Part shown: positions 1 to 64,000 of the stretch, one piece after another
How the letters are laid out: the number at the start of each line of letters is the position of its first letter
Numbering within the stretch: the stretch's first letter is position 1
NCBI RefSeq assembly: GCF_003315245.1
Contig: NZ_QNRT01000004.1
Span: 62,001 to 126,000 of the forward strand
Length of the DNA stretch: 64,000 nt
Direction: 5' to 3'
From: Arenicella xantha
GTDB taxonomy: Bacteria; Pseudomonadota; Gammaproteobacteria; Arenicellales; Arenicellaceae
Notes under the pieces: model-generated
The model's input: the letters and a program-made list of their open reading frames with translations, nothing else
The model's database searches: none
What the model was told of the DNA's origin: nothing
Position numbers and translations under genes: made by a program

Positions 1-20
1 GGAGCTCGAAGTGTTAACGG

Positions 21-1541
21 TTAGAAGAATCCTAGCGGATTTGTGTCGTAGCTCACTAGCAGGTTTTTGGTTTGTTGGTAGTGCTCCAAAGCAACTTTAT
101 GCGTGTAACGACCAATTCCTGATTTTTTGTAGCCACCAAATGCAGCATGGGCGGGGTATAGGTGGTAGCAATTTGTCCAGACCCGACCAGCTTGAATGCC
201 TCTGCCCATTCGATACGATAAATTCATATCGCGGGTCCATACACCGGCACCTAAACCAAAGTCACTGTCGTTAGCTATTTCTAATGCTTCTTCCGGCGTT
301 TTAAATGTGGTTACTGATACCACAGGCCCAAATATTTCTTCTTGAAACACTCGCATGTTGTTGCTGCCTTTTAATAAGGTCGGCTCTACGTAATAGCCTG
401 CTTCACAGCCGTCACCAATGTTTGCTGCGTTGCCGCCGGTAATGACCTCGGCGCCTTCTTCAAGGCCAATTTTTATATAATCTAGGATTCGATCAAACTG
501 CTCTTGCGATACTTGCGCGCCCACCATGACATCCGTATCGAGCGGGCTGCCACGCTTGATTTGACTCGCGCGGTCAATCACCATACCGATAAATTCGTCG
601 TAAATTGATTCTTCAATTAGCAACCGAGATGGGCAGGTGCATACTTCGCCTTGGTTAAAGAATGCCAGCACGGCGCCTTCGACACACTTGCTGACAAACT
701 CATCTTCTTGGTTGAGTATATCGGCAAAAAACACATTCGGAGACTTGCCGCCTAGTTCGACCGAAGAGGGGATTAAGCTGGCGGCAGCACATCTTAATAT
801 GTGTTGGCCGACGGGGGTTGACCCAGTGAAGGCAATCTTGGCAATTCGATCGCTAGTGGCTAACGCATTGCCAGCCTCTTCGCCAAACCCGTTAACTACG
901 TTAAGCACGCCTTTTGGCATTATGTCGCCAACTAGTTCCATTAGCATTAAGATTGTTGCCGGCGTTTGTTCTGCTGGTTTTAGCACCACACAATTGCCTG
1001 CTGCTATCGCTGGCGTCAAATTCCAGATAGCCATTAGTAGCGGGAAATTCCATGGAATGATTTGCCCGACCACACCGAGCGGTTCATGGAAGTGATAGGC
1101 CACAGTGTTGTTGTCTAGCTCGCTAATAGAGCCTTCTTGCGCACGCAAACAGCCAGCGTAGTATCGTAGATGGTCGATACAAAGGGGTACATCGGCGTTC
1201 AAAGTTTCTCTAATAGCTTTGCCATTGTCCCACGTTTCGGCCACGGCAAGCGCTTCTAGATGCTGTTCCATCCGGTCAGCAATCTTGAGTAAGATATTCG
1301 ATCGCTCACTAACCGAGGTGCTGCCCCAGGCATCTTTGGCTTCATGTGCCGCATCTAAAGCCAGGTTTATGTCCTGCTCGTCAGACCTAGGTATCTCGCA
1401 GAACGCTTTCCCATTAACAGGCGAGATATTGTCAAAGTATTTCCCATTGACGGGTTTGACCCATTCACCGCCAATGTAATTTTCATAACGTTGTTTGAAA
1501 GAGACAATGGCTCCTTCAGTATTTGGATTTTGATATTGCAT
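21..1541 (-). CDS. NAD-dependent acetaldehyde-type aldehyde dehydrogenase (AldB/ExaC-like)
   Basis: Full-length 506-residue aldehyde dehydrogenase that would oxidise a short aliphatic aldehyde to the acid with NAD(P). The substrate-channel motif PWNFP is at residues 163-167, the general base lies in VELGGKSP (Glu262), and the nucleophile is Cys301 in NQGEVC. The C-terminus ends in NPLGFF, typical of the AldB/ExaC/AcoD acetaldehyde subgroup and its usual ~506-residue size. The ATG is preceded by a strong AAGGAG ribosome site. Its neighbour upstream on the same strand, 238 bases away, is a hybrid histidine kinase of the type often linked to alcohol or aldehyde oxidation, so regulation by that kinase is possible but not shown. 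Family call is firm; the exact substrate is inferred. Confidence 0.93.
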
Positions 1542-1779
1542 TACTGCGCTCCTTTGATAACTCTATTGATTATTATGGTCAAGGTAAACGGCCTTAACGT
1601 AGTCAGAGTAACGCAGCTAGGGTTGGTAGAAGGTTGGTGCAAAATTGACGCCCGTTTCCGATACGCACAATGATATAGGAGGCGCCAAAACTCGACACGT
1701 GAAGGAGAGAGAGGATACTACGCGTTGAGGAATCGGCAGCTCTTCAGCATGGGTTATCGAGCGCACTTGTTGCAGTGCG

Positions 1780-3528
1780 CTAACTGGATGGTTTTAATCT
1801 GAGAGCGTCGTGTATTACCGCGAGCAATTGTTCAGGGCTCACTGGCTTGTGTAAGAGTTGAAAGCCGCTGTTCACAACTTGCTGCAGTCGTTCTGGGGAG
1901 GTGTCTCCAGTAACAATGATTGATGGAATTTCTTGGTTAAATTCTTCTTGTATTCGTTGGCAGGCATCAGTGCCAACTTTGTCGTTACGTAACCGATAAT
2001 CGGCGATCGTGACGTCTGGTGGTCGGTTTAGTCCGCTCATTAACGCAACCGCCTGGTCCTCTGATTCGGCGCAGAAGACTTGGCATCCCCAAGAAGTTAA
2101 AAGTTTATCCATGCCGTTTAACACGCTTAGATCGTCGTCGATTACTAAGATTGATTTATCCAGCAGGTCTCCAATATTGGCGCTTGTTTCGACCGGCTTT
2201 TGTGAGGCTGTCTCGGTACCGGGTCTTACCTCTAATTTAAACGTAGTCCCATGGCCAACAGCCGTGTCAAACGTTAATGGTAGGTCAAGTAAATCGCATA
2301 GACGTTTGACGATTGCTAGACCCAAGCCAAAGCCCTGATTTCGGTCGCGTTCAGGGTTATGCAGCTGGTAATATTCGGAAAATATATTGTCAGCCTCTTC
2401 GGCCGGAATGCCTGGGCCAGAATCAGATATGCTAATGCACAGATTCCCGTTACGCTTGGAGTTTGCGACGATGGAAATCGTACCGTTTTCGGTATATTTG
2501 ACGGCGTTCGACAGTAGGTTTCGTAATATTCGCATTAAGAGTACTGGGTCCGTATATACGAAATGCTTAGTGTGATCAATCTCGAACTTGATGCCTTTGC
2601 CTTCTGCTTGTGACGAAAACTCTTCGCTAATTTCTTGGAAAAGATCGTGCAATGGTATGTTTTTCTGACTAACTTCTACCACGCCTGCATCCAATTTTGA
2701 CACGTCCAGCAAACTATTAAACGAGTTATTGAGAGCGTTCATTGAGTTGGAAACGCCTTCCAGTAATTGTTGTCCCGTTTCAGTTTTAACATGCTCATGC
2801 AGAGCCGATAGTAGGAGCCCAGTAGTGTGCAATGGTTGTCTTAAGTCATGACTGGCCGCTGCAAGAAATCGATTTTTATCGTCCACGGCTTTTTCGGCCA
2901 CAACTCTTTTTTCTTCGAGGCTTTCGGCTAGATTTTGCTTCTCGAGTTGAACTCTGATTAAGTCCACTACTTCTGTATTTGTTACATTGTAGAGGTAAAG
3001 GATGAAGATATTAAAGAATATCGTCCCGACGCCAAACGATGCATATTGGCCATTGTCGTAAATGAAAAATAGCAGGGGTAAGGAAATGGAGAAGGGTAGC
3101 CAGTACACAAAATACGAAGGGCGGTGCGCCGCTAGGGCGACAGTTCCGGAAACGATTAGAATGAAGTAGACGAAAGAAAACACTAGTAGCAGTAGAGTGT
3201 TTGCTGGAGTGAAAAACATCGGTAGAGCAATGCTCCAAGTTATGCCAGTTAAGGCAACATTGGCCGCGTATAATTTTAGTAATCGGTCAATGTTGTACGA
3301 TGTTACTTCGGCCCGATCAAACATTGGATAGAGCCAAAACCCTCTAAGTGTAACAATCAATAAATTAGGGATCAGGCAAAATATGACTACCGCAGTGGGG
3401 TCATGGCGCCAATAAAAAAACGAAAACGTGAGCACAAGAGTAAGTAGCGCCCAGTTTGGCGTACGACGATTCAGCAAAACCTCAAGGGTTTGTTTTTTGA
3501 CATGAAAATCGATTGGCTTCATCGGCAT
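1780..3528 (-). CDS. Membrane hybrid sensor histidine kinase / response regulator
   Basis: 582 residues. About six hydrophobic membrane segments fill residues 26-180, with no recognisable periplasmic sensor domain. A short coiled linker leads to HisKA with the phospho-acceptor His227 in SHDLRQPLH. The HATPase domain has its N-box around 339-343 (NAVKY), G1 DSGPGIP at 369-375 and G2 GFGLGLAIV at 399-407. The receiver domain (458-575) has acidic residues DDD 464-466, phospho-acceptor Asp510 in IADYRL and Lys561. The SHDLRQPLH plus ADYRL signature is shared by the ErcS-prime type of hybrid kinase. It probably signals through a separate output regulator, since no DNA-binding domain is fused. A hairpin overlaps its stop codon at 1760-1781 but has no T tract. 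Confidence 0.93.
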   Translation of the reverse strand: MPMKPIDFHVKKQTLEVLLNRRTPNWALLTLVLTFSFFYWRHDPTAVVIFCLIPNLLIVTLRGFWLYPMFDRAEVTSYNIDRLLKLYAANVALTGITWSIALPMFFTPANTLLLLVFSFVYFILIVSGTVALAAHRPSYFVYWLPFSISLPLLFFIYDNGQYASFGVGTIFFNIFILYLYNVTNTEVVDLIRVQLEKQNLAESLEEKRVVAEKAVDDKNRFLAAASHDLRQPLHTTGLLLSALHEHVKTETGQQLLEGVSNSMNALNNSFNSLLDVSKLDAGVVEVSQKNIPLHDLFQEISEEFSSQAEGKGIKFEIDHTKHFVYTDPVLLMRILRNLLSNAVKYTENGTISIVANSKRNGNLCISISDSGPGIPAEEADNIFSEYYQLHNPERDRNQGFGLGLAIVKRLCDLLDLPLTFDTAVGHGTTFKLEVRPGTETASQKPVETSANIGDLLDKSILVIDDDLSVLNGMDKLLTSWGCQVFCAESEDQAVALMSGLNRPPDVTIADYRLRNDKVGTDACQRIQEEFNQEIPSIIVTGDTSPERLQQVVNSGFQLLHKPVSPEQLLAVIHDALRLKPSS

Positions 3529-3951
3529 GTTGAATTACCTTGGTGTCCGTTCGTTAGGTTTGCACGTTGTTATGCTACTAACCTGTCTGTTGGAAGGTGC
3601 GATCCGAATGCAGTGGCCGTGATAGTAGTTAAGTATCATGTGTTTTTTACTGCATTTAGTAACACCGCTTGATTGAAATTTTTAGACCCGCAAGCAGTAA
3701 GCGCAAAGATAAGTGTAGATTAGTTCAAATCGAGCAACAACTAGACTTATGGCCACCTCTCGGGGTAAGGGCAATAAGGCATTAGTGAGTGCGCGCGCGC
3801 TCTTTTTTCCGTCAAGCCGAATCGATTTTTAGCCGCGCGTCTATACTAGTCGTTTGATTGTTAAATTTGGCCTTGAAAAACTAGCTTCAAGGTAAATTGC
3901 TTGGAGTATTAGCTCGTATGACGGAGTGTTAAATTGATCGACCTTGGCGTT
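3529..3951. other. Gene-free gap between kinase and membrane response regulator
   Basis: About 420 bases with no convincing reading frame. It should hold the minus-strand promoter of the histidine kinase, but no clear -35/-10 pair could be picked out. The only structured element is a GC-rich hairpin with a T tract on the plus strand (3787-3808), described separately. Confidence 0.5.
3787..3808 (+). terminator. Plus-strand terminator-like hairpin with no plus-strand gene
   Basis: GAGTGCGCGCGCGCTC (3787-3802) folds into a six-pair stem (including one G-T pair) with a GCGC loop, followed by six T residues at 3803-3808. The T tract is on the plus strand although both neighbouring genes are on the minus strand. 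It may end an antisense or small RNA, or be chance. Confidence 0.4.
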
Positions 3952-5292
3952 CTATCTTGGCTGTAATGTAGCGGTGATTCGATTGTTTGCCGCCGCAACT
4001 GCGTTCCATTCAGTTGAGCTGGTGGTTCGGTCTAGCTGCGGGTATTGATATGACGGTGCTGATACGCCGAGCGCGATAAGGTCTAACCGAAGGTCGCCAC
4101 GTTCAATAATGTCCGCGGAGTCAATCATATTGGCAAATTGAACTGAGGTATCTGTTGAGCTGGTGTAGGTGCGCGATGTATCGCTAATTAACTGGCATTG
4201 GGTCACTGGTAGTGGCTCGCTTGGTAAAATTAGTGAGCCACTAGCATCTGCTTCAGTGCAAAAATTACCATGGTGCAGCTCCAACGATAAGGTTCCTTTA
4301 AAATTAGTTTGATCGAGTGAATCGAGCAGGTCGCTGACGAGTCTGATGCGGTCTCCCGATAGCGCTTGTTCGGCAAAGCCAAACTGTGACTGAAGGTTGA
4401 GGTTGTTCAGTTGAACCTCGAAGTCTGAACTGGAGCTGCTCCCTTCTGGTCTTGCGCTAGTGTCATCTATCGGAGCGTGTATTGATTCTATTTCAGCGGC
4501 TTGATTTGATGCTGATGCGGCGCGTAACTGACTCACTTCTTGGCGAAGTTTTATCATTTCAATCAGGCTAAATAGCGCTAATGCTGTAAGAATTCCGATG
4601 CCGATATACATCCAGTTTGGCTGTTTTGAGCGTGGCTTAGATCGTAGTTCACTTAGGAGTTTGGTGTTTGCTGTTTGTTGCTGCTTTTGGTGGCGAGCGA
4701 CATCATCTCGTACCACGCGAAATTCTCGCATGAACCGATTAATTAGCACGCGAGTATTATCTTGAATTTCGCGTCTAACACGACGTTGTTGAATATCCAT
4801 CGAACTTGCTACTTGATCTCTGATCGCCGCAAGATCGGGCGTTAGCTCAGTGTGATGGAGGGGCTCGATTGTCGCCCCTTGCCCGTCATGTTCGATCGGC
4901 GGAATATCGCCGAGCAGTGTTCCAACATTGACATGCTTCACGACCCTGTCCACATCTAAGTCGGTCATTATGTCTTTGGAAAGCACGTCAATAGCGCCAG
5001 CGGCACGTGCCTGACGAACGTATTCGTCGCCAGATTCGGCGGTGTACATCGATATCGGGATGTTACTAGTGGCGGGGTTTGATTTGATTATCTTGATCGC
5101 TTCTAAGCCGTTCATGCCGCGCATCGAGTGATCCATGAAAATTACGTCTGGAATGCGATACGATAGATAGCTCAAGGCATCCTCAGCCGAGAATGCTAGA
5201 TCAATACTCAGGTCGTAACGTTGAAGTATTCGCTTCAACTTAAAGTGAGCAGTTTTAGAGTCATCAACGATGAGTGCGGTTTTAGTGGGCAT
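3952..5292 (-). CDS. Membrane-anchored response regulator with periplasmic C-terminal domain
   Basis: 446 residues with an unusual layout. Residues 5-120 are a CheY-like receiver with the acidic pair Asp10/Asp11 in LIVDDS, phospho-acceptor Asp54 in FMDHSM, Thr84 and Lys106. Residues 150-215 are polar and helical. One strong membrane span follows at about 227-247 (YIGIGILTALALFSLIEM). A Ser-rich linker (285-290) leads to a 150-residue C-terminal domain with two cysteines (345, 366) that could form a disulfide. No DNA-binding or enzymatic output domain is visible. If the receiver is cytoplasmic, the C-terminal part is periplasmic, so phosphorylation might be read across the membrane. The C-terminal domain is not recognised; a loose OmpA/MotB-like resemblance in the FAEQALSG region is weak. 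The start codon has only a weak ribosome site. Confidence 0.85.
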   Translation of the reverse strand: MPTKTALIVDDSKTAHFKLKRILQRYDLSIDLAFSAEDALSYLSYRIPDVIFMDHSMRGMNGLEAIKIIKSNPATSNIPISMYTAESGDEYVRQARAAGAIDVLSKDIMTDLDVDRVVKHVNVGTLLGDIPPIEHDGQGATIEPLHHTELTPDLAAIRDQVASSMDIQQRRVRREIQDNTRVLINRFMREFRVVRDDVARHQKQQQTANTKLLSELRSKPRSKQPNWMYIGIGILTALALFSLIEMIKLRQEVSQLRAASASNQAAEIESIHAPIDDTSARPEGSSSSSDFEVQLNNLNLQSQFGFAEQALSGDRIRLVSDLLDSLDQTNFKGTLSLELHHGNFCTEADASGSLILPSEPLPVTQCQLISDTSRTYTSSTDTSVQFANMIDSADIIERGDLRLDLIALGVSAPSYQYPQLDRTTSSTEWNAVAAANNRITATLQPR

Positions 5293-5307
5293 GCCTGTAC
5301 TCGAGTG

Positions 5308-5337
5308 AATCGGCGTGTGAGCCGATTTTTGTTTTTT
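5308..5337 (+). terminator. Plus-strand terminator-like hairpin upstream of the membrane response regulator
   Basis: AATCGGC (5308-5314) pairs with GCCGATT (5321-5327) around a six-base loop, and is followed by a T-rich run to 5337. The orientation is plus strand, opposite to the flanking genes. On the minus strand the same hairpin would sit about 16 bases before the start codon at 5292, so it could alternatively be a leader structure. Confidence 0.5.
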
Positions 5338-5416
5338 ATTATTATCCTACCCAGTATAGCGTCTTAAGTTTTGCACAGGATGGCTAAATGGGCAAGGTGG
5401 AACTGTCGCGTTATGG

Positions 5417-6160
5417 TCACCGCTGGGGCTTTGATCGAATTAGGTAATAAAACGACGCGGCCGACAAACCGGACGAGGCGAAGAGAAGCAGCATTATCAT
5501 AATCTGGTAGCGTACCGCTATTAATGGTGATACGCCGGAGAGGATTTGCCCAGTCATCATGCCAGGCAGAGAGACTAAACCGACAGCAAATAAGGAATTG
5601 ATGGTCGGAATCAATGTGGCCGAATATGCAATTTGGCGAGCTTGTGTCTCGCTTTGATTTGCTAGTTCTGCATAGAATCGTTCGGCAAATAGACTGATTG
5701 CATTCATTCCTACCGCAAAGATCATTCCGGCCAGTGGAATTACTAAGTTGGGTTGGAACCATGGCTGGCTGTCTAAAACAAATTGCGTGGTTAGAATAAG
5801 TAGCGCAACATTTACTATGAAGGTCGCGAGTAGTGCGCGCCAATATAAGTTTATGCGCCGGTTTGGTACTGAACGCAAAGCAATCCATGCCGATACGAGT
5901 AACATGATAGTCAAGGCACCGAGTACCAGAGCGGCTTGTTTGGTGGTAAACAAATAGGTCAGTGCGTAGCCAATTGCGATTAGTTGCAACACCATTCGAG
6001 CCAAGGCATATAGCGCGGTTTTCGCACCGGCGGACCAAAACCATAAAAGTCCGATTACCAGCAAGCTAGGTATCAGGATGATGACTAGATTAACAATTGG
6101 GATGGTTTGCATACGCGTGAATTTTGCTAACGCAGTGGCGGTCAACGGGAGGTTGAGCAT
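5417..6160 (-). CDS. FetB/YbbM-like (UPF0014) ABC transporter permease
   Basis: 247-residue, highly hydrophobic protein with about seven membrane segments. The conserved family block VSLPGMMTGQILSG lies near residues 196-209 and is followed by PLIAVRYQIM, the hallmark of the UPF0014/FetB family. E. coli FetB works with the ATPase FetA in iron homeostasis and resistance to oxidative stress. No FetA-type ATPase is adjacent, which is odd for this family; the partner may be elsewhere. The first ATG at 6160 has a poor ribosome site; an internal ATG at 6112 (MQTIPIVNLV) would also give a complete protein. Two overlapping open frames in this region are shadows. Confidence 0.88.
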   Translation of the reverse strand: MLNLPLTATALAKFTRMQTIPIVNLVIILIPSLLVIGLLWFWSAGAKTALYALARMVLQLIAIGYALTYLFTTKQAALVLGALTIMLLVSAWIALRSVPNRRINLYWRALLATFIVNVALLILTTQFVLDSQPWFQPNLVIPLAGMIFAVGMNAISLFAERFYAELANQSETQARQIAYSATLIPTINSLFAVGLVSLPGMMTGQILSGVSPLIAVRYQIMIMLLLFASSGLSAASFYYLIRSKPQR

Positions 6161-6256
6161 ACCGCAGCGTGCGATGAGTACAAGTCTAGCTTGGTTTGTT
6201 TGCTGGAATTAACGGTAAGTCAATCGCTATGCAAGATGATCGCCGATATTAAATTG

Positions 6257-6295
6257 AAAAAGGCCGCGGCACGCAAAGGAGTAACGTACCGCGGC
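6257..6295 (-). terminator. Minus-strand terminator-like hairpin
   Basis: Read on the minus strand, GCCGCGG (6295-6289) pairs with CCGCGGC (6269-6263) around a 19-base loop that can add three more pairs, followed by a short T run (6261-6257). It lies upstream of the FetB-like gene, so it would end a transcript arriving from 6.4-6.8 kb, where no intact gene is seen. Confidence 0.45.
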
Positions 6296-6396
6296 TAAAA
6301 CTTTAAAATCGCTTACAATATGCCGATGTTGCCACCATGCGATCTTGGCGCACTAGATATCCAGAAGCTAAGATCATAAGTGCAGTATCGAAATGC

Positions 6397-6567
6397 CTAT
6401 TGGCAACTATTGGCATGCTTCATCACAGCCTCGGTGAATTGGTCGAGGGTTGAAGTCGTGGCCGAGTATTCTTTCGCTTTATGTCCAAGTTCAGCAAGCC
6501 CCCTTTCGGCCTGCGGTGTGACTCCATTGAGTTGTCTGAAATTAGTAGTCTGGTTTATTGTGCGAGA
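6397..6567 (-). pseudogene. Possible remnant of a small minus-strand gene
   Basis: Between an in-frame TAA (6570-6568) and a TAG (6399-6397) there is an open minus-strand frame of 56 codons. Its product is rich in Ala, Glu, Lys and Gln with an amphipathic helical look (for example LAELGHKAKEYSATT), like the tail of a phasin-type or other helical protein. There is no ATG, GTG or TTG near its beginning, and a terminator-like hairpin lies about 100 bases downstream. A decayed gene, or one read through a frameshift, would explain this; chance remains possible. Confidence 0.25.
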
Positions 6568-6747
6568 TTAATTAGTGAGCGGCAGATCGCTGGTGACGGG
6601 GTCTTCCGCGCGCTTATTGCGTGATAGTTCCCTTTTAGTTTCCGTTATTGGTGACTGCTCGGTTGCAAACCTAGGTTAGCCATATGACTATTCAAACAGA
6701 CTTGTTAATGTGAGTCAATAATATGTTATTACCAATTTAATTGAGTG

Positions 6748-6758
6748 TGGTCATACAA
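6748..6758. promoter_or_regulatory. FadR/GntR-type operator, copy 1
   Basis: TGGTCATACAA matches the TNGTNNNACNA operator pattern of FadR-subfamily GntR regulators at every fixed position. A 12-base core (TGGTCATACAAT) recurs inverted at 6813-6824. It lies 221 bases before the start of the GntR regulator gene, so autoregulation is the simplest reading. Confidence 0.65.
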
Positions 6759-6813
6759 TTCTGTAAACTTTTTGCAATTGAGGGCTGTTTGATGTGTTGG
6801 CGACGCGGTAATA

Positions 6814-6824
6814 TTGTATGACCA
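6814..6824. promoter_or_regulatory. FadR/GntR-type operator, copy 2 (inverted)
   Basis: TTGTATGACCA also fits TNGTNNNACNA and is the exact reverse complement of copy 1. The centres are 66 bases apart, which could allow two bound dimers to interact by looping. Nearest downstream gene is the GntR regulator at 6979. Confidence 0.65.
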
Positions 6825-6978
6825 ATGTTGCCATTAGTGATTTGCAGTTCTTGCTATAGCACAGTGTTTTTGTTAAGTATTTGAGTGGGCCGCCGACTCG
6901 TGTGCGAGTGTTAAAGTGAGTAATAGGTGGCCTAAGACAAACTTACCTAACCAATAATTAGAGTGTGGAGCTCATTGC

Positions 6979-7737
6979 ATGGCCGGTCAACAAAGATTAT
7001 ATCGACGAGTGTTTGATCAGATTACGACTCTGATCGAGTCTGGAGAATTTAACCCTGGTAGCCGCTTACCAACCGAGCGAGAGCTTGCTGAACGGTTTGG
7101 CGTGAGTCGTCCAACGGTGAGGGAGGCTATCATTGCCTTGGAGGCGACTAATCGAGTGTCTGTTAAGACCGGATCAGGTGTTTATGTACTCGAGCAGCTC
7201 GGACGAGGTGCGATATTTAATAGTGAAGTTAGTCCATTTGAAGTGCTCGAAGCCAGAGTGCTGCTCGAGGGCGAATCTGCCGCATTGGCCGCGAAGATGA
7301 TTACCGATGATCAGCTAGCTCTTTTGAATGAAGCATTCGGTGAGCTAGCTAAAGAGGACGCTGATACTAGCTTTTCTTCGGCAGATGCTGATCGTAAGTT
7401 TCACACTATCATCGCCAATGCGACACACAATCGGGTTCTCGCTAAGCAGATTCATGACCTGTGGGAAATTCAGGAGAGCCTAGATCATATAAAACGAGCG
7501 CATCAGGCCGTTTGTGCGACTGAAGGCGCCAAGCGCATTAGCGAACACAAGGCTATTCTAGATGCGATTAGCCGGCATGACTCACGTGCAGCTCGAACGG
7601 CGATGCGAGGTCATTTCTCGAATATGTTAGAGACGATGCACGCCGATATGGAGCAGCAAGCGGTGGAAGAAGCGCGTGTCAAAGGCAGTCAAATGCGTGA
7701 GCGTTTTAGTCTCGGCGTATTTACCACCGGCGAGTAA
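6979..7737 (+). CDS. FadR-subfamily GntR transcriptional regulator
   Basis: 252 residues. The winged helix at about 6-72 contains the GntR signature GSRLPTERELAERFGVSR with PTVREA directly after. The FCD ligand-binding domain spans about 86-218, with likely metal ligands Asp138, His142, His190 and His212. It most resembles regulators of sugar-acid or hexuronate metabolism (UxuR/ExuR/LgoR group), but no such catabolic genes are nearby, so the inducer cannot be named. It probably controls its own promoter through the two TNGTNNNACNA sites at 6748 and 6814. It converges with the channel gene 39 bases downstream. Confidence 0.93.
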   Translation: MAGQQRLYRRVFDQITTLIESGEFNPGSRLPTERELAERFGVSRPTVREAIIALEATNRVSVKTGSGVYVLEQLGRGAIFNSEVSPFEVLEARVLLEGESAALAAKMITDDQLALLNEAFGELAKEDADTSFSSADADRKFHTIIANATHNRVLAKQIHDLWEIQESLDHIKRAHQAVCATEGAKRISEHKAILDAISRHDSRAARTAMRGHFSNMLETMHADMEQQAVEEARVKGSQMRERFSLGVFTTGE

Positions 7738-7776
7738 GCAATCGGCTTTTTGTGGTTAATCGGGAGCGCCAATAAT

Positions 7777-8652
7777 TCACGTTTTGTGGTTATTTGACCG
7801 ATCGTGTGGTGAGGCTGGTCCAAGTTCTTGGAGCCGCTCCTCTAATTGACGTGTTTTTAGCGCACTGAGTTGCTGTTCTAAATCTTGAATGCTGGATTTG
7901 GTGCTTACCAAGGTGGCCATCAGTTGATCATGCAATTCAGGGTGCTCTAGTTTTTTTAGATAGGCATACTTGGCTTCATCAAGGTTGTTAATCACTACGG
8001 CAATAAAGAGATTGATCACCACAAAGGTGCCGATGATCACAAAACTAACGAAGTAGGCCGCATAAAATGGTGACATTTCCATCGCCTTATACATGACGTC
8101 AGTCCAATCTTCTAAGGTAACAATCCGAAATAGCGTGAGTACCGCATAGCTTAAGTCACGCCAGTGCGTTGGGTCATGTTCATGGAATAGGTTGTACCCC
8201 AGAACCGCGTAGATAAAAAACAACAACCCCATCAGAATCGCAATATGAAACATGGATGGAATCGATCGCACCAAAGTTTCAACAATGAGTCTTAACTCGG
8301 GGAATGCATTGATCAGACGCAACACCCTAAGTAGTCTCAGAACTCGGCCCAGCATCGCGAATTCTGCAGCAATTGGGAGTAGTGATAATACAATGAGTGT
8401 AAAGTCGAAGCAGTTCCAACCGTTTTTAAAGTAATCCAGAGGACGCGGCATTTTGGCGATTATTTTGATCGCGGCTTCAACAATAAAGGCTGCTAGCACC
8501 AGCCCGTGTGCTAGCTCAAACCACTTTGCAAGTTCAGGCGTCATCCATTGAGGAAACGACTCGAATCCTATAATGGCTGCGGTAAATAGAATTAAGCCAA
8601 TTATAATTCGCTCGAACAGCTGTGATGCTGCGAACATTTTAATCGCATTCAT
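7777..8652 (-). CDS. Bacterial voltage-gated cation channel (BacNav/NaChBac family)
   Basis: 291 residues in a single six-helix domain that would assemble as a tetramer in the inner membrane. S4 carries four gating arginines at three-residue spacing (Arg103, 106, 109, 112). The pore loop holds the filter TLEDWTD at 179-185, the pore-lining S6 covers about 198-222, and the C-terminus (about 245-278) is a helical coiled coil typical of the family. NaChBac-type sodium channels have TLESW at the filter; here extra acidic residues Asp182 and Asp185 make it close to the engineered calcium-selective CavAb filter, so calcium or mixed permeability is possible. The gene follows ppc on the same strand with about 50 bases between, with AAGG before the ATG. 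Confidence 0.93.
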   Translation of the reverse strand: MNAIKMFAASQLFERIIIGLILFTAAIIGFESFPQWMTPELAKWFELAHGLVLAAFIVEAAIKIIAKMPRPLDYFKNGWNCFDFTLIVLSLLPIAAEFAMLGRVLRLLRVLRLINAFPELRLIVETLVRSIPSMFHIAILMGLLFFIYAVLGYNLFHEHDPTHWRDLSYAVLTLFRIVTLEDWTDVMYKAMEMSPFYAAYFVSFVIIGTFVVINLFIAVVINNLDEAKYAYLKKLEHPELHDQLMATLVSTKSSIQDLEQQLSALKTRQLEERLQELGPASPHDRSNNHKT

Positions 8653-8702
8653 AGAGTTAACCTTATCGCTACTCGAAAGTGGTTTAATTGCCGGTTTTTA
8701 CG

Positions 8703-11471
8703 TTAACCTGTGTTGCGCAAACCTGTGGCGATGCCATTGATACTATCGAGTACCGGTTTCAGCCAAGGTGAGGCCATGCGATCCGGTTCATTGGCTAAGC
8801 GTCTTAATAACATCACTTGTATATAATTTAATGGGTCTAAATAAGCATTACGCCAGCGCACTGATTGACCAATTTGCGGAAAATCGCCCATCATGTCATC
8901 GATGCCGGTGATCGTACGAATGGTGTCAATGGCCACTTGATACTCGCCTTGCATTTGCTCGAAGGTGCGCTTAGCAATAGCTTGATCTGAACACAGCGTT
9001 GAATATTCATGTGCGACCTCTTGATCTGTTTTCAAGATCACCATTTGCGAATTACTCAATAAATTTTGAAAATAGCGCCAGTTGTTTTGCATGTCCTGTA
9101 ACGTGCTTAGTCCGCCTTCTTCAATGGCCTGACTCAGAGCGCTACCTAAGCCGTACCAACCAGGAATATTCTGGCGTGATTGAGACCAGCCAAAAACCCA
9201 TCCGATAGCTCGAATAGATTTTTTTGAGTAGTCCGCGGTTTTACGGTGCGAGGGTCGAGAGCCGATATTAAGTAGCCCGATTTCTGCCGACGGAGTGGTT
9301 TCGTAAAAGTATTGCATGGTGGCCACATTGTCATCGGTCAGGTCGCGAAATGCCTGCTCACCAATGGTCACCAATTTGTCCATCATGGCGATGTGTTCGG
9401 CTTGGTCATCATGCGTTACGCCCGGCAAACTGGCTTTCATTAGGCCGGTAATGCCAACTGTCAACTCGTAGCGAGCTGTTTCTTTAAAATTGTATTTGAA
9501 TGACAGCACTTCGCCTTGTTCAGTGAACTTAATACCGCCTTTAACCGTGCCTTTAGGCTGACTTAAAATTGACTCGTGAGTTGGGCCGCCGCCGCGACCA
9601 ATAGTGCCGCCGCGACCGTGGAATAAGAGGCAGCGAATGCCGTGCTTATCGGTTAAGCTGACAATGTTCTTCTGAGCTTTATATAAGTTCCAGCTAGATG
9701 CCAATATACCGCCGTCCTTACAAGAGTCGGAGTATCCCAACATGACCTCTTGAGTCTGGTCGGAGTAGCTTAGTAATTGTCGATAGACTTTATTGTTAAA
9801 CAAACTCTCTAAGGTTGGTTCCGCATGCTCGAGATCCACCACGGTCTCAAATAATGGGGCAATGTGAATTTGACATTGCACGTTACCGGCGGCGTCGGTC
9901 TCAATTAACCCAGACAGCTTGGCCAGCAGCGCTACCTCTAAGAGGTGGCTGGCTTCATGTGTCATCGAGATGATGTAGCTACCGAAACAATTTTCAGAAA
10001 CTTCGGCACGCATCTCGCTCATTAACTCAAACACGCTAATAATATCGGCGCTCTGAATGGTGATCTGACGTCGGTCGTAGCTGAATGGTTGTGTGCTTAG
10101 CAGTTGCTCGGTCAACCATGCTTGGCGCTGTGCTTCGTCCATTGCGTAGTAGTCGATTGGGTCGGCTAGGGTTGAAGCGATTTCATGAATGGCCTGCGTA
10201 TGGAGCGTCGACTCCTGGCGGATATCCATCTTAGATAAATAGAACCCGCAGCTGTCTAATAAACGCATTAGGTCGCGTAGGCTGCCGCGCGTGAGGTTTG
10301 CTTCATTGTGATGAACCAGTGAGTCACGCACCAAGGCCAGCTCGTCGGCGAACTCCTTCTCGGAGCGAAAGGCTAATGGATCAAAAAAAGCTTTACCGTC
10401 ACCGAGTCGGGCTTGGACTTGATCGATGGTTTTTTCGAGACGCAACTTAACCAAGCTTAGTTTTCGACGATACGGCTCTTTGATATGTTTCTCACCAAAA
10501 TATTTGGCTAACCGAATTTGGTCGCGTTCCATTGATTTAACAAACGCTGGCGATAACTCAATTTGATCGGCGCTATGAGTGAAGACCGTGCTTAATTCAT
10601 CAACTCGCCGAGCGTATTCCGTGAGTACCTCAACTTGCTGCATACGCAGCGCGTTACGAGTAATTTCTGGCGTAACAAATGGATTGCCATCGCGGTCACC
10701 GCCGACCCATGTGCCAAAGCGAACGATATTCGGGATTTCTAATGATTGACCGCGTGCTTCTGGGTAAACCGCCTTTATTGCGTCTTCAAGGTCGCGGTAG
10801 ATTTGTGGTAAACAAGCAAAAATACTCTCGCGAAAATAGTAAAGTGAGTTTTCGATCTCATCATAGACTGTTGGCTTGGTCGGCCTTACCGCTTCAGTTT
10901 TCCAAAAGATCTGAATCATCGCCTTTAAGCGATGTTTAAATCCTGACAAATCTGATTCAGATAGATCGTCGCGGGTTAAGCCTTGGTATTGCGCATGGAT
11001 TCGTTGCAATGCTTCGAGCACAATGGGGCGCTTGGCTTCAGTTGGATGAGCGGTAAAGGTTGGGTAGTAGTTCAAATCACTAATCAACGTCATTACCTGA
11101 TCAAGGCTCATGCCGTCGGAGTTGAATTTCTTAATTGTGTCAGCGAACGAGTTTTTCCATGTTTCGCCGTTCTCTTCTTGGTCATCACGCGCTTGTTGAT
11201 TAGCGTGCTCTTCGGTGATATTCGCAAGATGGAAAAATGTACTGAACGCATGAATGACACGATCTAGGGACTCGGCATCCATTGCTTCAATGGCTTCTAA
11301 AAGTTCGGCCTTCTGATTGGCATCGGGTTGTAAACGTTGGCCGATAAAGCCTTGCCTTAATAACTCAACGGCGTTGAATATGGCTGAGCCTTCTTGCTCG
11401 TTAATTACTTCGCCCAATAAGTCGGGCAATATTTTTGCGTTGTCACTGAGCGCGTTAATAGGGGGATTCAC
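8703..11471 (-). CDS. ppc: Phosphoenolpyruvate carboxylase
   Basis: 922 residues, slightly longer than the 883-residue E. coli enzyme. It carboxylates PEP to oxaloacetate to refill the TCA cycle. The catalytic His142 is in FTAHPTEAKR, the glycine-rich GGDRDGNPF follows in the middle third, the FHGRGGTIGRGGGPTHES loop is in the last third, and the chain ends in the canonical RNTG. The EAKR continuation after TAHPT differs from the EITR of the E. coli-like enzymes and suggests a separate Ppc clade. The gene is divergent from the CHAT operon with a 161-base shared promoter region. Confidence 0.97.
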   Translation of the reverse strand: MNPPINALSDNAKILPDLLGEVINEQEGSAIFNAVELLRQGFIGQRLQPDANQKAELLEAIEAMDAESLDRVIHAFSTFFHLANITEEHANQQARDDQEENGETWKNSFADTIKKFNSDGMSLDQVMTLISDLNYYPTFTAHPTEAKRPIVLEALQRIHAQYQGLTRDDLSESDLSGFKHRLKAMIQIFWKTEAVRPTKPTVYDEIENSLYYFRESIFACLPQIYRDLEDAIKAVYPEARGQSLEIPNIVRFGTWVGGDRDGNPFVTPEITRNALRMQQVEVLTEYARRVDELSTVFTHSADQIELSPAFVKSMERDQIRLAKYFGEKHIKEPYRRKLSLVKLRLEKTIDQVQARLGDGKAFFDPLAFRSEKEFADELALVRDSLVHHNEANLTRGSLRDLMRLLDSCGFYLSKMDIRQESTLHTQAIHEIASTLADPIDYYAMDEAQRQAWLTEQLLSTQPFSYDRRQITIQSADIISVFELMSEMRAEVSENCFGSYIISMTHEASHLLEVALLAKLSGLIETDAAGNVQCQIHIAPLFETVVDLEHAEPTLESLFNNKVYRQLLSYSDQTQEVMLGYSDSCKDGGILASSWNLYKAQKNIVSLTDKHGIRCLLFHGRGGTIGRGGGPTHESILSQPKGTVKGGIKFTEQGEVLSFKYNFKETARYELTVGITGLMKASLPGVTHDDQAEHIAMMDKLVTIGEQAFRDLTDDNVATMQYFYETTPSAEIGLLNIGSRPSHRKTADYSKKSIRAIGWVFGWSQSRQNIPGWYGLGSALSQAIEEGGLSTLQDMQNNWRYFQNLLSNSQMVILKTDQEVAHEYSTLCSDQAIAKRTFEQMQGEYQVAIDTIRTITGIDDMMGDFPQIGQSVRWRNAYLDPLNYIQVMLLRRLANEPDRMASPWLKPVLDSINGIATGLRNTG

Positions 11472-11632
11472 AGTTCAGATTCCTAGAGGTGAGTAATAGT
11501 CCGGTGGGGCAATTGTATCACTCGAAGTTCTGTCCACGTAATCGCAAAATAGTGATTGTCGCGTTTTTATTTGCGGAGTTATTCGTATATCAGTGGGGCT
11601 ATTGGACGCCGTGTACTAATTAGCGCTACTCT

Positions 11633-14600
11633 ATGGGTACCCCGACTCACCAGTTGAATAATGTGCTGATGTTTAATCTTGCTGTGCGAACTGCTCGGCT
11701 TAGTGGAATAGTTCTGATTGTAAGCCTAATTTTCGGCCGAGCGGTGCTGGCAGATGATTCAGCGCGGCGGCTTGTAACCGGTGCTGATCTAAGTCAACCA
11801 CGGAGCATCGAGATTGCTCTCAACCCGAATTCGTATGTGGTAATTAGGGTTGCGCAACGCACCGCGGATTATCAACTGGCTTTGTATCGTTCCAGTGACG
11901 CCACGCTAATTAGACAGGTGAATTTGTCGGCGCACAAAGCGGTTGATGAACTAATGTTGGTGGAGGCTTCAGACTGTCGTCAATGTCGGGTCGAACTGAT
12001 GGCCGACAGTCTCATTGACCAGCGCGGTACGTACCAAATGACTGTCGAAACAGTTGCGGTTACCCCATCGTCAATGTCGACAAACTCACGCGCCGAGCTG
12101 GAAACTCTTCGTGCTATTTCGCAAGTGGGAGAGCTCAACCATAAGCTCTATCAAGCGCAGGATGATGATACCAATTATTTAGCATTGGCCTCTCAGTTGC
12201 TTGAGTCAAGTTTGACTATGACTCCGCAGAATGCCCATACATTGCAGGCTACCTTTTTGGCGTTGCAAGTGGCTGGTATGCAGCGTCAAACAGAAGTCGT
12301 TACCGAGCTGGCACAACAGATTGCGGCAACCGCGGATCAAAGAATAAGTCTATATAGTATCCAGGCGGTCTATGAACTTGCACGGCAAGCTGACAATATA
12401 GCGAATAAGCATGCGTTGTTTCGGCGCGGCATGGCCGATGCAATTACTGTTTCTGAGCCGTTACTGTATGCCAAGGGGGCTAATTATTTGGCAATTAGCT
12501 TAACCCGCGAAGGTCGTTTTGAAGATTCGATAACGTTATTTAAGGATGTTTACGAGATCTACTCGCGAGAACAGCATTTGGCCGCGTTGATGTTCGCACT
12601 GCATAACCTAAGTTGGGCAAGTCAGCGGTCCGGCGATTTGCCCAAGGCTATTTCGTATGCGGCACAGCAGAAAATGGTGGCTGAAGAGAATCAAGCGCAG
12701 TCTAGCGTAATTTGGTCGCTTTACAATATGGCGATCGCCTACGGTGAGTTAGGCGACCACTTCGAGGCTGATCAATTTTTAGACCAAGCGTTAGAGCGCT
12801 ACTCGGTGTTGCCTGAGTCAGAGCAGCGTGACAATGACGGAATTTACGGGGCTATTTTAGAGGAGCGTGCCGAGAGCTTATTACGCCTAGGCGATGTAGC
12901 GTCAGCGCGAGATCTGGCAATACTGATTAAGGCGCACTATGAACAGGGTAATTTTCAACGCAATCTAGCGCATTTTGGCATGCTGGAAGGTAAGATCGCG
13001 ATCGCCGCCGAGCGTTTTGATGATGCCCGCGATGTGCTCACTGAAACACTGGAGTATTACCAGAAGACCGAAGAAGGTCGCAGTGCCGGTTTAGCGCATT
13101 TTCGCTTAGCCGAGTTAGAACTTACCCAGGGCAATTTGATTCTAGGATCGACGCATAATGCCGCTGCCCTCAAGAAGCTGTCTGGTACCGAGGACTATTT
13201 CTCTCTGGCTAAGGCATTTAGCCAAGCCGTTGAGGTGCTGAATGTGCTTGGAGCGCATACCGACGCCGCAGCGTTGGCCGCGCAAGTTACTAACTTTATT
13301 GGCACTCATGGGCGAGAGGATGTTGAAGCTGAATTTGCTTATCGGCGCGCTAAAGTCGCGCAGCAATTAAAGCAAACCGATGCGGCGCTGCTGTGGTTGA
13401 ACGAGGCTAAGCGATTGCTTGAAGAGAAGTTGCCCAAGGTTAAGCGGCGTGACTTAAGGCAGCAGTATTTAGCCTTGCAGAAGTCGTTGTTTGAACTAAA
13501 TATTGGACTGCTGGTAGATCAGGGCCAAACCGAGAAAGCCTTGCAGGTAGTCGAATCGTTTAAGGCGAGAACCTTGAAGGAAACGATCAACCAAGTTCGA
13601 AACACGCAGGCTTTGCCAAGTGCTTTACAGCAAACGCGTCGACTTTTGCATCAACAGATACTGCAGAGTGCAACGACTTGGTATAGCGACCCGAGTCGCC
13701 GAGAAGTGTCACTATTAGCCAATACTAGAGTATTGAGTACTGAACTGGAGAAGGTAGAACTTGATATTGCGGCGCTGCAAGGCAAAGTCCAACCTAATAG
13801 TCCAGACGACTCTCTGCCAGCCATTCCGCAACTCAACAACCCAAGTGAGTTGATGGCGTTTTATTTTATTGGTCAGCAGCGTAGTTGGATGTGGCTGCTC
13901 GAGTCGACAGGAATAAGTGTGTTTGAGTTGCCTGCTGCCAACGAGCTGTTACCTTTAGTGCATAGCCTAAAACAACAGGTCTCGCTGCATCCGCGCCATA
14001 GAACGGCTGGCAATGCGTATCAACAGAGGCAAGACTTGCTAAGTTTGGGAGAGCTCTTGCTTGGGCCGATTGCTAAACAGGTCGATTTTTCGAAGATCAG
14101 CAATCTAACTATTATTCCAGATGGGCCGTTGCATGGATTAACGTTTGCACCACTGCAATTGGCTAATTTGGATGGTCCTTTGTTGGCGCACACGGCAATT
14201 TCTTATGCTCCGTCATATCAGGCTTTAGTGGCGCTCGAACAGCGTGCTGAACGTAACAATTCACTAGCCTCAGCGATGAATGTGTTGGTCGTTGCTGACC
14301 CTATTGATTTAACCCTCGAAAAGTCACCATTCGAGCGCTTGCCGGCAACGGTGTATGAAGCGCAACAAATTAGATCAATTTTAGGTGATCGAGTGCAGGT
14401 GTTGATGGGCGAGGGCGCGACTAAAAAAAACTTACTCAAAGCGCTGTCGCATCGATATTCCATTTTGCATTTTGCTACGCACGGTCTATTGAATAATCAG
14501 ACGCCGGCACTGTCTGGTTTAGTATTTTCACGTAACTCGACGGACGCACATTTTTGGTTGACACCGGAGATCAGCAGCACAGATTTGCAAGCCAATTTGG

Positions 14601-14932
14601 TTGTGTTGAGTGCTTGCGAAAGTTCGATTGGTAGAGAGGTGGCAGGCGAAGGCTTGCTGAGTTTGAGTCGTGCATTTATCGAGGCTGGGGCGAGCCACGT
14701 TATTGGAACTTTGTGGAAAGTACAAGACACCGCTACGGCGCAACTGACGAGTCGATTTTATTCTAAGCTGTTAGATGATAGTCTAGCTGTCTCGGTTGCG
14801 CTGCAAATGGCGCAACTTGAGGTTTATAACGATCAACAAAACGATTGGCGTGACCCTTATTACTGGGCCGGATTTCAACTTCAAGGTGGTTGGCAAACAT
14901 TAACCTATGGTAGCGATAAAAGCACCGAGTGA
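11633..14932 (+). CDS. Exported TPR-CHAT caspase-like protease protein
   Basis: 1099 residues. An N-terminal hydrophobic segment (about 23-40, GIVLIVSLIFGRAVLA) followed by Asp-Asp looks like a signal peptide or anchor. A beta-rich region (45-145) with a CRQC pair precedes a long helical TPR array from about 150 to 680. The CHAT domain fills about 770-1090, with the caspase-like dyad His950 in HFATHG and Cys995 in LSACES, and the conserved GTLWKV block. CHAT is a clan CD peptidase fold that includes separase-like and Craspase proteases. Its gene overlaps the ECF sigma gene by 26 bases, so the two are translationally coupled. The substrate is unknown; the membrane anti-sigma-like protein and the Cys-rich protein of the same operon are candidates by context. 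Start choice (11633 or ATG at 11669) is unsupported by a good ribosome site. Confidence 0.88.
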   Translation: MGTPTHQLNNVLMFNLAVRTARLSGIVLIVSLIFGRAVLADDSARRLVTGADLSQPRSIEIALNPNSYVVIRVAQRTADYQLALYRSSDATLIRQVNLSAHKAVDELMLVEASDCRQCRVELMADSLIDQRGTYQMTVETVAVTPSSMSTNSRAELETLRAISQVGELNHKLYQAQDDDTNYLALASQLLESSLTMTPQNAHTLQATFLALQVAGMQRQTEVVTELAQQIAATADQRISLYSIQAVYELARQADNIANKHALFRRGMADAITVSEPLLYAKGANYLAISLTREGRFEDSITLFKDVYEIYSREQHLAALMFALHNLSWASQRSGDLPKAISYAAQQKMVAEENQAQSSVIWSLYNMAIAYGELGDHFEADQFLDQALERYSVLPESEQRDNDGIYGAILEERAESLLRLGDVASARDLAILIKAHYEQGNFQRNLAHFGMLEGKIAIAAERFDDARDVLTETLEYYQKTEEGRSAGLAHFRLAELELTQGNLILGSTHNAAALKKLSGTEDYFSLAKAFSQAVEVLNVLGAHTDAAALAAQVTNFIGTHGREDVEAEFAYRRAKVAQQLKQTDAALLWLNEAKRLLEEKLPKVKRRDLRQQYLALQKSLFELNIGLLVDQGQTEKALQVVESFKARTLKETINQVRNTQALPSALQQTRRLLHQQILQSATTWYSDPSRREVSLLANTRVLSTELEKVELDIAALQGKVQPNSPDDSLPAIPQLNNPSELMAFYFIGQQRSWMWLLESTGISVFELPAANELLPLVHSLKQQVSLHPRHRTAGNAYQQRQDLLSLGELLLGPIAKQVDFSKISNLTIIPDGPLHGLTFAPLQLANLDGPLLAHTAISYAPSYQALVALEQRAERNNSLASAMNVLVVADPIDLTLEKSPFERLPATVYEAQQIRSILGDRVQVLMGEGATKKNLLKALSHRYSILHFATHGLLNNQTPALSGLVFSRNSTDAHFWLTPEISSTDLQANLVVLSACESSIGREVAGEGLLSLSRAFIEAGASHVIGTLWKVQDTATAQLTSRFYSKLLDDSLAVSVALQMAQLEVYNDQQNDWRDPYYWAGFQLQGGWQTLTYGSDKSTE

Positions 14933-15491
14933 AGCGTCGGTTTCTCACCAGCTGGTAGCTCGAATTCTTGACGGTGACCTAAGCGCAGAGCGAGAGATGG
15001 TGGAGCGCTATCAACGTGGTCTCGGCGTCATGTTGTTTAACCGTGCGCGAGACCGCGAACTGGCTAATGATATTGCGCAAGATACCTGGGTCTTGGTGTT
15101 GCAGAAAATTCGCGACAATCAGCTACGCGATCAGTCTAAATTGGCCGCATTTATTATCCAGATTGCCAAAAATCAACTCATCATGCGGATGCGCAGTAGG
15201 GCGAAACAACAGTTCGTTACTGAAGATGAAGTTGGGGAGATGCGCGACCCGGGCCTAAGTCCAGATAAAATGATGGTAAATGAACAGCTTGGAGAGTGCG
15301 TCACATCACTTATGGGGGAGTTGAAAGTGGATCGTGATCGTCAGATTCTGCAGCGATTTTACCTAGTTGGCGACGATAAAGACGCCTTGTGCGAGGAATT
15401 CGGTTTGAGTCACGCACACTTCGACCGAGTGCTTTATCGAGCACGTGAGAGGTTTAAGTCTCTTTGGCACGAAAATGTTGGAAAAAGGTAG
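14907..15491 (+). CDS. ECF-type sigma-70 family sigma factor
   Basis: 194 residues. Region 2 (about 15-95) contains the core-binding and -10 recognition helices with the typical RELANDIAQDTWVLVLQKI stretch. Region 4 (about 130-187) holds the helix-turn-helix around LCEEFGLSHAHFDRVLYRAR. There is no region 3, as in ECF sigma factors. The ATG lies inside the 3' end of the CHAT gene. The next gene encodes a membrane protein resembling an anti-sigma factor, so this sigma is likely held at the membrane until a signal releases it. Its own target promoter was not identified. Confidence 0.9.
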   Translation: MVAIKAPSEASVSHQLVARILDGDLSAEREMVERYQRGLGVMLFNRARDRELANDIAQDTWVLVLQKIRDNQLRDQSKLAAFIIQIAKNQLIMRMRSRAKQQFVTEDEVGEMRDPGLSPDKMMVNEQLGECVTSLMGELKVDRDRQILQRFYLVGDDKDALCEEFGLSHAHFDRVLYRARERFKSLWHENVGKR

Positions 15492-15544
15492 GTCTTGGTG
15501 AGAGAAATAGAGAACAGAGTGCACCATCGTTTTAAAGGTGACTC

Positions 15545-16240
15545 ATGGAAATGACAATGGAAAATCTCGAGCAGATTATTAAGCAATATGTGCTTGGCCA
15601 GCTTGATGAGCAGGATGCTGAGGCGTTTGAGGAGTACTTTCTTGCGCGGCCAGAGATAGCTGAGCAAATAGAGGCCGTACAACAATTGCATTTAGGTCTT
15701 GGGGTCGTGGAGTCTGAGCTATCGGATAGTGATGATTACCAATTGACGAATGAGTCTGCTGTTGGCAAGGCCGATTTCGAGGTTCCGGCACACACTCTAT
15801 CGGCTATGTTTTCACGTTACATGGTCGGTCCGGCTCAGTCGATGACCATGGCGGCTATGCTGCTTATTTTGGCACCACTAGCGCTGACCTCTATGCAGCA
15901 TTCGGCAGACCCGGTATCAGCACAATTGATTCGTCTTGATTCGGCGACGGTTCGTAGCTCGGTGCCACAGTCTAGTATCTCTTTACCGAGCGATGGCGGA
16001 TATGCCGCGGTCATGGTGCGTGTGCGTGATGTTGAGTTCCCTGAGTATCGTTTACAAGTACAAGGAGCTACCGAGTGGCGGAGCGAACCATTTGAATTTA
16101 GTAGCGGATCGCGAGACCACTTAGTGTTGATACCTCCAAGTATTGCCGCAGGGAATGTAAAAGTAACCTTGTTGGCGACAACGGTCGATGGTCAAGAGCG
16201 CGCCGTGCCATTTTGTAACTATACCGAAGCTTGTATGTAA
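15545..16240 (+). CDS. Membrane anti-sigma-factor-like protein
   Basis: 231 residues. The N-terminal 50 residues (LEQIIKQYVLGQLDEQDAE and following) resemble the sigma-binding helical domain of ECF anti-sigma factors but lack the zinc ligands of the ZAS motif: no cysteine occurs before residue 224. A single membrane span at about 99-117 (MTMAAMLLILAPLALTSM) is followed by about 110 residues of beta-rich sequence predicted periplasmic, with Cys224 and Cys230 near the end. The order sigma then anti-sigma is standard for ECF operons. The family call rests on context, topology and the weak N-terminal likeness rather than on a clear domain match. Confidence 0.7.
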   Translation: MEMTMENLEQIIKQYVLGQLDEQDAEAFEEYFLARPEIAEQIEAVQQLHLGLGVVESELSDSDDYQLTNESAVGKADFEVPAHTLSAMFSRYMVGPAQSMTMAAMLLILAPLALTSMQHSADPVSAQLIRLDSATVRSSVPQSSISLPSDGGYAAVMVRVRDVEFPEYRLQVQGATEWRSEPFEFSSGSRDHLVLIPPSIAAGNVKVTLLATTVDGQERAVPFCNYTEACM

Positions 16241-16304
16241 GCACGGTAGCTCGACTAATTTGTCCAACAATCAACTCAATTAACCAGCTATACAGAGGAA
16301 CTTG

Positions 16305-16763
16305 ATGAATATTAAAGCAGCCTTCTTGGCCGAAATAAAAAAACACACTTGGTCGGTGTGCACGATAGAAAAAGGGCGGTCTTATCAGGTCGGAGATAAT
16401 TTTTCGGTTGTCGGTGACGAAGGAACGATAAGCAAAGTTGTGGTGGTTTCAAACGGGGGCAAGGATGAACAAGTAATGTTGCCGATTAAAGGTAGCTTGG
16501 AGGTAGAGGCGACCGATAATAGCGAGCTTACTTTTGGCTTTAAGTACAAATCAGACAAAGGTGCCGTAAAACAGTTTTTTATGCGCTTTCATTTTTTCTG
16601 CAATGACCCCGCCGTGTTTAGATTTAGCAGTAACCCATTCACTAAGGGCGAATGCGAATGTAACTGTAACTGCTGTTGTTGCGGCGGCGTCAAAACGCAA
16701 TATGTTTTGTACTCAACCTATGATGATGGCGATCGCGGTACCGGTGGTCCACACGCACACTAA
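16305..16763 (+). CDS. Small protein with a dense C-terminal cysteine cluster
   Basis: 152 residues from ATG 16305, chosen because AGAGGAA lies just upstream; a TTG one codon earlier is less likely. The first 110 residues look like a small beta-rich globular domain without signal peptide. Residues 117-126 (CECNCNCCCC) contain seven cysteines in ten positions, followed by Gly-Gly, a beta strand (TQYVLYSTY) and a Gly/His-rich tail ending in HAH. Two other cysteines are at 19 and 99. The cluster could bind metal or an iron-sulfur centre, or be a redox sensor. I do not recognise the family. It is the last gene of the CHAT-sigma operon and is followed by a strong terminator. Confidence 0.75.
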   Translation: MNIKAAFLAEIKKHTWSVCTIEKGRSYQVGDNFSVVGDEGTISKVVVVSNGGKDEQVMLPIKGSLEVEATDNSELTFGFKYKSDKGAVKQFFMRFHFFCNDPAVFRFSSNPFTKGECECNCNCCCCGGVKTQYVLYSTYDDGDRGTGGPHAH

Positions 16764-16789
16764 TTTTCTAAACCATGTTGTTTAAAAAG

Positions 16790-16815
16790 CCGAGTTAATT
16801 AACTCGGTTTTTTTT
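16790..16815 (+). terminator. Rho-independent terminator of the CHAT-sigma operon
   Basis: The 18-base perfect palindrome CCGAGTTAATTAACTCGG (16790-16807) is followed by eight T residues (16808-16815) and preceded by AAAAAG, so it could work in both directions. It lies 26 bases after the stop of the Cys-rich gene. Confidence 0.9.
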
Positions 16816-17272
16816 GTTTTTAGCTGGGAGAAAATGCAGCTGGCGGACACTACCTTTAGGCGACACCAAGACCGAGCTAGAACTATCCGGTTTTGAGTTA
16901 AGGGGCTCGTTAAGATACGCATAATGAGCTTTAGCTGAATTGTAGGTCACTTATGAAATCATGCTGCAAGTGATGTACGGACAGCGTTTGACTGGGTCGC
17001 TAGCTACTTAAAATAGGTTGCTAGTCGCTTACCAGCGGCAACCCATACGGGCTTTTTGAGTCGGAGCCTAAAAGGAAAGGACAAGTTCACTCAGGGATGA
17101 GACCTCTTTTTCCACTAATCGTTACGATCAAGTGACACACACTGATCGCCGACAACGACGCGACATGGCTAAGTATCTGCGTCAATATTCAAAATTTTCA
17201 CGTTGATCATCTAATTATCGGTTTCAAACGCTACAATAAGCGTATTGAATCTTATGGTTGTTGCTGTACGGC
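16816..17272. other. Gene-free gap before the ABC1-family kinase
   Basis: About 450 bases without a convincing gene on either strand. I looked for riboswitch-like or RNA-gene signatures and could name none. It should hold the promoter of the kinase gene at 17273. Confidence 0.4.
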
Positions 17273-18610
17273 ATGAAGAAAATTAAGCAAGGTGGTATTC
17301 GGCGGCGTCTGGCGGTTGGCGTGGCTGGAGCACGTGGTGGGCTGGGTCTGTTATCTGCGCGTGCTACGGGGTTGTTATTGCCACATGATCAACAACACGC
17401 TCACAACGAACAAGCTCTGACGCGCGAAGCGCACCGTTTTGTCAAGCAGTTGGGGCAGTTGAAAGGCGCATACGTGAAGATCGGTCAAATGTTGGCTTTG
17501 TACGGTGAACATCTGCTGCCCCGTCCAGTAACGGATGCACTGCACACATTAGAAGCTCAGACGACCCCATTAGACTGGACCGCCATTGAACCCGTGCTGG
17601 ATGCTCGTTTCGATCGCTTTGACATCGAACAGAAGCCGTTGGCCGCGGCCTCGCTGGCGCAAGTTCATCGTGCCAGTGATCGTGATGACACGACGAAGTC
17701 CTTATGCCTGAAAATTCAATACCCCGGTATTGGTGGCGCTATTGACGACGATTTTCGTAATGTGATGCAAATGTTGAAGTTGACTCGCTGGATTGAATCA
17801 GGCCGCCAGCTCGAATCATTAACCAATGAATTGAAAACACATTTAATGCGTGAGGTCGATTATCACTATGAATTAGATACCGCTCAGACAGTTGCATCGC
17901 TATTGCATGACGATCAGCGTTTTGTGGTGCCAAATTACTATCCACAGTGGAGCTCGAAGAATATCCTTACCATGGACTATTTGGATGGTGTGGATGTGTG
18001 CGATCCAAGTGTGCAGGCTTTGAGTCAGGCGCGGCGCAACCGTTTGGCACGAATGATGCTTGAGTTATTTTTTAAGGAAGCCTTCGATTGGCGCTTAATG
18101 CAGACTGATCCGAACTTTGGTAATTATCGAATAGTTATCGACCCAGACGGTGAGAATGACCAGCTTGCATTGCTTGATTTTGGTGCGGTTCAGCACTTGT
18201 CTGAAACGTTTTCAAATGCACTTAGGAAGACTATCCTTGCCGCTCACGAATTTGATGATGATACGACTATTGACGGCTTGATCGAGCTAAATTGCTTGCG
18301 GCAATCAGACAGCGTTAAAGTAAAGCAGTCGTTTGCACAATTTTGTAGCTATATATTAGAGCCCTTTGCGGTTAACTCTGAAGCTTGGCCGAAGTATGCG
18401 ACGGGGGCTAATGATGCCTACCTCTGGCAACACTCTAAGTTGTTACGCCGTGCTGGTAAACTGGGTAGCGAAGGTATGTTGATCAAGGGTTTCGTGATTC
18501 CGCCGTCAGAATTTATGTTAATGGTGCGTAAGTTGACAGGAGTATTCACTTTTGTTGCTGCGCTGGATGCCAAAATGAATTCGTCAGATCTACTTGCTCA
18601 CTACGCTTAA
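17273..18610 (+). CDS. ABC1/AarF (UbiB/ADCK) family atypical kinase
   Basis: 445 residues from ATG 17273; an in-frame TTG at 17258 is a less likely start. The family-specific KxGQ motif (Lys69-Ile-Gly-Gln72) and the Ala-rich nucleotide loop AAAS (124-127, replacing the normal P-loop) are present, as are the lysine in LCLKIQYPG (Lys147), the catalytic-loop QTDPNFGNY (Asp279, Asn281) and the metal-binding LLDFGA (Asp302). Proteins of this family support coenzyme Q biosynthesis (UbiB/ADCK3) or related lipid processes and act as ATPases rather than protein kinases. There is no C-terminal membrane pair as in UbiB and no ubi genes nearby, so this is a second, UbiB-like paralogue of unknown substrate. 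Confidence 0.9.
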   Translation: MKKIKQGGIRRRLAVGVAGARGGLGLLSARATGLLLPHDQQHAHNEQALTREAHRFVKQLGQLKGAYVKIGQMLALYGEHLLPRPVTDALHTLEAQTTPLDWTAIEPVLDARFDRFDIEQKPLAAASLAQVHRASDRDDTTKSLCLKIQYPGIGGAIDDDFRNVMQMLKLTRWIESGRQLESLTNELKTHLMREVDYHYELDTAQTVASLLHDDQRFVVPNYYPQWSSKNILTMDYLDGVDVCDPSVQALSQARRNRLARMMLELFFKEAFDWRLMQTDPNFGNYRIVIDPDGENDQLALLDFGAVQHLSETFSNALRKTILAAHEFDDDTTIDGLIELNCLRQSDSVKVKQSFAQFCSYILEPFAVNSEAWPKYATGANDAYLWQHSKLLRRAGKLGSEGMLIKGFVIPPSEFMLMVRKLTGVFTFVAALDAKMNSSDLLAHYA

Positions 18611-18784
18611 TCGATTGCTCGTCTGACTGTTGGGGCATGTGCGCTGACTGATTGTGGTCGGGTTAGCAACGCCCATGGGGCGGCAGAGATTCTATTTGTT
18701 GTCGCTGGCCGCACAGTCTAGAATGGAGTGACAACGGAGCGGGCGTAGTGGAATACGTTATCGATAACTCGACTGAGAACATAT

Positions 18785-19645
18785 ATGCAACAAGATGCAA
18801 ATCAAGCACTCATCAAGATCGCAGGGCTGTCCAAATATTACGGCAGTAAAGCGGCACTGAAGAGTGTTGACTTAACTGTCGGTCGAGGCGAAATTGTCGG
18901 TCTAATTGGCCCGAATGGTGCTGGTAAATCAACTCTGCTGAAAGCGATCATGGGGCTGATTAAATACTCAGGCAGCCTAACTGTTTTTGGTCAGGAGCCG
19001 ATGAAAAATCGCACTAAGATGCTGGAGAGCATGAGCTATATTGCCGATGTTGCTTCATTGCCTGGGTGGATGAAGGTCAGCGATATGTTGTCATTTGTGG
19101 CCGATACTCATCCGAAATTTTCCCGTTCCCGAGCCGACGAGCTGTTGCGTGATACGCCAATTCGCCAGCAAGATCGGATTGATACCTTATCCAAAGGTAT
19201 GAAGACAAGGCTGCATCTAATCGCGATATTGGCGATTGAAACAGAACTGCTGGTGCTCGATGAACCAACCCTGGGGCTCGATGTATTAGTGCGACGAGAC
19301 TTTCAAGACCGTCTGGTACAGGATTATTACAACCGCCAGCGCTCTATCTTGGTAACGACTCATCAGGTTGATGAGATTGAGAGCATTTTAACCCGAGTGG
19401 TTTTTATCAAAGAGGGTTCAATCACCTTAGATATTCAAATGGACGAGTTGAAAACTCGCTATTGCAAGGTGGTTAGCGAGAGTCCCATGAACTTCGCCGG
19501 GTTGCCAAATCAAGCTATCTACCAGCGTAACTTACCGAGTAAGGTTGAGGCCATTTTCATGGATGCTGATCGTGAGTTGTTGAGCGCACACGGGGATGTG
19601 CTTACCCCGAGCTTAGAAGATCTTTTTGTCGCCACCAATAGTTAA
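18785..19645 (+). CDS. ABC transporter ATP-binding protein (YtrB-like)
   Basis: 286 residues. Walker A GPNGAGKST is at about 42-50, Walker B ELLVLDEPT near 155-163, and the H-loop is in TTHQVDE. The signature motif is LSKGMKTRL instead of LSGGQ, a variant seen in YtrB/EcsA-type exporters. The C-terminal 60 residues follow the same fold as other single-domain ABC-2 ATPases. It pairs with the permease gene that starts 16 bases downstream and probably exports a small or lipophilic compound. YtrB-type systems are usually controlled by a YtrA GntR regulator, but none is adjacent here. Confidence 0.93.
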   Translation: MQQDANQALIKIAGLSKYYGSKAALKSVDLTVGRGEIVGLIGPNGAGKSTLLKAIMGLIKYSGSLTVFGQEPMKNRTKMLESMSYIADVASLPGWMKVSDMLSFVADTHPKFSRSRADELLRDTPIRQQDRIDTLSKGMKTRLHLIAILAIETELLVLDEPTLGLDVLVRRDFQDRLVQDYYNRQRSILVTTHQVDEIESILTRVVFIKEGSITLDIQMDELKTRYCKVVSESPMNFAGLPNQAIYQRNLPSKVEAIFMDADRELLSAHGDVLTPSLEDLFVATNS

Positions 19646-19660
19646 AGACGGACTAGTCCT

Positions 19661-20425
19661 ATGATGATACATAAATTACCTGCCTTGCTTAAGCGTGAGG
19701 TTTTAGAGCACCGTAATCTGTGGCGCGTGCCGATCATATTGATAGGGTTCGCTTTATTGATTCGCTTGTCGTGGGGATTTGGCAATCTTGCACCTGATTT
19801 TGAGGTGCCGACATGGCTGCAATCGGACCCCGCTATTGATGGCATTATCGACGGCGTGGTGATGCAGGCATTGGATTCAATGAACTACATCGTGATGATG
19901 GTTCTGTTTGTGGTAGCCATTTTCTATACTTTGTCGAGCCTCTTTAACGAGCGTCAAGATCAGAGCATTCTGTTCTGGCGTTCACTGCCGATTTCAGATG
20001 GACTTACCGTTACCTCTAAGCTGTTTATTGGCCTCGTGTTAATTCCGCTATTTATCATTGCGACGCAAGCCGTGGTGTCAGTGATATTCTTAGATAGTCA
20101 GGCACCGCAATATTTGTCCTCTTACTACGGACGCACTCTCGGGGGGCTATTTAAGACCTTACTATGGTCGATGTTACCGACTATTTGTTGGTGTATGTTG
20201 TGCTCTGAAATTGCCAAGAAAAATCCGTTTTTATTGGCTTTTATTGCGCCGCTGCTATTAGTGATGGTGGATAAATTGTTTTTAAATGGCGTGGTCAGTA
20301 ACACCTTGGTTGTGAATCGACTCTGGGGTATTGATGAGCACTCGCTGCAACCATTGGTTTGGGGCTTAATATTTAGCGTTGTGTGTGTCGCAACAGCCAT
20401 CGTTAAACGGAGTCAGCGTTTCTAG
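19661..20425 (+). CDS. ABC-2 type transporter permease
   Basis: 254 residues with about six membrane spans (near 22-40, 68-95, 115-145, 165-185, 193-210, 228-246). It begins with a cytoplasmic helix (LLKREVLEHRN) that is typical of ABC-2 permeases. No substrate-specific motif is visible. It forms a two-gene unit with the ATPase directly upstream. The downstream LCAT-like hydrolase starts 94 bases later and may be in the same transcript. Confidence 0.85.
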   Translation: MMIHKLPALLKREVLEHRNLWRVPIILIGFALLIRLSWGFGNLAPDFEVPTWLQSDPAIDGIIDGVVMQALDSMNYIVMMVLFVVAIFYTLSSLFNERQDQSILFWRSLPISDGLTVTSKLFIGLVLIPLFIIATQAVVSVIFLDSQAPQYLSSYYGRTLGGLFKTLLWSMLPTICWCMLCSEIAKKNPFLLAFIAPLLLVMVDKLFLNGVVSNTLVVNRLWGIDEHSLQPLVWGLIFSVVCVATAIVKRSQRF

Positions 20426-20519
20426 TGTGAGGCACTGAATTTACAGAGTCGCGTCGGTGCGTGGCTCGAAACCTGATAAATTATTACTGTTTGGTTCCCA
20501 CGTTATACGGAGGTGTGTG

Positions 20520-21881
20520 GTGAAATGTTTAGTATTTGTACCTGGGATTATGGGCTCAGAGCTTCGTAATACTCAAACCGGTGAACGGGTCTGGCCGCCC
20601 ACAATCGGTCAGATTTTGCGTAAGAATCTATCGACTGAGGCAATATCCGACGAGAACTTGCAAGCGATTGCACCGATTAGTTCGATTGCGCGGTTTTATC
20701 CGGTATATCGTAGTTTATTGTCAGATATAGATCGGTGTGGATATGATACGACTGGCAGTCAAGGCAAGTGGTTTATCCCATTCGCTTATGATTGGCGTTT
20801 AGCCAATGAGGTCACGGCTGCGGCCTTGTCGGACACGCTTAACCAGTCCCCGTCGTTTGATGAAATTGTGTTGCTTGGTCATTCTATGGGCGGGCTTGTA
20901 TTGCGTTACTTGCTGGAAAGTGGTGAGTTTAATCAGCAAGCCTGGTTCGGTAAAGTCACGCAGTTGATTACGCTGGGGACACCGCACCATGGTGCGGCCG
21001 CGGCGTTAAAGCAGGTGACTGGCCTATCGGACAATACCGCTATGACAAAGGATAGCGTCAAACAATTCGTCGATGATCCGCGTTATCCGTCGGCTTATCA
21101 ATTAGTCTCGCCAAACGGAACGGCACTCACTCAGACTGCGGGTTTACGTAATAAGTTACCGCGCTCGGTCGATCCATTTAGTGCGGATATTGTGCATAAA
21201 TACAACCTATCTAAGTCCAACATGCAAGCTGCGCGATGGTTCTGGTCGAAGCTCGACGTGGCACGTCGGCCATCGACAGTTGATTACTATTCGTTTGTCG
21301 GGAGCGCGCATAAAACGTTGCACCGACTCGACTGGACTGGGCGTGATCTGCGCGATACTCAAGCTGTCGATAGTGGCGATGGTACAGTACCTATTTCCAG
21401 TTCGGTGGATATAGCGATACCGCATAGTTTCTCACGCAAAAACCACGTCAGTATTTTCACTGATCGGCAACTTCGTTTTGAGCTATACAGAATGTTAGGT
21501 GCGCCGTCGAAAGTTGAACCTCAATCCGCCGATTTATTGACGTCAGTTGGTGCGCCTGGTGCTATGGGCCTGAGTACTGATCGTAGTGAATACCAGGTGC
21601 GAGATACCATGGAAATTAGTATTTCGTTTACCGAGCCACGACACCAGCCACATTGCACATTGCAAATTATGCAGCTTGACGCCGATTCCCACGATGGCTT
21701 AGCGACTAGTGCCGCAACCGAACCCTTCAGAGTAAACTTCGAACAAGCGGAGATCGATTATGTTTGTTTCAAAATGTCTTTGGAGCTGGCGCCAGGAGTG
21801 TATGAGTTGGTATGTGCTGGAGACATTGATGACCCTCAGCGGACTATCTTTATGGTGTCTGAATTTAGCGAGTCAGAGTAG
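20520..21881 (+). CDS. LCAT/lipase-like alpha/beta hydrolase
   Basis: 453 residues from GTG 20520, which is chosen because GGAGG lies six bases upstream; longer starts (from 20457) have no ribosome site. The N-terminal VPGIMGSEL and the nucleophile elbow GHSMGG (Ser122) place it in the LCAT/PDAT-like group of lipid acyltransferases and phospholipases. The likely triad partners are Asp287 in SGDGTVP and His309 in KNHVS. Residues 335-453 form a separate beta-rich domain. No signal peptide is seen, so it would act in the cytoplasm or on the inner leaflet. Downstream is a trypsin-fold protease with a strong ribosome site, 29 bases away. Confidence 0.85.
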   Translation: MKCLVFVPGIMGSELRNTQTGERVWPPTIGQILRKNLSTEAISDENLQAIAPISSIARFYPVYRSLLSDIDRCGYDTTGSQGKWFIPFAYDWRLANEVTAAALSDTLNQSPSFDEIVLLGHSMGGLVLRYLLESGEFNQQAWFGKVTQLITLGTPHHGAAAALKQVTGLSDNTAMTKDSVKQFVDDPRYPSAYQLVSPNGTALTQTAGLRNKLPRSVDPFSADIVHKYNLSKSNMQAARWFWSKLDVARRPSTVDYYSFVGSAHKTLHRLDWTGRDLRDTQAVDSGDGTVPISSSVDIAIPHSFSRKNHVSIFTDRQLRFELYRMLGAPSKVEPQSADLLTSVGAPGAMGLSTDRSEYQVRDTMEISISFTEPRHQPHCTLQIMQLDADSHDGLATSAATEPFRVNFEQAEIDYVCFKMSLELAPGVYELVCAGDIDDPQRTIFMVSEFSESE

Positions 21882-21910
21882 ATGCTGCGCGCTGCAATAA
21901 GGAGAAAGTA

Positions 21911-23026
21911 ATGATGGTGACGAGTACTGAAATCGTCCATAGCTTATACGCCTGGGCGATGCGTCACGCGGTGTTGGCGGATTCGGCGATGCGCGACGCC
22001 ATAGGGGGGGGAGCGAACCCTGATTTGATCCCATTTGATATTGAGCATGCGGGGTACTTTAAAACTCGCAAAATCGTTAAGGTGTCGTCGACGCGTAGAG
22101 CGTCAGTGGAGACTATTAGCATGGCAACGCGTTTGCCGATTGCACGTCGTAAACGAGAGACCCTAATTAGGCTGTTTGCTAACCAGTTTGCGGCACAAGG
22201 CTTGGTGCTCGATATTGTGGTGCTCCGGCCATTCAAGATAGATCAGCATGTTCAAGGTACGTTTAAGCCAGTTTATTGGCATAACGAACGGATTGCTTGT
22301 GGGTCATCGTTAGGTCTAGGTAATCAACGTAATGCCGGAACTTTGACCGCTTTGGCATTAAACGCAGACGATAAACTGGTTGGTATTTCTTGTAATCACG
22401 TGACTGGCGGTTGTAATACCGCCAGTGTCGGCACACCGATAGTGGTGCCAGGTATTCAAGATGTTAGCCCTGATCATCACGAGATTAGCGTGATAGGGCT
22501 GCACGATGCCACCGCTGCGATGAGTCAGGGCTTGCCGCAAGTGTTTGATATTTCTAACAATTCTGACGTAGCGTTTTTTGAGATAATTGCGCCAAAGTTG
22601 ATCACATCAATGCAAGGCTACGGCGACACAGCATATGACACTCCAACTGCCTTCGCTCGCATCACCGAGGGACTCAAGGTTAAGAAGTGGGGGCGTTCTA
22701 GTGAGTTAACCTACGGAGAAGTGTCGCGTCTCGTACAAGAACCTGAATCAGTTGAGTATAATGTGGTCAGCTATTATGGCCCCACAAGCTCACAAATATT
22801 CAAAGGCAGCGTATATTTTAATTCGTTAATTGAAGTTGAATCGATCGGCATAGATCCTTTTTCGGCCGGCGGTGACTCTGGCGCATTGGTCGTGAGTGAT
22901 GACGGTAAGGTGGAGAAAATAGTGGGAATTTTGATCGGAGGTAATACTAACAAAAGTTATGTGCTACCGTTAAAAGACGTGCTCAAGCGGCACAACATGC
23001 GCCTGCTCGGAGGCTACAATTTGTGA
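21911..23026 (+). CDS. Cytoplasmic trypsin-fold serine protease
   Basis: 371 residues; AAGGAG six bases before the ATG supports the start. The chymotrypsin-fold triad is readable: His163 in SCNHV, Asp219 in NNSDVAFFE, Ser323 in AGGDSGALVV. The first 110 residues form an alpha/beta N-terminal region that is not recognised. There is no signal peptide, which is unusual for this fold in bacteria; cytoplasmic trypsin-like proteins often serve as effectors or processing proteases next to other conflict genes. Its stop overlaps the start of the SixA gene (GTGA), and it lies close to the LCAT-like hydrolase. The target is unknown. Confidence 0.82.
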   Translation: MMVTSTEIVHSLYAWAMRHAVLADSAMRDAIGGGANPDLIPFDIEHAGYFKTRKIVKVSSTRRASVETISMATRLPIARRKRETLIRLFANQFAAQGLVLDIVVLRPFKIDQHVQGTFKPVYWHNERIACGSSLGLGNQRNAGTLTALALNADDKLVGISCNHVTGGCNTASVGTPIVVPGIQDVSPDHHEISVIGLHDATAAMSQGLPQVFDISNNSDVAFFEIIAPKLITSMQGYGDTAYDTPTAFARITEGLKVKKWGRSSELTYGEVSRLVQEPESVEYNVVSYYGPTSSQIFKGSVYFNSLIEVESIGIDPFSAGGDSGALVVSDDGKVEKIVGILIGGNTNKSYVLPLKDVLKRHNMRLLGGYNL

Positions 23027-23508
23027 AAACCCTATTTTTAATTCGACATGCAAAGTCTAGTTGGCAAGACCAGGATTTGGATGATCATGAGCGCCCGCTG
23101 AATAAGCGAGGTGAGCGCGATAGCCTAACCATGGCACGCTACTTAGCTGAGCGAGATGAGTCGATCGAAGTGATTTACAGTAGTACCGCGATTAGAGCAC
23201 TCGATTTTGCTCAAAACTTGAGTGACTTCACTGGCGTAACACTAATGCCAGACCTGACTTTTTACACCTTTGATGTCGACGAACTGCATGAAATACTGAA
23301 GCATTTACCTGAGCATGTAACGAATGTTGCGGTGGTCGGACATAACCCGGCCATCACCGAAGCGGTGAATAGATTGGCCGCGCAAGGTTACGACAATGTG
23401 CCTACTGCTGGAATCGTAAAAATGGAATGCGACATCGAAGACTGGTCGCAGTTATATGCAGGTTGCGCAGAGCTGCAATATTTTGTCTCGCCGAAAATGC
23501 TAGCCTAA
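23023..23508 (+). CDS. SixA-type phosphohistidine phosphatase
   Basis: 161 residues, GTG start overlapping the previous stop by four bases. The histidine phosphatase motif LIRHAKSSW (catalytic His9) and the second histidine in VVGHNPAI (near 113) define a small SixA-like enzyme of the family's usual length. SixA removes phosphate from histidine residues of phosphotransfer proteins. The tight coupling to a protease gene is unusual and may mean a shared role, although the sixA homologue could also be a general house-keeping gene. Confidence 0.9.
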   Translation: MKTLFLIRHAKSSWQDQDLDDHERPLNKRGERDSLTMARYLAERDESIEVIYSSTAIRALDFAQNLSDFTGVTLMPDLTFYTFDVDELHEILKHLPEHVTNVAVVGHNPAITEAVNRLAAQGYDNVPTAGIVKMECDIEDWSQLYAGCAELQYFVSPKMLA

Positions 23509-23551
23509 TTAGCGTGATCGATTTATTTTCTTTAAACCGTAATTGAGCAAT

Positions 23552-24442
23552 ATGTTTACTAAAGCAAAGTTTGTAACAGTGTCATTTGTGTTGTTGTCGT
23601 TAATGCTGGCAGTAATGCCAACAGCCGACGCTAAATCGCCGGTATGGAAGGTGAGCAAAGATGGCTATGTATTGTACTTGGGGGGAACTATTCACTTGCT
23701 CTCAGCCAGCGACTACCCTTTGCCTGAAGCTTTTGAGATCGCTTACGAGAATGCGGATACGCTTTGGTTTGAAACCGATATCGCAGCGATTAACTCGCTC
23801 GATACGCAGGCTCAGTTTTTGCAAGTGATGATGTATCAGGACGGTAGCACTTTATCGCAAGTGTTGAATCGCGACACGCATAAAAAATTAAGTGACTTTT
23901 TGGCTGAACGTGAACTGCCTATAGCCGCTTTTGAGACCGTTTCACCAGCCGGGTTAATGTCGACGTTAATGGCCATTGAGCTTACCAAGTTAGGGCTAAT
24001 TGATCAGTCAGCAGGAGTCGATCTACATTTTGATCAGCGAGCGCAAAAAGATCAAAAATTGAAACAATCTCTCGAATCTGTTTCAGAGCAGCTAGCGTTT
24101 TTGCAGAATATCAATGAATTAGAGCCGAACCATTTTATTGCAACGTTTATCGATGAGCTTGCAGAGCTTCCGCAAGTCTGGCAGAGCTTATTGAGTGCGT
24201 GGCGAGACGGGAATCTTGAGCAGCTTGCGGCCGTTGGCATTGAGCCAATGAAAGCAGATTATCCTAGCCTTTACGAAGTGTTGCTGGTGCAACGAAACAA
24301 CAATTGGATCGACGACATTGAGAAGATGCTTGTTACCCAAGACGTTGAGTTTGTGTTGGTAGGTGCCTTACATATGGCTGGAGAAACTGGCTTGCTCAAA
24401 CAGTTGCGGAGCGCAGGTTATGAAGTTGAACAACTCGATTAG
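23552..24442 (+). CDS. TraB/GumN family secreted protein
   Basis: 296 residues from ATG 23552; an in-frame TTG at 23543 is less likely. A signal peptide ends near ADA (about residue 27). Both conserved histidines of the family are present, His48 in GGTIHLL and one in LVGALHMAGE near the C-terminus, along with the glutamate in WFETDI. TraB/GumN/PrgY proteins are related to metalloproteases of the Tiki group, but bacterial functions are mostly unknown. The C-terminus overlaps the next gene (ATG at 24420). Probably periplasmic. Confidence 0.9.
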   Translation: MFTKAKFVTVSFVLLSLMLAVMPTADAKSPVWKVSKDGYVLYLGGTIHLLSASDYPLPEAFEIAYENADTLWFETDIAAINSLDTQAQFLQVMMYQDGSTLSQVLNRDTHKKLSDFLAERELPIAAFETVSPAGLMSTLMAIELTKLGLIDQSAGVDLHFDQRAQKDQKLKQSLESVSEQLAFLQNINELEPNHFIATFIDELAELPQVWQSLLSAWRDGNLEQLAAVGIEPMKADYPSLYEVLLVQRNNNWIDDIEKMLVTQDVEFVLVGALHMAGETGLLKQLRSAGYEVEQLD

Positions 24443-24881
24443 CAGTAATCGCGGTATTTTTCGGTGCGCTATGTTGGTTTGCGCGCTAATGCTCGTTGGT
24501 TATGGTAGTTCTATTAGCTCCCTGAGTTATGCGGCCGAGATCAAGAAATGGGTTGATGAAAACGGTAAAACACACTACGGCGAGCAAGCCCCAGCCGCGG
24601 TTGCGGTTGATCGTGTCGATGTTACGGTGAATGTTGTCGAGGCGGCAGCGGTGGACTCGGTGGTGCTATATAGCACATCGTGGTGTGGCTACTGCAAGCA
24701 GGCCCGCCGCTACTTGGCAGCAAATGGTATTGCTTACCGCGAGTATGACATTGAGCGAAACTTGGTCGCCAAACGGCAACACCAACTGGCCGGCGGTCGA
24801 GGCGTGCCGTTATTGGTTCGCGGTGATCAAACGATAAGCGGGTTTTCGCAATCTAATTACGACCGTTTTTTCGCACAGTGA
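24420..24881 (+). CDS. Secreted DUF4124-glutaredoxin protein
   Basis: 153 residues from ATG 24420, which overlaps the end of the TraB/GumN gene. A signal peptide (about 1-39, ending SYAAE) is followed by a DUF4124 segment (EIKKWVDENGKTHYGEQAP) and a glutaredoxin-fold domain with the redox motif Cys89-Gly-Tyr-Cys92. The conserved VP of the thioredoxin fold is at 129-130. It would act as a periplasmic thiol-disulfide oxidoreductase. This domain pair is common in gammaproteobacteria. The longer upstream reading start is not needed and would remove the signal peptide. Confidence 0.88.
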   Translation: MKLNNSISSNRGIFRCAMLVCALMLVGYGSSISSLSYAAEIKKWVDENGKTHYGEQAPAAVAVDRVDVTVNVVEAAAVDSVVLYSTSWCGYCKQARRYLAANGIAYREYDIERNLVAKRQHQLAGGRGVPLLVRGDQTISGFSQSNYDRFFAQ

Positions 24882-24908
24882 CAATGCGCTGGTCTAGCTG
24901 AGTAATTG

Positions 24909-25670
24909 TTACTCTTTGAGTTTGTAGCCAGTTTTAAAGATCCACGACACCACAATCAGGCAGACCGCAAGGAACACCATGATCATGGATAGACTGGTCC
25001 ACACATTAACGTCGGATACCTCAAAGAAACTCCATCGAAAGCCGCTGACTAGATACACCACAGGGTTAAACAATGACACGGTTTGCCAAAAGGGAGGCAG
25101 CATGTCAATTGAATAGAAACTGCCGCCCAAAAATACTAGTGGTGTGATCACCAGTATTGGAATGATTTGCAGCTTTTCAAAACTGTCAGCCCAGAGCCCA
25201 ATGATAAAGCCGAAAAGGCTAAACGAAATGCAAGTCAGCACTAGGAAAGTCAGCATCCAGAATGGGTGCTCGATGCGTAAATCAACGAATAAGCTGGCGG
25301 TAATTAGAATGATAACGCCAATTGCAAACGATTTTGTCGCGGCAGCGCCGACATACCCGATTAGTGCTTCAAAAAACGATAAAGGCGCCGACAATACTTC
25401 ATATATGGTGCCATTGAACTTTGGAAAATAGATGCCAAAGCTTGCGTTAGAAACGCTTTGCGTCAGAATCGTCAACATCGTAAGTCCGGGCACAATAAAT
25501 AAACCGTACGGCACACCGTCGACGGTTTGAATGCGCGAGCCGATAGCCGAGCCAAACACAATAAAGTACAGCGAAGTGGAGATTACTGGCGATGCCAAGG
25601 TTTGGAACAAAGTATTAATCGCGCGAAGCATCTCAGCGCGGTAAATCACACGGATGGCTGAAAAATTCAT
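24909..25670 (-). CDS. ABC-2 transporter permease (YadH-like)
   Basis: 253 residues with six membrane spans. The block [20 protein letters not shown] and the [13 protein letters not shown] stretch are diagnostic of the YadH/NodJ-like ABC-2 permeases. Its start overlaps the end of the ATPase gene by four bases, so the pair is translationally coupled. YadGH-type exporters have no fixed substrate. Confidence 0.93.
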
Positions 25671-26614
25671 GCTGCGGTCTCCGCTATTGGTTCGTCTTGG
25701 TGTACTAAATTAACAAAAATATCTTCCAGTGAACTTTGCGTGGTGCGCACATCTTTGAGTGACATGCCGGCTTCGTTCAAAAGCAGCATTAGCTTGGTGA
25801 TGCCGGTAGCGTCGGCAGTGGCGTCGTAAGTGTAGGTAAGCACATTGCCGTTGTCAGACAGGCTTACGTCGTAGTCGTTTAACGAGTCTGGCAGTCCATC
25901 TTGGGCTTGTTTAAATTCGACTACCAATTGCTTTTTGCCAAGTTTTTGCATGAGTTGCGTTTTTTCCTCAACGAGCAAAATTTCGCCACGTCGTATTACC
26001 GCCACACGGTCAGCGACTTCTTCGGCTTCTTCGATATAGTGTGTGGTTAAGATTATGGTGACTCCGGAGTCTCTTAAGCGGTTCACAATTTTCCACATAT
26101 CTTTGCGCAGCTCGACATCGACCCCCGCAGTGGGTTCGTCGAGAAATAAAATGCGAGGTGCATGAGAGAGCGCCTTAGCGATTAGTACGCGACGTTTCAT
26201 TCCACCAGACAGCATTCTTAATTGATTATCGCGCTTGTCGTACAGCGAAAGCTCTTTCAATATGCCATTAATATATTCTGGGTCGGGTTTGAGGCCGAAG
26301 AGTCCGCGCGTAAAACTCACGGTGTTAAATACCGTTTCAAACGCACCAAGTGTCAGTTCTTGTGGCACTAGCCCGATCAGCTGGCGTGCTGCACGATATT
26401 CCTTAACATTGTCATGGCCATCGACCAATACTTGCCCTGATGATGCGGACACAATGCCGGTGATGGTGGAGATTAGCGTGGTCTTACCAGCTCCGTTCGG
26501 ACCTAGTAAGGCAAGTATCTCGCCACGGTGAATGTCTAAGTCGATTTTATTTAGCGCTGCGAATCCATTGTCGTAGACCTTGGAGAGCGCTTTAATTGAT
26601 ATAATGGGATCCAT
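25667..26614 (-). CDS. ABC transporter ATP-binding protein (YadG-like)
   Basis: 315 residues. Walker [10 protein letters not shown] (38-46), Q-loop in LVPQEL, signature LSGGMKRR (near 135), Walker [11 protein letters not shown] and H-loop TTHYIEEAE are all intact. The C-terminal 90 residues hold a small beta domain found in DrrA/YadG-type ATPases. It drives the permease encoded immediately downstream and probably exports a lipid-like or drug-like compound. Divergent from the GST-like gene. Confidence 0.94.
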
Positions 26615-26728
26615 TGCGCGATTCTACGATGATTTACGGTTAGAAGGTACCGCTTAGATTGGGTTATCTTAGTCAAACCGTGCAGTTCAACTTTACTATT
26701 TAGAAATGATGCAACACTTCGAGGCTGT

Positions 26729-27469
26729 ATGAGCAATAGGACTCTCTATATTTTTTCAATTTCGCATTATTGTGAGAAAGCGCGGTGGGCTATGGACTAT
26801 CTTGGATTAGATTACGATGTTCAGCCGTTGATGCCTGGCAAACATAGTGTTGTCGCTAAGTCATTGGGCTTGGCGCGTGGGTCAATGCCTTTTTTGCGAT
26901 TGCCGGAGCAGGTCATACAAGGTTCCGATAAAATCGTTGACTGGGCTGACTCGGTGACGAGTAGCGGGCGCTCATTGCAAAGTGACGCGCAGCTTGCATG
27001 CGACATTGAGCAGCGTTTAGATGACTTAGTTGGTGTGCATGTGCGCCGCCATTATTACTCCGAGGCTTTAGTTGAACATCCGAGCATTGTGTTGCCGGTT
27101 TTTTTGCGTGGACTGAGTTGGCTCGACAAAATTAAACTGCGCATGGCGTGGCCGATGATTTGCAAACGAATGATTAAATTAATGGATTTAGGTTCTAAGC
27201 AGGGTCAGGAATCACTTGAAATCGTACAACGCGAGCTTGATTGGTTAGACGGCTTATTATCTGATGGGCGTCAATTTTTAGCTGGTGGTAGTGAGCTGTC
27301 GCGCGCAGATATTACCGCAGCGAGTTTGCTAGCGCCCTATGTGTTACCACCTGAGCATAGCCAAAGCATGTATGTAAAGCTGCCGCCACGTTTGGCTCAA
27401 ACCGCAGATCAATGGCGCTCTCGACCCATCATGCAAAAGGTGCTGTCATTCTATGCGCAGTTTCGCTAG
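26729..27469 (+). CDS. Glutathione S-transferase-like protein
   Basis: 246 residues. The N-terminal thioredoxin-fold domain starts SISHYCEKARW, with Cys15 in the position of the catalytic residue, followed by the SMPFLRL cis-proline segment and a glutamine/serine (QGSDKI) glutathione-binding loop. The C-terminal helical domain (100-246) is typical of GSTs. The role could be detoxification or thiol transfer. The promoter region lies between it and the divergent YadG-like gene. Confidence 0.85.
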   Translation: MSNRTLYIFSISHYCEKARWAMDYLGLDYDVQPLMPGKHSVVAKSLGLARGSMPFLRLPEQVIQGSDKIVDWADSVTSSGRSLQSDAQLACDIEQRLDDLVGVHVRRHYYSEALVEHPSIVLPVFLRGLSWLDKIKLRMAWPMICKRMIKLMDLGSKQGQESLEIVQRELDWLDGLLSDGRQFLAGGSELSRADITAASLLAPYVLPPEHSQSMYVKLPPRLAQTADQWRSRPIMQKVLSFYAQFR

Positions 27470-27504
27470 CGTTGCTGTTGTGTATCAAGGTGACGGTTTA
27501 AATT

Positions 27505-28698
27505 ATGCGTGACAGTCATGTCGATGTCGTTGTGTTGGGCGGTGGCGCCGCTGGCCTGTTTGCCGCGGCGACGGCCGCTCAGCGAGGGCGGCGAGTGTTA
27601 CTGCTTGAGGCTAGCAATAAGCTGGGAAAGAAAATCTTAATGTCTGGTGGTGGTCGTTGCAATTTTACAAACCTTGAAGTTAATGCAGATAATTTTATTT
27701 GTCCGAATCCGCATTTTGTGAAATCTGCGTTAAAACAGTACACCAACTGGGATTTCATTGCGCTGGTCTCCAAGAGTGGCATTGACTATCACGAGAAAGG
27801 GCACGGTCAACTGTTTGCTGATCACTCCGCTAAAGATATTTTGGCTATGTTGGTTGGTGAATGCCAAGCTGCCGGAGTCCAGACTCAATTAAATACCGCG
27901 ATAGTGGCGTTAACATACGATCAGTGCTACCACCTTCAGACAACCGCGCATACCTTGTCGGCTGACAGTGTTGTCGTTGCGACTGGGGGCTTGTCGATCC
28001 CCACGCTGGGCGGTGCGACTGGTTTCGGCTATTCGTTGGCGCGGCAATTTGGTTTGACAGTAAATCCCACGATACCATCACTAGTGCCGATGACGCTCAC
28101 CGGTAAGTGGCATTCCTTTTCAACCGCGTTAGCGGGAGTTTCGTTGCCGGTTGTGGCATCGGTGGCCTCCAAAGGGTTTGCTGAAAGCTTATTGTTTACT
28201 CATCGTGGAATCAGCGGCCCAGCGATTTTGCAACTTTCTAACTACTGGGAGTTGGGCGAGTCCATCACGCTTGATTTGCTGCCGTCGGAAGAGGTCGACA
28301 GTTTATTGGCCGAGGCCAAGCGCCAGTCGCCTAAAATGATTATCAATACTCTATTGATAGAATATCTGCCCAAGTCATTGGTGCTGGCCATGCAGGAGGT
28401 CTGGTGGCCTCATAAGGCCGGCAAAACGCTGCACGAATTTAGCTTTGCTGAATTGAGTGAGATTGCTTTACACATTAATGCGTGGGACTTAACTCCGTCG
28501 GGTACCGAGGGCTACCGCACCGCGGAAGTAACGCGCGGTGGTGTTGATGTAGCTAAAATCTCATCTAAAACCATGCAAGTTCAGGGTCATCCCGGCCTCT
28601 TTTTTATTGGTGAAGTGTTAGATGTAACTGGGCATTTGGGCGGATTTAACTTTCAATGGGCCTGGTCTTCGGGTTATGTTGCTGGTCAGAACGCCTAG
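27505..28698 (+). CDS. HI0933/YhiN family FAD-dependent oxidoreductase
   Basis: 397 residues. The dinucleotide-binding GGGAAGLFAA (13-22) and the family motif MSGGGRCNFTN (around 47-57) identify the HI0933/YhiN flavoprotein family. The C-terminal HLGGFNFQWAWSSGY block also binds FAD. The physiological substrate is not established. Full length for the family. It ends 10 bases before the Rieske gene. Confidence 0.94.
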   Translation: MRDSHVDVVVLGGGAAGLFAAATAAQRGRRVLLLEASNKLGKKILMSGGGRCNFTNLEVNADNFICPNPHFVKSALKQYTNWDFIALVSKSGIDYHEKGHGQLFADHSAKDILAMLVGECQAAGVQTQLNTAIVALTYDQCYHLQTTAHTLSADSVVVATGGLSIPTLGGATGFGYSLARQFGLTVNPTIPSLVPMTLTGKWHSFSTALAGVSLPVVASVASKGFAESLLFTHRGISGPAILQLSNYWELGESITLDLLPSEEVDSLLAEAKRQSPKMIINTLLIEYLPKSLVLAMQEVWWPHKAGKTLHEFSFAELSEIALHINAWDLTPSGTEGYRTAEVTRGGVDVAKISSKTMQVQGHPGLFFIGEVLDVTGHLGGFNFQWAWSSGYVAGQNA

Positions 28699-28708
28699 GA
28701 GAAAAATT

Positions 28709-29860
28709 GTGAACGCGGAATTTTACCAAGCCCAGATTCAAACGCTGTTGTCGATGGTAGACCAGAAAAAAGGTGACGAGGCTGAGTCAGTGCAACGACT
28801 GGCGGCGCAAGATTATCGTTGTGAGGAGCGATTAAGCCAAGAAAAAGCATTATTTCGACGTCTGCCTTTGCTGGTGGCGCACGAGTCCGAACTTGCTAAT
28901 CACGGCGATTATTTAGTGCGAGAAATTGATGGTCGCTCTTGGTTGCTAACGCGCGATGCAGAAGGGCAAGTGCATGCGCTCCTCAACTATTGTCAGCATC
29001 GTGGCACCAAGCTGGAACACTCCAAAGCGGGCTGTAAGAAGCGTTTTAGTTGTCCATATCATGCCTGGACTTACGCTCTGGATGGAAGTTTGTTAGCCAT
29101 TCCACGCGCGGATTTGTTTCCCAAGTTAGACAAGTCAGACAAGGCTCTAAAGCGCGGGCACCTTGAGCAAGCCTTTGGATTCCTGTGGTTAACGCAAGAT
29201 CAAACTCAGCTTAAATCGGTACGCGAATTCGTTGGTGGTTTAGCGCCGGAGTTGGACGCTTTGGATCTCGGTTCGCATCATGTGTATTTTGACAAAACGA
29301 GACCGTTGCAAGCTAACTGGAAGTTTCCAATCTATGCATTCTTGGAGTCTTATCATATTAGTACCTTGCACCGGAACTCAATTGCTGAATTCTTTGTGCA
29401 AAACGTGGCGCATAGTGAGCGCTTCGGACCCCATATTCGCTCCTTCGTTCCGCGCAAAAATATTGGAGATTTAAACGGCGCGGATTTGGCTAATGTGACG
29501 ATGTCAGAGTTTATAACACCGACCAATATTGTGTTTCCAAATGTCTGCATGATCGCGCATCCGACCAGCTACACGGTTATCACTATGTGGCCGGGCGAGA
29601 AGCCTGGTAGCAGTCTATGGCGACACATGTTGTTGGTGCCAAATAAGCCGAATAGTGAATCAGAGCGTGCTCATTATGATAAAACCATAGCGGTATTAGA
29701 TGGCATTACGTATGAAAAAGAGGATTTTTGGGTGTCAGAGCAACTGCAGCAAGGGATTGATGCCGGCGCGATTGACGAGTTGGTATTGGGTACCAACGAA
29801 TTGATGCTTAAGGTGTTCAGCGACACGATGGACGACTACTTAAACGAGTCGAAACAATAA
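28709..29860 (+). CDS. Rieske non-heme iron ring-hydroxylating oxygenase alpha subunit
   Basis: 383 residues from GTG 28709, chosen because TAGGAG lies just upstream; a longer frame from 28676 overlaps the previous gene. The Rieske [2Fe-2S] ligands are Cys95-x-His97 and Cys115-x2-His118. The catalytic iron histidines are His216 and His221 in ESYHISTLH. Such enzymes hydroxylate or demethylate aromatic, betaine-like or steroid substrates and need a reductase, which is not adjacent. The substrate cannot be read from sequence. Confidence 0.92.
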   Translation: MNAEFYQAQIQTLLSMVDQKKGDEAESVQRLAAQDYRCEERLSQEKALFRRLPLLVAHESELANHGDYLVREIDGRSWLLTRDAEGQVHALLNYCQHRGTKLEHSKAGCKKRFSCPYHAWTYALDGSLLAIPRADLFPKLDKSDKALKRGHLEQAFGFLWLTQDQTQLKSVREFVGGLAPELDALDLGSHHVYFDKTRPLQANWKFPIYAFLESYHISTLHRNSIAEFFVQNVAHSERFGPHIRSFVPRKNIGDLNGADLANVTMSEFITPTNIVFPNVCMIAHPTSYTVITMWPGEKPGSSLWRHMLLVPNKPNSESERAHYDKTIAVLDGITYEKEDFWVSEQLQQGIDAGAIDELVLGTNELMLKVFSDTMDDYLNESKQ

Positions 29861-29910
29861 GGCTAAATAGAGCGATATTGTAGTGACTTACCGCCGTCAC
29901 TGATGTGGCT

Positions 29911-30459
29911 TTAACTTGAGTGTATAGGTTTTTGTTTGCCTAGCAGTACGTACACGGCGCCGGTTCCACCGTCGTTTGCTGGCGTTGAGACCACCGCAAC
30001 CACGTGTTGATTTTTGCTTAACCAGCCAATTAACATGTTTTTCAAAACCGGCATGCGGCCAGCCGAATTGCGACCTTTGCCATGCACTATGCGCACCGCG
30101 CTAACTTTGTCGCGAGCACACTCATTAATAAAGCCATGAGTTTGCTGTTTGGCTTCGCTAACGATGAGCCCATGTAAATCCAGCTCATCTTGAATTGCAT
30201 AGTCGCCGCGCCGTAACTTTTTAAGTAGACGAGTTGAGAAGCCCGCACGCAGAAACTTAAGTTCATCGCCGCTCTCAAAGCTAGCCGTTTCATCGGACTC
30301 CTCAAGCAACTCTTGCATGACTCGCTCATCATCCAAGAGTCGTTGTCGAGGAGTGGGGTCGGCCGGTTTGCGGTAAGGTTTGATCTTATCCTGTTTGAGC
30401 GGTCGTACGCCTAAGCCAAGCAGGCGACTCATGCTTTCGGGGTCGTCGTGCGATGTCAT
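29911..30459 (-). CDS. Smr domain protein
   Basis: 182 residues. A polar N-terminal half leads to the small MutS-related domain from about 90, with LDLHG at 93-97 and HGKGRNSAG near 136. Small stand-alone Smr proteins are nucleases or nucleic-acid-binding proteins, for example SmrA/SmrB; SmrB cleaves mRNA at collided ribosomes. This one is of similar length to SmrB but the N-terminal half differs. It ends 50 bases from the convergent Rieske gene. Confidence 0.9.
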   Translation of the reverse strand: MTSHDDPESMSRLLGLGVRPLKQDKIKPYRKPADPTPRQRLLDDERVMQELLEESDETASFESGDELKFLRAGFSTRLLKKLRRGDYAIQDELDLHGLIVSEAKQQTHGFINECARDKVSAVRIVHGKGRNSAGRMPVLKNMLIGWLSKNQHVVAVVSTPANDGGTGAVYVLLGKQKPIHSS

Positions 30460-30506
30460 TGCGCTGTGTGACTGGTGTTACGTTCCGCGGTCGACTGAAT
30501 TACTCT

Positions 30507-31517
<1,011 letters not shown>

Positions 31518-31767
31518 TTAAGCGAGCGATTTTAATGAATTTGCGGCACCATTGATAGCGAGCTGGCAAAATTAACCGGTACCGCAAAAACCAGAGTCTA
31601 ACGAATCGTTAGGAATGGTGTTATTCGGATTTATTCGCGTTAGAATATGCGGCTTGCGAGCGATTCTATGCTAGTTGGGTTGGGGATTGGGTGAAAATGG
31701 TCACTCGTCACGCAACGCCGAATAGTTTGACGTTCCAGTTAGACGCAAACAACGTAGATATACGAGC

Positions 31768-34092
31768 ATGCCACAGGCTAAACGAAAACAAATCAAAGAA
31801 ACAGAGCAGGGGTTGTTATCACCGCGCGTCAAGGAATTGAGCTCGGAGATAGGCGTCGTTGTCAGCGCATTTTTGTCGATTTACGCACTATTGTCTTTGC
31901 TGACTTACAGTCCGCTTGATCCTGGTTGGTCGCACAGTGGCGGGTCGGGTCGCGAAGTCAGCAATCTAGGCGGCCAGTTTGGTGCTAATTTCTCCGATAT
32001 GTTGTTGCACGGCTTTGGGTATATCTCATTTCTCGTTCCAATCATGATCTTGGCGATTGGAATCAACTATTTTCGTCATCGTCATAGCACAGAGGAGCCG
32101 TCCTATCTAAAGCGAGTATTGGTTGCCACAGGTTTTTTGATAACTGTGATGGGCGGCTGTGGTCTAGAGAATTTACATTTTAACCATTGGGCCGCTGACG
32201 AGCACTTTAATGCTGGCGGCTATCTTGGGGGCTGGTTAACCAGTGGTTTAGTCGAAATGTTTGGTCAAATTGGATCAACGTTATTGATGGTTACATTGTT
32301 CCTGATTGGGGTAACAATATTTTCCGGTTTATCGTGGTTCCGCTTAATGGACAATATCGGTGCGGGCATCTTCAATATGGTTGAGCGATTTCGTGATCAA
32401 CGTGAAGAAAAGCAGGATCGTGAAATTGGCGCTAAGGCTCGAATTGTGCGGCAAGAGACGGTGACCGAGCTTAAAGAAAAAGTCAAAGTAGCACCGACGA
32501 TTATGCCCAAAATCGCACCGTCCGCCGCAATAAGCGATGACAGCGGGCGCATGGAGCGAGAAAAGCAAGCGAACTTGTTTGATGCAATGCATAGTTCTAA
32601 TGATGCGCTGCCGGCTTTATCGCTGCTAGATGCGCCAGAACCACAAGTGTTTGGCTACTCTGATGAGGAACTCAATGCCTTGTCAGTGCTGTTGGTAAAG
32701 AAATTAGCTGATTTTAATGTGCCCGTAGAAGTTGTGAGCGTGCACCAAGGGCCGGTGATCACTCGCTTCGAAATAGATCCGGCGCCAGGTATCAAAGCAG
32801 CCACCATTGTGGGATTAGCGCGCGACTTGGCTCGGGCGATGTCTACGATGAGTGTGCGAGTGGTAGAAAATATTCCAGGGAAATCGTATTTAGGGATTGA
32901 GATTCCGAATGAATCGCGTGAAATAGTGCGTTTAGTTGAAGGTTTGTCGTCGAGTCAGTTTGAAGACATGAACTCGCCGCTAGCCTTGGTGCTTGGTAAA
33001 GATATTAGCGGCAAAACGGTTATCGCTGACCTAGCGAAAATGCCTCACGTGCTGATCGCTGGAACCACTGGGTCGGGGAAATCAGTTTGTATTAACGCAC
33101 TTATCTTAAGCCTGATCTACAAGGCGACAGCTCAGCAAGTGCGTATGATTATGATCGATCCAAAAATGCTGGAGTTGTCGGTCTACGAAGGTATTCCGCA
33201 CTTATTGTGCCCAGTAGTCACCGATATGAGTGAGGCGGCGAATGCGTTACGTTGGAGTATCGTTGAAATGGAGCGCCGCTATAAACTGATGTCGGAATTA
33301 GGAGTTCGAAATCTTGCTGGATACAATCGTAAGGTCAAGTTAGCCGAAGAGTCTGGCGCGCCGATTCTAGACCCTATGGTACGTGAAGGGCAGGTAGCAG
33401 AGCCTCTGCAAGAACTACCTTGTTTGGTCGTTATTATTGATGAATTGGCTGATCTGATGATGTCGGTGGGTAAGAAAGTTGAGGAGCTGATTACTCGTTT
33501 GGCACAAAAGGGTCGCGCATCGGGTGTGCATTTAATCCTTGCGACCCAACGGCCGTCAGTAGATGTTATTACGGGTCTGTTGAAGGCTAATATTCCAACC
33601 CGGATCGCGTTTCAAGTATCGTCCAAGGTGGACTCACGCACCATCATCGATCAGATGGGTGCAGAGATGTTGCTAGGTCATGGGGATATGTTGTATCTGC
33701 CGCCGGGCACCAGTCTGCCCGATCGAGTGCACGGCAGTTTTGTGTCTGACAAAGAAGTGCATTGTGTGGTTACCTCACTCAAAGGTAAAAGCGAACCTGA
33801 GTACGACGAGAGTATTTTGAGTGCGCCCAAAGAGGTGAATGATGCCTTGCCGAGTGCGTTTCGTGACGATGCGGTTAACGATGATCCAGAAAACGACCCC
33901 CTTTACGATCAAGCGGTAGAATTCGTTACTCGCACGCGCAAAGCGTCCATATCATCGGTCCAGCGGCAGTTGCGAGTAGGGTATAACCGTGCGGCGCGTA
34001 TGATCGAGACCATGGAGATGACAGGCGTTATCACCGCGGCTGAAGACAATGGTCGTCGTGAGGTGCTCGCTCCGCCTCCCGTGGAAGACTGA
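31768..34092 (+). CDS. ftsK: DNA translocase FtsK
   Basis: 774 residues. Four membrane segments (about 30-55, 72-90, 112-128, 165-192) anchor it at the septum. A short, charged linker (to about 270) leads to the RecA-like motor, with Walker A GTTGSGKS at 432-439 and Walker B VVIIDELADL around Asp558. The C-terminal gamma winged helix (about 705-770) recognises KOPS sites that direct chromosome dimer resolution with XerCD. The linker is much shorter than in E. coli FtsK (1329 residues) but this size is normal in many other bacteria. First gene of ftsK-lolA-crcB-serS. Confidence 0.97.
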   Translation: MPQAKRKQIKETEQGLLSPRVKELSSEIGVVVSAFLSIYALLSLLTYSPLDPGWSHSGGSGREVSNLGGQFGANFSDMLLHGFGYISFLVPIMILAIGINYFRHRHSTEEPSYLKRVLVATGFLITVMGGCGLENLHFNHWAADEHFNAGGYLGGWLTSGLVEMFGQIGSTLLMVTLFLIGVTIFSGLSWFRLMDNIGAGIFNMVERFRDQREEKQDREIGAKARIVRQETVTELKEKVKVAPTIMPKIAPSAAISDDSGRMEREKQANLFDAMHSSNDALPALSLLDAPEPQVFGYSDEELNALSVLLVKKLADFNVPVEVVSVHQGPVITRFEIDPAPGIKAATIVGLARDLARAMSTMSVRVVENIPGKSYLGIEIPNESREIVRLVEGLSSSQFEDMNSPLALVLGKDISGKTVIADLAKMPHVLIAGTTGSGKSVCINALILSLIYKATAQQVRMIMIDPKMLELSVYEGIPHLLCPVVTDMSEAANALRWSIVEMERRYKLMSELGVRNLAGYNRKVKLAEESGAPILDPMVREGQVAEPLQELPCLVVIIDELADLMMSVGKKVEELITRLAQKGRASGVHLILATQRPSVDVITGLLKANIPTRIAFQVSSKVDSRTIIDQMGAEMLLGHGDMLYLPPGTSLPDRVHGSFVSDKEVHCVVTSLKGKSEPEYDESILSAPKEVNDALPSAFRDDAVNDDPENDPLYDQAVEFVTRTRKASISSVQRQLRVGYNRAARMIETMEMTGVITAAEDNGRREVLAPPPVED

Positions 34093-34096
34093 ATAA

Positions 34097-34756
34097 ATGA
34101 GAATTGAAAACATGTTAAATGTTCGTCAAGTGTTAGTAGTGCCGCTGGTGTTGGCGGTAGGATTTGGGTGGTCTGTTGTGAGCTTGGCTTCTGAGGCAAT
34201 GTTGCGAAGCTTCTTCGCTGATGTCGATACTCTGCAGGCTGATTTTACACAACGAGTCACGGATGAAAGTGGTATGACACTCGAGTTCAGTTCGGGTGTT
34301 TTTTCGTTATCGCGGCCAGGTCGGTTTCGTTGGGACTATAAAAGTGATGATCCAGACCTCGAGCAAGGCATGCAAATCGTTTCAGACGGTGTTGCGATCA
34401 CGTTTTATGAGCCTGATTTGGCGACCGCAACGATTCGCAGTTTCGATCAAGCGGTCCAGCAAGTGCCGACCATGGCGTTAGTGCAAGCGGGCGATCGACT
34501 CGATAAGCTTTTCACTATTGTTGACTACGGTTTGACCGATGGCCTGAGTTGGGTTGCGCTTAAGCCGAAAGATGAAAATGCAGGTTATCAGGAGCTGATG
34601 ATAGGATTTAACGCCGGCAAGCTAAATACCATTGTGCTGACCGATGCGTTAGGCAATGAAACACGCTTAGTGTTGTCGAAATTACAGGCAAATCGAACCT
34701 TGCCTACAGGCACTTTTAAGCTCGACCTGTCGAGTGATGTCGACGTCGTCCAGTAG
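34097..34756 (+). CDS. lolA: Outer-membrane lipoprotein carrier protein LolA
   Basis: 219 residues with a signal peptide (to about residue 32). The conserved LQADFTQRV and GRFRWDYKSD motifs are typical of LolA. It shuttles lipoproteins from LolCDE to LolB across the periplasm. The gene starts four bases after the ftsK stop, and crcB begins 19 bases after its stop, so the cluster is a tight operon. Confidence 0.96.
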   Translation: MRIENMLNVRQVLVVPLVLAVGFGWSVVSLASEAMLRSFFADVDTLQADFTQRVTDESGMTLEFSSGVFSLSRPGRFRWDYKSDDPDLEQGMQIVSDGVAITFYEPDLATATIRSFDQAVQQVPTMALVQAGDRLDKLFTIVDYGLTDGLSWVALKPKDENAGYQELMIGFNAGKLNTIVLTDALGNETRLVLSKLQANRTLPTGTFKLDLSSDVDVVQ

Positions 34757-34775
34757 GCGTTTGGTCGCTAACTAT

Positions 34776-35147
34776 ATGTTTTATTTGGCAATAATGTTGG
34801 CCGGTGGTACTGGCGTTTTATTGCGATATTTGCTGACTCGGCTGACTGTTCATTTAGGATGGTCTGCGCTACCATTCGGCACAATTATTGCAAACCTCGT
34901 GGGATGCTTTTTAATCGGTTACTTATCTTGGGTGTTGGTGCACCGTTGGCCGGTTTCGCCTGAGACGCAAGTCGTTTTAACTACTGGTTTTCTTGGTGGG
35001 TTCACAACCTTTTCAGCTTTCTCTTTAGAGGCTTTGATGATGTTTGAGCACGGGGCTGAAGTTAAAGCATTTGCTTATATTGCGCTTCAAGTTATTCTCG
35101 GAATTTCAATGTGTTTGCTGGGTTTGATGCTGGCAAAACACGCCTAA
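34776..35147 (+). CDS. crcB: Fluoride ion channel CrcB/Fluc
   Basis: 123 residues from ATG 34776; an in-frame GTG at 34734 would overlap lolA and is less likely. Four membrane spans, the GGTGVLLRYLL start and the GFLGGFTTFSAFS signature define the Fluc family; the Phe-box and Thr/Ser track residues are present. It exports fluoride as a dual-topology dimer. No fluoride riboswitch is visible upstream, as the gene sits inside the operon. Confidence 0.95.
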   Translation: MFYLAIMLAGGTGVLLRYLLTRLTVHLGWSALPFGTIIANLVGCFLIGYLSWVLVHRWPVSPETQVVLTTGFLGGFTTFSAFSLEALMMFEHGAEVKAFAYIALQVILGISMCLLGLMLAKHA

Positions 35148-35160
35148 CTTATTTCTATAA

Positions 35161-36438
<1,278 letters not shown>

Positions 36439-36810
36439 ATAGTAATAGGGAAGCTAATTAAGTTGTTCACTGAACTGGCTTTAACGGTTGGGTTTTCTGC
36501 GTCTGAGATTGTCAATCAGTGTTAAAAAACCGCTTTGCTGCCGAACAACTTCAATAAAACGCTCTAAATTGCCGTAAACTATTCATTATTCGAGCTTTTT
36601 GGTATGATCAACGGATAGGGGTGTTTTACGGCGTCTGGGTCAGGTTGTTGATAGCCGGAAAACAAGAGTGTCGTGTTGGGTTGTGGCTGTATAGGCTGCA
36701 GTTGATTCGCTGGGTTGGCGTTAATCGACTGAGAGTGACCTTGCAGCATTTTGTGTGTTTTGAAAAAATATAGGCCTTCTATGGTGACTTTGTATTCAAG
36801 GGTGTTTTCG
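36439..36810. other. Leader and promoter region of the exopolysaccharide operon
   Basis: About 370 bases with no confident gene. It contains an extended -10 promoter candidate at 36600-36608 and possible in-frame upstream starts for the next gene (36751 and 36781). I looked for an ops/JUMPstart element, often present before polysaccharide operons, and did not find one. Confidence 0.5.
36600..36608 (+). promoter_or_regulatory. Candidate extended -10 promoter of the exopolysaccharide operon
   Basis: TGGTATGAT fits the extended -10 consensus TGNTATAAT at eight of nine positions and lies about 200 bases upstream of the first gene at 36811. No strong -35 hexamer is spaced 16-18 bases upstream, which extended -10 promoters can tolerate. 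Confidence 0.4.
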
Positions 36811-38358
36811 ATGAAAGCGTCTGTGCGGTTGGGCAATGAAAATCAAGTCGAGGTGTTCCGAGTGACGCCTTGGTTTCGCGCATGTCTGCGTAATTCAGCT
36901 GGATTAGCTAAGCGAGCTTGCTTAATGTTGGCCGTGGTGCCCGCATTGGCTGTACCATTAGCTTCTGCGCAACAAACGCCGCCAGTGCTCAATGATGATG
37001 GCTATAAGGTCAAACCTATTGAGGAGAGCGAGTTTGACAATGACAGTGACTACTTTGTAAAAGGTTGGCAGCAATCGGTGCCTCGTCAGGATTATGAGGA
37101 TACTGAGTTCGGCGCGCTTATGTACAATGAAGCAAGTACTCCGACACGCCTCGAAGTGTTGCGCTTGTTAAGCAAAGATACACCATCAATATTGGTTTTT
37201 CTTACTGCCGTATCGATGGGCCTCGACGTTGAGACAGTTCTGCAAGCTGCTGCTCGATATCAACCGAATAAAGGGCGTGATTTGGCTGCGTCGGCCGTTG
37301 AAATTTTACCGCTCATCCCCGATGCGCCTCAGTATGTTTACAATACTTACGAATTGGATGACCTCGAACGAGACGATGAGACGCAGCCGTACTCTGTTGC
37401 CGAGGTTATGGAACGTTTTTTTGACGATCGACGTGTGCTCGGGCCGGCGCCGGACTGGATTGAAGGTCAGTATCACTTTCTAGCTTCAGCGGCCGAGTTA
37501 GTTCGTTTACGCGAGCCCAAAAAAAATATCAGTTGGTACAAGTCACGGTCCACTCAAGATGTCTCGAGTCGCCCGATATTTATTTCGCTATATGAAGAAA
37601 ATGGTTCGGTGTTGATTGATAGTCAGCAACGGATTGAGCGCGCGTTAGCGGCCGATAAAAATGCGATGGTGCCGGTGGTGTTTATATTTAATCGGGTGAA
37701 CGAACGTTCAGCTGATGAGTTAGGTGAGGAATATCCGGCCACAATTCAAGGCGTTCAGCGCGCATATATGGAGCGTGGCCTGATGTTAACGCCTGCCCCT
37801 GAGTGGGAGACCGGTGAATATCATATCGCAGCGGATATCGATGAGTTTTATGATGTGTTCGATATTCCTGAAGAGCAGGATTTTGAACCTGAAGCATGGC
37901 AAACATTATTAGCCGAAGCCGAAAATTACTCTGTCACTGATACTTCACTCATTGCCGTTATTATCGGCTCTGGTGATGGCGAAGGTGAAGGTAGTTCGTC
38001 AGGTTTACTAAATGAAACCAGCCAATATGCCACTTGGGACGACCCGCGTAGCGAGGAAGCTTTTCCGTATGTGGATCCGAGTGATGGTTCGCCGATGACT
38101 CTAAAAGCAATTGTTGGTAAAGGTATTATTCTAAATCGTCCAGATTTGGTTGCGGCCCTTAACGCCTTGGGCGTCGAGGAATTGCCGATTGTGTTTTATT
38201 ACATTGATAATAATCGTGTGAAACCGTTTCTTAAGCGACCACAGGTGCTAATCGATTCGATTACCGGTAACGCAAGAATCCCTGGCCGCTTCAATGGCGG
38301 TGGCGGAATTTCGCCTCCTCCGCTATGCGCTTCACCTCCTTGTACTGAGCGACCATAA
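36811..38358 (+). CDS. Secreted protein with an internal duplication, head of exopolysaccharide operon
   Basis: 515 residues from ATG 36811 (AAGGG upstream); earlier in-frame starts at 36751 and 36781 are possible. A long N-region precedes a hydrophobic signal segment ending LASAQQ (about 53). Two ~60-residue repeats occupy about 175-233 and 288-347; each ends with nearly the same motif, PAPDWIEGQYH (212-222) and PAPEWETGEYH (328-338). A third related segment (IVFYYIDNNRVKPF, from 460) may be a partial copy. The C-terminus is Gly-rich, then Pro-rich with two cysteines. I recognise no family. Position suggests a periplasmic or surface partner of the barrel and the Wza-like protein. Confidence 0.75.
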   Translation: MKASVRLGNENQVEVFRVTPWFRACLRNSAGLAKRACLMLAVVPALAVPLASAQQTPPVLNDDGYKVKPIEESEFDNDSDYFVKGWQQSVPRQDYEDTEFGALMYNEASTPTRLEVLRLLSKDTPSILVFLTAVSMGLDVETVLQAAARYQPNKGRDLAASAVEILPLIPDAPQYVYNTYELDDLERDDETQPYSVAEVMERFFDDRRVLGPAPDWIEGQYHFLASAAELVRLREPKKNISWYKSRSTQDVSSRPIFISLYEENGSVLIDSQQRIERALAADKNAMVPVVFIFNRVNERSADELGEEYPATIQGVQRAYMERGLMLTPAPEWETGEYHIAADIDEFYDVFDIPEEQDFEPEAWQTLLAEAENYSVTDTSLIAVIIGSGDGEGEGSSSGLLNETSQYATWDDPRSEEAFPYVDPSDGSPMTLKAIVGKGIILNRPDLVAALNALGVEELPIVFYYIDNNRVKPFLKRPQVLIDSITGNARIPGRFNGGGGISPPPLCASPPCTERP

Positions 38359-38367
38359 GACACCAAC

Positions 38368-39810
38368 ATGATTAGTAATAATGTTTTTAATGGCGCATCT
38401 GAGATGACCCTGCTCAAACTAAAAGTAGCTTCTACTATGATAATTAATCGAGTCACCTGCGCCACGCTGCTAAGTGTTGGAATTGGGTTAACTGGGGTAT
38501 CTGCGGCGTCGGCACAAGTAGCGTCAAAAGGTTTAACGCCGGCGGCGAATACGTACCGTTCGTATCAAAATGCATCGATCGTTCGTGATAGTGGTTTGAG
38601 CCAACCGTTAGATTTGCTGAATGACTTTTATCCGGCGGTTGCGGTAACGGTATCGGATCATGACAACGTTCGGCGTCGACCTGACTTTCAGGAAGAAGAT
38701 CTTAAGATCACGGTAGATCCGAGTTTGGCCTACAGAACCAATATCGGACGCCACCAGTTTTACGCTGCCTACAATGGTACGTTTACTTTTCATCAAGACA
38801 TCGAACAAGAAGATGCTGAATCGAATGGCCTGTTTGCGAAAGCTGGTTTGGATTTAAGCCGCCGCTGGGACCTGGATTTATTCGGTGGTTTCGGAGAATC
38901 TTTTGAGGAGCGTGGACTATCCGGTGGTCGTGATTTCTTTCTATTTGATGCTGACAGTTTAAATGCTGGCCCAGAGGAGTTGGAATATAAATCCTTTGGC
39001 GCGGACTTGGCCTACGGTCGTAAGCTTGGAGTATTAAAAGGCGTGTTAGGGTTTGAGCGTGTCGAAACAACCTTTGATAGCGACGATCAATTGCTTCGTC
39101 AAAGTGCGCGAGAGCGTGATCGCGAAAGTGATTCCGTGCACCTCGACGTTGATTGGCAATTCGGTGCTCGAACTTCATTGTTTGGTCGCGTGCAATACAC
39201 TGAAACGGACTACATTAGTATTTTAAACACGCTTGATAGTGAGCAAACTGATTACCTTATTGGGTTACGTTGGAAGCCATCGAGTGCGTTAAGTGGTGTG
39301 CTTGGTGTCGGTCAATCAGAAAAAGATTTCGTTGATCCTAATGTTGAGGATTACGATAGCGACACCTATTATGCCAACCTGAATTATTCTCTGAGTGCGT
39401 TTTCGAATATTCAGTTAGCGGCATCTCGACAAGTCGAAGAGCCGGGTGACGCTCAGTCAAGTTACTACGAAACTGACTTTGTTGGTGTCGGCTGGACGCA
39501 TAGTCTCTCACCTCGTTGGGTTGTTGATGTCTATTCAAAATGGGGCGACGACGACTACAATACCGGTCGTAAAGATAATTTTACCGATTGGGGTATTGGC
39601 GTTGACTACCTCTGGCGTAGCTGGTTAACCGCCGGTTTGTACTACGGTGAAATCGAGCGTGAGTCAAATTTGTCTGATGTGGATTATCAAGACGCCTATT
39701 TCGGATTGCGCTTGAAGTCAGACTTGCGGTCGTGGTTCGGTGGCTCAAAACAACGAGAGATCGAGCCCGCCTCGTTTGATTACCCCAAAAAAACTGGCCC
39801 GAGTCAGTAA
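38368..39810 (+). CDS. Outer-membrane beta-barrel protein (BBP2-like)
   Basis: 480 residues. A hydrophobic segment ending SAASAQ (about 50) is a signal peptide; the true start may be one of the inner ATG codons (38404 or 38437). The rest shows repeating amphipathic strands, with aromatic girdles and repeated [DE]-x-Y patterns, typical of the 'putative beta-barrel porin 2' family that accompanies exopolysaccharide operons. It ends near 480 with a basic, Pro-rich tail rather than a C-terminal Phe. It may be the pore for polymer export or a companion of the Wza-like protein. Confidence 0.8.
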   Translation: MISNNVFNGASEMTLLKLKVASTMIINRVTCATLLSVGIGLTGVSAASAQVASKGLTPAANTYRSYQNASIVRDSGLSQPLDLLNDFYPAVAVTVSDHDNVRRRPDFQEEDLKITVDPSLAYRTNIGRHQFYAAYNGTFTFHQDIEQEDAESNGLFAKAGLDLSRRWDLDLFGGFGESFEERGLSGGRDFFLFDADSLNAGPEELEYKSFGADLAYGRKLGVLKGVLGFERVETTFDSDDQLLRQSARERDRESDSVHLDVDWQFGARTSLFGRVQYTETDYISILNTLDSEQTDYLIGLRWKPSSALSGVLGVGQSEKDFVDPNVEDYDSDTYYANLNYSLSAFSNIQLAASRQVEEPGDAQSSYYETDFVGVGWTHSLSPRWVVDVYSKWGDDDYNTGRKDNFTDWGIGVDYLWRSWLTAGLYYGEIERESNLSDVDYQDAYFGLRLKSDLRSWFGGSKQREIEPASFDYPKKTGPSQ

Positions 39811-40029
39811 TCGTAACTGCCACATAGGCCATGTTGCCACTAGATATTAAATGAGCCCACTAATGTCGACTCAATAATGATCTAGTTTGCTGTTTCGGTG
39901 GTGTAAGTTGCGGTGCCTCACGGCGTTGTGCATGGCTCAGGGCGCTATTGTTTGCGTTCAGTTGTTAATCGCGCCGGCTCTGACGCCGAGTTTTGTAATC
40001 TGCTTATGTTAGTAACATGAGCTAAGAAA

Positions 40030-41367
40030 ATGTATAGGTATCCAGTGTTTCAAGTGGTGCAATCTCCAACTCTTCAACCTGTCTTACGTGCGACGGTGCT
40101 TTATATAGCTCGGCTGTTTTTAGCGCTTGGTATATTGGCGCTGATGCCAGCGCAGGCGCACGCTCAACAAGCACCTGAGATTAAACAGATCGAACTGTTG
40201 TCCGTTTATCTGACCAAGCCGTATCAAAAAATTGCTGATGTGCCCGCGAGTGCTAAGCAAGTGTTAGTGTCCGCGGGGCGTAAATGGAGCTCGATACAAT
40301 TCACTGAACCGACAGTGCCTGGCTGGATTAGCGAAGACTATGTCCGTACTGAGGGCAATGTCGCCACGGTGGCTGCAGACATTTTAAATGTGAGGCTCCG
40401 GCCTAGTTCGCAGTCACGGGTTATGTATCAGCTTGAAAATGGCTACCAAAGTAGCATTCTCGGAAGATACGCAGGCTTTCTGCAAGTATTGTTGCCCGCC
40501 GATTTTACGGTGGCCGTTCGAGAAGGACAGGCGAGTGATGCTGAGTCAGGCGAAACAGTAAAGGCGAATGCGTCGAACGTTATTAACCGTACTCAAGCTG
40601 ACTTGTCGAACACCGCCAAATCGCCTGCGAGTAAGCCTACCTTCAATGCGGGTTCACACCGAATTGCGCCAGGCGATGCAATTTCGCTATTGGTGTTTGG
40701 TGAACCCGATTTAAGTATTCAAAATGTGCGTGTTCCGCAAAATGGTCAAGTCTCGTTTCCGTTGGTCGGGCCAGTGACTGTTGCCGGTAAAACCACGGCG
40801 ATGATTGAATCCGAAATGGAGAAATTATTAGAGCAGGGCTACGTTAAAAACCCTCGATTGTCAGTCACAATTTTTAGCTATAGGCCTATTTTTATCCGCG
40901 GTAGCGTTAACTCTACCGGCGCGTTTCCATACACCGAAGGGTTGACTGTCGCTAAGGCTATTGCGTTGGCTGGTGGCAGTAAGGCCGCCGCTAAGCAAAA
41001 TGGAGTTAGTATTCTCCGTGATGGCGCCACCATCGTCGAGGATCTAGCCATTGACAGCACATTTGAAGTTGCGTCTGGAGACGTAATAAGTGTGACAGAA
41101 GAGTATGGCCAAGCTGGTGAATCATTTATCTATATTCACGGTGAGGTACAACAGCCTGGTGAATATATCTATCGCCGCGGTTTGACGGTTGAGAAAGCCA
41201 TTGTATTAGCCAGTGGCTTTAGTTTGCGGGCGTCGAAACGTAAAGTATCGATTACTCGTTATGCTGGGACGGAAGAAAATGAAAAGCCCACCGAAATGAA
41301 ACGAGTTGAGCTATTTACCCCGGTCGAGCCTGGTGATGTGATCAACGTGGGCGCAAGTTGGTTCTAA
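40030..41367 (+). CDS. Wza-like polysaccharide export protein with SH3-like N-terminus
   Basis: 445 residues. The signal peptide ends near AQAHAQ (46) and has no lipobox cysteine, unlike most Wza lipoproteins. Residues about 60-165 look like one or two SH3-like folds (GWISEDYVRTEGN and NVRLRPSSQSRV), a domain known for binding cell-wall or Pro-rich ligands. The Poly_export domain starts at HRIAPGDAISLLVFGEPDL (210-228) and two SLBB repeats follow to the end. It probably forms the periplasmic or outer-membrane export ring together with the next gene's Wzc-like protein. Well separated (219 bases) from the barrel gene, so it may have its own promoter. Confidence 0.9.
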   Translation: MYRYPVFQVVQSPTLQPVLRATVLYIARLFLALGILALMPAQAHAQQAPEIKQIELLSVYLTKPYQKIADVPASAKQVLVSAGRKWSSIQFTEPTVPGWISEDYVRTEGNVATVAADILNVRLRPSSQSRVMYQLENGYQSSILGRYAGFLQVLLPADFTVAVREGQASDAESGETVKANASNVINRTQADLSNTAKSPASKPTFNAGSHRIAPGDAISLLVFGEPDLSIQNVRVPQNGQVSFPLVGPVTVAGKTTAMIESEMEKLLEQGYVKNPRLSVTIFSYRPIFIRGSVNSTGAFPYTEGLTVAKAIALAGGSKAAAKQNGVSILRDGATIVEDLAIDSTFEVASGDVISVTEEYGQAGESFIYIHGEVQQPGEYIYRRGLTVEKAIVLASGFSLRASKRKVSITRYAGTEENEKPTEMKRVELFTPVEPGDVINVGASWF

Positions 41368-41371
41368 CTAT

Positions 41372-43444
41372 ATGAGCTCAAATTTGAATAGTAACGTTAG
41401 CGCTAATCTGTCTGCTGAAGACACGGTAAAAGAATTTTTTGGTGGTGGTGCTGGAGCTGCGACGACCTCCGATTCAGATGCTTTATCTGTATCGCTGGCT
41501 AATTTGTGGCAGACGATTCATGAGAATCGTTGGGGAATTATCCTGTTTATGATCGCCGGCTGTCTGGCCGGTGTATTTAAGGCGGTATCAGAAACCCCAG
41601 TATATCAAGCACGCCTGACGATGGCGGTTGAGCCGAGTTCGTCTAGAGGCGGTCAAAGCAATGTGTTTGACCCGTTTGCATATCGTTTTTACGAGACCCA
41701 ATACGAATTATTAAAAAGTCGTTCGGTGGCCGAGCGAGTGGTTGATCAGTTACAGTTGGTCGAGCGTGAGTCGGTACAATCTTTATTGCTATCGCCCAGT
41801 ATTTTTCGCTCACTGACACGTGAGTTTACGCGCTTGACTGGTATTTCTTTAGTGGATGAGCCGAAAGTTCCTCAGACTAAAATTGACTTAACGGCTAAAG
41901 AGAAAGAACAGAAGCGTCGCTGGTTGACCGGTATCATTCAGTCTGGGGTTAGTGTTAGTGGTGGCGAAAAAACTAATTTGGTGCAGGTGTCGTTTAGATC
42001 GATCAATCCTGATTTTGCGGCTGAAATAGCCAATGAGCTAGTCAGTGCCTACATCGATCTAGGTTTAGATTCACAGTTAAGCCGGTCTCAGCAAACCACG
42101 CAATGGTTATCGCAGAGGATTGATGGTTTAAAGGTAAGTCTGGATCAGGCTCAGTCTAATTTGCAGCGCTTTTTAGTTGAAGAAAACTTGCTCGATTCCA
42201 GCCGTAGCGCTCAAATTACCACCTCTGAACTACAAACGCTAAATGCCGAATACAATGGTGCACGCGCCAAGCTAGATGAACTTGCTAAGCGGTATGGCGC
42301 GCGTCATCCCAAAATCACTGAAGCGCGCGCAGAGATGTTAGCGGCTAAACAGCGCCTCGATAGTAAATCTCGGTCTATTTCCTCCAGTCGAGAGAAACAG
42401 GTTGAGCTGGCTCGTTTAGAGCGAGATGTGCAGGTCAACCAAGAGTTGTATGAAGCGTTTTTAGCAAAATTTAAGGAAGCTGATATTTCAGCTTCTGGTT
42501 CACAGGTCGCCAGTGCCCGTATTGTCGATCGAGCATTGCCGCCAAGTGGGCCGATTTACCCACAGAAAAACCGAATTATTGTGATGTGGACTCTCGGTGG
42601 CCTGATGTTCGGTATTATGTTGGCCTTTTTAAGGCAGCAGTTGGATTCGACGTTCAAGACCGGTCGAATGCTTGAGGAAAAATTGGGGCTTCCTTTGTTT
42701 GGAATTCTGCAGTCATTAGGTAAGGATACCAAAGCAGTAGAGCGCCACTATCTGGACAACAAACGATCCGTTTTCTCAGAATCGATCAACCACATACGCA
42801 CCGGGATAACTTACAGTAACGTCGATAACCCGCCGCATGTAATGGTGGTTACTTCGTCGGTGCAGAGTGAGGGTAAAACAACCTTGGCGTCGAATCTTGC
42901 CTTATCTTATGCGCAACAAGGAAAAACCTTGCTAATTGATGCCGATTTACGACGCCCTAGGATCAAGCATATTATCGAGACCGATACGCCTTATGGCTTG
43001 GTCGACTATGTCGCAGGCATGGTCGAGTTGTCAGACTGTATTCGACAAGATAAAGACGAAAAAAATCTGTTTATTTTGAATTCGGGCACGACTCCTCCGA
43101 ACCCATTAGAACTTCTTGCTAGCGATCGGTTTCGTCAAATACTGCAAGACTTGCGGGGGCGGTTTGAGCACATCATTATAGATACAGCGCCAGTACTGCC
43201 AGCTAGTGATGCCGTAGTATTGGGTCGCTTAAGCGACGCATTATTAATGGTCGTGCAATCTGATAAGACTACTTTTCACATGGCACGCGATGCAGTTAAG
43301 CGGTTGAATGCAAGTCGGGTTCCGGTGGCTGGGCTAATACTGACTCAAGCTAATATTAAAAAGGCTCATTCGTCTTATTATGGTGGTTATTACGGCTACG
43401 GTGCTTATGCATACGTCGAAGATTCCGCTGCAAAAGAGAGTTAA
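41372..43444 (+). CDS. Wzc-like polysaccharide co-polymerase and tyrosine autokinase
   Basis: 690 residues. The Wzz-type chain-length domain occupies about 45-420, with membrane spans near 55-70 and 410-428 and a long periplasmic coiled coil between. The BY-kinase domain has Walker A SSVQSEGKTT (495-504), Walker A' TLLIDADLRRP (about 522-532) and Walker B in IIIDTAPV. The C-terminal tail is a tyrosine cluster (SYYGGYYGYGAYAY) that is phosphorylated in the family. It controls polymer length and export together with the Wza-like protein, whose gene ends four bases upstream. Confidence 0.95.
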   Translation: MSSNLNSNVSANLSAEDTVKEFFGGGAGAATTSDSDALSVSLANLWQTIHENRWGIILFMIAGCLAGVFKAVSETPVYQARLTMAVEPSSSRGGQSNVFDPFAYRFYETQYELLKSRSVAERVVDQLQLVERESVQSLLLSPSIFRSLTREFTRLTGISLVDEPKVPQTKIDLTAKEKEQKRRWLTGIIQSGVSVSGGEKTNLVQVSFRSINPDFAAEIANELVSAYIDLGLDSQLSRSQQTTQWLSQRIDGLKVSLDQAQSNLQRFLVEENLLDSSRSAQITTSELQTLNAEYNGARAKLDELAKRYGARHPKITEARAEMLAAKQRLDSKSRSISSSREKQVELARLERDVQVNQELYEAFLAKFKEADISASGSQVASARIVDRALPPSGPIYPQKNRIIVMWTLGGLMFGIMLAFLRQQLDSTFKTGRMLEEKLGLPLFGILQSLGKDTKAVERHYLDNKRSVFSESINHIRTGITYSNVDNPPHVMVVTSSVQSEGKTTLASNLALSYAQQGKTLLIDADLRRPRIKHIIETDTPYGLVDYVAGMVELSDCIRQDKDEKNLFILNSGTTPPNPLELLASDRFRQILQDLRGRFEHIIIDTAPVLPASDAVVLGRLSDALLMVVQSDKTTFHMARDAVKRLNASRVPVAGLILTQANIKKAHSSYYGGYYGYGAYAYVEDSAAKES

Positions 43445-43464
43445 GCAGGTATAGCTATTAGACA

Positions 43465-44085
43465 ATGGCAGACTCCCCAATAGCGACCAATCGATTGGTG
43501 AAATCTGCGTCTCTGATCATCGGCTTATGCGCTTGTAGTTGGCTGGCTTTTAGTGCATTCGCGGCTTATACGAGTTTCGCATCGACTGATGTTGGCTTAG
43601 TTAACTCCTATATGAACCCTTATGTGGTGAATACCCCTGATGTTGTAGACCAAGCTAGGATGCTCGAGCTTGATCAGCAGTTGGGCTTTATGGTGTGGGC
43701 GAGTGAGCGCCGCGAGCTTGCTGCTGAACAGTCTAATGTGCTGCGAAAAATGCTAAATGAGCAGCCTTTCCGTTACGCACTGTGGCGGCGTTTAAGTTTT
43801 GCAGAGTTAGATGCTGGTAGTGCAAACGAAGAATATGCATTTGCTGTAAAGCGTGCGCTAATACTGGGTAAATGGAATTTGAAGGAACGTTTGGCGCTTC
43901 TTCATCATTGTGTGGTTAATTTTGCGGCGCTAGAAAACGTGTTACCGAATATGTGTCGGAACGAGCTACTGAATATACCTACAGAGACGCACCGCGGTAC
44001 TGTTTTGGGGGCAGCCGGAGTATCTCTCGACCAGCTAAACGCGGCATTTACCATGGCCGGCGTTACCAATCCTTATACTCAGTAA
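43465..44085 (+). CDS. Membrane-anchored hypothetical protein of the polysaccharide operon
   Basis: 206 residues. One N-terminal membrane span (about 14-36) is followed by a helical region predicted periplasmic. The Leu/Ala-rich helices with ALWRRLSFAELDAGS look TPR-like, but no clear TPR motif can be set. The stop overlaps the next start by one base (TAATG), so it is coupled to the Wzy-like gene. I do not recognise a family. It may help the polymerase or copolymerase. Confidence 0.7.
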   Translation: MADSPIATNRLVKSASLIIGLCACSWLAFSAFAAYTSFASTDVGLVNSYMNPYVVNTPDVVDQARMLELDQQLGFMVWASERRELAAEQSNVLRKMLNEQPFRYALWRRLSFAELDAGSANEEYAFAVKRALILGKWNLKERLALLHHCVVNFAALENVLPNMCRNELLNIPTETHRGTVLGAAGVSLDQLNAAFTMAGVTNPYTQ

Positions 44086-45530
44086 TGCAAAAGTCAGCGT
44101 ACGGGAAACTAAGTATCTGGTCTAAAGCCCTTAATGCCGGGGTTTGGTTTGGCTATTTAGCCATGTTGTTGACTGCGTCATTTATCCAAGACTTTTTTGA
44201 TTCTACGTCTTGGATGGCTTTCAGTGCCGCCTTCTATCTGATTTGTATGCTCCAATTGATGCTGATATTGCTCGGGCTGCAACATAACCGTCGAGCGTTG
44301 CTTGCTGCTAAGTACATGCTTGCGGTGCTTGTGCTTTCGTATTTGTGGCTGTGGCTACAGACATGGGTGCCTTACAGTACTTACGCGCAAGAGCTTTTGT
44401 TTGGTATAGATAGCTCCTTAACTAGCAGTGTGTCCTGGTTTGCGCCAGACCTTACCTGGAGCGTTGTTCCTGAACAAACTCAATTGTTGTTGATGAGTGA
44501 ACTGCTAGTTGGCAGTTTTTTCCTGCTTACACTTAGCTTGCTCACGACTCAGCGGCGGCTAAATCAGTTGCTAATGACATTGGCGCTGGCCGTGCTTATA
44601 CACGCTACGGTGGGTATCGTGGCAAAATATAGTGATGTGTTTTTAATGGATACGGCACAGATCGACGGTCATTACAGCGCGGCTCGTGCATGGTTTATTA
44701 ATCGCAATCATTTTGCCAGTTTCATTAGCTTAAGCATGTGCGGGGCACTCGCTTTGCAATACAAACTGTGGATGTCATCGAGCGATAGCCGTATTGGATT
44801 GGTGTTGTTGAGACAGCTTGCCTCGGGTCAGTGGCTTTCGCTGCTGTGTCTGGTCCTTGGATTGGTCGCACTTTTATTGTCGCAATCGAGGGCGGGGTTC
44901 TTTGGGTTTTGCCTTGCGTTTACGTTAGTGCTAATGGTCTCGGGTGGTTTTAAAACCATACTCGCACAACATAAAAAGGCGCTTATTGGCGTGTTTATCG
45001 GAATCGGAATACTCACTTTCTATTTTGGCTTTGAGTTGTTATCTCGCGTTGATTTTCGTGTTCTTTCTTTAGGTGAGCGTGGTGAGCAATGGGCTACCAC
45101 ATTGGCTGTTATTAAGCATGAGTGGCTGCTTGGATATGGTGGAAATAGTTACGCTACGGTATTTCAAATGGTTAGGGGTAATGAAGAGTTGCGACCGCTA
45201 ATTTATAACCAAGCACATAATGAATTTTTGCATATTTGGCTTGAGCAAGGGTTGGTAGGTTTGATCCTGTGGAGTTCGGTGATCGCACTCTTGCTAATTC
45301 GAGCTCTGCATTTGCTTAGAATAGCCACGAGTCCAGTGATTCGCAGTGCGGTGATTGCGGGCTTGGTGGTGGTGGTTGCGGCACTAATGCAATCATTCTT
45401 TGACTTCAATTTACAGATACTCTCCATCAGACTGTACTTCTTTGTAATAATGGCCATGGTGTTTGCTGCACCATCGATAAAATATCGATCGTCTCGGAAA
45501 AAACGAGTACGAACGGAGCCACGTGACTGA
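44085..45530 (+). CDS. Wzy/O-antigen ligase family polymerase
   Basis: 481 residues from ATG 44085; a longer frame from 43953 would overlap the previous gene by 130 bases. About twelve membrane spans are visible, with a large periplasmic loop holding NRNHFASFISL and the QAHNEFLHIWLEQG motif, both typical of the Wzy_C/O-antigen ligase family. It most likely polymerises lipid-linked repeat units, in step with the Wzc-like protein. Confidence 0.88.
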   Translation: MQKSAYGKLSIWSKALNAGVWFGYLAMLLTASFIQDFFDSTSWMAFSAAFYLICMLQLMLILLGLQHNRRALLAAKYMLAVLVLSYLWLWLQTWVPYSTYAQELLFGIDSSLTSSVSWFAPDLTWSVVPEQTQLLLMSELLVGSFFLLTLSLLTTQRRLNQLLMTLALAVLIHATVGIVAKYSDVFLMDTAQIDGHYSAARAWFINRNHFASFISLSMCGALALQYKLWMSSSDSRIGLVLLRQLASGQWLSLLCLVLGLVALLLSQSRAGFFGFCLAFTLVLMVSGGFKTILAQHKKALIGVFIGIGILTFYFGFELLSRVDFRVLSLGERGEQWATTLAVIKHEWLLGYGGNSYATVFQMVRGNEELRPLIYNQAHNEFLHIWLEQGLVGLILWSSVIALLLIRALHLLRIATSPVIRSAVIAGLVVVVAALMQSFFDFNLQILSIRLYFFVIMAMVFAAPSIKYRSSRKKRVRTEPRD

Positions 45531-45548
45531 CTTAAACTTGATTAGATT

Positions 45549-46490
45549 ATGACAAAAAAAATACTTGTTACTGGCGGAGCCGGATTCCTTGGCTCACATT
45601 TATGTGAGCGGTTATTGGATGCCGGCCATGAGGTCTTGTGCGCAGATAACTATTACACAGGCAACAAGAGCAATATATTGCACTTAATGGAGAATCCTCG
45701 TTTCGAGTTGATGCGGCACGACGTAACCTTTCCGCTGTATGTGGAGGTTGATGAAATCTATAATCTAGCGTGTCCTGCGTCACCGATTCACTATCAGCAT
45801 GACCCTGTCCAAACCACCAAGACCAGTGTGCATGGGGCGATCAATATGTTGGGCTTGGCCAAACGCGTAGGTGCTAAAATATTGCAAGCGTCTACCAGTG
45901 AGGTATATGGCGACCCTAGTATTCATCCGCAAGTAGAGTCTTATTGGGGCAATGTTAATCCCATCGGCATACGCTCTTGTTACGACGAAGGCAAACGCTG
46001 CGCCGAGACCTTATTCTTCGATTATCATCGTCAGCATCAATTACGTATAAAAGTGATGCGTATTTTCAATACTTATGGCCCTCGAATGCATCCTGATGAT
46101 GGGCGAGTCGTATCTAATTTTATTGTGCAGGCATTAAAAGGTGAACCGATTACGATTTACGGCGATGGGTCTCAGACTCGGTCATTTTGTTACGTCGATG
46201 ATTTAGTTGAGGGCATGATTCGGTTGATGGCAACGGGTGACGAAGTTACTGGCCCGATTAATATTGGTAACCCCAACGAATTTACTATTATGGAGCTTGC
46301 TAAAGCGGTTATTGCCGAGACCGGTACAGAGTCTAAGATTATTCAACTCGATTTGCCAAGCGACGACCCTAAGCAACGTAAGCCAGATATTTCACTCGCT
46401 GAGTCAGTTTTAGGGTGGGCTCCAACAGTAGAATTGGAAGCCGGCCTACAACACACTGTGGCCTATTTCCGATCACTGCTTAATGCTTAA
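45549..46490 (+). CDS. UDP-glucuronate decarboxylase (UDP-xylose synthase)
   Basis: 313 residues. SDR Rossmann motif GGAGFLGS (9-16), catalytic Thr-Ser-Glu (116-118) and Tyr145-x3-Lys149 in SCYDEGKR are the signature of UXS enzymes, which convert UDP-glucuronate to UDP-xylose via decarboxylation. Arg in [10 protein letters not shown] and the [10 protein letters not shown] stretch also match. Its presence predicts xylose or a derived pentose in the polymer. A UDP-glucose dehydrogenase to supply the substrate is not in the window. Confidence 0.94.
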
Positions 46491-46531
46491 CTTGTGAGGC
46501 AAGTGGTGGTATTTAGGTTGTGGAATAAATA

Positions 46532-47698
46532 ATGGCTGGTCAGCCCTGTGACGTGCAATTATTGCGTTGTTTTCGAAGTGACTTTCGTATCAGCATGGAC
46601 GTCTATGCGGACTCTTTGGGGGATGCCTTACTATCGTTAGGGCATCGTGTTGATCATTTTGTGCCGAGCTCTCGACTAGAGCGGTTTTCTAACAATCGAC
46701 TGCTGATGCGTTACTTGCGCTACGTTCACTATCCGCGGAGTATTGCCTCGGTGAGCGACGAATCCCCGGCGATTCAACACGTGGTTGATCATGGCTACGC
46801 CCATCTCTTACCGCGACTTAGTGCTGCTGTAAGAGTTTGCAACGTGCATGACCTTATCCCGATGTTGCAGTGGAAGGGGGCAATTGAGGAAAGCTTGTCA
46901 CTTCAGCAGGCAACCTCAGTGAATCCGCGTCGAGCTCGAAAACCAGTGTTAAACCTACACTCCTTATCGTTTTTGCGGCGCTATGATCACCTCATAACGA
47001 TTAGTGAGAGCTCGGCCATAGATATTCAAAAACATTTGGCTATACCCGCATCTAAAATATCAGTCATTCCTCCGGTTTTGAGCCCAGAGTTTCAACCCGC
47101 AGGTGGATCGGAAATTGACCGTATTCGCAAAAAGTATGGTTTAGCAAAAGATCGCAAATGGGTAATGTTGAGTGGTCGTGAGTTTTACAAAAATCATCCA
47201 ACAGCATTGGCTGCGATAAAACAACTAAAGGCTCGTACTCAGGCACCCATTTCTATAATCAAGACCGGATGGCAGTCTGAAGAGTTTTCGCAACAGCTTA
47301 GTCAGGCTGGCCTTACTGATTGTACGCATTCGGTGCACATCGCTAAGGGCGATATGGCTGGGATCTATAGCGCGGTTGATTGCCTGCTGTTCCCATCATT
47401 ATATGAGGGCTTTGGTATGCCGGTGGCCGAGGCGCTGGCCTGCGGGACCCCTGCGGTTGTTTCAAATCGCGCATCATTGCCTGAAGTTGCTAAGCCCTTA
47501 CTTCACGGCGTAGATGCATTTGATATCGGTGCAATGGTTGATGCTTTGGAGCAAGCACTGTTTGATTTGCCGTTTAGAGATACGATTGCGCAGCAAGGCC
47601 CAATTGAGATGCAACGTTATGCGCCAGCTAATATTGGTGGTGCGGTTAGCCGCTTGTACAGACAGCTGCTTGACGCTAAACGGGCCTCAGCAATCTAG
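46532..47698 (+). CDS. Family 4 glycosyltransferase
   Basis: 388 residues in a GT-B fold. The C-terminal nucleotide-binding half has FPSLYEGFGMPVAEALACG with the E-x7-E pair. The N-terminal half gives no donor or acceptor specificity. Cytoplasmic or membrane-associated enzyme adding a sugar to the lipid-linked unit. Fourth from last position in the plus-strand operon, with a weak ribosome site. Confidence 0.88.
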   Translation: MAGQPCDVQLLRCFRSDFRISMDVYADSLGDALLSLGHRVDHFVPSSRLERFSNNRLLMRYLRYVHYPRSIASVSDESPAIQHVVDHGYAHLLPRLSAAVRVCNVHDLIPMLQWKGAIEESLSLQQATSVNPRRARKPVLNLHSLSFLRRYDHLITISESSAIDIQKHLAIPASKISVIPPVLSPEFQPAGGSEIDRIRKKYGLAKDRKWVMLSGREFYKNHPTALAAIKQLKARTQAPISIIKTGWQSEEFSQQLSQAGLTDCTHSVHIAKGDMAGIYSAVDCLLFPSLYEGFGMPVAEALACGTPAVVSNRASLPEVAKPLLHGVDAFDIGAMVDALEQALFDLPFRDTIAQQGPIEMQRYAPANIGGAVSRLYRQLLDAKRASAI

Positions 47699-47757
47699 CC
47701 TTAGCGCTTTGATTGACTTGATAATATGATGCATCAGTTAACGGGTTTGGGGGAAAT

Positions 47758-48681
47758 TTGAGTAATATTTCAGTGGTGATTCCAAGTTACCAACGAGCAG
47801 AAATTGTGTTGGACACAATTGCACTTTTGTTAGATCAAGTGGTGCCAGCCGACGAGATAATTATTGTAGATCAAACCGCGTATGCGAACTCAGATCGGTT
47901 TGCAAAGGAGTTAAGGCAACTTGATCTGGATGGGAAAATCAGGTGGATTCGTTTAGACCAACCATCTATTCCACATGCAATGAATGTTGGCCTAACAAGG
48001 GCTAAATCGGACTATGTATTATTTTTGGATGACGACTCGAGCTTTAAGCCTACTCTGATCCAAGCTTATTGTGATTACCTTGACCAAGAGGACGTGGTTG
48101 CGGTTGTTGGGCAGGTGGTTCAACCTTATGAAGTTCCCACAGAATTGCCCTTGAGCTACCAAGCGGGGAGTGGAATCTATCGCGATCTTAGCTTTAAGTT
48201 TTACGCTACAGAAGATCGCTGGATTCATAATTGCATGGCTGGAAATCTATTAGTTGATAAGCATCAAGCGCAGCAAGCCGGTGGTTTTGATCAGCAATTT
48301 GAAGGAGTTGCTTACCGTTTTGAAACAGAATTTTGTCGTCGTCTAATTCGTCATTCTGGACAGGCCTTTTTGTTCGGATCTAAGGCTTCAATTGATCATT
48401 TGAAGTTGGCTAGTGGCGGCACTCGTTCAAAGGTTCGGAATTTTCTTACTTCGAGCAGCCCCGTTCACAGCCAAGGGGACTACTATTTCGCGCTCCGCGA
48501 ATCGCAGGGAATTGAGCGTTGCAAGTATATTGCAGTGCGCTTTTTCGGATCGATTATTGCTCGCTTTTACGTGCGTAACCCATGGTGGATTCCGGTACGT
48601 TTAGTGGGAGAGATGAGAGGTCTCGCGGTAGCGTTGCGTAAGCATTGGCAATCACCTATTTATCTAATAGCGGACGAGTGA
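47758..48681 (+). CDS. Family 2 glycosyltransferase
   Basis: 307 residues, starting with TTG 47758; the GGGGGAAA just upstream and the immediate NISVVIPSYQRAE beginning of the GT-A fold support this start. The metal-binding LFLDDDSSF lies near residue 90-98. The C-terminal part has short amphipathic stretches that may bind the membrane. It is the last gene of the plus-strand operon and converges with the minus-strand GT4 gene 27 bases away, with no clear terminator between. Confidence 0.87.
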   Translation: MSNISVVIPSYQRAEIVLDTIALLLDQVVPADEIIIVDQTAYANSDRFAKELRQLDLDGKIRWIRLDQPSIPHAMNVGLTRAKSDYVLFLDDDSSFKPTLIQAYCDYLDQEDVVAVVGQVVQPYEVPTELPLSYQAGSGIYRDLSFKFYATEDRWIHNCMAGNLLVDKHQAQQAGGFDQQFEGVAYRFETEFCRRLIRHSGQAFLFGSKASIDHLKLASGGTRSKVRNFLTSSSPVHSQGDYYFALRESQGIERCKYIAVRFFGSIIARFYVRNPWWIPVRLVGEMRGLAVALRKHWQSPIYLIADE

Positions 48682-48708
48682 GAGTCAAATCAATGCGATA
48701 CAAGGGTG

Positions 48709-49866
48709 TTAATTTTTAATCGCAGAGAGAGCTGCGAGTAGCCCTTGAACATCTTCTTTATAACTCCAGGCATTTATCTTTGCTAGGCTGCCTTGCCCCA
48801 TATCGCGTAGGCGTTGAGGGTTCGCAATCGCCTGTGCTAATGCGGTTTCCAATGCCTGTTGGTTGTTCGCATCAATTACCCAGCCATTGTCACCATCTGC
48901 AACTAAATCGCGTGCTGCGCCGACCTCATCGGTGGTAATGATTGCTTTCGCAAAATTCATCACTTCATTAATAACTAGGCCAAATGGTTCGCGCTCGGAT
49001 GGAAGCACGAATACATCGCAAGCGGCCATAACCTCAGGTAGTTCTGTCTGGTTCTTAAAACCCAAAAGTTTGACTTGATGGCTTAAGTCTTGATTCTTGA
49101 TGATGGTTTCGATGTTGTCTCTATCGGCGCCGTCACCGACTAACCATAACTCCGCGTGCTGGCGAACTTCTGGCGCTAAATTGGCAAAGGCCTGAACTAG
49201 CATTGGGGCGTGTTTCCTAGGTATAAACTTAGATGCATAGAGAATGATGCATTTATCTTGCTGTTTTGATAGGTCCGCTGGCCGTGGAAAAGACTGGAAG
49301 AAATCGTTGTTTACGGCATAGGGTGAAAAGAACAGCTGTGAATCTAGGGCGCCGTAATGTTGATAGTAGTCGCGGTTGTCAGAGCTAACCCACATAAGTC
49401 CATGAGCGAGTTTAACCAGCTGGCGGACAAACACATCTTTTAGCAGCCCCTTTGGCGAGCTTGTCAGATTTGACTCTCCTCGAAACAATAAAGGTAGTTT
49501 GCGAGTTTTACAGAACCAGATGACATACATGAGAGCTAGGTTGTTGTAGCCATGAATCCAGACAGCATCCCATGTGGATTCAGTTAGAGCTCGTTTAACA
49601 CTCGCTATGCGAACGCTTGGGTTGGTGAGTGAGAATTCCCCAGGATTAGTCTTAGCGGGCAAAAATACGTGTTTGTATCCATCGGTGAGTGGAATATCCC
49701 ATTTTATTTGCGTATTAAACCCTTCATCATGATAGGCCTCGGTGGATTGACCACTCAAAAAATATACAGTTAAATCAATCTGTGGGTGCTCGGCGATCTC
49801 TCTCAATAATGGGGCTTGATATTGAATGGGGTGAGATACGAAGTAGGCGACGCGGTGCGGTTTCAT
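48709..49866 (-). CDS. Family 4 glycosyltransferase
   Basis: 385 residues, GT-B fold. It begins HRVAYFVSHPIQYQAPLL, typical of a GT4 subgroup in polysaccharide clusters, and carries the E-x7-E motif in LPSEREPFGLVINEVM. It would transfer a sugar to the growing repeat unit. It is separated from the next minus-strand gene by 244 bases, so it probably has its own promoter. Confidence 0.9.
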   Translation of the reverse strand: MKPHRVAYFVSHPIQYQAPLLREIAEHPQIDLTVYFLSGQSTEAYHDEGFNTQIKWDIPLTDGYKHVFLPAKTNPGEFSLTNPSVRIASVKRALTESTWDAVWIHGYNNLALMYVIWFCKTRKLPLLFRGESNLTSSPKGLLKDVFVRQLVKLAHGLMWVSSDNRDYYQHYGALDSQLFFSPYAVNNDFFQSFPRPADLSKQQDKCIILYASKFIPRKHAPMLVQAFANLAPEVRQHAELWLVGDGADRDNIETIIKNQDLSHQVKLLGFKNQTELPEVMAACDVFVLPSEREPFGLVINEVMNFAKAIITTDEVGAARDLVADGDNGWVIDANNQQALETALAQAIANPQRLRDMGQGSLAKINAWSYKEDVQGLLAALSAIKN

Positions 49867-50110
49867 GAAAATATCTTGTCTGGCATTTGCGTGAGATGAT
49901 AGTTGGTGGCTTTACTGCAAAATCTGCCGGCGAGTACTCTATTAACTGTAACTAGTGAGTGGGAATCTATTGTCCACCTTCTCGATGTGTACATTTTCCC
50001 ATGAAAGTGAACCTGTTGCGATCAAAATGGGCTATTGGGCCTAATGAATACTTCCTAAGAGTATTCGGTATCAACGCTATTTTTAGTTTAGCTCTCTGTG
50101 GGAAGTCCAA

Positions 50111-51076
50111 TCATCTCGATGCAAAAAGTCTTTTTATTGGAGACAATAAACGATAAACCACTCGAATTACTCTAGGCGGGGTGCGGTAGATACTCATTTG
50201 GAGGAGCGATTTCTTCTGGTGTCTGTCGCTAATTGTAGGTATCAACATATCAAGCTTTTGCAAGACGCATTGTTTATACAGAACCCACAAAAAGCCGTTA
50301 ACTTGATTTTCTAGCGCTAAATTATCTAAGCCTTTATCAATGCAAAGCTGATAAATCTTAAATATCGCTTTGATCTTATGCTCGACGTAACGAGTGGTGT
50401 TTTGAGTTTGGCCTATGCCATGTGGGGTTAGGATCCTTGAAAAACCTACTTGGGGAAGATGCAAGACATTGTCATTGGATTCCATTGACAACATCAGTCG
50501 AAAGAAATATTCAGACTCTTGCCAACAACCCAAGTCTTCGTCCCATCTTTCACCGCTCTCAGAGAGGAACGTACGTTTAAACATAGGCATATTGGTATTC
50601 AGGCCAAATGTAAATTCGTCGAACTGATTATTCACAATCGCGGACAAGTTACTATGAGCAGCCTCAAGTTTTAGGTTGCTATCGCCATTTAAGCAGCCAT
50701 CAGTGTAAACACAGCTAAGTCGTTCATCGGTTTGAAACGCATCAACGCTAATTGCTAGCTTGTCGTTCATTAAAAAATCATCGGCATCCAAAAACTGAAT
50801 ATATTTACCTGACGCTAGATCAAGGCCCAGATTTCTAGCCGAATTGCCTCCGAAATTGGCCTGGTGGCTTATTTTAATAAGAGGCTGATATCTATTTTGC
50901 AGCTCAGTCATTAACAGCGCGGTGTTATCTATAGATCCATCATTGACGATGATGATTTCAATATCTTTGCAGGCGTCTTCAAAAACGGATTCTACTGCGC
51001 GAGTTAGGGTTGCATCACAATTGTAAGCAGGAATAATAACGCTCACCATCACATGTGTCTCTTTTTCAATTGCCAT
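50111..51076 (-). CDS. Family 2 glycosyltransferase
   Basis: 321 residues. The GT-A core starts VSVIIPAYNCDATL; residues 1-9 may be an extension, since an internal ATG at 51049 (MVSVIIPAYN) gives a standard start. The DxD metal site is in QFLDADDFL. A mid-domain WQESEYFFRLML and a short C-terminal helical segment follow. Forms a pair with the methyltransferase-like gene 19 bases upstream. Confidence 0.88.
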   Translation of the reverse strand: MAIEKETHVMVSVIIPAYNCDATLTRAVESVFEDACKDIEIIIVNDGSIDNTALLMTELQNRYQPLIKISHQANFGGNSARNLGLDLASGKYIQFLDADDFLMNDKLAISVDAFQTDERLSCVYTDGCLNGDSNLKLEAAHSNLSAIVNNQFDEFTFGLNTNMPMFKRTFLSESGERWDEDLGCWQESEYFFRLMLSMESNDNVLHLPQVGFSRILTPHGIGQTQNTTRYVEHKIKAIFKIYQLCIDKGLDNLALENQVNGFLWVLYKQCVLQKLDMLIPTISDRHQKKSLLQMSIYRTPPRVIRVVYRLLSPIKRLFASR

Positions 51077-51095
51077 AGCGTGTGGACTGATTAAT

Positions 51096-51824
51096 TCATT
51101 GGCCTAGGAAGGTGATGTCTGCGTACTTTTTGTCGGTTCCTGAAATTTTGTAATCGAGCTGGTATTCCGAAGACCACTGCTCAAGAATTTTGGTCTCATC
51201 AGCGCGCTGACAGTCATCCAATAAAATCGTAGAGCCTTTTTGCAACTGCTTGTGCATTATCGGCAACAAACCATATCGACCTCCTTTGGTTGAGCCTGGG
51301 GGGCCATCACAAACAACCAAAGAGTAACTCCCATTGTCGAATTTTCTCTTGTCATACCAATCAAATTTTTGGTAGTTCGTTAGTGGAACATGAAGAACTT
51401 TACAATTAGTAAATCCAAAGTCACGGAGAACTGAGTCTAATCGTTCCGCCCATTGAGACACGTGTTCTAAAGCCAGTAGTTGAATTGAGGAGGATTGTGT
51501 CACCGCAGCCATCACTAGTGTGGTAATACCGGAGCCACATTCCAAGATATTTGAATTGCTCTTTAATGCCGCTGCAGCACAAGCTTGCAAATATCGACTG
51601 TCAGCCGACCAGTCAGGGTTCCCCCATCCATAGATTATGCGATCCATAAGCGCTCTCGAAGCATCGCTTTCCAAATTGATATAGTTTTCTGGAGTTTGAA
51701 TCAGTCTTTTTATATGAAATTTTAATACTGCCGAACGATGATATCCGCGAATATAGTCTTGAAGGTTCGATGGTAGTAGATTACTAAATAACCACTTGCT
51801 GATTAATTTCATAATACTTCGCAT
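51096..51824 (-). CDS. Class I methyltransferase-like protein
   Basis: 242 residues. The N-terminal half is helical and basic. The second half has a Rossmann methyltransferase core with motif I ILECGSGITT (about 94-103), an acidic position after strand 2 (LALEHVSQ) and a motif IV-like LVVCDGPPGS. It most likely methylates a sugar or a small substrate in the polysaccharide pathway. Part of the pair with the downstream GT2 gene. Confidence 0.75.
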   Translation of the reverse strand: MRSIMKLISKWLFSNLLPSNLQDYIRGYHRSAVLKFHIKRLIQTPENYINLESDASRALMDRIIYGWGNPDWSADSRYLQACAAAALKSNSNILECGSGITTLVMAAVTQSSSIQLLALEHVSQWAERLDSVLRDFGFTNCKVLHVPLTNYQKFDWYDKRKFDNGSYSLVVCDGPPGSTKGGRYGLLPIMHKQLQKGSTILLDDCQRADETKILEQWSSEYQLDYKISGTDKKYADITFLGQ

Positions 51825-51989
51825 TATGTTTATACGGATCTAAAGGATTGAAGTATATACCAAAAAATAATTCGTTATTTGGGCCAACGACTCGTTTCAG
51901 CCTGCTACCGAATCATGAGCGAGGTGCATGACAATGGCTTGTGTTGACGCTGGAATCCTCTCAATTTTCGACCTAGTGTTTGAGTTACT

Positions 51990-53126
51990 TTAGTGTTTTT
52001 TAAGGGCTAAGAAATGTTTTTCGAAAAAATGAAAACTGATCCAAGCGACCGAAGTGGATAAGCAAAGTTGCAGTGAGAAAAAACCAAAAGCAACCTGGTT
52101 TTGTGAAAGTAAAAAAGCACTGAGCCAGGGTACAAGACTGTCTTCAAGGTAGTCGTTAAATAGGAAATGGTAAATATAGATGCCGTAGCTGTACTTTGCT
52201 AAGAACGCCAGAATAGAAAACCTAAAAACACCGGTATATTCTTTTTTCTTAAGGGCCATAGTTAAAGCATAGGCAGAGACTATGCCAATGGTCGTTGGTA
52301 ATAATGCTCGGTGGAGATAAAAGTCAGTACCGTGTTTAAATATCGCGGAGCCTTGGCTTAACCAAATCATCCAAATTAGATAGCATGCTGACAACAGCGC
52401 CAGACACAAGAAGGCGGGTTGGCTTTTTAGCGGGTCACGGCGAGCGGCAACTAACGCACCTAAGAGCAAACCATCGCATCTGAATTGGCTAAACCCAAAA
52501 GTGATATCAGGTTCCGTGCCGGTGTATACAGCGTAAAAACGCCAAGTGATTACGCCAAGCCATGTTATCGCTAAAGTGGTTACGAGGCTCTTGCGGGAGC
52601 AATACATAACTAAAAGGGGAATCAGTACATAGAACTGCATTTCAAGAGCCAAGCTCCAAAAGTGACCTAGGTTTATATCCGCTGCGTAGAACGAAGCATT
52701 TAGGTCTAATATATTGTTGTTTATGTACAGCCAATATGGGTAGGTTTCGTGCAGGCGTGGCATTTCAGCCCCCGATATTGCGGGATAAGCGATTAGTACT
52801 AATGCCAAAGTCAAATAGTAGATTGGCATAATTCTCAGCAGTCTATTCCAGAAAAATACACTGACCGGACGACCGCGCTGTTTGATATCCAATAGCATGC
52901 TGCAGACCAGATAACCTGACAAAGCAAAGAATAAGTCCACTCCTGCCCATCCGATATTAGCGACCTTAAACACTAATGATGATAGTCCTAAGTTTGGATT
53001 GCTATTGGGAGTGCAGTGGTAGAGTAATACCAACATGATCGCTAAGCCGCGCAGGGTGTCGAGGCCGGCTATCCGAGTACGAGCATTAGATATTACGGTT
53101 TTATCGATGATCTGAACGGTGGGCAT
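51990..53126 (-). CDS. Acyltransferase family 3 membrane protein
   Basis: 378 residues with about ten membrane spans. The N-terminal GLDTLRGLAIMLVLLYHCTP has the conserved Arg and His of acyltransferase-3 (OafA-like) proteins. It probably adds an acetyl or other acyl group to the sugar on the periplasmic side. It has its own 183-base upstream gap. Confidence 0.92.
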   Translation of the reverse strand: MPTVQIIDKTVISNARTRIAGLDTLRGLAIMLVLLYHCTPNSNPNLGLSSLVFKVANIGWAGVDLFFALSGYLVCSMLLDIKQRGRPVSVFFWNRLLRIMPIYYLTLALVLIAYPAISGAEMPRLHETYPYWLYINNNILDLNASFYAADINLGHFWSLALEMQFYVLIPLLVMYCSRKSLVTTLAITWLGVITWRFYAVYTGTEPDITFGFSQFRCDGLLLGALVAARRDPLKSQPAFLCLALLSACYLIWMIWLSQGSAIFKHGTDFYLHRALLPTTIGIVSAYALTMALKKKEYTGVFRFSILAFLAKYSYGIYIYHFLFNDYLEDSLVPWLSAFLLSQNQVAFGFFSLQLCLSTSVAWISFHFFEKHFLALKKH

Positions 53127-53310
53127 GAGATATCTTGACTGATGAGATTTTGCTCCGGTTACAATAAGATTAGTCGAAATATTCGACAGATCGTTGACCG
53201 GTTTACGAGTAGTGTTAGCGCGCTATCAGTGTGCTTAATATGAATGTCTTCTTTCTTTGCTTGGGCAAAACTCTTCAAGGTTTTCGATTAAATAGGGCGA
53301 CTAGTAAATT

Positions 53311-54261
53311 CTAAAGTAGCTTTTTTGCTTGAAGATATAATATTTTCAGTATGGTTTTCCAGCGCGCTGGTTTTAGTTTAAACGATTTCACTAAGTATGA
53401 GAGGCTTGCCTCTGGGTTTGTGTCAAACAGGTTGGAACCTAAGTAATAGTAGTAGTCGGCCAGTGCGCTTGGTTTACTTTTTTGATCATCGGTCTGGGTG
53501 CGTTTTAGGTTTGATAATTGCTCTAATGCCGCACTGTCACTGAGCCCGCTGGCTCTTGCTACGATACAAGATTTTATAATTTCAGTGGTCGCTACTTGCT
53601 GGTCACGTTTTTGCGCGGAGATCGAATTTGCCTCGAGCGTCGCCTCATAATAGACGTGTTCTAGCGTTGTTACATCGCCTACCTCAATAAGCCGGGTCCA
53701 TAAATCGAGATCTTGTGCTACTTCAAATTGCGCACGATAGCCACCAACGTTGTTGTACGCAGCGCGAAGAAACATTGTACTGCCGTGGTGGGGAGGACCG
53801 TTTAGTGATTGATCGTCAGATAACATCAAGCCAGCCTGCAATTGATCTGGGCTTTGATCGTTGGTATATAGAAGTTCGCCTTTTGGGGTCGTGAATCGAG
53901 TTGACGTTGAGATCAACACCAGTCGACTATTAGATCTCATTGCCTCAAGTTGTGCCTTTAACCGACCGGGCAGAGAAATATCCCCCACGTCTTGTCGCGC
54001 GATATACTCTCCCTTAGCGGCTCTGCATCCATTAATTAATGCTTTCGTTATTCCTTGATTGGATTGATTAATTACTTTTATTCGAGAGTCTTTCGCCATA
54101 TAGAGGTTAATAATTTCCTCGCTCTCGTCAGTTGAACCATCGTTGATAATAATGAATTCGAACAAGACTCCTTTCTGACTTAAAATGCTTTCGATTGAGC
54201 TAGCTAATACTTTGCTGCCGTTATACACAGGCATAACGACTGAGATGATTGGCCGATTCAT
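53311..54261 (-). CDS. Family 2 glycosyltransferase
   Basis: 316 residues. GT-A core with ISVVMPVYNGSKVL and IINDGSTDES. The motif that usually reads DADD is QDVGDIS here, so the middle Asp is replaced by Gly; this variant occurs in other GT2 proteins and need not abolish activity. The start overlaps the previous gene by four bases (54258-54261). The last 80 residues are helical. Last gene of the wzm-wzt operon. Confidence 0.87.
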   Translation of the reverse strand: MNRPIISVVMPVYNGSKVLASSIESILSQKGVLFEFIIINDGSTDESEEIINLYMAKDSRIKVINQSNQGITKALINGCRAAKGEYIARQDVGDISLPGRLKAQLEAMRSNSRLVLISTSTRFTTPKGELLYTNDQSPDQLQAGLMLSDDQSLNGPPHHGSTMFLRAAYNNVGGYRAQFEVAQDLDLWTRLIEVGDVTTLEHVYYEATLEANSISAQKRDQQVATTEIIKSCIVARASGLSDSAALEQLSNLKRTQTDDQKSKPSALADYYYYLGSNLFDTNPEASLSYLVKSFKLKPARWKTILKILYLQAKKLL

Positions 54262-55235
54262 TTTCTTAATTTATCAATTTGTTCAGACAGCTTTCCCATG
54301 GCTTGCCAGCCTATGAGTTGCGCACCTAGTTTATAGAGGGTCATTCCAAGTACGCTAATGTTGCGACTCTTTAAATGGGGTTGGACTAAATTGAAAAGGT
54401 CTCTAGATTCATCTGCTAGGCCGGCTGCGCCAGCTTGGCGCGACAGCAAAAAGCTGTATTTGAGTTGCGTTACGAACTCGCTTGATTCAGTGGCAGGAGG
54501 GGCGTTAAGTGATTGTCCAATAATTGCCATTCTGGCATTAACTCTGGATTTCAACTTCTGTTGGTCCCGCGCGCCATCATGACTTAATCTGGCCTCTTGG
54601 TGTTCCATTTGTACTGATAGAATATCTGGAACGTACGCCAAGCCAGTAGAATTAAATCCGATGCGGCAATCGTACTCCCAATCTTCTTCATTGATCCAGG
54701 TATGCCAAGGCCCCGCTAATTCTACTACTCTGCGAGTATATAGAGGCGTCGATGTATCCCACCACCGACTGGCCAACATGGCGGGAATGATTTGATCTAT
54801 TTTCTCACCAGTTCGCTTCCAAGGTGTGACTACTGAACCGTCAAGACGTTGGAGGCTGGTTTGGCAATAGCAGACGTCGCATTTTGGGTTTTGGTTTAAC
54901 TTGCCTACTTGCTTAGTAAATTTTTCCGGCAACAAGATGTCGTCACTATCAAGGTATTGCACGAATTCGCCGGTAGCATTTAAACGGCCGGCTTCGCGTG
55001 CCGCCCCGGGGCCTGAATTTTCAATGCTGAGCACTCGAATTGCACTGTGCTCGTGCCGTAGAGCATTAGCAACGCTTAACGTGTTGTCAGTGGATCCATC
55101 GTCGACAATGATGATTTCGATTGATTTATAGGTTTGACTTAAGACACTTTCGACCGCTCGACGAAGCATCTCTGGGCGATTAAACACAGGAATAATGGTG
55201 CTCACCACTCCGGAGTTCACATTAACGGTCATCAT
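54258..55235 (-). CDS. Family 2 glycosyltransferase
   Basis: 325 residues with GT-A motifs VSTIIPVFNRPEML, VDDGSTDNT and the metal site QYLDSDDILL. The ED of the NEEDWEYDCR block (about 180) is the catalytic-base region. Overlaps the upstream gene by 14 bases and the downstream one by four, so it is tightly coupled. Confidence 0.9.
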   Translation of the reverse strand: MMTVNVNSGVVSTIIPVFNRPEMLRRAVESVLSQTYKSIEIIIVDDGSTDNTLSVANALRHEHSAIRVLSIENSGPGAAREAGRLNATGEFVQYLDSDDILLPEKFTKQVGKLNQNPKCDVCYCQTSLQRLDGSVVTPWKRTGEKIDQIIPAMLASRWWDTSTPLYTRRVVELAGPWHTWINEEDWEYDCRIGFNSTGLAYVPDILSVQMEHQEARLSHDGARDQQKLKSRVNARMAIIGQSLNAPPATESSEFVTQLKYSFLLSRQAGAAGLADESRDLFNLVQPHLKSRNISVLGMTLYKLGAQLIGWQAMGKLSEQIDKLRK

Positions 55236-56262
55236 ATTTAGCGTTTGCCTGTTTAAGCTTCTTTACTCGTTCCAGTGCCGGTTGTTTCGAAAGTTCGTGG
55301 TGCAAGTGTTTTGTGAGCGTTGGATCAGTGTCTTGTTTTTCCGGTTGTGGAGCATGCCACAGATGTAAGATTGGTAGATACGTATAGGGCCAAACCCTTT
55401 GCGTTTGGGCTCGCTCCCAAAACTCATTATCTTCTCCTCCCCAGCCGAGAAAGCGTTCATCAAAGCCTCCAATGTTATTGAAGCCACGTTTCGATGCGCC
55501 AACTGAACCTCCACCTTCTAGGTTTTGCATTATTGAGTCAAAACCCAGCGTTGGCAAAACATCTTCCTGCGCCAAAATAGCATTGGTGCTGATCTGGTCA
55601 AAGTAGAAAACAAATCGCTTTAAATTTATAAAGTCATAGCCTTGCTGTAGTCGAGACAGGATCTCATAGGCGTAACAACGTGGCACCAACATGTCATTGT
55701 CATGAAAAATAAGGGCCTCGGCTCTGGCATGAGTCGCTCCAACGTTAAAGCCCCATGACCGAGAATACGGGGTGGAGTCGTCGGTCGGAATAATATGTAC
55801 GTAACGTACCCATTTGGGTAGGTGGTTTTTAATGCGTGGCACTGAATCTTGTTCTACTACAATACACTCGCAAGCGCAGCCTGTTTGGGCGGAGACTGAA
55901 TCGAGCGTTTTGAGCAGTAAGGGTAATCGCTCCATCCCGCGATGACCAATGATAAAGCTAACTTCTGGCTGGCCTGAGTGCGGTTGTGTTGCTGGCGCTA
56001 GATCGATTCTATGTGAGCGCATGGCAAACTTGTATAACAGGGCGCCAAACCTTGGAAACACCGAAGGGAGATAAAGGTCTGATGTCCACTGTCCCTCGCA
56101 TGCAACTCCGGAGGACTGGTCATGTCGTATTAGTTTCTGGTGTCTGTCTCTTATTTCGATCCAAGCAGGCGTGCCAAACAAAAGTTGACGAGCAAAGCTG
56201 CATATATATATCGGTACGTCCCAAAACAAGGCTCCTAATTTTTGTCGAACGCTGGTGGTCAT
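55222..56262 (-). CDS. Glycosyltransferase with galactosyltransferase-type C-terminal domain
   Basis: 346 residues. Residues 1-100 are not part of a standard GT core. The GT-A segment starts EVSFIIGHRGMERL, with metal motif FHDNDMLVP and the C-terminal GFDERFLGWGGEDNEFWERA block of the Glyco_transf_7C family (beta-1,4-galactosyltransferase-like). The gene begins one base after the stop of the upstream GT4 gene. Substrate unknown. Confidence 0.87.
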   Translation of the reverse strand: MTTSVRQKLGALFWDVPIYICSFARQLLFGTPAWIEIRDRHQKLIRHDQSSGVACEGQWTSDLYLPSVFPRFGALLYKFAMRSHRIDLAPATQPHSGQPEVSFIIGHRGMERLPLLLKTLDSVSAQTGCACECIVVEQDSVPRIKNHLPKWVRYVHIIPTDDSTPYSRSWGFNVGATHARAEALIFHDNDMLVPRCYAYEILSRLQQGYDFINLKRFVFYFDQISTNAILAQEDVLPTLGFDSIMQNLEGGGSVGASKRGFNNIGGFDERFLGWGGEDNEFWERAQTQRVWPYTYLPILHLWHAPQPEKQDTDPTLTKHLHHELSKQPALERVKKLKQANAKYDDR

Positions 56263-56263
56263 A

Positions 56264-57598
56264 TTATTTATTGCCCTGATCTATATAGGCATGTAATGAT
56301 GTCGATTGGCTATCGACCTTGCTATGACTGTGTGGCCACTCTCCGCCAGAATCTGTGTGTTTGAACCTAATTCCTAATCGTCGTTTGATGCCATCTAATA
56401 AACGCAAGCCGGACTGGCCGAATAGTTTATCTATCGTGGTTGATAATCTGCCAGAGTCGGTGTGGGAGGCAGGGAGCTGGTGGTAATGTTTGGGCTCAAA
56501 TTCCATAGCGTAGTTAATCTGTTCAGCCCAAGCAGAAATTGAACTATATAATGAATATTTTGTATCGACTAGAGTTTGTGAGTTTTGCGCTAATTTCGCT
56601 CGGAGCACTGCGCTGCTTGCTTGTTGAAGCTTAGCGACTGCTGTGGCAGTGTCGCCAATTTCAAATATTAAGCAGTTTTCACCATCAATAAGACTACGCT
56701 CCTCGGCGCAACCAATGTATTGGCTGGTGACTAGAGTGAGACCATGCTGAAAAGCCTCCCACGCGACGATCGGGCCGGTTTCCCAGTATGAGGTTAAAAG
56801 TAAGACATCGGATTTCGCATAGATCTGTTCTCGCAATGCGTCGCTGTCTAAAGTACCGAAATACGTTATGTTTGAATCGTCGTTTTGCTCAACAACCCAT
56901 TTTTCAATATCTTGCCTTTTACTCCCGTCGCCAGCGATCAAAATCTCAACGTTGTCGATCGTTTTGCGAACATTGGTGAAAATATCGATTAAGTCATCAA
57001 TGCGCTTCTGGTCTTCATCTAACCGGCCTACATAGGCTATGGTAAATTTAGATGCGTGAGTTGGTCTAGTATAAGACGGAGGGGCTGCCGCTACTCCATA
57101 TGGGGCATAGAGTACTCGTTGTTTGCCTATTTGGGTGTTTCGGCAGACAAGTTCCTGCGTGAGCTTGTTAGTGGTAATAACCGCATCAATAACATGATGA
57201 TACTGTTGGATGTCATCGATTAACCCTGGGTGAATGCCGTGGATTGACGTAATCACCTTAGTTTTAATATCTGAATGAGTGCGTCTGAGATTGTTAATCG
57301 CGCGATAAACATCGGCTATATTAACGACGATAATTGCGTCGGGTTGCAATCGAACTATTAGTCGTTCTAATGCAAACGTTCTCCCGATAGACGATCCAGT
57401 TGGGTTGTCAATTGTGTGGCTATTTTCAAATGGATGAATTTTTAGGTATTCATCGACGTCATGCAGGTCGCCACTTGTTAACGCAATGCCGGCATCGAGG
57501 CCATGCTCCTGTAGTCCCGGTACTATGTAGTCTAACCAAGTCTGAACGCCTCCCAAGGGGTAAGCGGAGGGTGCGATAAATAGAACAGAACGAGTCAT
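56264..57598 (-). CDS. Family 4 glycosyltransferase
   Basis: 444 residues. GT-B fold with SAYPLGGVQTWLDY at the N-terminus, FTIAYVGRLDEDQKRIDDL in the linker to the donor half, and E-rich motif TSYWETGPIVAWEAFQHG. A low-complexity C-terminal tail (from about 385) is rich in Ser and His. Coupled to the tiny open frame upstream by an ATGA overlap. Confidence 0.9.
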   Translation of the reverse strand: MTRSVLFIAPSAYPLGGVQTWLDYIVPGLQEHGLDAGIALTSGDLHDVDEYLKIHPFENSHTIDNPTGSSIGRTFALERLIVRLQPDAIIVVNIADVYRAINNLRRTHSDIKTKVITSIHGIHPGLIDDIQQYHHVIDAVITTNKLTQELVCRNTQIGKQRVLYAPYGVAAAPPSYTRPTHASKFTIAYVGRLDEDQKRIDDLIDIFTNVRKTIDNVEILIAGDGSKRQDIEKWVVEQNDDSNITYFGTLDSDALREQIYAKSDVLLLTSYWETGPIVAWEAFQHGLTLVTSQYIGCAEERSLIDGENCLIFEIGDTATAVAKLQQASSAVLRAKLAQNSQTLVDTKYSLYSSISAWAEQINYAMEFEPKHYHQLPASHTDSGRLSTTIDKLFGQSGLRLLDGIKRRLGIRFKHTDSGGEWPHSHSKVDSQSTSLHAYIDQGNK

Positions 57599-57726
57599 GC
57601 CGGTAACGACTCGCTTAAGAACTTCGACGTTTCACTGGGGCGTGTGATATCTATTTGCAGGAGTTCTCGAGGTCTAAGTGCGGGCTCTATGTGACATAAT
57701 GAGGTTGATAGTTCGGAAGCATTCAT
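57595..57726 (-). CDS. Possible small coupled gene or gene remnant
   Basis: A 43-codon frame fills the space between the wzt-like stop (57741) and the GT4 start (57598), beginning with ATG at 57726. It overlaps the GT4 start by ATGA, an arrangement typical of real coupled genes. The product has an acidic-amphipathic look with no family I recognise, and no ribosome site is visible. It may be the 3' remnant of a lost gene. Confidence 0.25.
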   Translation of the reverse strand: MNASELSTSLCHIEPALRPRELLQIDITRPSETSKFLSESLPA

Positions 57727-57740
57727 ATGTAATAAATATG

Positions 57741-58973
57741 CTACGAAAGTAGTCGCCATTTTAACACTGGTGCGATTATTCCTGCACGCGCACTGTTGAT
57801 TACGCAATGTTCTGGAGAAATAGTCACTTCTAAGTTTACTTCTTCTTGGCGTGTTTTATTGAGTGAGTGAATATATCGCACGAATATCGTTGCTGTGTAC
57901 TTGCCCGGCTTTAGTATATTTGCTTGGATTTCACAGGATAAGGTTTTAGATGTGCTCTTCTCTGAGGGAACTTCCTTTAGGGAATCTTGATCCCAAGAAG
58001 TAAAAAGGATATTCCCAAAATCATCGGTGAAACGCACTGCGGTGGTCATTCCAGGTTGGTCAATATTCTCTAATGAAATTTGGATGGTCGTAGGTTCATC
58101 AAATTGGAGTATCTCGGACGGTTCTCCGTGTTGATTTTTTATTAGGATTTCTTTTACATATTTGCAGTTATTGTCTTTGTCCAGCCAGTGAGCAGACCCG
58201 AGCCGTTCGGCAGATAGGTATTTGCCAATCGCGGTTTCCGGTGCACCATCGTACTTTATCTTGCCATCTTCTATGTAGATAATCCGCGAGCACAGGCTTT
58301 TAACGGAAGCCATATTATGGCTAACAAAAAACACGGTTCTACCGTCGGTTGATGAGTCTTTAAGTTTGCCCAAGCACTTCTGCTGAAAAGCGAGATCGCC
58401 TACAGCTAAAACTTCATCGATAATCAGTATGTCTGGGGCTAGGTGTGCCGCTACCGAAAATGCCAGTCGAACATACATTCCACTCGAATAGCGTTTTACC
58501 GGTGTGTCTAGAAATTTTTTAACTTCCGCAAACTCGATGATATCTTCCATGCGGTCGGAAATTTCGCGCCTCGTTAATCCAAGTATTGCACCGTTCAAAT
58601 AAATATTCTCTCGACCAGTTAGTTCTGGGTGAAACCCAGTGCCGACCTCGAGTAGGCTTGCTAGTCGTCCTTGGTAACGGATCTGGCCTTCGGTTGGTGC
58701 CGTTATTCGACTCATTAACTTGAGTAGCGTGCTTTTGCCGGCACCATTTCCGCCAATTATCCCAACAACTTCACCGGGTTTGACTGAAAACGAAATGTCC
58801 TTCAATGCCCAGAATCTCTCTTGTGAGTCATCGGTGCCTTTGAGGCGTTTAATCCTTCTAAGCGGGTTTCGAATCGCGCCCAGCAGCATTTCCCTGAAGC
58901 TTTGGTCAACGACGACCTCACTGCCAAGTAAATATTGTTTGGATATACCTTCAACTTGAACAGCGTACTTCAT
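57741..58973 (-). CDS. Wzt-like polysaccharide ABC transporter ATPase
   Basis: 410 residues. Walker A IIGGNGAGKST, signature YSSGMYVRL and Walker B ILIIDEVLAVGD mark the ABC2 polysaccharide-export (Wzt/TagH) subfamily. A C-terminal beta-domain (about 255-410), of the kind that recognises the polymer's terminal modification in Wzt, is present. It partners with the permease (overlapping start by four bases). Confidence 0.95.
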   Translation of the reverse strand: MKYAVQVEGISKQYLLGSEVVVDQSFREMLLGAIRNPLRRIKRLKGTDDSQERFWALKDISFSVKPGEVVGIIGGNGAGKSTLLKLMSRITAPTEGQIRYQGRLASLLEVGTGFHPELTGRENIYLNGAILGLTRREISDRMEDIIEFAEVKKFLDTPVKRYSSGMYVRLAFSVAAHLAPDILIIDEVLAVGDLAFQQKCLGKLKDSSTDGRTVFFVSHNMASVKSLCSRIIYIEDGKIKYDGAPETAIGKYLSAERLGSAHWLDKDNNCKYVKEILIKNQHGEPSEILQFDEPTTIQISLENIDQPGMTTAVRFTDDFGNILFTSWDQDSLKEVPSEKSTSKTLSCEIQANILKPGKYTATIFVRYIHSLNKTRQEEVNLEVTISPEHCVINSARAGIIAPVLKWRLLS

Positions 58974-59812
58974 ATGATATCTGCGAAGCGACGTTGGGCT
59001 TTATCAAAGTAAAAAATGCCCAGCATGAAAATGAGAATTGATAGGACGCTAGAAACCATCATCCCAGTGACATCGAACTGTTGGCCGAGAAAACAGGCCC
59101 GTATACCGTTGATCCAGGCATACATAGGATTAAGATATAGAACCCAGCGCCACATTTCTGGAATAGACGATATTGGATAAATAACCGGTGTGACATACAT
59201 CCACACTTGCAGCATAAATGGAATTACAAAGCGAAAATCTCGGTAGGTTACTGTGATAGCGGCGAGCCAGCTTCCTACTCCAATTGACGCGACCATCAGT
59301 CCAGTCAGGAAAAATGGTAAATAAAGCAGGTTCCAAGAAAGCGGCTGAGAATAAAACAACATCAGGACTAAAAGAATAAATGACCCGATAAGGAAATCAA
59401 CTAGCGATACACCGATCGATGCGATGGGAACAATTATCCTAGGAAAATAGACTTTACTGATTAAATTAGCGGACCCAACTAAGGACACTCCGGCCGAGCT
59501 CACTGATGTGGAGAAAAAATTCCAAGCTAGCATTCCAGAGAAAACAAAAATCGGGTATGGAAATCCATCCGACGGGATCTTTGCTAATTTACCAAATATA
59601 AGCGTAAATATAAGCATCATCGTTAATGGCTGAATCACTGCCCAGGCGATGCCCATTACGGTTTGTTTATATCTGACTTTAATATCACGAACTATCATCA
59701 CCCAAATTAGTTCACGGTACGACCAAAGTTCGAGCGCACGTCCGGTAGAATTTTGGTGCTCAGCGTCAATAATAGTTATTGGTCGTGAATTCGACCTGTT
59801 TGAACTTGGCAC
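58970..59812 (-). CDS. Wzm-like polysaccharide ABC transporter permease
   Basis: 280 residues with six membrane spans. The N-terminal amphipathic ELWSYRELIWVMIVRDIKVRYK is typical of Wzm/TagG permeases, and FGKLAKIPSDGFPYPIFVF is the family's conserved first loop. It exports an undecaprenyl-linked polymer to the periplasm. First gene of the minus-strand operon; the 302-base gap upstream is shared with the divergent sulfotransferase-like gene. Confidence 0.94.
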   Translation of the reverse strand: MPSSNRSNSRPITIIDAEHQNSTGRALELWSYRELIWVMIVRDIKVRYKQTVMGIAWAVIQPLTMMLIFTLIFGKLAKIPSDGFPYPIFVFSGMLAWNFFSTSVSSAGVSLVGSANLISKVYFPRIIVPIASIGVSLVDFLIGSFILLVLMLFYSQPLSWNLLYLPFFLTGLMVASIGVGSWLAAITVTYRDFRFVIPFMLQVWMYVTPVIYPISSIPEMWRWVLYLNPMYAWINGIRACFLGQQFDVTGMMVSSVLSILIFMLGIFYFDKAQRRFADII

Positions 59813-60114
59813 GATGCGTTAATTTAGATGATTGCTTTCAGGCTTGATTGTACATCAAAGATTTTCTCTATTGTGATTCGCATTGGGAAAGTCGAGCCGT
59901 TAATTCACATTAAGTTTCACCGAGTGCGAGCATTGTGGTTGCGCGCCAGGCTGTTGCTTGACACTTGTTTGTTCTGGACTTCTATGTCGCACTGGAGAGA
60001 GTCAAACAGCAGTCTATGGTGACGGTATCGCTATTTCGGTGTGATGGCTTTAGCTAGTTTAAAGGTGCTTGTATTGATAAACTGTATTTATATCAATCGC
60101 TCGAACGAATCTAA
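59813..60114. other. Divergent promoter region
   Basis: About 300 bases between the divergent Wzm-like and sulfotransferase-like genes. No gene-like frame is supported; no confident promoter hexamers or repeats could be set. Confidence 0.4.
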
Positions 60115-61083
60115 ATGAAATATATAAAAGCAATAATATGGAAGGTGCGATCGCTTGCCTTGCGTTGTTTAAATATTTTTTTAAGTTGGGTGTATAAATA
60201 TCCGCGATTTAGCAAAGGCCGCAATATTGTCTTCTTTGTCGGTCATGATCGCTCAGGGTCGAGTTGGATTAGCGGAATGCTTGGTAAAGCCGCAAACACT
60301 CTCTACGTATATGAGCCAATAAATGAAGACGCCAGTTTTGTCGGCGACTTTAATTTATACAACACCTGTCTTGCACCTGGGGAGCGCTCCCAGAAGCATG
60401 AAGATATTTTTGATCTGGCATCTTCTGGGTTTGGAGTTAATACTGTGCCCTTTAATAAAATAGCACGTAAGCTCTTTTCAAACCCGACGGTGATTATCAA
60501 GGAAGTTGGCGGCATGTTATTGGGGGAATGGTTTCAGCAACGTTACGGCGGCCAGGTGGTTTTGCTTACTAGGCATCCGGCCCCAGTAGTGCTGTCTAAT
60601 ATGAAAATGGGTTTGGCTAATGCGGATAAATGGCTGGCGGCGATGAGAGCTGACCCGGATTTGTATGCCGATTTTTTGTCTCGTTATGATTTTGAATCTT
60701 TGGGTGAAGATGATGTGGTTACTAAGTTCGCTATTGTCTATTGCGTACGTTACTTAATGGCTTTCTCGCAATGCCACGAAAATTCGGATTGGGTACAAGT
60801 TAACTACGAAGATTTTTGTTTGAATCCAGAGTTAGAGTTTGAAAAATTGTTCACCGCCTTGAAGTTGGATTTTTCAGAATCAATTCGTCAGCATATAAAG
60901 GAAACTAGCGAAGTTGATAAGTCTGAATTCTTTTTTGGCACGTCGAGAAAGTCTCGGCGGATGCTGTATAAATGGCATCAGGAGTGTTCCGCTGAAGATG
61001 AGCGTAAAATTCGTGAAGTTCTGCGAGCCTTTGACTTTCCAATGTACGCAAATGATCGAGACTGGCAACGTAAGCTTGTGTGA
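60115..61083 (+). CDS. Sulfotransferase-like protein
   Basis: 322 residues. A short N-terminal hydrophobic segment (about 11-28) is followed by a PAPS-binding 5'-phosphosulfate loop, FFVGHDRSGSSWISGML (from about 40), and a 3'-phosphate site in LTRHPAPVVLSNM. The VNYEDFCLNP motif also matches. It would transfer sulfate from PAPS to the sugar chain, and it may be membrane-attached. PAPS-making enzymes are not in the window. The acceptor is inferred from the polysaccharide context. Confidence 0.82.
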   Translation: MKYIKAIIWKVRSLALRCLNIFLSWVYKYPRFSKGRNIVFFVGHDRSGSSWISGMLGKAANTLYVYEPINEDASFVGDFNLYNTCLAPGERSQKHEDIFDLASSGFGVNTVPFNKIARKLFSNPTVIIKEVGGMLLGEWFQQRYGGQVVLLTRHPAPVVLSNMKMGLANADKWLAAMRADPDLYADFLSRYDFESLGEDDVVTKFAIVYCVRYLMAFSQCHENSDWVQVNYEDFCLNPELEFEKLFTALKLDFSESIRQHIKETSEVDKSEFFFGTSRKSRRMLYKWHQECSAEDERKIREVLRAFDFPMYANDRDWQRKLV

Positions 61084-61199
61084 ATAAATGTATCGGGGAA
61101 ATTCTATACCTAGTAAAAGTGATATTATTCCCCTGTTACTATCCTGCTCACGTGGTAAATGACTGCATGTGTCGAGGGGTTTGAATGCGCTAGCGCTAT

Positions 61200-62633
61200 G
61201 TGCGTAGCGTTAAGATCGGCAAAAATCTACGGCACAGTGTTTCGATGGTTGTTATTTTCTTTATTTTACTGGTGGTTAGTTGCTATTTCAGCTTCACGCG
61301 CGACTATGGGGTTCTGAAATATCTGTTGATTATTGGCTTTCTGCAAGATCCTGTTCGTAAGCTTATACCTGGTGAGCCGGTTTATATGACGGTAATGGTA
61401 GGGGCCATAGTGGTGTGCGCCTTAGCAAGGCTGCTGATTACCAATCGGGCGATCATTACTGAGCCTTTTGACCGCTGGAACGCGTCATTGTACGCTCCGG
61501 TTCAAGTCTATTTGATATTGATTGCAATACAGTTTGTGCATTCCTTGGTACGTTATGGTCAGCCGATAATTCCTCTTCTGGGAATGATTTTCTATACGGC
61601 GCCATTGGTTGCTATATCGATTGCTTACTCGCAGTTTGATCGTTTCGAGCGCGTAAGGGTTTTGCTTAGAATGTACTGTGCCTTTGGGGCTATTGTTGGG
61701 TTGACGGTGGTGTTGTCATTTATGGGGGTCGAAAGCGCCCTTTTTGGTGAAGTCGGCGAAGGCCTGACCATCTATGATCAGGGCACGATTCTAAAGGCTT
61801 ATGCAGGTTTGATGCGAAGCTCAGAAGTGGCTGGTTGGCATCTGGGCGCAAGTGCTTGTTTTTTACTTATTCTCCTCACAGAGAAGAGCAATTTTAAGAC
61901 GGTGGCGGTCACGGCCGCCGTTATTTTGCTTTTATTAACCGCTATTGTACTAACTGGCAGACGCAAAATGATTCTTCAATTTGTGGTATTTGCTGCGTTA
62001 TATTTTCCATTCCTTCGAATCTATCAGCGTCGTGCCGCATCCGGCTATTTTATAAGTGTCGTCGTTGGTGGTTTTTTTGCGTTTATATTGTTTCTAACCT
62101 TGCTGCCATTGCTTGGTGGGTCTCAATTTGAGCTTTATCTAATGCGTGGTAGCAGTGTGTTCGGTGATGCAACTGGGCGATTCGAAGAGTTAGGTATGGG
62201 GTCTTTAGGGTGGGCGATTAATCAATTTGGCGTGCTGGGTGGGGGGCTGGGTGTGGCCGCCCAAGGTGCGCAACATTTCGGTGGCGCGCTAGCTCATGGC
62301 GCCGCTGAAGGCGGCTTGGGCAAAATAGTATCTGAATTGGGTGTGGTGTCACTAGCTTTAATCGCTTGGTTGCTGTACGCCATGGCTATGCATGTGCATA
62401 AATGCTTATCGCTGATCTCTCAGGTGTTGCCTGATAAATTACCTTTTTCGGTCGGTGTCGCTGTGTTTGCGGCATCAAATGCGCCGACTTTCATTGTTGC
62501 GTCGCAGGTTTTTGGAGACATGTTTATCCTTCTCGTTATCGGCTTGATGGTGGGTTTCTTGTTTGCAATTCCTAAGCTTGTTAAGTTCGAGCTCGAGAAG
62601 CGAAGTGCACAATTACATAAATCTATTAATTGA
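61200..62633 (+). CDS. O-antigen ligase-like membrane protein
   Basis: 477 residues with about ten to twelve membrane spans. It is less conserved than the Wzy-like protein at 44085 but the general shape is that of the O-antigen ligase/polymerase group; the TGRRKMILQF stretch in the middle resembles the usual SRG/GRR-type motif of such proteins. Start is uncertain: GTG at 61200 or ATG at 61245. It may polymerise or ligate the second polymer of the locus. Confidence 0.75.
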   Translation: MRSVKIGKNLRHSVSMVVIFFILLVVSCYFSFTRDYGVLKYLLIIGFLQDPVRKLIPGEPVYMTVMVGAIVVCALARLLITNRAIITEPFDRWNASLYAPVQVYLILIAIQFVHSLVRYGQPIIPLLGMIFYTAPLVAISIAYSQFDRFERVRVLLRMYCAFGAIVGLTVVLSFMGVESALFGEVGEGLTIYDQGTILKAYAGLMRSSEVAGWHLGASACFLLILLTEKSNFKTVAVTAAVILLLLTAIVLTGRRKMILQFVVFAALYFPFLRIYQRRAASGYFISVVVGGFFAFILFLTLLPLLGGSQFELYLMRGSSVFGDATGRFEELGMGSLGWAINQFGVLGGGLGVAAQGAQHFGGALAHGAAEGGLGKIVSELGVVSLALIAWLLYAMAMHVHKCLSLISQVLPDKLPFSVGVAVFAASNAPTFIVASQVFGDMFILLVIGLMVGFLFAIPKLVKFELEKRSAQLHKSIN

Positions 62634-62644
62634 AATTATTGCGA

Positions 62645-64000
62645 ATGAATATACTGGGACTTAATGCCTTTCATGGTGACTCTTCTGCTTGCCTGTTCGT
62701 TGATGGTGTGATGGTCGCCGCTGTGGAGGAGGAGAGATTTCGCCGGATCAAGCACTGGGCGGGATTTCCGAGTGAGTCGATCAGGTTCTGTCTTGATAAG
62801 CAGGGGCTGACTTTGTCTGATGTGGATGCAATCGCAATTAATACAGACCCTAAGGCCGCGCGCTGGAAAAAAATCGGATTTGCGTTATCTGGTAAAGCGT
62901 CGATGGCGCTGGTGCGTGAAAAAATACTGGTTCGAAATAAGCGTAAAGGTATTGCCGAGCATTTGTCTGAGGCTTTCCCAGATCAAGTTTTTAAAGGGAA
63001 AGTTGAGTACGTCGAGCATCATTTGGCGCATTTTGCATCGGCGTATTCAGTGTCGCCTTATTCTGAGGCCAGTATTATATCGGTAGATGGGTTTGGTGAT
63101 TTTGCCAGCGCCGCGACTGGCTTTGGTCGAGCAGGGGAGCTAACCATTGCACGGCGGGTTCACTTTCCGCATTCCCTTGGTATTTTTTATCAAGCGTTGA
63201 CGCAGTATCTGGGGTTTTATCACTACGGGGATGAGTACAAAGTCATGGGGCTCGCGCCATATGGTACGCCGCGCTTTGCCGATAAAATGGACGAAATATT
63301 GCACCATACCGAAGACGGCTTGTTTGAGTTGAATTTGCGCTACTTTCAGCACCATCGCTCTCCAATTGGTTATGAGTGGGACAATGCATCCCCTAAGGTC
63401 AGTCAACTTTTTTCAGATTCGCTTCCTGAATTACTTGGTCCGATTAGAAGCGCTGAGCAAGAGTTAACACAATTTCATTGCGATATTGCGCGGTCGATTC
63501 AGGATGCTTATGAACGGGCTTTTTTTCATATGCTCAATACCATGCATAAAGCGCACCAGACTGACAACCTAACTATTGCCGGTGGATGTGGTATGAACTC
63601 GGTTGCTAATGGAAAAGTGCATTTAAATACTCCATATAAGAATATCTACGTCCAGAGTGCGGCGGGCGATGCGGGCGGGGCGATAGGCGCAGCTGTGGTT
63701 GCGACCCAGCGGGCTGGTCGTCAGGTCGATTTTGACATGTCACATTCTTACTGGGGGCCTGAATATGATGCGTCTACCATAAAGTCATTGTTAGCGGCCA
63801 ACGCGGCGGCTTTGGAGCAGCAGGGATGCTGCGTTAACTTGGATGTGTCTGACGATGAGTTAGTTGATCAGGTGAGTAGCTTTATTATTGATGGTCAAGT
63901 CATTGGGTGGTTTCAGGGCGCGATGGAATGGGGGCCGAGAGCATTGGGTAATCGGTCGATACTGGGTGATCCGCGTCGAGAAGATATGAAAGATATCTTG
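62645..64000 (+). CDS. Carbamoyltransferase (NodU/CmcH family), cut by window end
   Basis: The frame runs open from ATG 62645 to the end of the window (452 codons). It begins MNILGLNAFHGDSSACLF with GLNAFHGDSSA typical of the NodU/CmcH family, has the metal-binding His pair in EHHLAHFASAY, the active-site motif GLAPYG, and the C-terminal WFQGAMEWGPRALGNRS, the YrdC-like carbamoyl-phosphate half. It O-carbamoylates a sugar hydroxyl using carbamoyl phosphate and ATP. About 100-150 residues are expected beyond 64000. Follows the ligase-like gene by 11 bases. Confidence 0.93.
   Translation, partial: MNILGLNAFHGDSSACLFVDGVMVAAVEEERFRRIKHWAGFPSESIRFCLDKQGLTLSDVDAIAINTDPKAARWKKIGFALSGKASMALVREKILVRNKRKGIAEHLSEAFPDQVFKGKVEYVEHHLAHFASAYSVSPYSEASIISVDGFGDFASAATGFGRAGELTIARRVHFPHSLGIFYQALTQYLGFYHYGDEYKVMGLAPYGTPRFADKMDEILHHTEDGLFELNLRYFQHHRSPIGYEWDNASPKVSQLFSDSLPELLGPIRSAEQELTQFHCDIARSIQDAYERAFFHMLNTMHKAHQTDNLTIAGGCGMNSVANGKVHLNTPYKNIYVQSAAGDAGGAIGAAVVATQRAGRQVDFDMSHSYWGPEYDASTIKSLLAANAAALEQQGCCVNLDVSDDELVDQVSSFIIDGQVIGWFQGAMEWGPRALGNRSILGDPRREDMKDIL

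Follow-up and report, generated by a model that had tools for sequence, protein, structure and literature searches.

In the 64,000-nucleotide stretch of Arenicella xantha DNA analysed here (contig NZ_QNRT01000004.1, positions 62,001 to 126,000; hereafter the window), one gene joins a response-regulator receiver to a membrane span and to a domain beyond it. Response regulators are known for their cytoplasmic outputs. The gene lies on the minus strand, and a UPF0014 gene on the same strand ends about 125 bases upstream of it. Its parts, in window coordinates, are these:

3952..5292, minus strand: whole gene, receiver, stalk, span and exterior domain (ORF call, 446 aa)
4963..5274, minus strand: receiver domain, residues 7-110 (Pfam PF00072, E 1.5e-20)
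5131-5133, minus strand: phospho-acceptor D54 (codon within the receiver domain)
4645..4839, minus strand: predicted helical stalk, residues 152-216 (AlphaFold2 full-length model, low to moderate confidence)
4552..4608, minus strand: single membrane span, residues 229-247 (Kyte-Doolittle 2.05; within model helix 227-271)
3955..4425, minus strand: C-terminal domain, predicted exterior, residues 290-446 (AlphaFold2 pLDDT 78.9; OmpA/Pal/MotB-like alpha/beta fold)
4258..4260, minus strand: Cys345, first of the invariant pair (kept in 31/31 sequences)
4195..4197, minus strand: Cys366, second of the invariant pair (kept in 31/31 sequences)

That receiver, span and exterior domain are really combined in the window protein is close to certain. 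The receiver matches Pfam Response_reg at residues 7-110 with 73.8 bits, against a cut-off of 30.2, and has D10, D11, D54, T84 and K106, all of them invariant in the 28 aligned receivers (28/28). By fold and catalytic residues it is a complete response-regulator receiver, and phosphorylation is predicted; the Pfam E value of 1.5e-20 and the conserved catalytic residues bear out the receiver with Asp54 that a preliminary description of this DNA had claimed. A Pfam scan of the protein found no cytoplasmic output domain, a membrane span following instead, and no HAMP or other juxtamembrane relay module. A classical response regulator has a cytoplasmic output or is a lone soluble receiver, and the window protein is neither. 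From the full-length AlphaFold2 model (pLDDT 63.6, pTM 0.32) we took the helix limits only. The stalk helix covers residues 152-216, with a block pLDDT of about 53-79, and at modest confidence a second helix, 227-271, encloses the span, after which the C-terminal domain follows.

The highest 19-residue Kyte-Doolittle mean in the protein, 2.05, falls at residues 229-247, a stretch of sufficient length to cross the membrane, and a span at the equivalent position (mean of at least 1.61) was found in 29 of the 30 family members long enough to judge. The remaining one, L018, has a hydrophobic mean of just 0.97, with no clear span and a shorter ORF at that place; this member (L018:1480-2805) keeps the exterior domain and its cysteines. 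In a tally made by hand of 29 sequences, 21 had more Lys and Arg on the N-terminal than on the C-terminal flank of their span, 3 were tied and 5 had fewer. The conserved span, the cysteine pair confined to its C-terminal side and the mostly higher Lys and Arg content on its N-terminal side fit a cytoplasmic receiver with the C-terminal domain beyond the membrane. The single span claimed earlier is shared by nearly all family members, and the exterior position of the C-terminal domain stands as a predicted topology that rests on the conserved span, cysteine and charge patterns.

The exterior domain is 157 aa long (290-446) and contains the only cysteines of the window protein, at 345 and 366. 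This pair was kept after the span in 31/31 sequences, with a spacing of 21 (22 in L013), and W429 and N430 were likewise conserved in 31/31, while cysteines before the span were sporadic. The set of 31 takes in the window protein, L009-L013 and L018 beside the profile matches described below, and the alignment retains near-copies (e.g., L033/L034, L035/L039, L047/L050). C345 and C366 probably form a disulfide; what had been suggested as a possible bond becomes a likely one, as both cysteines are kept throughout.

An AlphaFold2 prediction of the exterior domain from six sequences gave a best model with a pLDDT of 78.9 and a pTM of 0.74, the other four models lying at 44-68. When this model was searched with Foldseek, the best E value was 0.04 and the first 22 rows were, by their titles, all of the OmpA/Pal/MotB/YfiB/ZorB kind. 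VIA-align, which re-examines the list that Foldseek had produced, gave a best row with Z 6.0 and an rmsd of 4.2 over 111 aligned residues, and the 50 rows among the matches listed were likewise, judged by title, of the OmpA kind. The titles from both programs named Pal, YfiB, MotB, PomB, OmpA, OprF, TagL, ZorB, PorE and SiiA. Helices and strands follow one another in the model much as they do in OmpA-like domains, and at these modest scores the exterior domain looks similar to the OmpA/Pal/MotB fold. Sequence searches gave no such match: the PDB returned nothing for the exterior domain at E values up to 10, Pfam returned no family beyond one chance match and no OmpA match for six members at E values up to 10, and among the NCBIfam matches listed there were only receiver families, none for the exterior domain. 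Of the structure prediction and homolog search of residues 290-446 that the preliminary description had proposed, the former has thus yielded an OmpA-like fold with modest scores and the latter no Pfam, NCBIfam or PDB sequence family.

Homology to OmpA was also approached by profile comparison, which we do not count as evidence, as the score was no better than that of column shuffles. Compared by hhalign with 33 OmpA domains from relatives (uncurated rows, cut mechanically by coordinates), the whole domain aligned collinearly with a score of 15.0, which is not significant, since the best of 200 column shuffles reached 23.2, at least 8 of the 200 reached 16.3, and their median was 11.2. The wall-binding site of the OmpA family includes the Asp of a GHTD motif and an Arg. 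In the same non-significant register, G342 and Q382 are set at these places, and the exterior-domain alignment has no conserved Asp matching the site. Because the sequence comparison does not confirm the relationship and the wall-binding Asp is absent, we speak of an OmpA-like fold and not of the OmpA family. The OmpA/Pal/MotB domains (PF00691) remain the best structural neighbours, with a similar predicted alpha/beta order, but the exterior domain differs from them in having no Pfam match, no GHTD-type conserved Asp and an extra two-cysteine stretch, and in being fused behind a receiver and a span.

A profile search with the exterior domain gave 25 matches in 24 of the 369 sampled genomes of the class. 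Of these 25 ORFs, 24 also showed the receiver, although L030 showed just part of it, and in L031 none was seen because the contig ends; wherever the N-terminus was visible, the exterior domain was fused to the same receiver and span. It is kept across 16 genome families, and its carriers include an Arenicella MAG, Thioalkalivibrio sp. XN8 and Gammaproteobacteria MAGs. Presence within the genus is patchy (3/18 genomes: G000, G001 and G007) in an order-level search that matched 13 of 109 genomes at E <= 1e-12, several of these matches being other receivers, and in a phylum-wide sample of 398 genomes matches were found in G000 and G180 only. Judged by these matches, the window protein is a member of a conserved family whose architecture is kept as a unit.

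A search with the receiver alone showed what lies around this family. Beyond the exterior-domain proteins, the next ORFs were mostly 220-450 aa long, and we took as relatives without the exterior domain 24 of the 25 rows down to E 2.1e-31, leaving out G170:C81 (160 aa), together with L021-L024. A C-terminal span, with 0-27 residues beyond it, was present in 27 of these 28 (L140 has no span at all), whereas among 208 ORFs of 250-460 aa from the neighbourhood loci, none of them a receiver, a lone C-terminal span occurred in 2. Because of this difference, we count the receiver among the tail-anchored response regulators, a group marked by long helical stalks. With 199 residues following its span, the window protein is not itself tail-anchored in the sense of a span at the extreme C-terminus. 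The tail-anchored receivers (L141-L163, L021-L024) have long Ala/Glu-rich stalks, with internal repeats in some (L144, L145). Adjoining one tail-anchored regulator is an ORF, L171:10624-11328, that by eye resembles a MotB/OmpA-like membrane protein.

In a tree of 67 receivers, every exterior-domain row fell into one clade (99/97) with the tail-anchored rows nearest to it, and the rows with another exterior domain formed one clade (91/87) inside it. The tree is built on few columns, with many forks open and a midpoint root for drawing only; it leaves out L030, L031, L034, L039, L050 and L052, it contains one PilH sequence twice, as O_L002 and O_L004, because two loci overlap, and T_L140 is labelled a tail anchor though it is without a span. 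L014, L015 (Pleionea) and L139 have a different two-cysteine domain after the span, making up the C-terminal 200 residues with the cysteines about 45 apart; a Pfam scan of this replacement domain in L014 and L015 found nothing convincing. L017, from the genus of the window's organism and 54% identical, keeps the receiver and span and has lost the exterior domain, and it groups with the window protein in the tree. The exterior domain was probably added once within the tail-anchored group, and on a plain reading of these sequences its history would comprise one gain, one exchange and at least one loss.

The preliminary description had named the adjacent hybrid kinase (1780-3528) as a possible partner. 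It is the next gene downstream on the same strand, about 424 bases from the regulator, and a search of the intervening bases gave no terminator-like site on the minus strand, all of which would suit a dedicated pair. We consider such a pair very unlikely and have rejected this kinase as the partner, on the absence of linkage elsewhere and on its NahK/ErcS-like identity. This kinase lay beside the regulator in 0 of 33 other loci compared, the same genus included (several of these loci are short contigs or cover one place more than once). In NCBIfam the window kinase comes closest to NahK/ErcS (337.6 bits, below the cut-off of 400), and the gene next to it encodes an ExaC aldehyde dehydrogenase (922.5, above 900). 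Four other kinases of its kind are present in the same genome at E <= 1e-60. Its 53% orthologue in G011 lies with a second NahK-type hybrid kinase and, by eye, a divergent NarL/LuxR-type regulator (L194:6690-10916), and the membrane regulator was not found in that genome, which is 87% complete. Nor did the other loci show any conserved neighbour gene or operon around the regulator. The PEP carboxylase gene ppc (window 8703-11471) is close to the regulator, either adjoining it or a few genes away, in L053, L055 and L074; this proximity, as in the window, is a relic of gene order. At 11633-14932, the window also encodes a 1099-aa protein with repeats and, by eye, a CHAT-like C-terminus, and a 51% relative of it occupies the corresponding position by ppc in L074.

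The receiver itself may point to the chemosensory system of type IV pili. PilG and PilH are the nearest kind of receiver, PilH being the best other match in the window's own genome (37%), where the ChpA receiver is also among the nearest; in the tree, PilH stands on the same side as the anchored receivers, with forks mostly open. In this genome PilG and PilH have 129 and 122 aa and no span, unlike the window protein. A ChpA-type query (the CheA-type core) matched 184 of the 369 class genomes, including 22 of the 24 with the exterior domain and 20 of the 21 with tail-anchored regulators. For the anchored genomes together, this makes 42/45 versus 142/324 of the rest (p 3.9e-11), a co-occurrence that is partly phylogenetic; by genome family it is 16/16 (p ~2e-5, with an approximate family total). 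The three anchored genomes without a match (G300, G315, G446) each have a same-genus genome with one (G164, G192, G351), and the count was left uncorrected. Flagellar FliG, the control, accompanies the regulators less closely: on a smaller sample it gave 15/21 versus 147/291 (p 0.05), with a second control value of p 0.025, and FliG is absent from the window's genome. Some general association with motile, free-living species thus persists. Gene context was checked in the window's genome, where an intact pilG-pilH-pilI-pilJ-chpA-chpC cluster lies on contig C1 (L193), its genes named from ORF order and look and ChpA also by a CheA-type family match; the regulator is on contig C4, outside this cluster. 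We infer that ChpA is most likely the kinase of the anchored receiver, whose closest kin are PilH and other anchored receivers.

From these observations we tentatively favour, at somewhat less than even chances, a membrane-tethered receiver of the Pil-Chp type that is fixed to the envelope by its exterior domain; its partner and mechanism are inferred. Inside the cell, the cytoplasmic receiver would be phosphorylated, and the likeliest kinase is ChpA, the chemotaxis-type kinase that belongs to type IV pili; the span would hold the receiver at the membrane. In the periplasm, the OmpA-like domain with its probable disulfide would anchor the regulator to an envelope structure, such as the pilus machine or the cell wall. 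Once phosphorylated, the receiver would then act at a fixed site, and the protein would be a third kind of regulator, bound to the envelope, next to the soluble PilG and PilH. We rank tethering first because the group manages without the exterior domain, and the tail-anchored relatives together with the natural domain loss in L017 suggest that the core job is to hold the receiver at the membrane. A signal passing outward, which we regard as possible though rather doubtful, is ranked second because the exterior domain is strongly kept once gained. Phosphorylation would then alter the dimerisation or twist of stalk and span and switch the exterior domain between a wall- or partner-bound and a free state. 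The conservation of the exterior domain in 16 genome families, its Cys, W and N being invariant, and the long helices that flank the span on both sides in the model, would agree with this, and LapD is a single protein that relays a signal from within the cell to an output domain in the periplasm (PMC3032553). Against it stand the 27 of 28 receiver relatives that are anchored with no exterior domain, the loss in the near relative L017, the substitution of another domain in L014, L015 and L139, and the lack of a HAMP-type relay module in the Pfam scan.

Ranked third, and unlikely in our view, is a sensor-receiver without a kinase of its own, in which the exterior domain would read the wall, the redox state or a periplasmic partner and tune how the receiver accepts or holds phosphate. 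Two different-looking types of two-cysteine exterior domain on one receiver clade would fit exchangeable sensors, but the exterior domain matched no known sensor family and we know of no established class of receivers with an external sensor. The patchy presence in 3 of 18 genus genomes and the incomplete L018 and L017 could also indicate a degenerate or mis-assembled fusion without function, which is scarcely credible given that catalytic residues, span and cysteines are conserved over 16 genome families.

Two known systems resemble parts of the tethered regulator. LapD-type receptors likewise combine an internal signal domain, a membrane passage and a periplasmic domain, and an outward direction is possible; in LapD the signal is c-di-GMP, relayed by HAMP with flanking transmembrane helices (PMC3032553), whereas the window protein uses one span and a phospho-receiver. 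Polar hubs of the FimV type would be alike in role, as membrane proteins that connect a Pil-Chp component in the cytoplasm with the envelope. FimV has LysM and TPR-type parts and no receiver. A Pil-Chp review gives it a role in PilG localisation and names two regulators, PilG and PilH (PMC12632253). Among the papers listed by searches of the open-licence PMC literature, no title or abstract opening describes a membrane-anchored or membrane-spanning response regulator, and the membrane-anchored regulators are apparently a conserved group that has so far gone undescribed. A bolder claim, which we think improbable, is that they form an undescribed class in Gammaproteobacteria that gives the chemosensory system of type IV pili a third output arm. 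In one branch of this class, phosphorylation of the receiver would be transmitted through the inner membrane, and an OmpA-like domain stabilised by a disulfide would take hold of, or let go of, the cell wall or the pilus secretin complex. A membrane-locked group with a branch reaching through would represent another use of the receiver, in which it acts at a particular site of the envelope. Should ChpA be the kinase, a membrane-bound actor would join the two soluble regulators with which this system has been described, and the cell envelope would be tied to pilus chemotaxis in a concrete and testable way.

Follow-up and report, generated by a model that had tools for sequence, protein, structure and literature searches.

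The operon studied here raises the question of whether a CHAT-domain protease can control a neighboring sigma factor outside CRISPR and, if so, by what route. A CHAT gene beside a sigma gene is already known from type III-E CRISPR (PMC10028731). In our Arenicella window (the whole 64-kb stretch of DNA that was analyzed), the first-pass annotation had described four consecutive genes and had suggested, by analogy with type III-E, that the protease cleaves an anti-sigma-like protein and so frees an ECF sigma factor.

The operon and its conserved core

Four open reading frames, encoding a CHAT protein, an ECF sigma factor, an anti-sigma-like protein, and a Cys-rich protein, lie on the plus strand exactly where that annotation had placed them. 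The 26-base overlap of the CHAT and sigma genes (14907-14932) was likewise recovered, as was the terminator, which holds the perfect palindrome CCGAGTTAATTAACTCGG within its stem and runs on into T's (Table 1). The first protein belongs to the CHAT family (PF12770, 214 bits against a cut-off of 24) and also carries TPRs. The second is an ECF (group IV) sigma factor (TIGR02937, 46.6 bits against 42.9; Sigma70_r2, 32.5 against 24), with a region 4 motif, AHFDRVL, that is invariant among the first six homologues aligned. Neither the anti-sigma-like nor the Cys-rich protein has a Pfam match above cut-off, and a defence library search returned insignificant matches only. The operon had also been described as free of any CRISPR; a repeat scan bears this out for the window, which has no CRISPR array, since no direct repeat of at least 22 bases occurs within 200 bp.

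Table 1. Positions of the operon's features, numbered along the window
Feature	Position	Strand	Details
TPR-CHAT caspase/separase-like cysteine protease	11633..14932	+	1099 aa; Pfam CHAT 3.9e-63, TPR_12
Predicted CHAT signal peptide, from alternative start M13	11669..11752	+	MFNLAVRTARLSGIVLIVSLIFGRAVLA; Kyte-Doolittle 12-residue window 2.84
Codon of catalytic His950 of CHAT	14480..14482	+	invariant in 22 homologues; aligns with Csx29 "HG"
Codon of catalytic Cys995 of CHAT	14615..14617	+	invariant in 22 homologues; aligns with Csx29 "ACE"
ECF (group IV) sigma factor	14907..15491	+	194 aa; Sigma70_r2 7.5e-8, TIGR02937 above cut-off
Putative single-pass membrane anti-sigma	15545..16240	+	231 aa; weak NCBIfam match, AlphaFold, hydrophobicity, alignment of 25
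Predicted anti-sigma TM helix, residues 99-117	15839..15895	+	hydrophobicity, AlphaFold model
Predicted cleavage site Arg137-Ser138 of anti-sigma	15953..15958	+	sole invariant periplasmic residue (25-26 sequences)
Cys-rich small protein	16305..16763	+	152 aa from ATG; TTG at 16302
Intrinsic terminator, operon end	16784..16813	+	13-bp stem, 4-nt loop, T-run

The four genes form a real operon and not a chance arrangement, because two further Arenicella genomes have it intact (42 to 71% protein identity); with the window's own, three Arenicella genomes carry it as a unit. Loci L024 and L025 match the window both in gene order and in flanking genes (ppc and the ubiB/ABC genes). Given that in two genomes (L129 and L131) ppc is directly adjacent to ubiB, with nothing between, we concluded that the operon was acquired or lost as a whole. 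Other Arenicella genomes have the order sigma, anti-sigma, animal-haem-peroxidase-like gene, small gene, CHAT.

When approximately 85,000 species genomes were scanned with an alignment of the sigma, 23 gammaproteobacterial loci emerged, from Arenicella, Alteromonadaceae (Alteromonas, Aliiglaciecola, Aestuariibacter, Neptunicella, and Bowmanella), Hahella, Lysobacterales/Xanthomonadales, Oceanospirillales, and Marinicella. In all 23, a gene of ∼200 to 245 aa with an anti-sigma N-terminus directly follows the sigma gene, and in 21 a CHAT gene lies within 5 kb; the two remaining loci (L053 and L058) are cut off by the end of the contig, which in L058 falls within a TPR lipoprotein. The genes occur as CHAT-sigma-antisigma, as sigma-antisigma-cargo-CHAT, or with CHAT apart or divergent, and such differences in gene order imply that the linkage of sigma, anti-sigma, and CHAT has been selected. 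The association of CHAT with the sigma/anti-sigma pair is specific. A comparison set of 40 other CHAT loci from Gammaproteobacteria (in three of which the CHAT itself was missed by our ORF filter) included one locus with the pair (L095) and two more with an unrelated sigma within 4 kb. Distances between homologues co-vary among sigma, anti-sigma, and the two halves of CHAT (Mantel r, 0.59 to 0.85; p=0.0001), which shows joint inheritance and not necessarily interaction.

The Cys-rich gene is an Arenicella-only accessory outside this conserved core. Present in 3 of 61 related genomes (42 to 48% identity), it encodes a protein with a CECNCNCCCCGG motif and no signal peptide. The protein matches no family, its AlphaFold model is poor (pLDDT 40), and the small proteins encoded upstream of CHAT elsewhere do not resemble it significantly. 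Together with the An_peroxidase-like (animal-haem-peroxidase-like) gene that is added in many loci, the Cys-rich gene is variable cargo. The expectation that the genes would be conserved together was therefore upheld for the core trio, which is kept across several gammaproteobacterial orders in varied gene orders.

Location of the protease and the anti-sigma

His950 and Cys995 form the CHAT dyad, and Asp1032 is likewise invariant in the 22 homologues. An alternative start at 11669 (M13) is as plausible as 11633, and the N-terminus of the window's protein is that of a typical Sec signal peptide, LSGIVLIVSLIFGRAVLA followed by DD, a hydrophobic stretch ending in VLA before the DD. All 20 other full-length CHAT proteins of the family have a hydrophobic N-terminus with a Sec signal or a lipobox, the latter in some members only (e.g., LLAGC or LSAC). 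These export signals, like the transmembrane topology below, were judged by hydrophobicity alone. Most gammaproteobacterial CHAT proteins seem to be exported, judging from the 40 other CHAT loci, so export is not particular to the sigma-linked ones.

The third gene product is laid out like a membrane anti-sigma, with an N-terminal helical domain and one TM segment. Its AlphaFold model has helices at residues 5-16, 22-33, and 36-62 and a TM helix at 101-118; the helices are confident over residues 1-60, and pLDDT exceeds 90 at residues 1-50. We assign residues 1-60 to a cytoplasmic helical domain and residues 126-221 to a periplasmic Ig/FnIII-like beta-sandwich, which in the AlphaFold model runs from 144 on. 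By hydrophobicity, a TM segment falls at residues 73-117 in 23 of 25 anti-sigmas, including the window's; of the two exceptions, L040 is just under the 1.5 threshold and in L041 the scan chose another segment. Positive charges lie mostly on the N side of the TM, placing the N-terminus inside. An NCBIfam anti-sigma model matches weakly (2.6e-4, well below the model's cut-off), and among solved structures we found no significant relative, only weak Ig/FnIII-like matches and, for the N-terminal domain, a weak match to 3hug_B (E=0.19), which we take to be the anti-sigma RslA. From these NCBIfam and 3hug_B matches and the gene neighborhood, we infer that the putative anti-sigma binds and inhibits the sigma.

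Hydrophobicity thus places the protease and the outer domain of the anti-sigma in the same extracytoplasmic compartment, and with sigma and CHAT separated by the membrane, the anti-sigma is the one component that can link the two. The original analogy with Csx29 implied a single compartment and is not borne out by the signal peptides or lipoboxes on CHAT and the membrane-spanning anti-sigma, on account of which we prefer a model of periplasmic site-1 cleavage followed by further proteolysis. We did consider a cytoplasmic switch of the Csx29 type that has lost its CRISPR partner, given that Csx29 is the nearest solved relative by sequence and has a matching dyad. The likeness is weak, however (E of about 0.02), and limited to the CHAT domain; the Csx29 model NF041237 scores 32.8 bits against a cut-off of 300, on the CHAT core only. 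The anti-sigma resembles no solved chain significantly, and there is no CRISPR array in the window. We rejected this mechanism on the export signals that CHAT carries, and accord it very little probability.

A candidate cleavage site at Arg137

Our best explanation is an envelope-located, protease-gated transcription switch, in which exported CHAT cuts the membrane anti-sigma after Arg137 and frees the sigma, and we lean modestly toward it. The ECF sigma would be kept at the inner membrane, bound in the cytoplasm by the anti-sigma N-terminal domain. The exported TPR-CHAT would reside in the periplasm, soluble or, in some species, as a lipoprotein, where its TPR part may sense a cue. CHAT would then perform the site-1 step, cutting after Arg137 in a predicted disordered loop just outside the membrane, and RseP-type intramembrane proteolysis (the genome encodes one M50 protease) followed by cytoplasmic degradation would free the sigma. 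Sigma binding, the cut, the later steps, the cue, and the regulon are all parts of the model that we infer.

The cut is proposed on the pattern of anti-sigma residues. Only Y15, E29, and R137 are invariant in 25 aligned anti-sigmas, and a second alignment, of 26, repeated this result; Y15 and E29 sit in the cytoplasmic domain. In the window's protein, R137 lies 20 residues past the membrane in a loop (132-139) with pLDDT below 50. Across the family it lies 16 to 34 residues past the membrane; the next residue is without exception Ser, Gly, or Ala, and the usual form is V-x-L-E-x-x-R-S/G. An Arg-small pattern is present in the first 75 residues beyond the TM in all 22 non-redundant anti-sigmas, whereas shuffled controls averaged 7.7 and never exceeded 15 (0 of 20,000 did as well). 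The motif holds in L153, an out-of-sample locus that came up afterward in a search with another query; seven anti-sigmas from unrelated families lack it.

Among eukaryotic proteins, CHAT is most closely related to the separases (PMC9729208), which cleave after (D/E)xxR (PMC4626109). About 60% of the anti-sigma sites fit this consensus; the window's own (ATVR before S) fits it only at P1, its P4 residue being Ala, not Asp or Glu. On the enzyme side, Asp1082 of C. elegans separase contacts the P1 Arg, and no counterpart is evident in these CHAT proteins. Asp1032 was dropped as a candidate, as the separase P1-contacting Asp falls four residues later when counted from the catalytic Cys in an alignment of our own. 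The candidate S1 acid, E909, is present in only 19 of 22 CHAT proteins. Arg specificity of the enzyme is therefore not established. Csx29, moreover, shows no essential substrate residue, which also counts against our explanation.

Arg137 might instead be a structural residue or a sensor contact, with the site-1 cut made by another, DegS-like protease. In keeping with this, a distant genome (G424) encodes two anti-sigmas of the family that keep the motif with no CHAT gene within about 8 to 9 kb; although it carries four or more CHAT genes at other sites, the Arg may have another, perhaps structural, role, or a CHAT may act in trans. The unproven Arg pocket also favors a structural role. A structural residue would nevertheless be unusual in a loop predicted to be disordered, a small residue always comes next, and no other residue nearby is invariant. 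We think this reading improbable.

The main rival to site-1 cleavage makes CHAT the output: the sigma pair would itself sense envelope stress and turn on an exported protease that remodels or kills. ECF sigmas often control neighboring genes, and CHAT comes last in many loci, after the sigma, anti-sigma, and An_peroxidase-like genes, as expected of an effector. Yet in the window CHAT lies upstream of the sigma gene and overlaps it, and it is the constant partner whereas other cargo genes vary. Furthermore, the invariant Arg-small dipeptide would go unexplained, and neither by eye nor with a sigma-70 scan did we clearly recognize a sigma-dependent promoter upstream of the operon. On balance we regard CHAT as mere output as unlikely, with somewhat more in its favor than a structural Arg. 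Both roles may hold, with CHAT belonging to the sigma regulon and also cutting the anti-sigma in a self-reinforcing switch. The genes are presumed to form one operon, which ends in a single terminator, and positive autoregulation has been proposed for the type III-E CASP-sigma, but no sigma-specific promoter motif was recognized, and a comparison of upstream regions gave no convincing ECF autoregulation motif. We entertain this tentatively; as a special case of the switch proposed above, it shares in that proposal's likelihood rather than adding to it.

Comparison with known systems

Whether these loci represent a widespread, CRISPR-independent gammaproteobacterial system, with an exported separase-like CHAT as site-1 protease that cuts after one invariant arginine, and plausibly a cellular relative of the module acquired by type III-E CRISPR, strikes us as evenly balanced. 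A literature search, run outside the main ECF classification, found no description of an exported CHAT that targets a membrane anti-sigma. If the proposal is correct, CHAT gates sigma factors outside CRISPR as well, and does so across a membrane, and ECF sigmas acquire a new kind of protease gate. Exported bacterial caspase relatives, which are common and obscure in function, would gain a concrete substrate and cleavage site, and a possible origin of the type III-E protease-sigma module would be hinted at.

The type III-E Csx29-Csx30-CASP-sigma system (PMC10028731, PMC9729208) likewise sets a TPR-CHAT beside an ECF sigma and its inhibitor, and is switched when the inhibitor is cut in a flexible loop, as we propose here. 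However, Csx29 is intracellular and bound to Cas7-11 and RNA, whereas the Arenicella-type CHAT carries an export signal, and Csx30 is described without a membrane anchor, whereas the anti-sigma here spans the membrane. Separase, nearest among eukaryotic relatives, recognizes the consensus that about 60% of the anti-sigma sites fit; it cuts cohesin, with an Arg-binding Asp that these CHAT proteins do not evidently have. ECF54 sigmas have CHAT, subtilase, or carboxypeptidase neighbors, and protease control has already been proposed for them (PMC8999054). They resemble the present loci in having a CHAT gene within a conserved sigma context; compared by description, ECF54 lacks an anti-sigma, whereas a membrane anti-sigma is present in every locus here. 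The DegS/RseA/RpoE and RsiW/SigW systems share with ours a single-pass membrane anti-sigma, an RseP-type protease, and an extracytoplasmic cut near the membrane, the last being predicted here. DegS, however, is a trypsin-like serine protease; in place of a trypsin-like site-1 protease with a PDZ domain, the protease linked to these sigma factors is CHAT, a clan CD cysteine protease with a predicted Arg-small site.

Cysteine-rich tail

At the C-terminus of the Cys-rich protein stands CECNCNCCCCGG...DGDRGTGGPHAH. Its Cys cluster and DGDxGxGG tail are conserved in all three Arenicella homologues, which suggests metal binding or a modified peptide.

Peroxidase-like genes between anti-sigma and CHAT

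Many loci carry, between the anti-sigma and CHAT genes, a divergent animal-haem-peroxidase-like gene (PF03098), whose product lacks an obvious signal peptide, and a small, fast-evolving protein accompanies it there. The peroxidase-like gene is split or shortened in two Arenicella drafts, L027 and L060, as are the sigma and CHAT genes of L060, reflecting either decay or assembly errors.

Coordinates of features by locus
Feature	Locus	Position
Cys-rich protein, C-terminal end	window	16641-16763
Peroxidase-like gene (PF03098)	L026	6805-8448
Peroxidase-like gene (PF03098)	L028	8540-10417
Peroxidase-like gene (PF03098)	L042	9337-10800
Peroxidase-like gene (PF03098), same arrangement	L043, L046, L054, L055, L057, L059	
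Split/shortened genes	L027	9143-10825
Split/shortened genes	L060	993-5289

Sigma paralogues and other CHAT contexts

One large gammaproteobacterial genome, G424, encodes four paralogous sigmas from the same subfamily (L104, L105, L106, L154), and no CHAT gene lies within about 8 kb of any of them; the anti-sigmas of two retain the Arg motif. Among the control loci (L064-L103), many CHAT genes encode signal peptides and adjoin recurring large genes (about 550-650 aa), apparently another widespread exported CHAT context in gammaproteobacteria.
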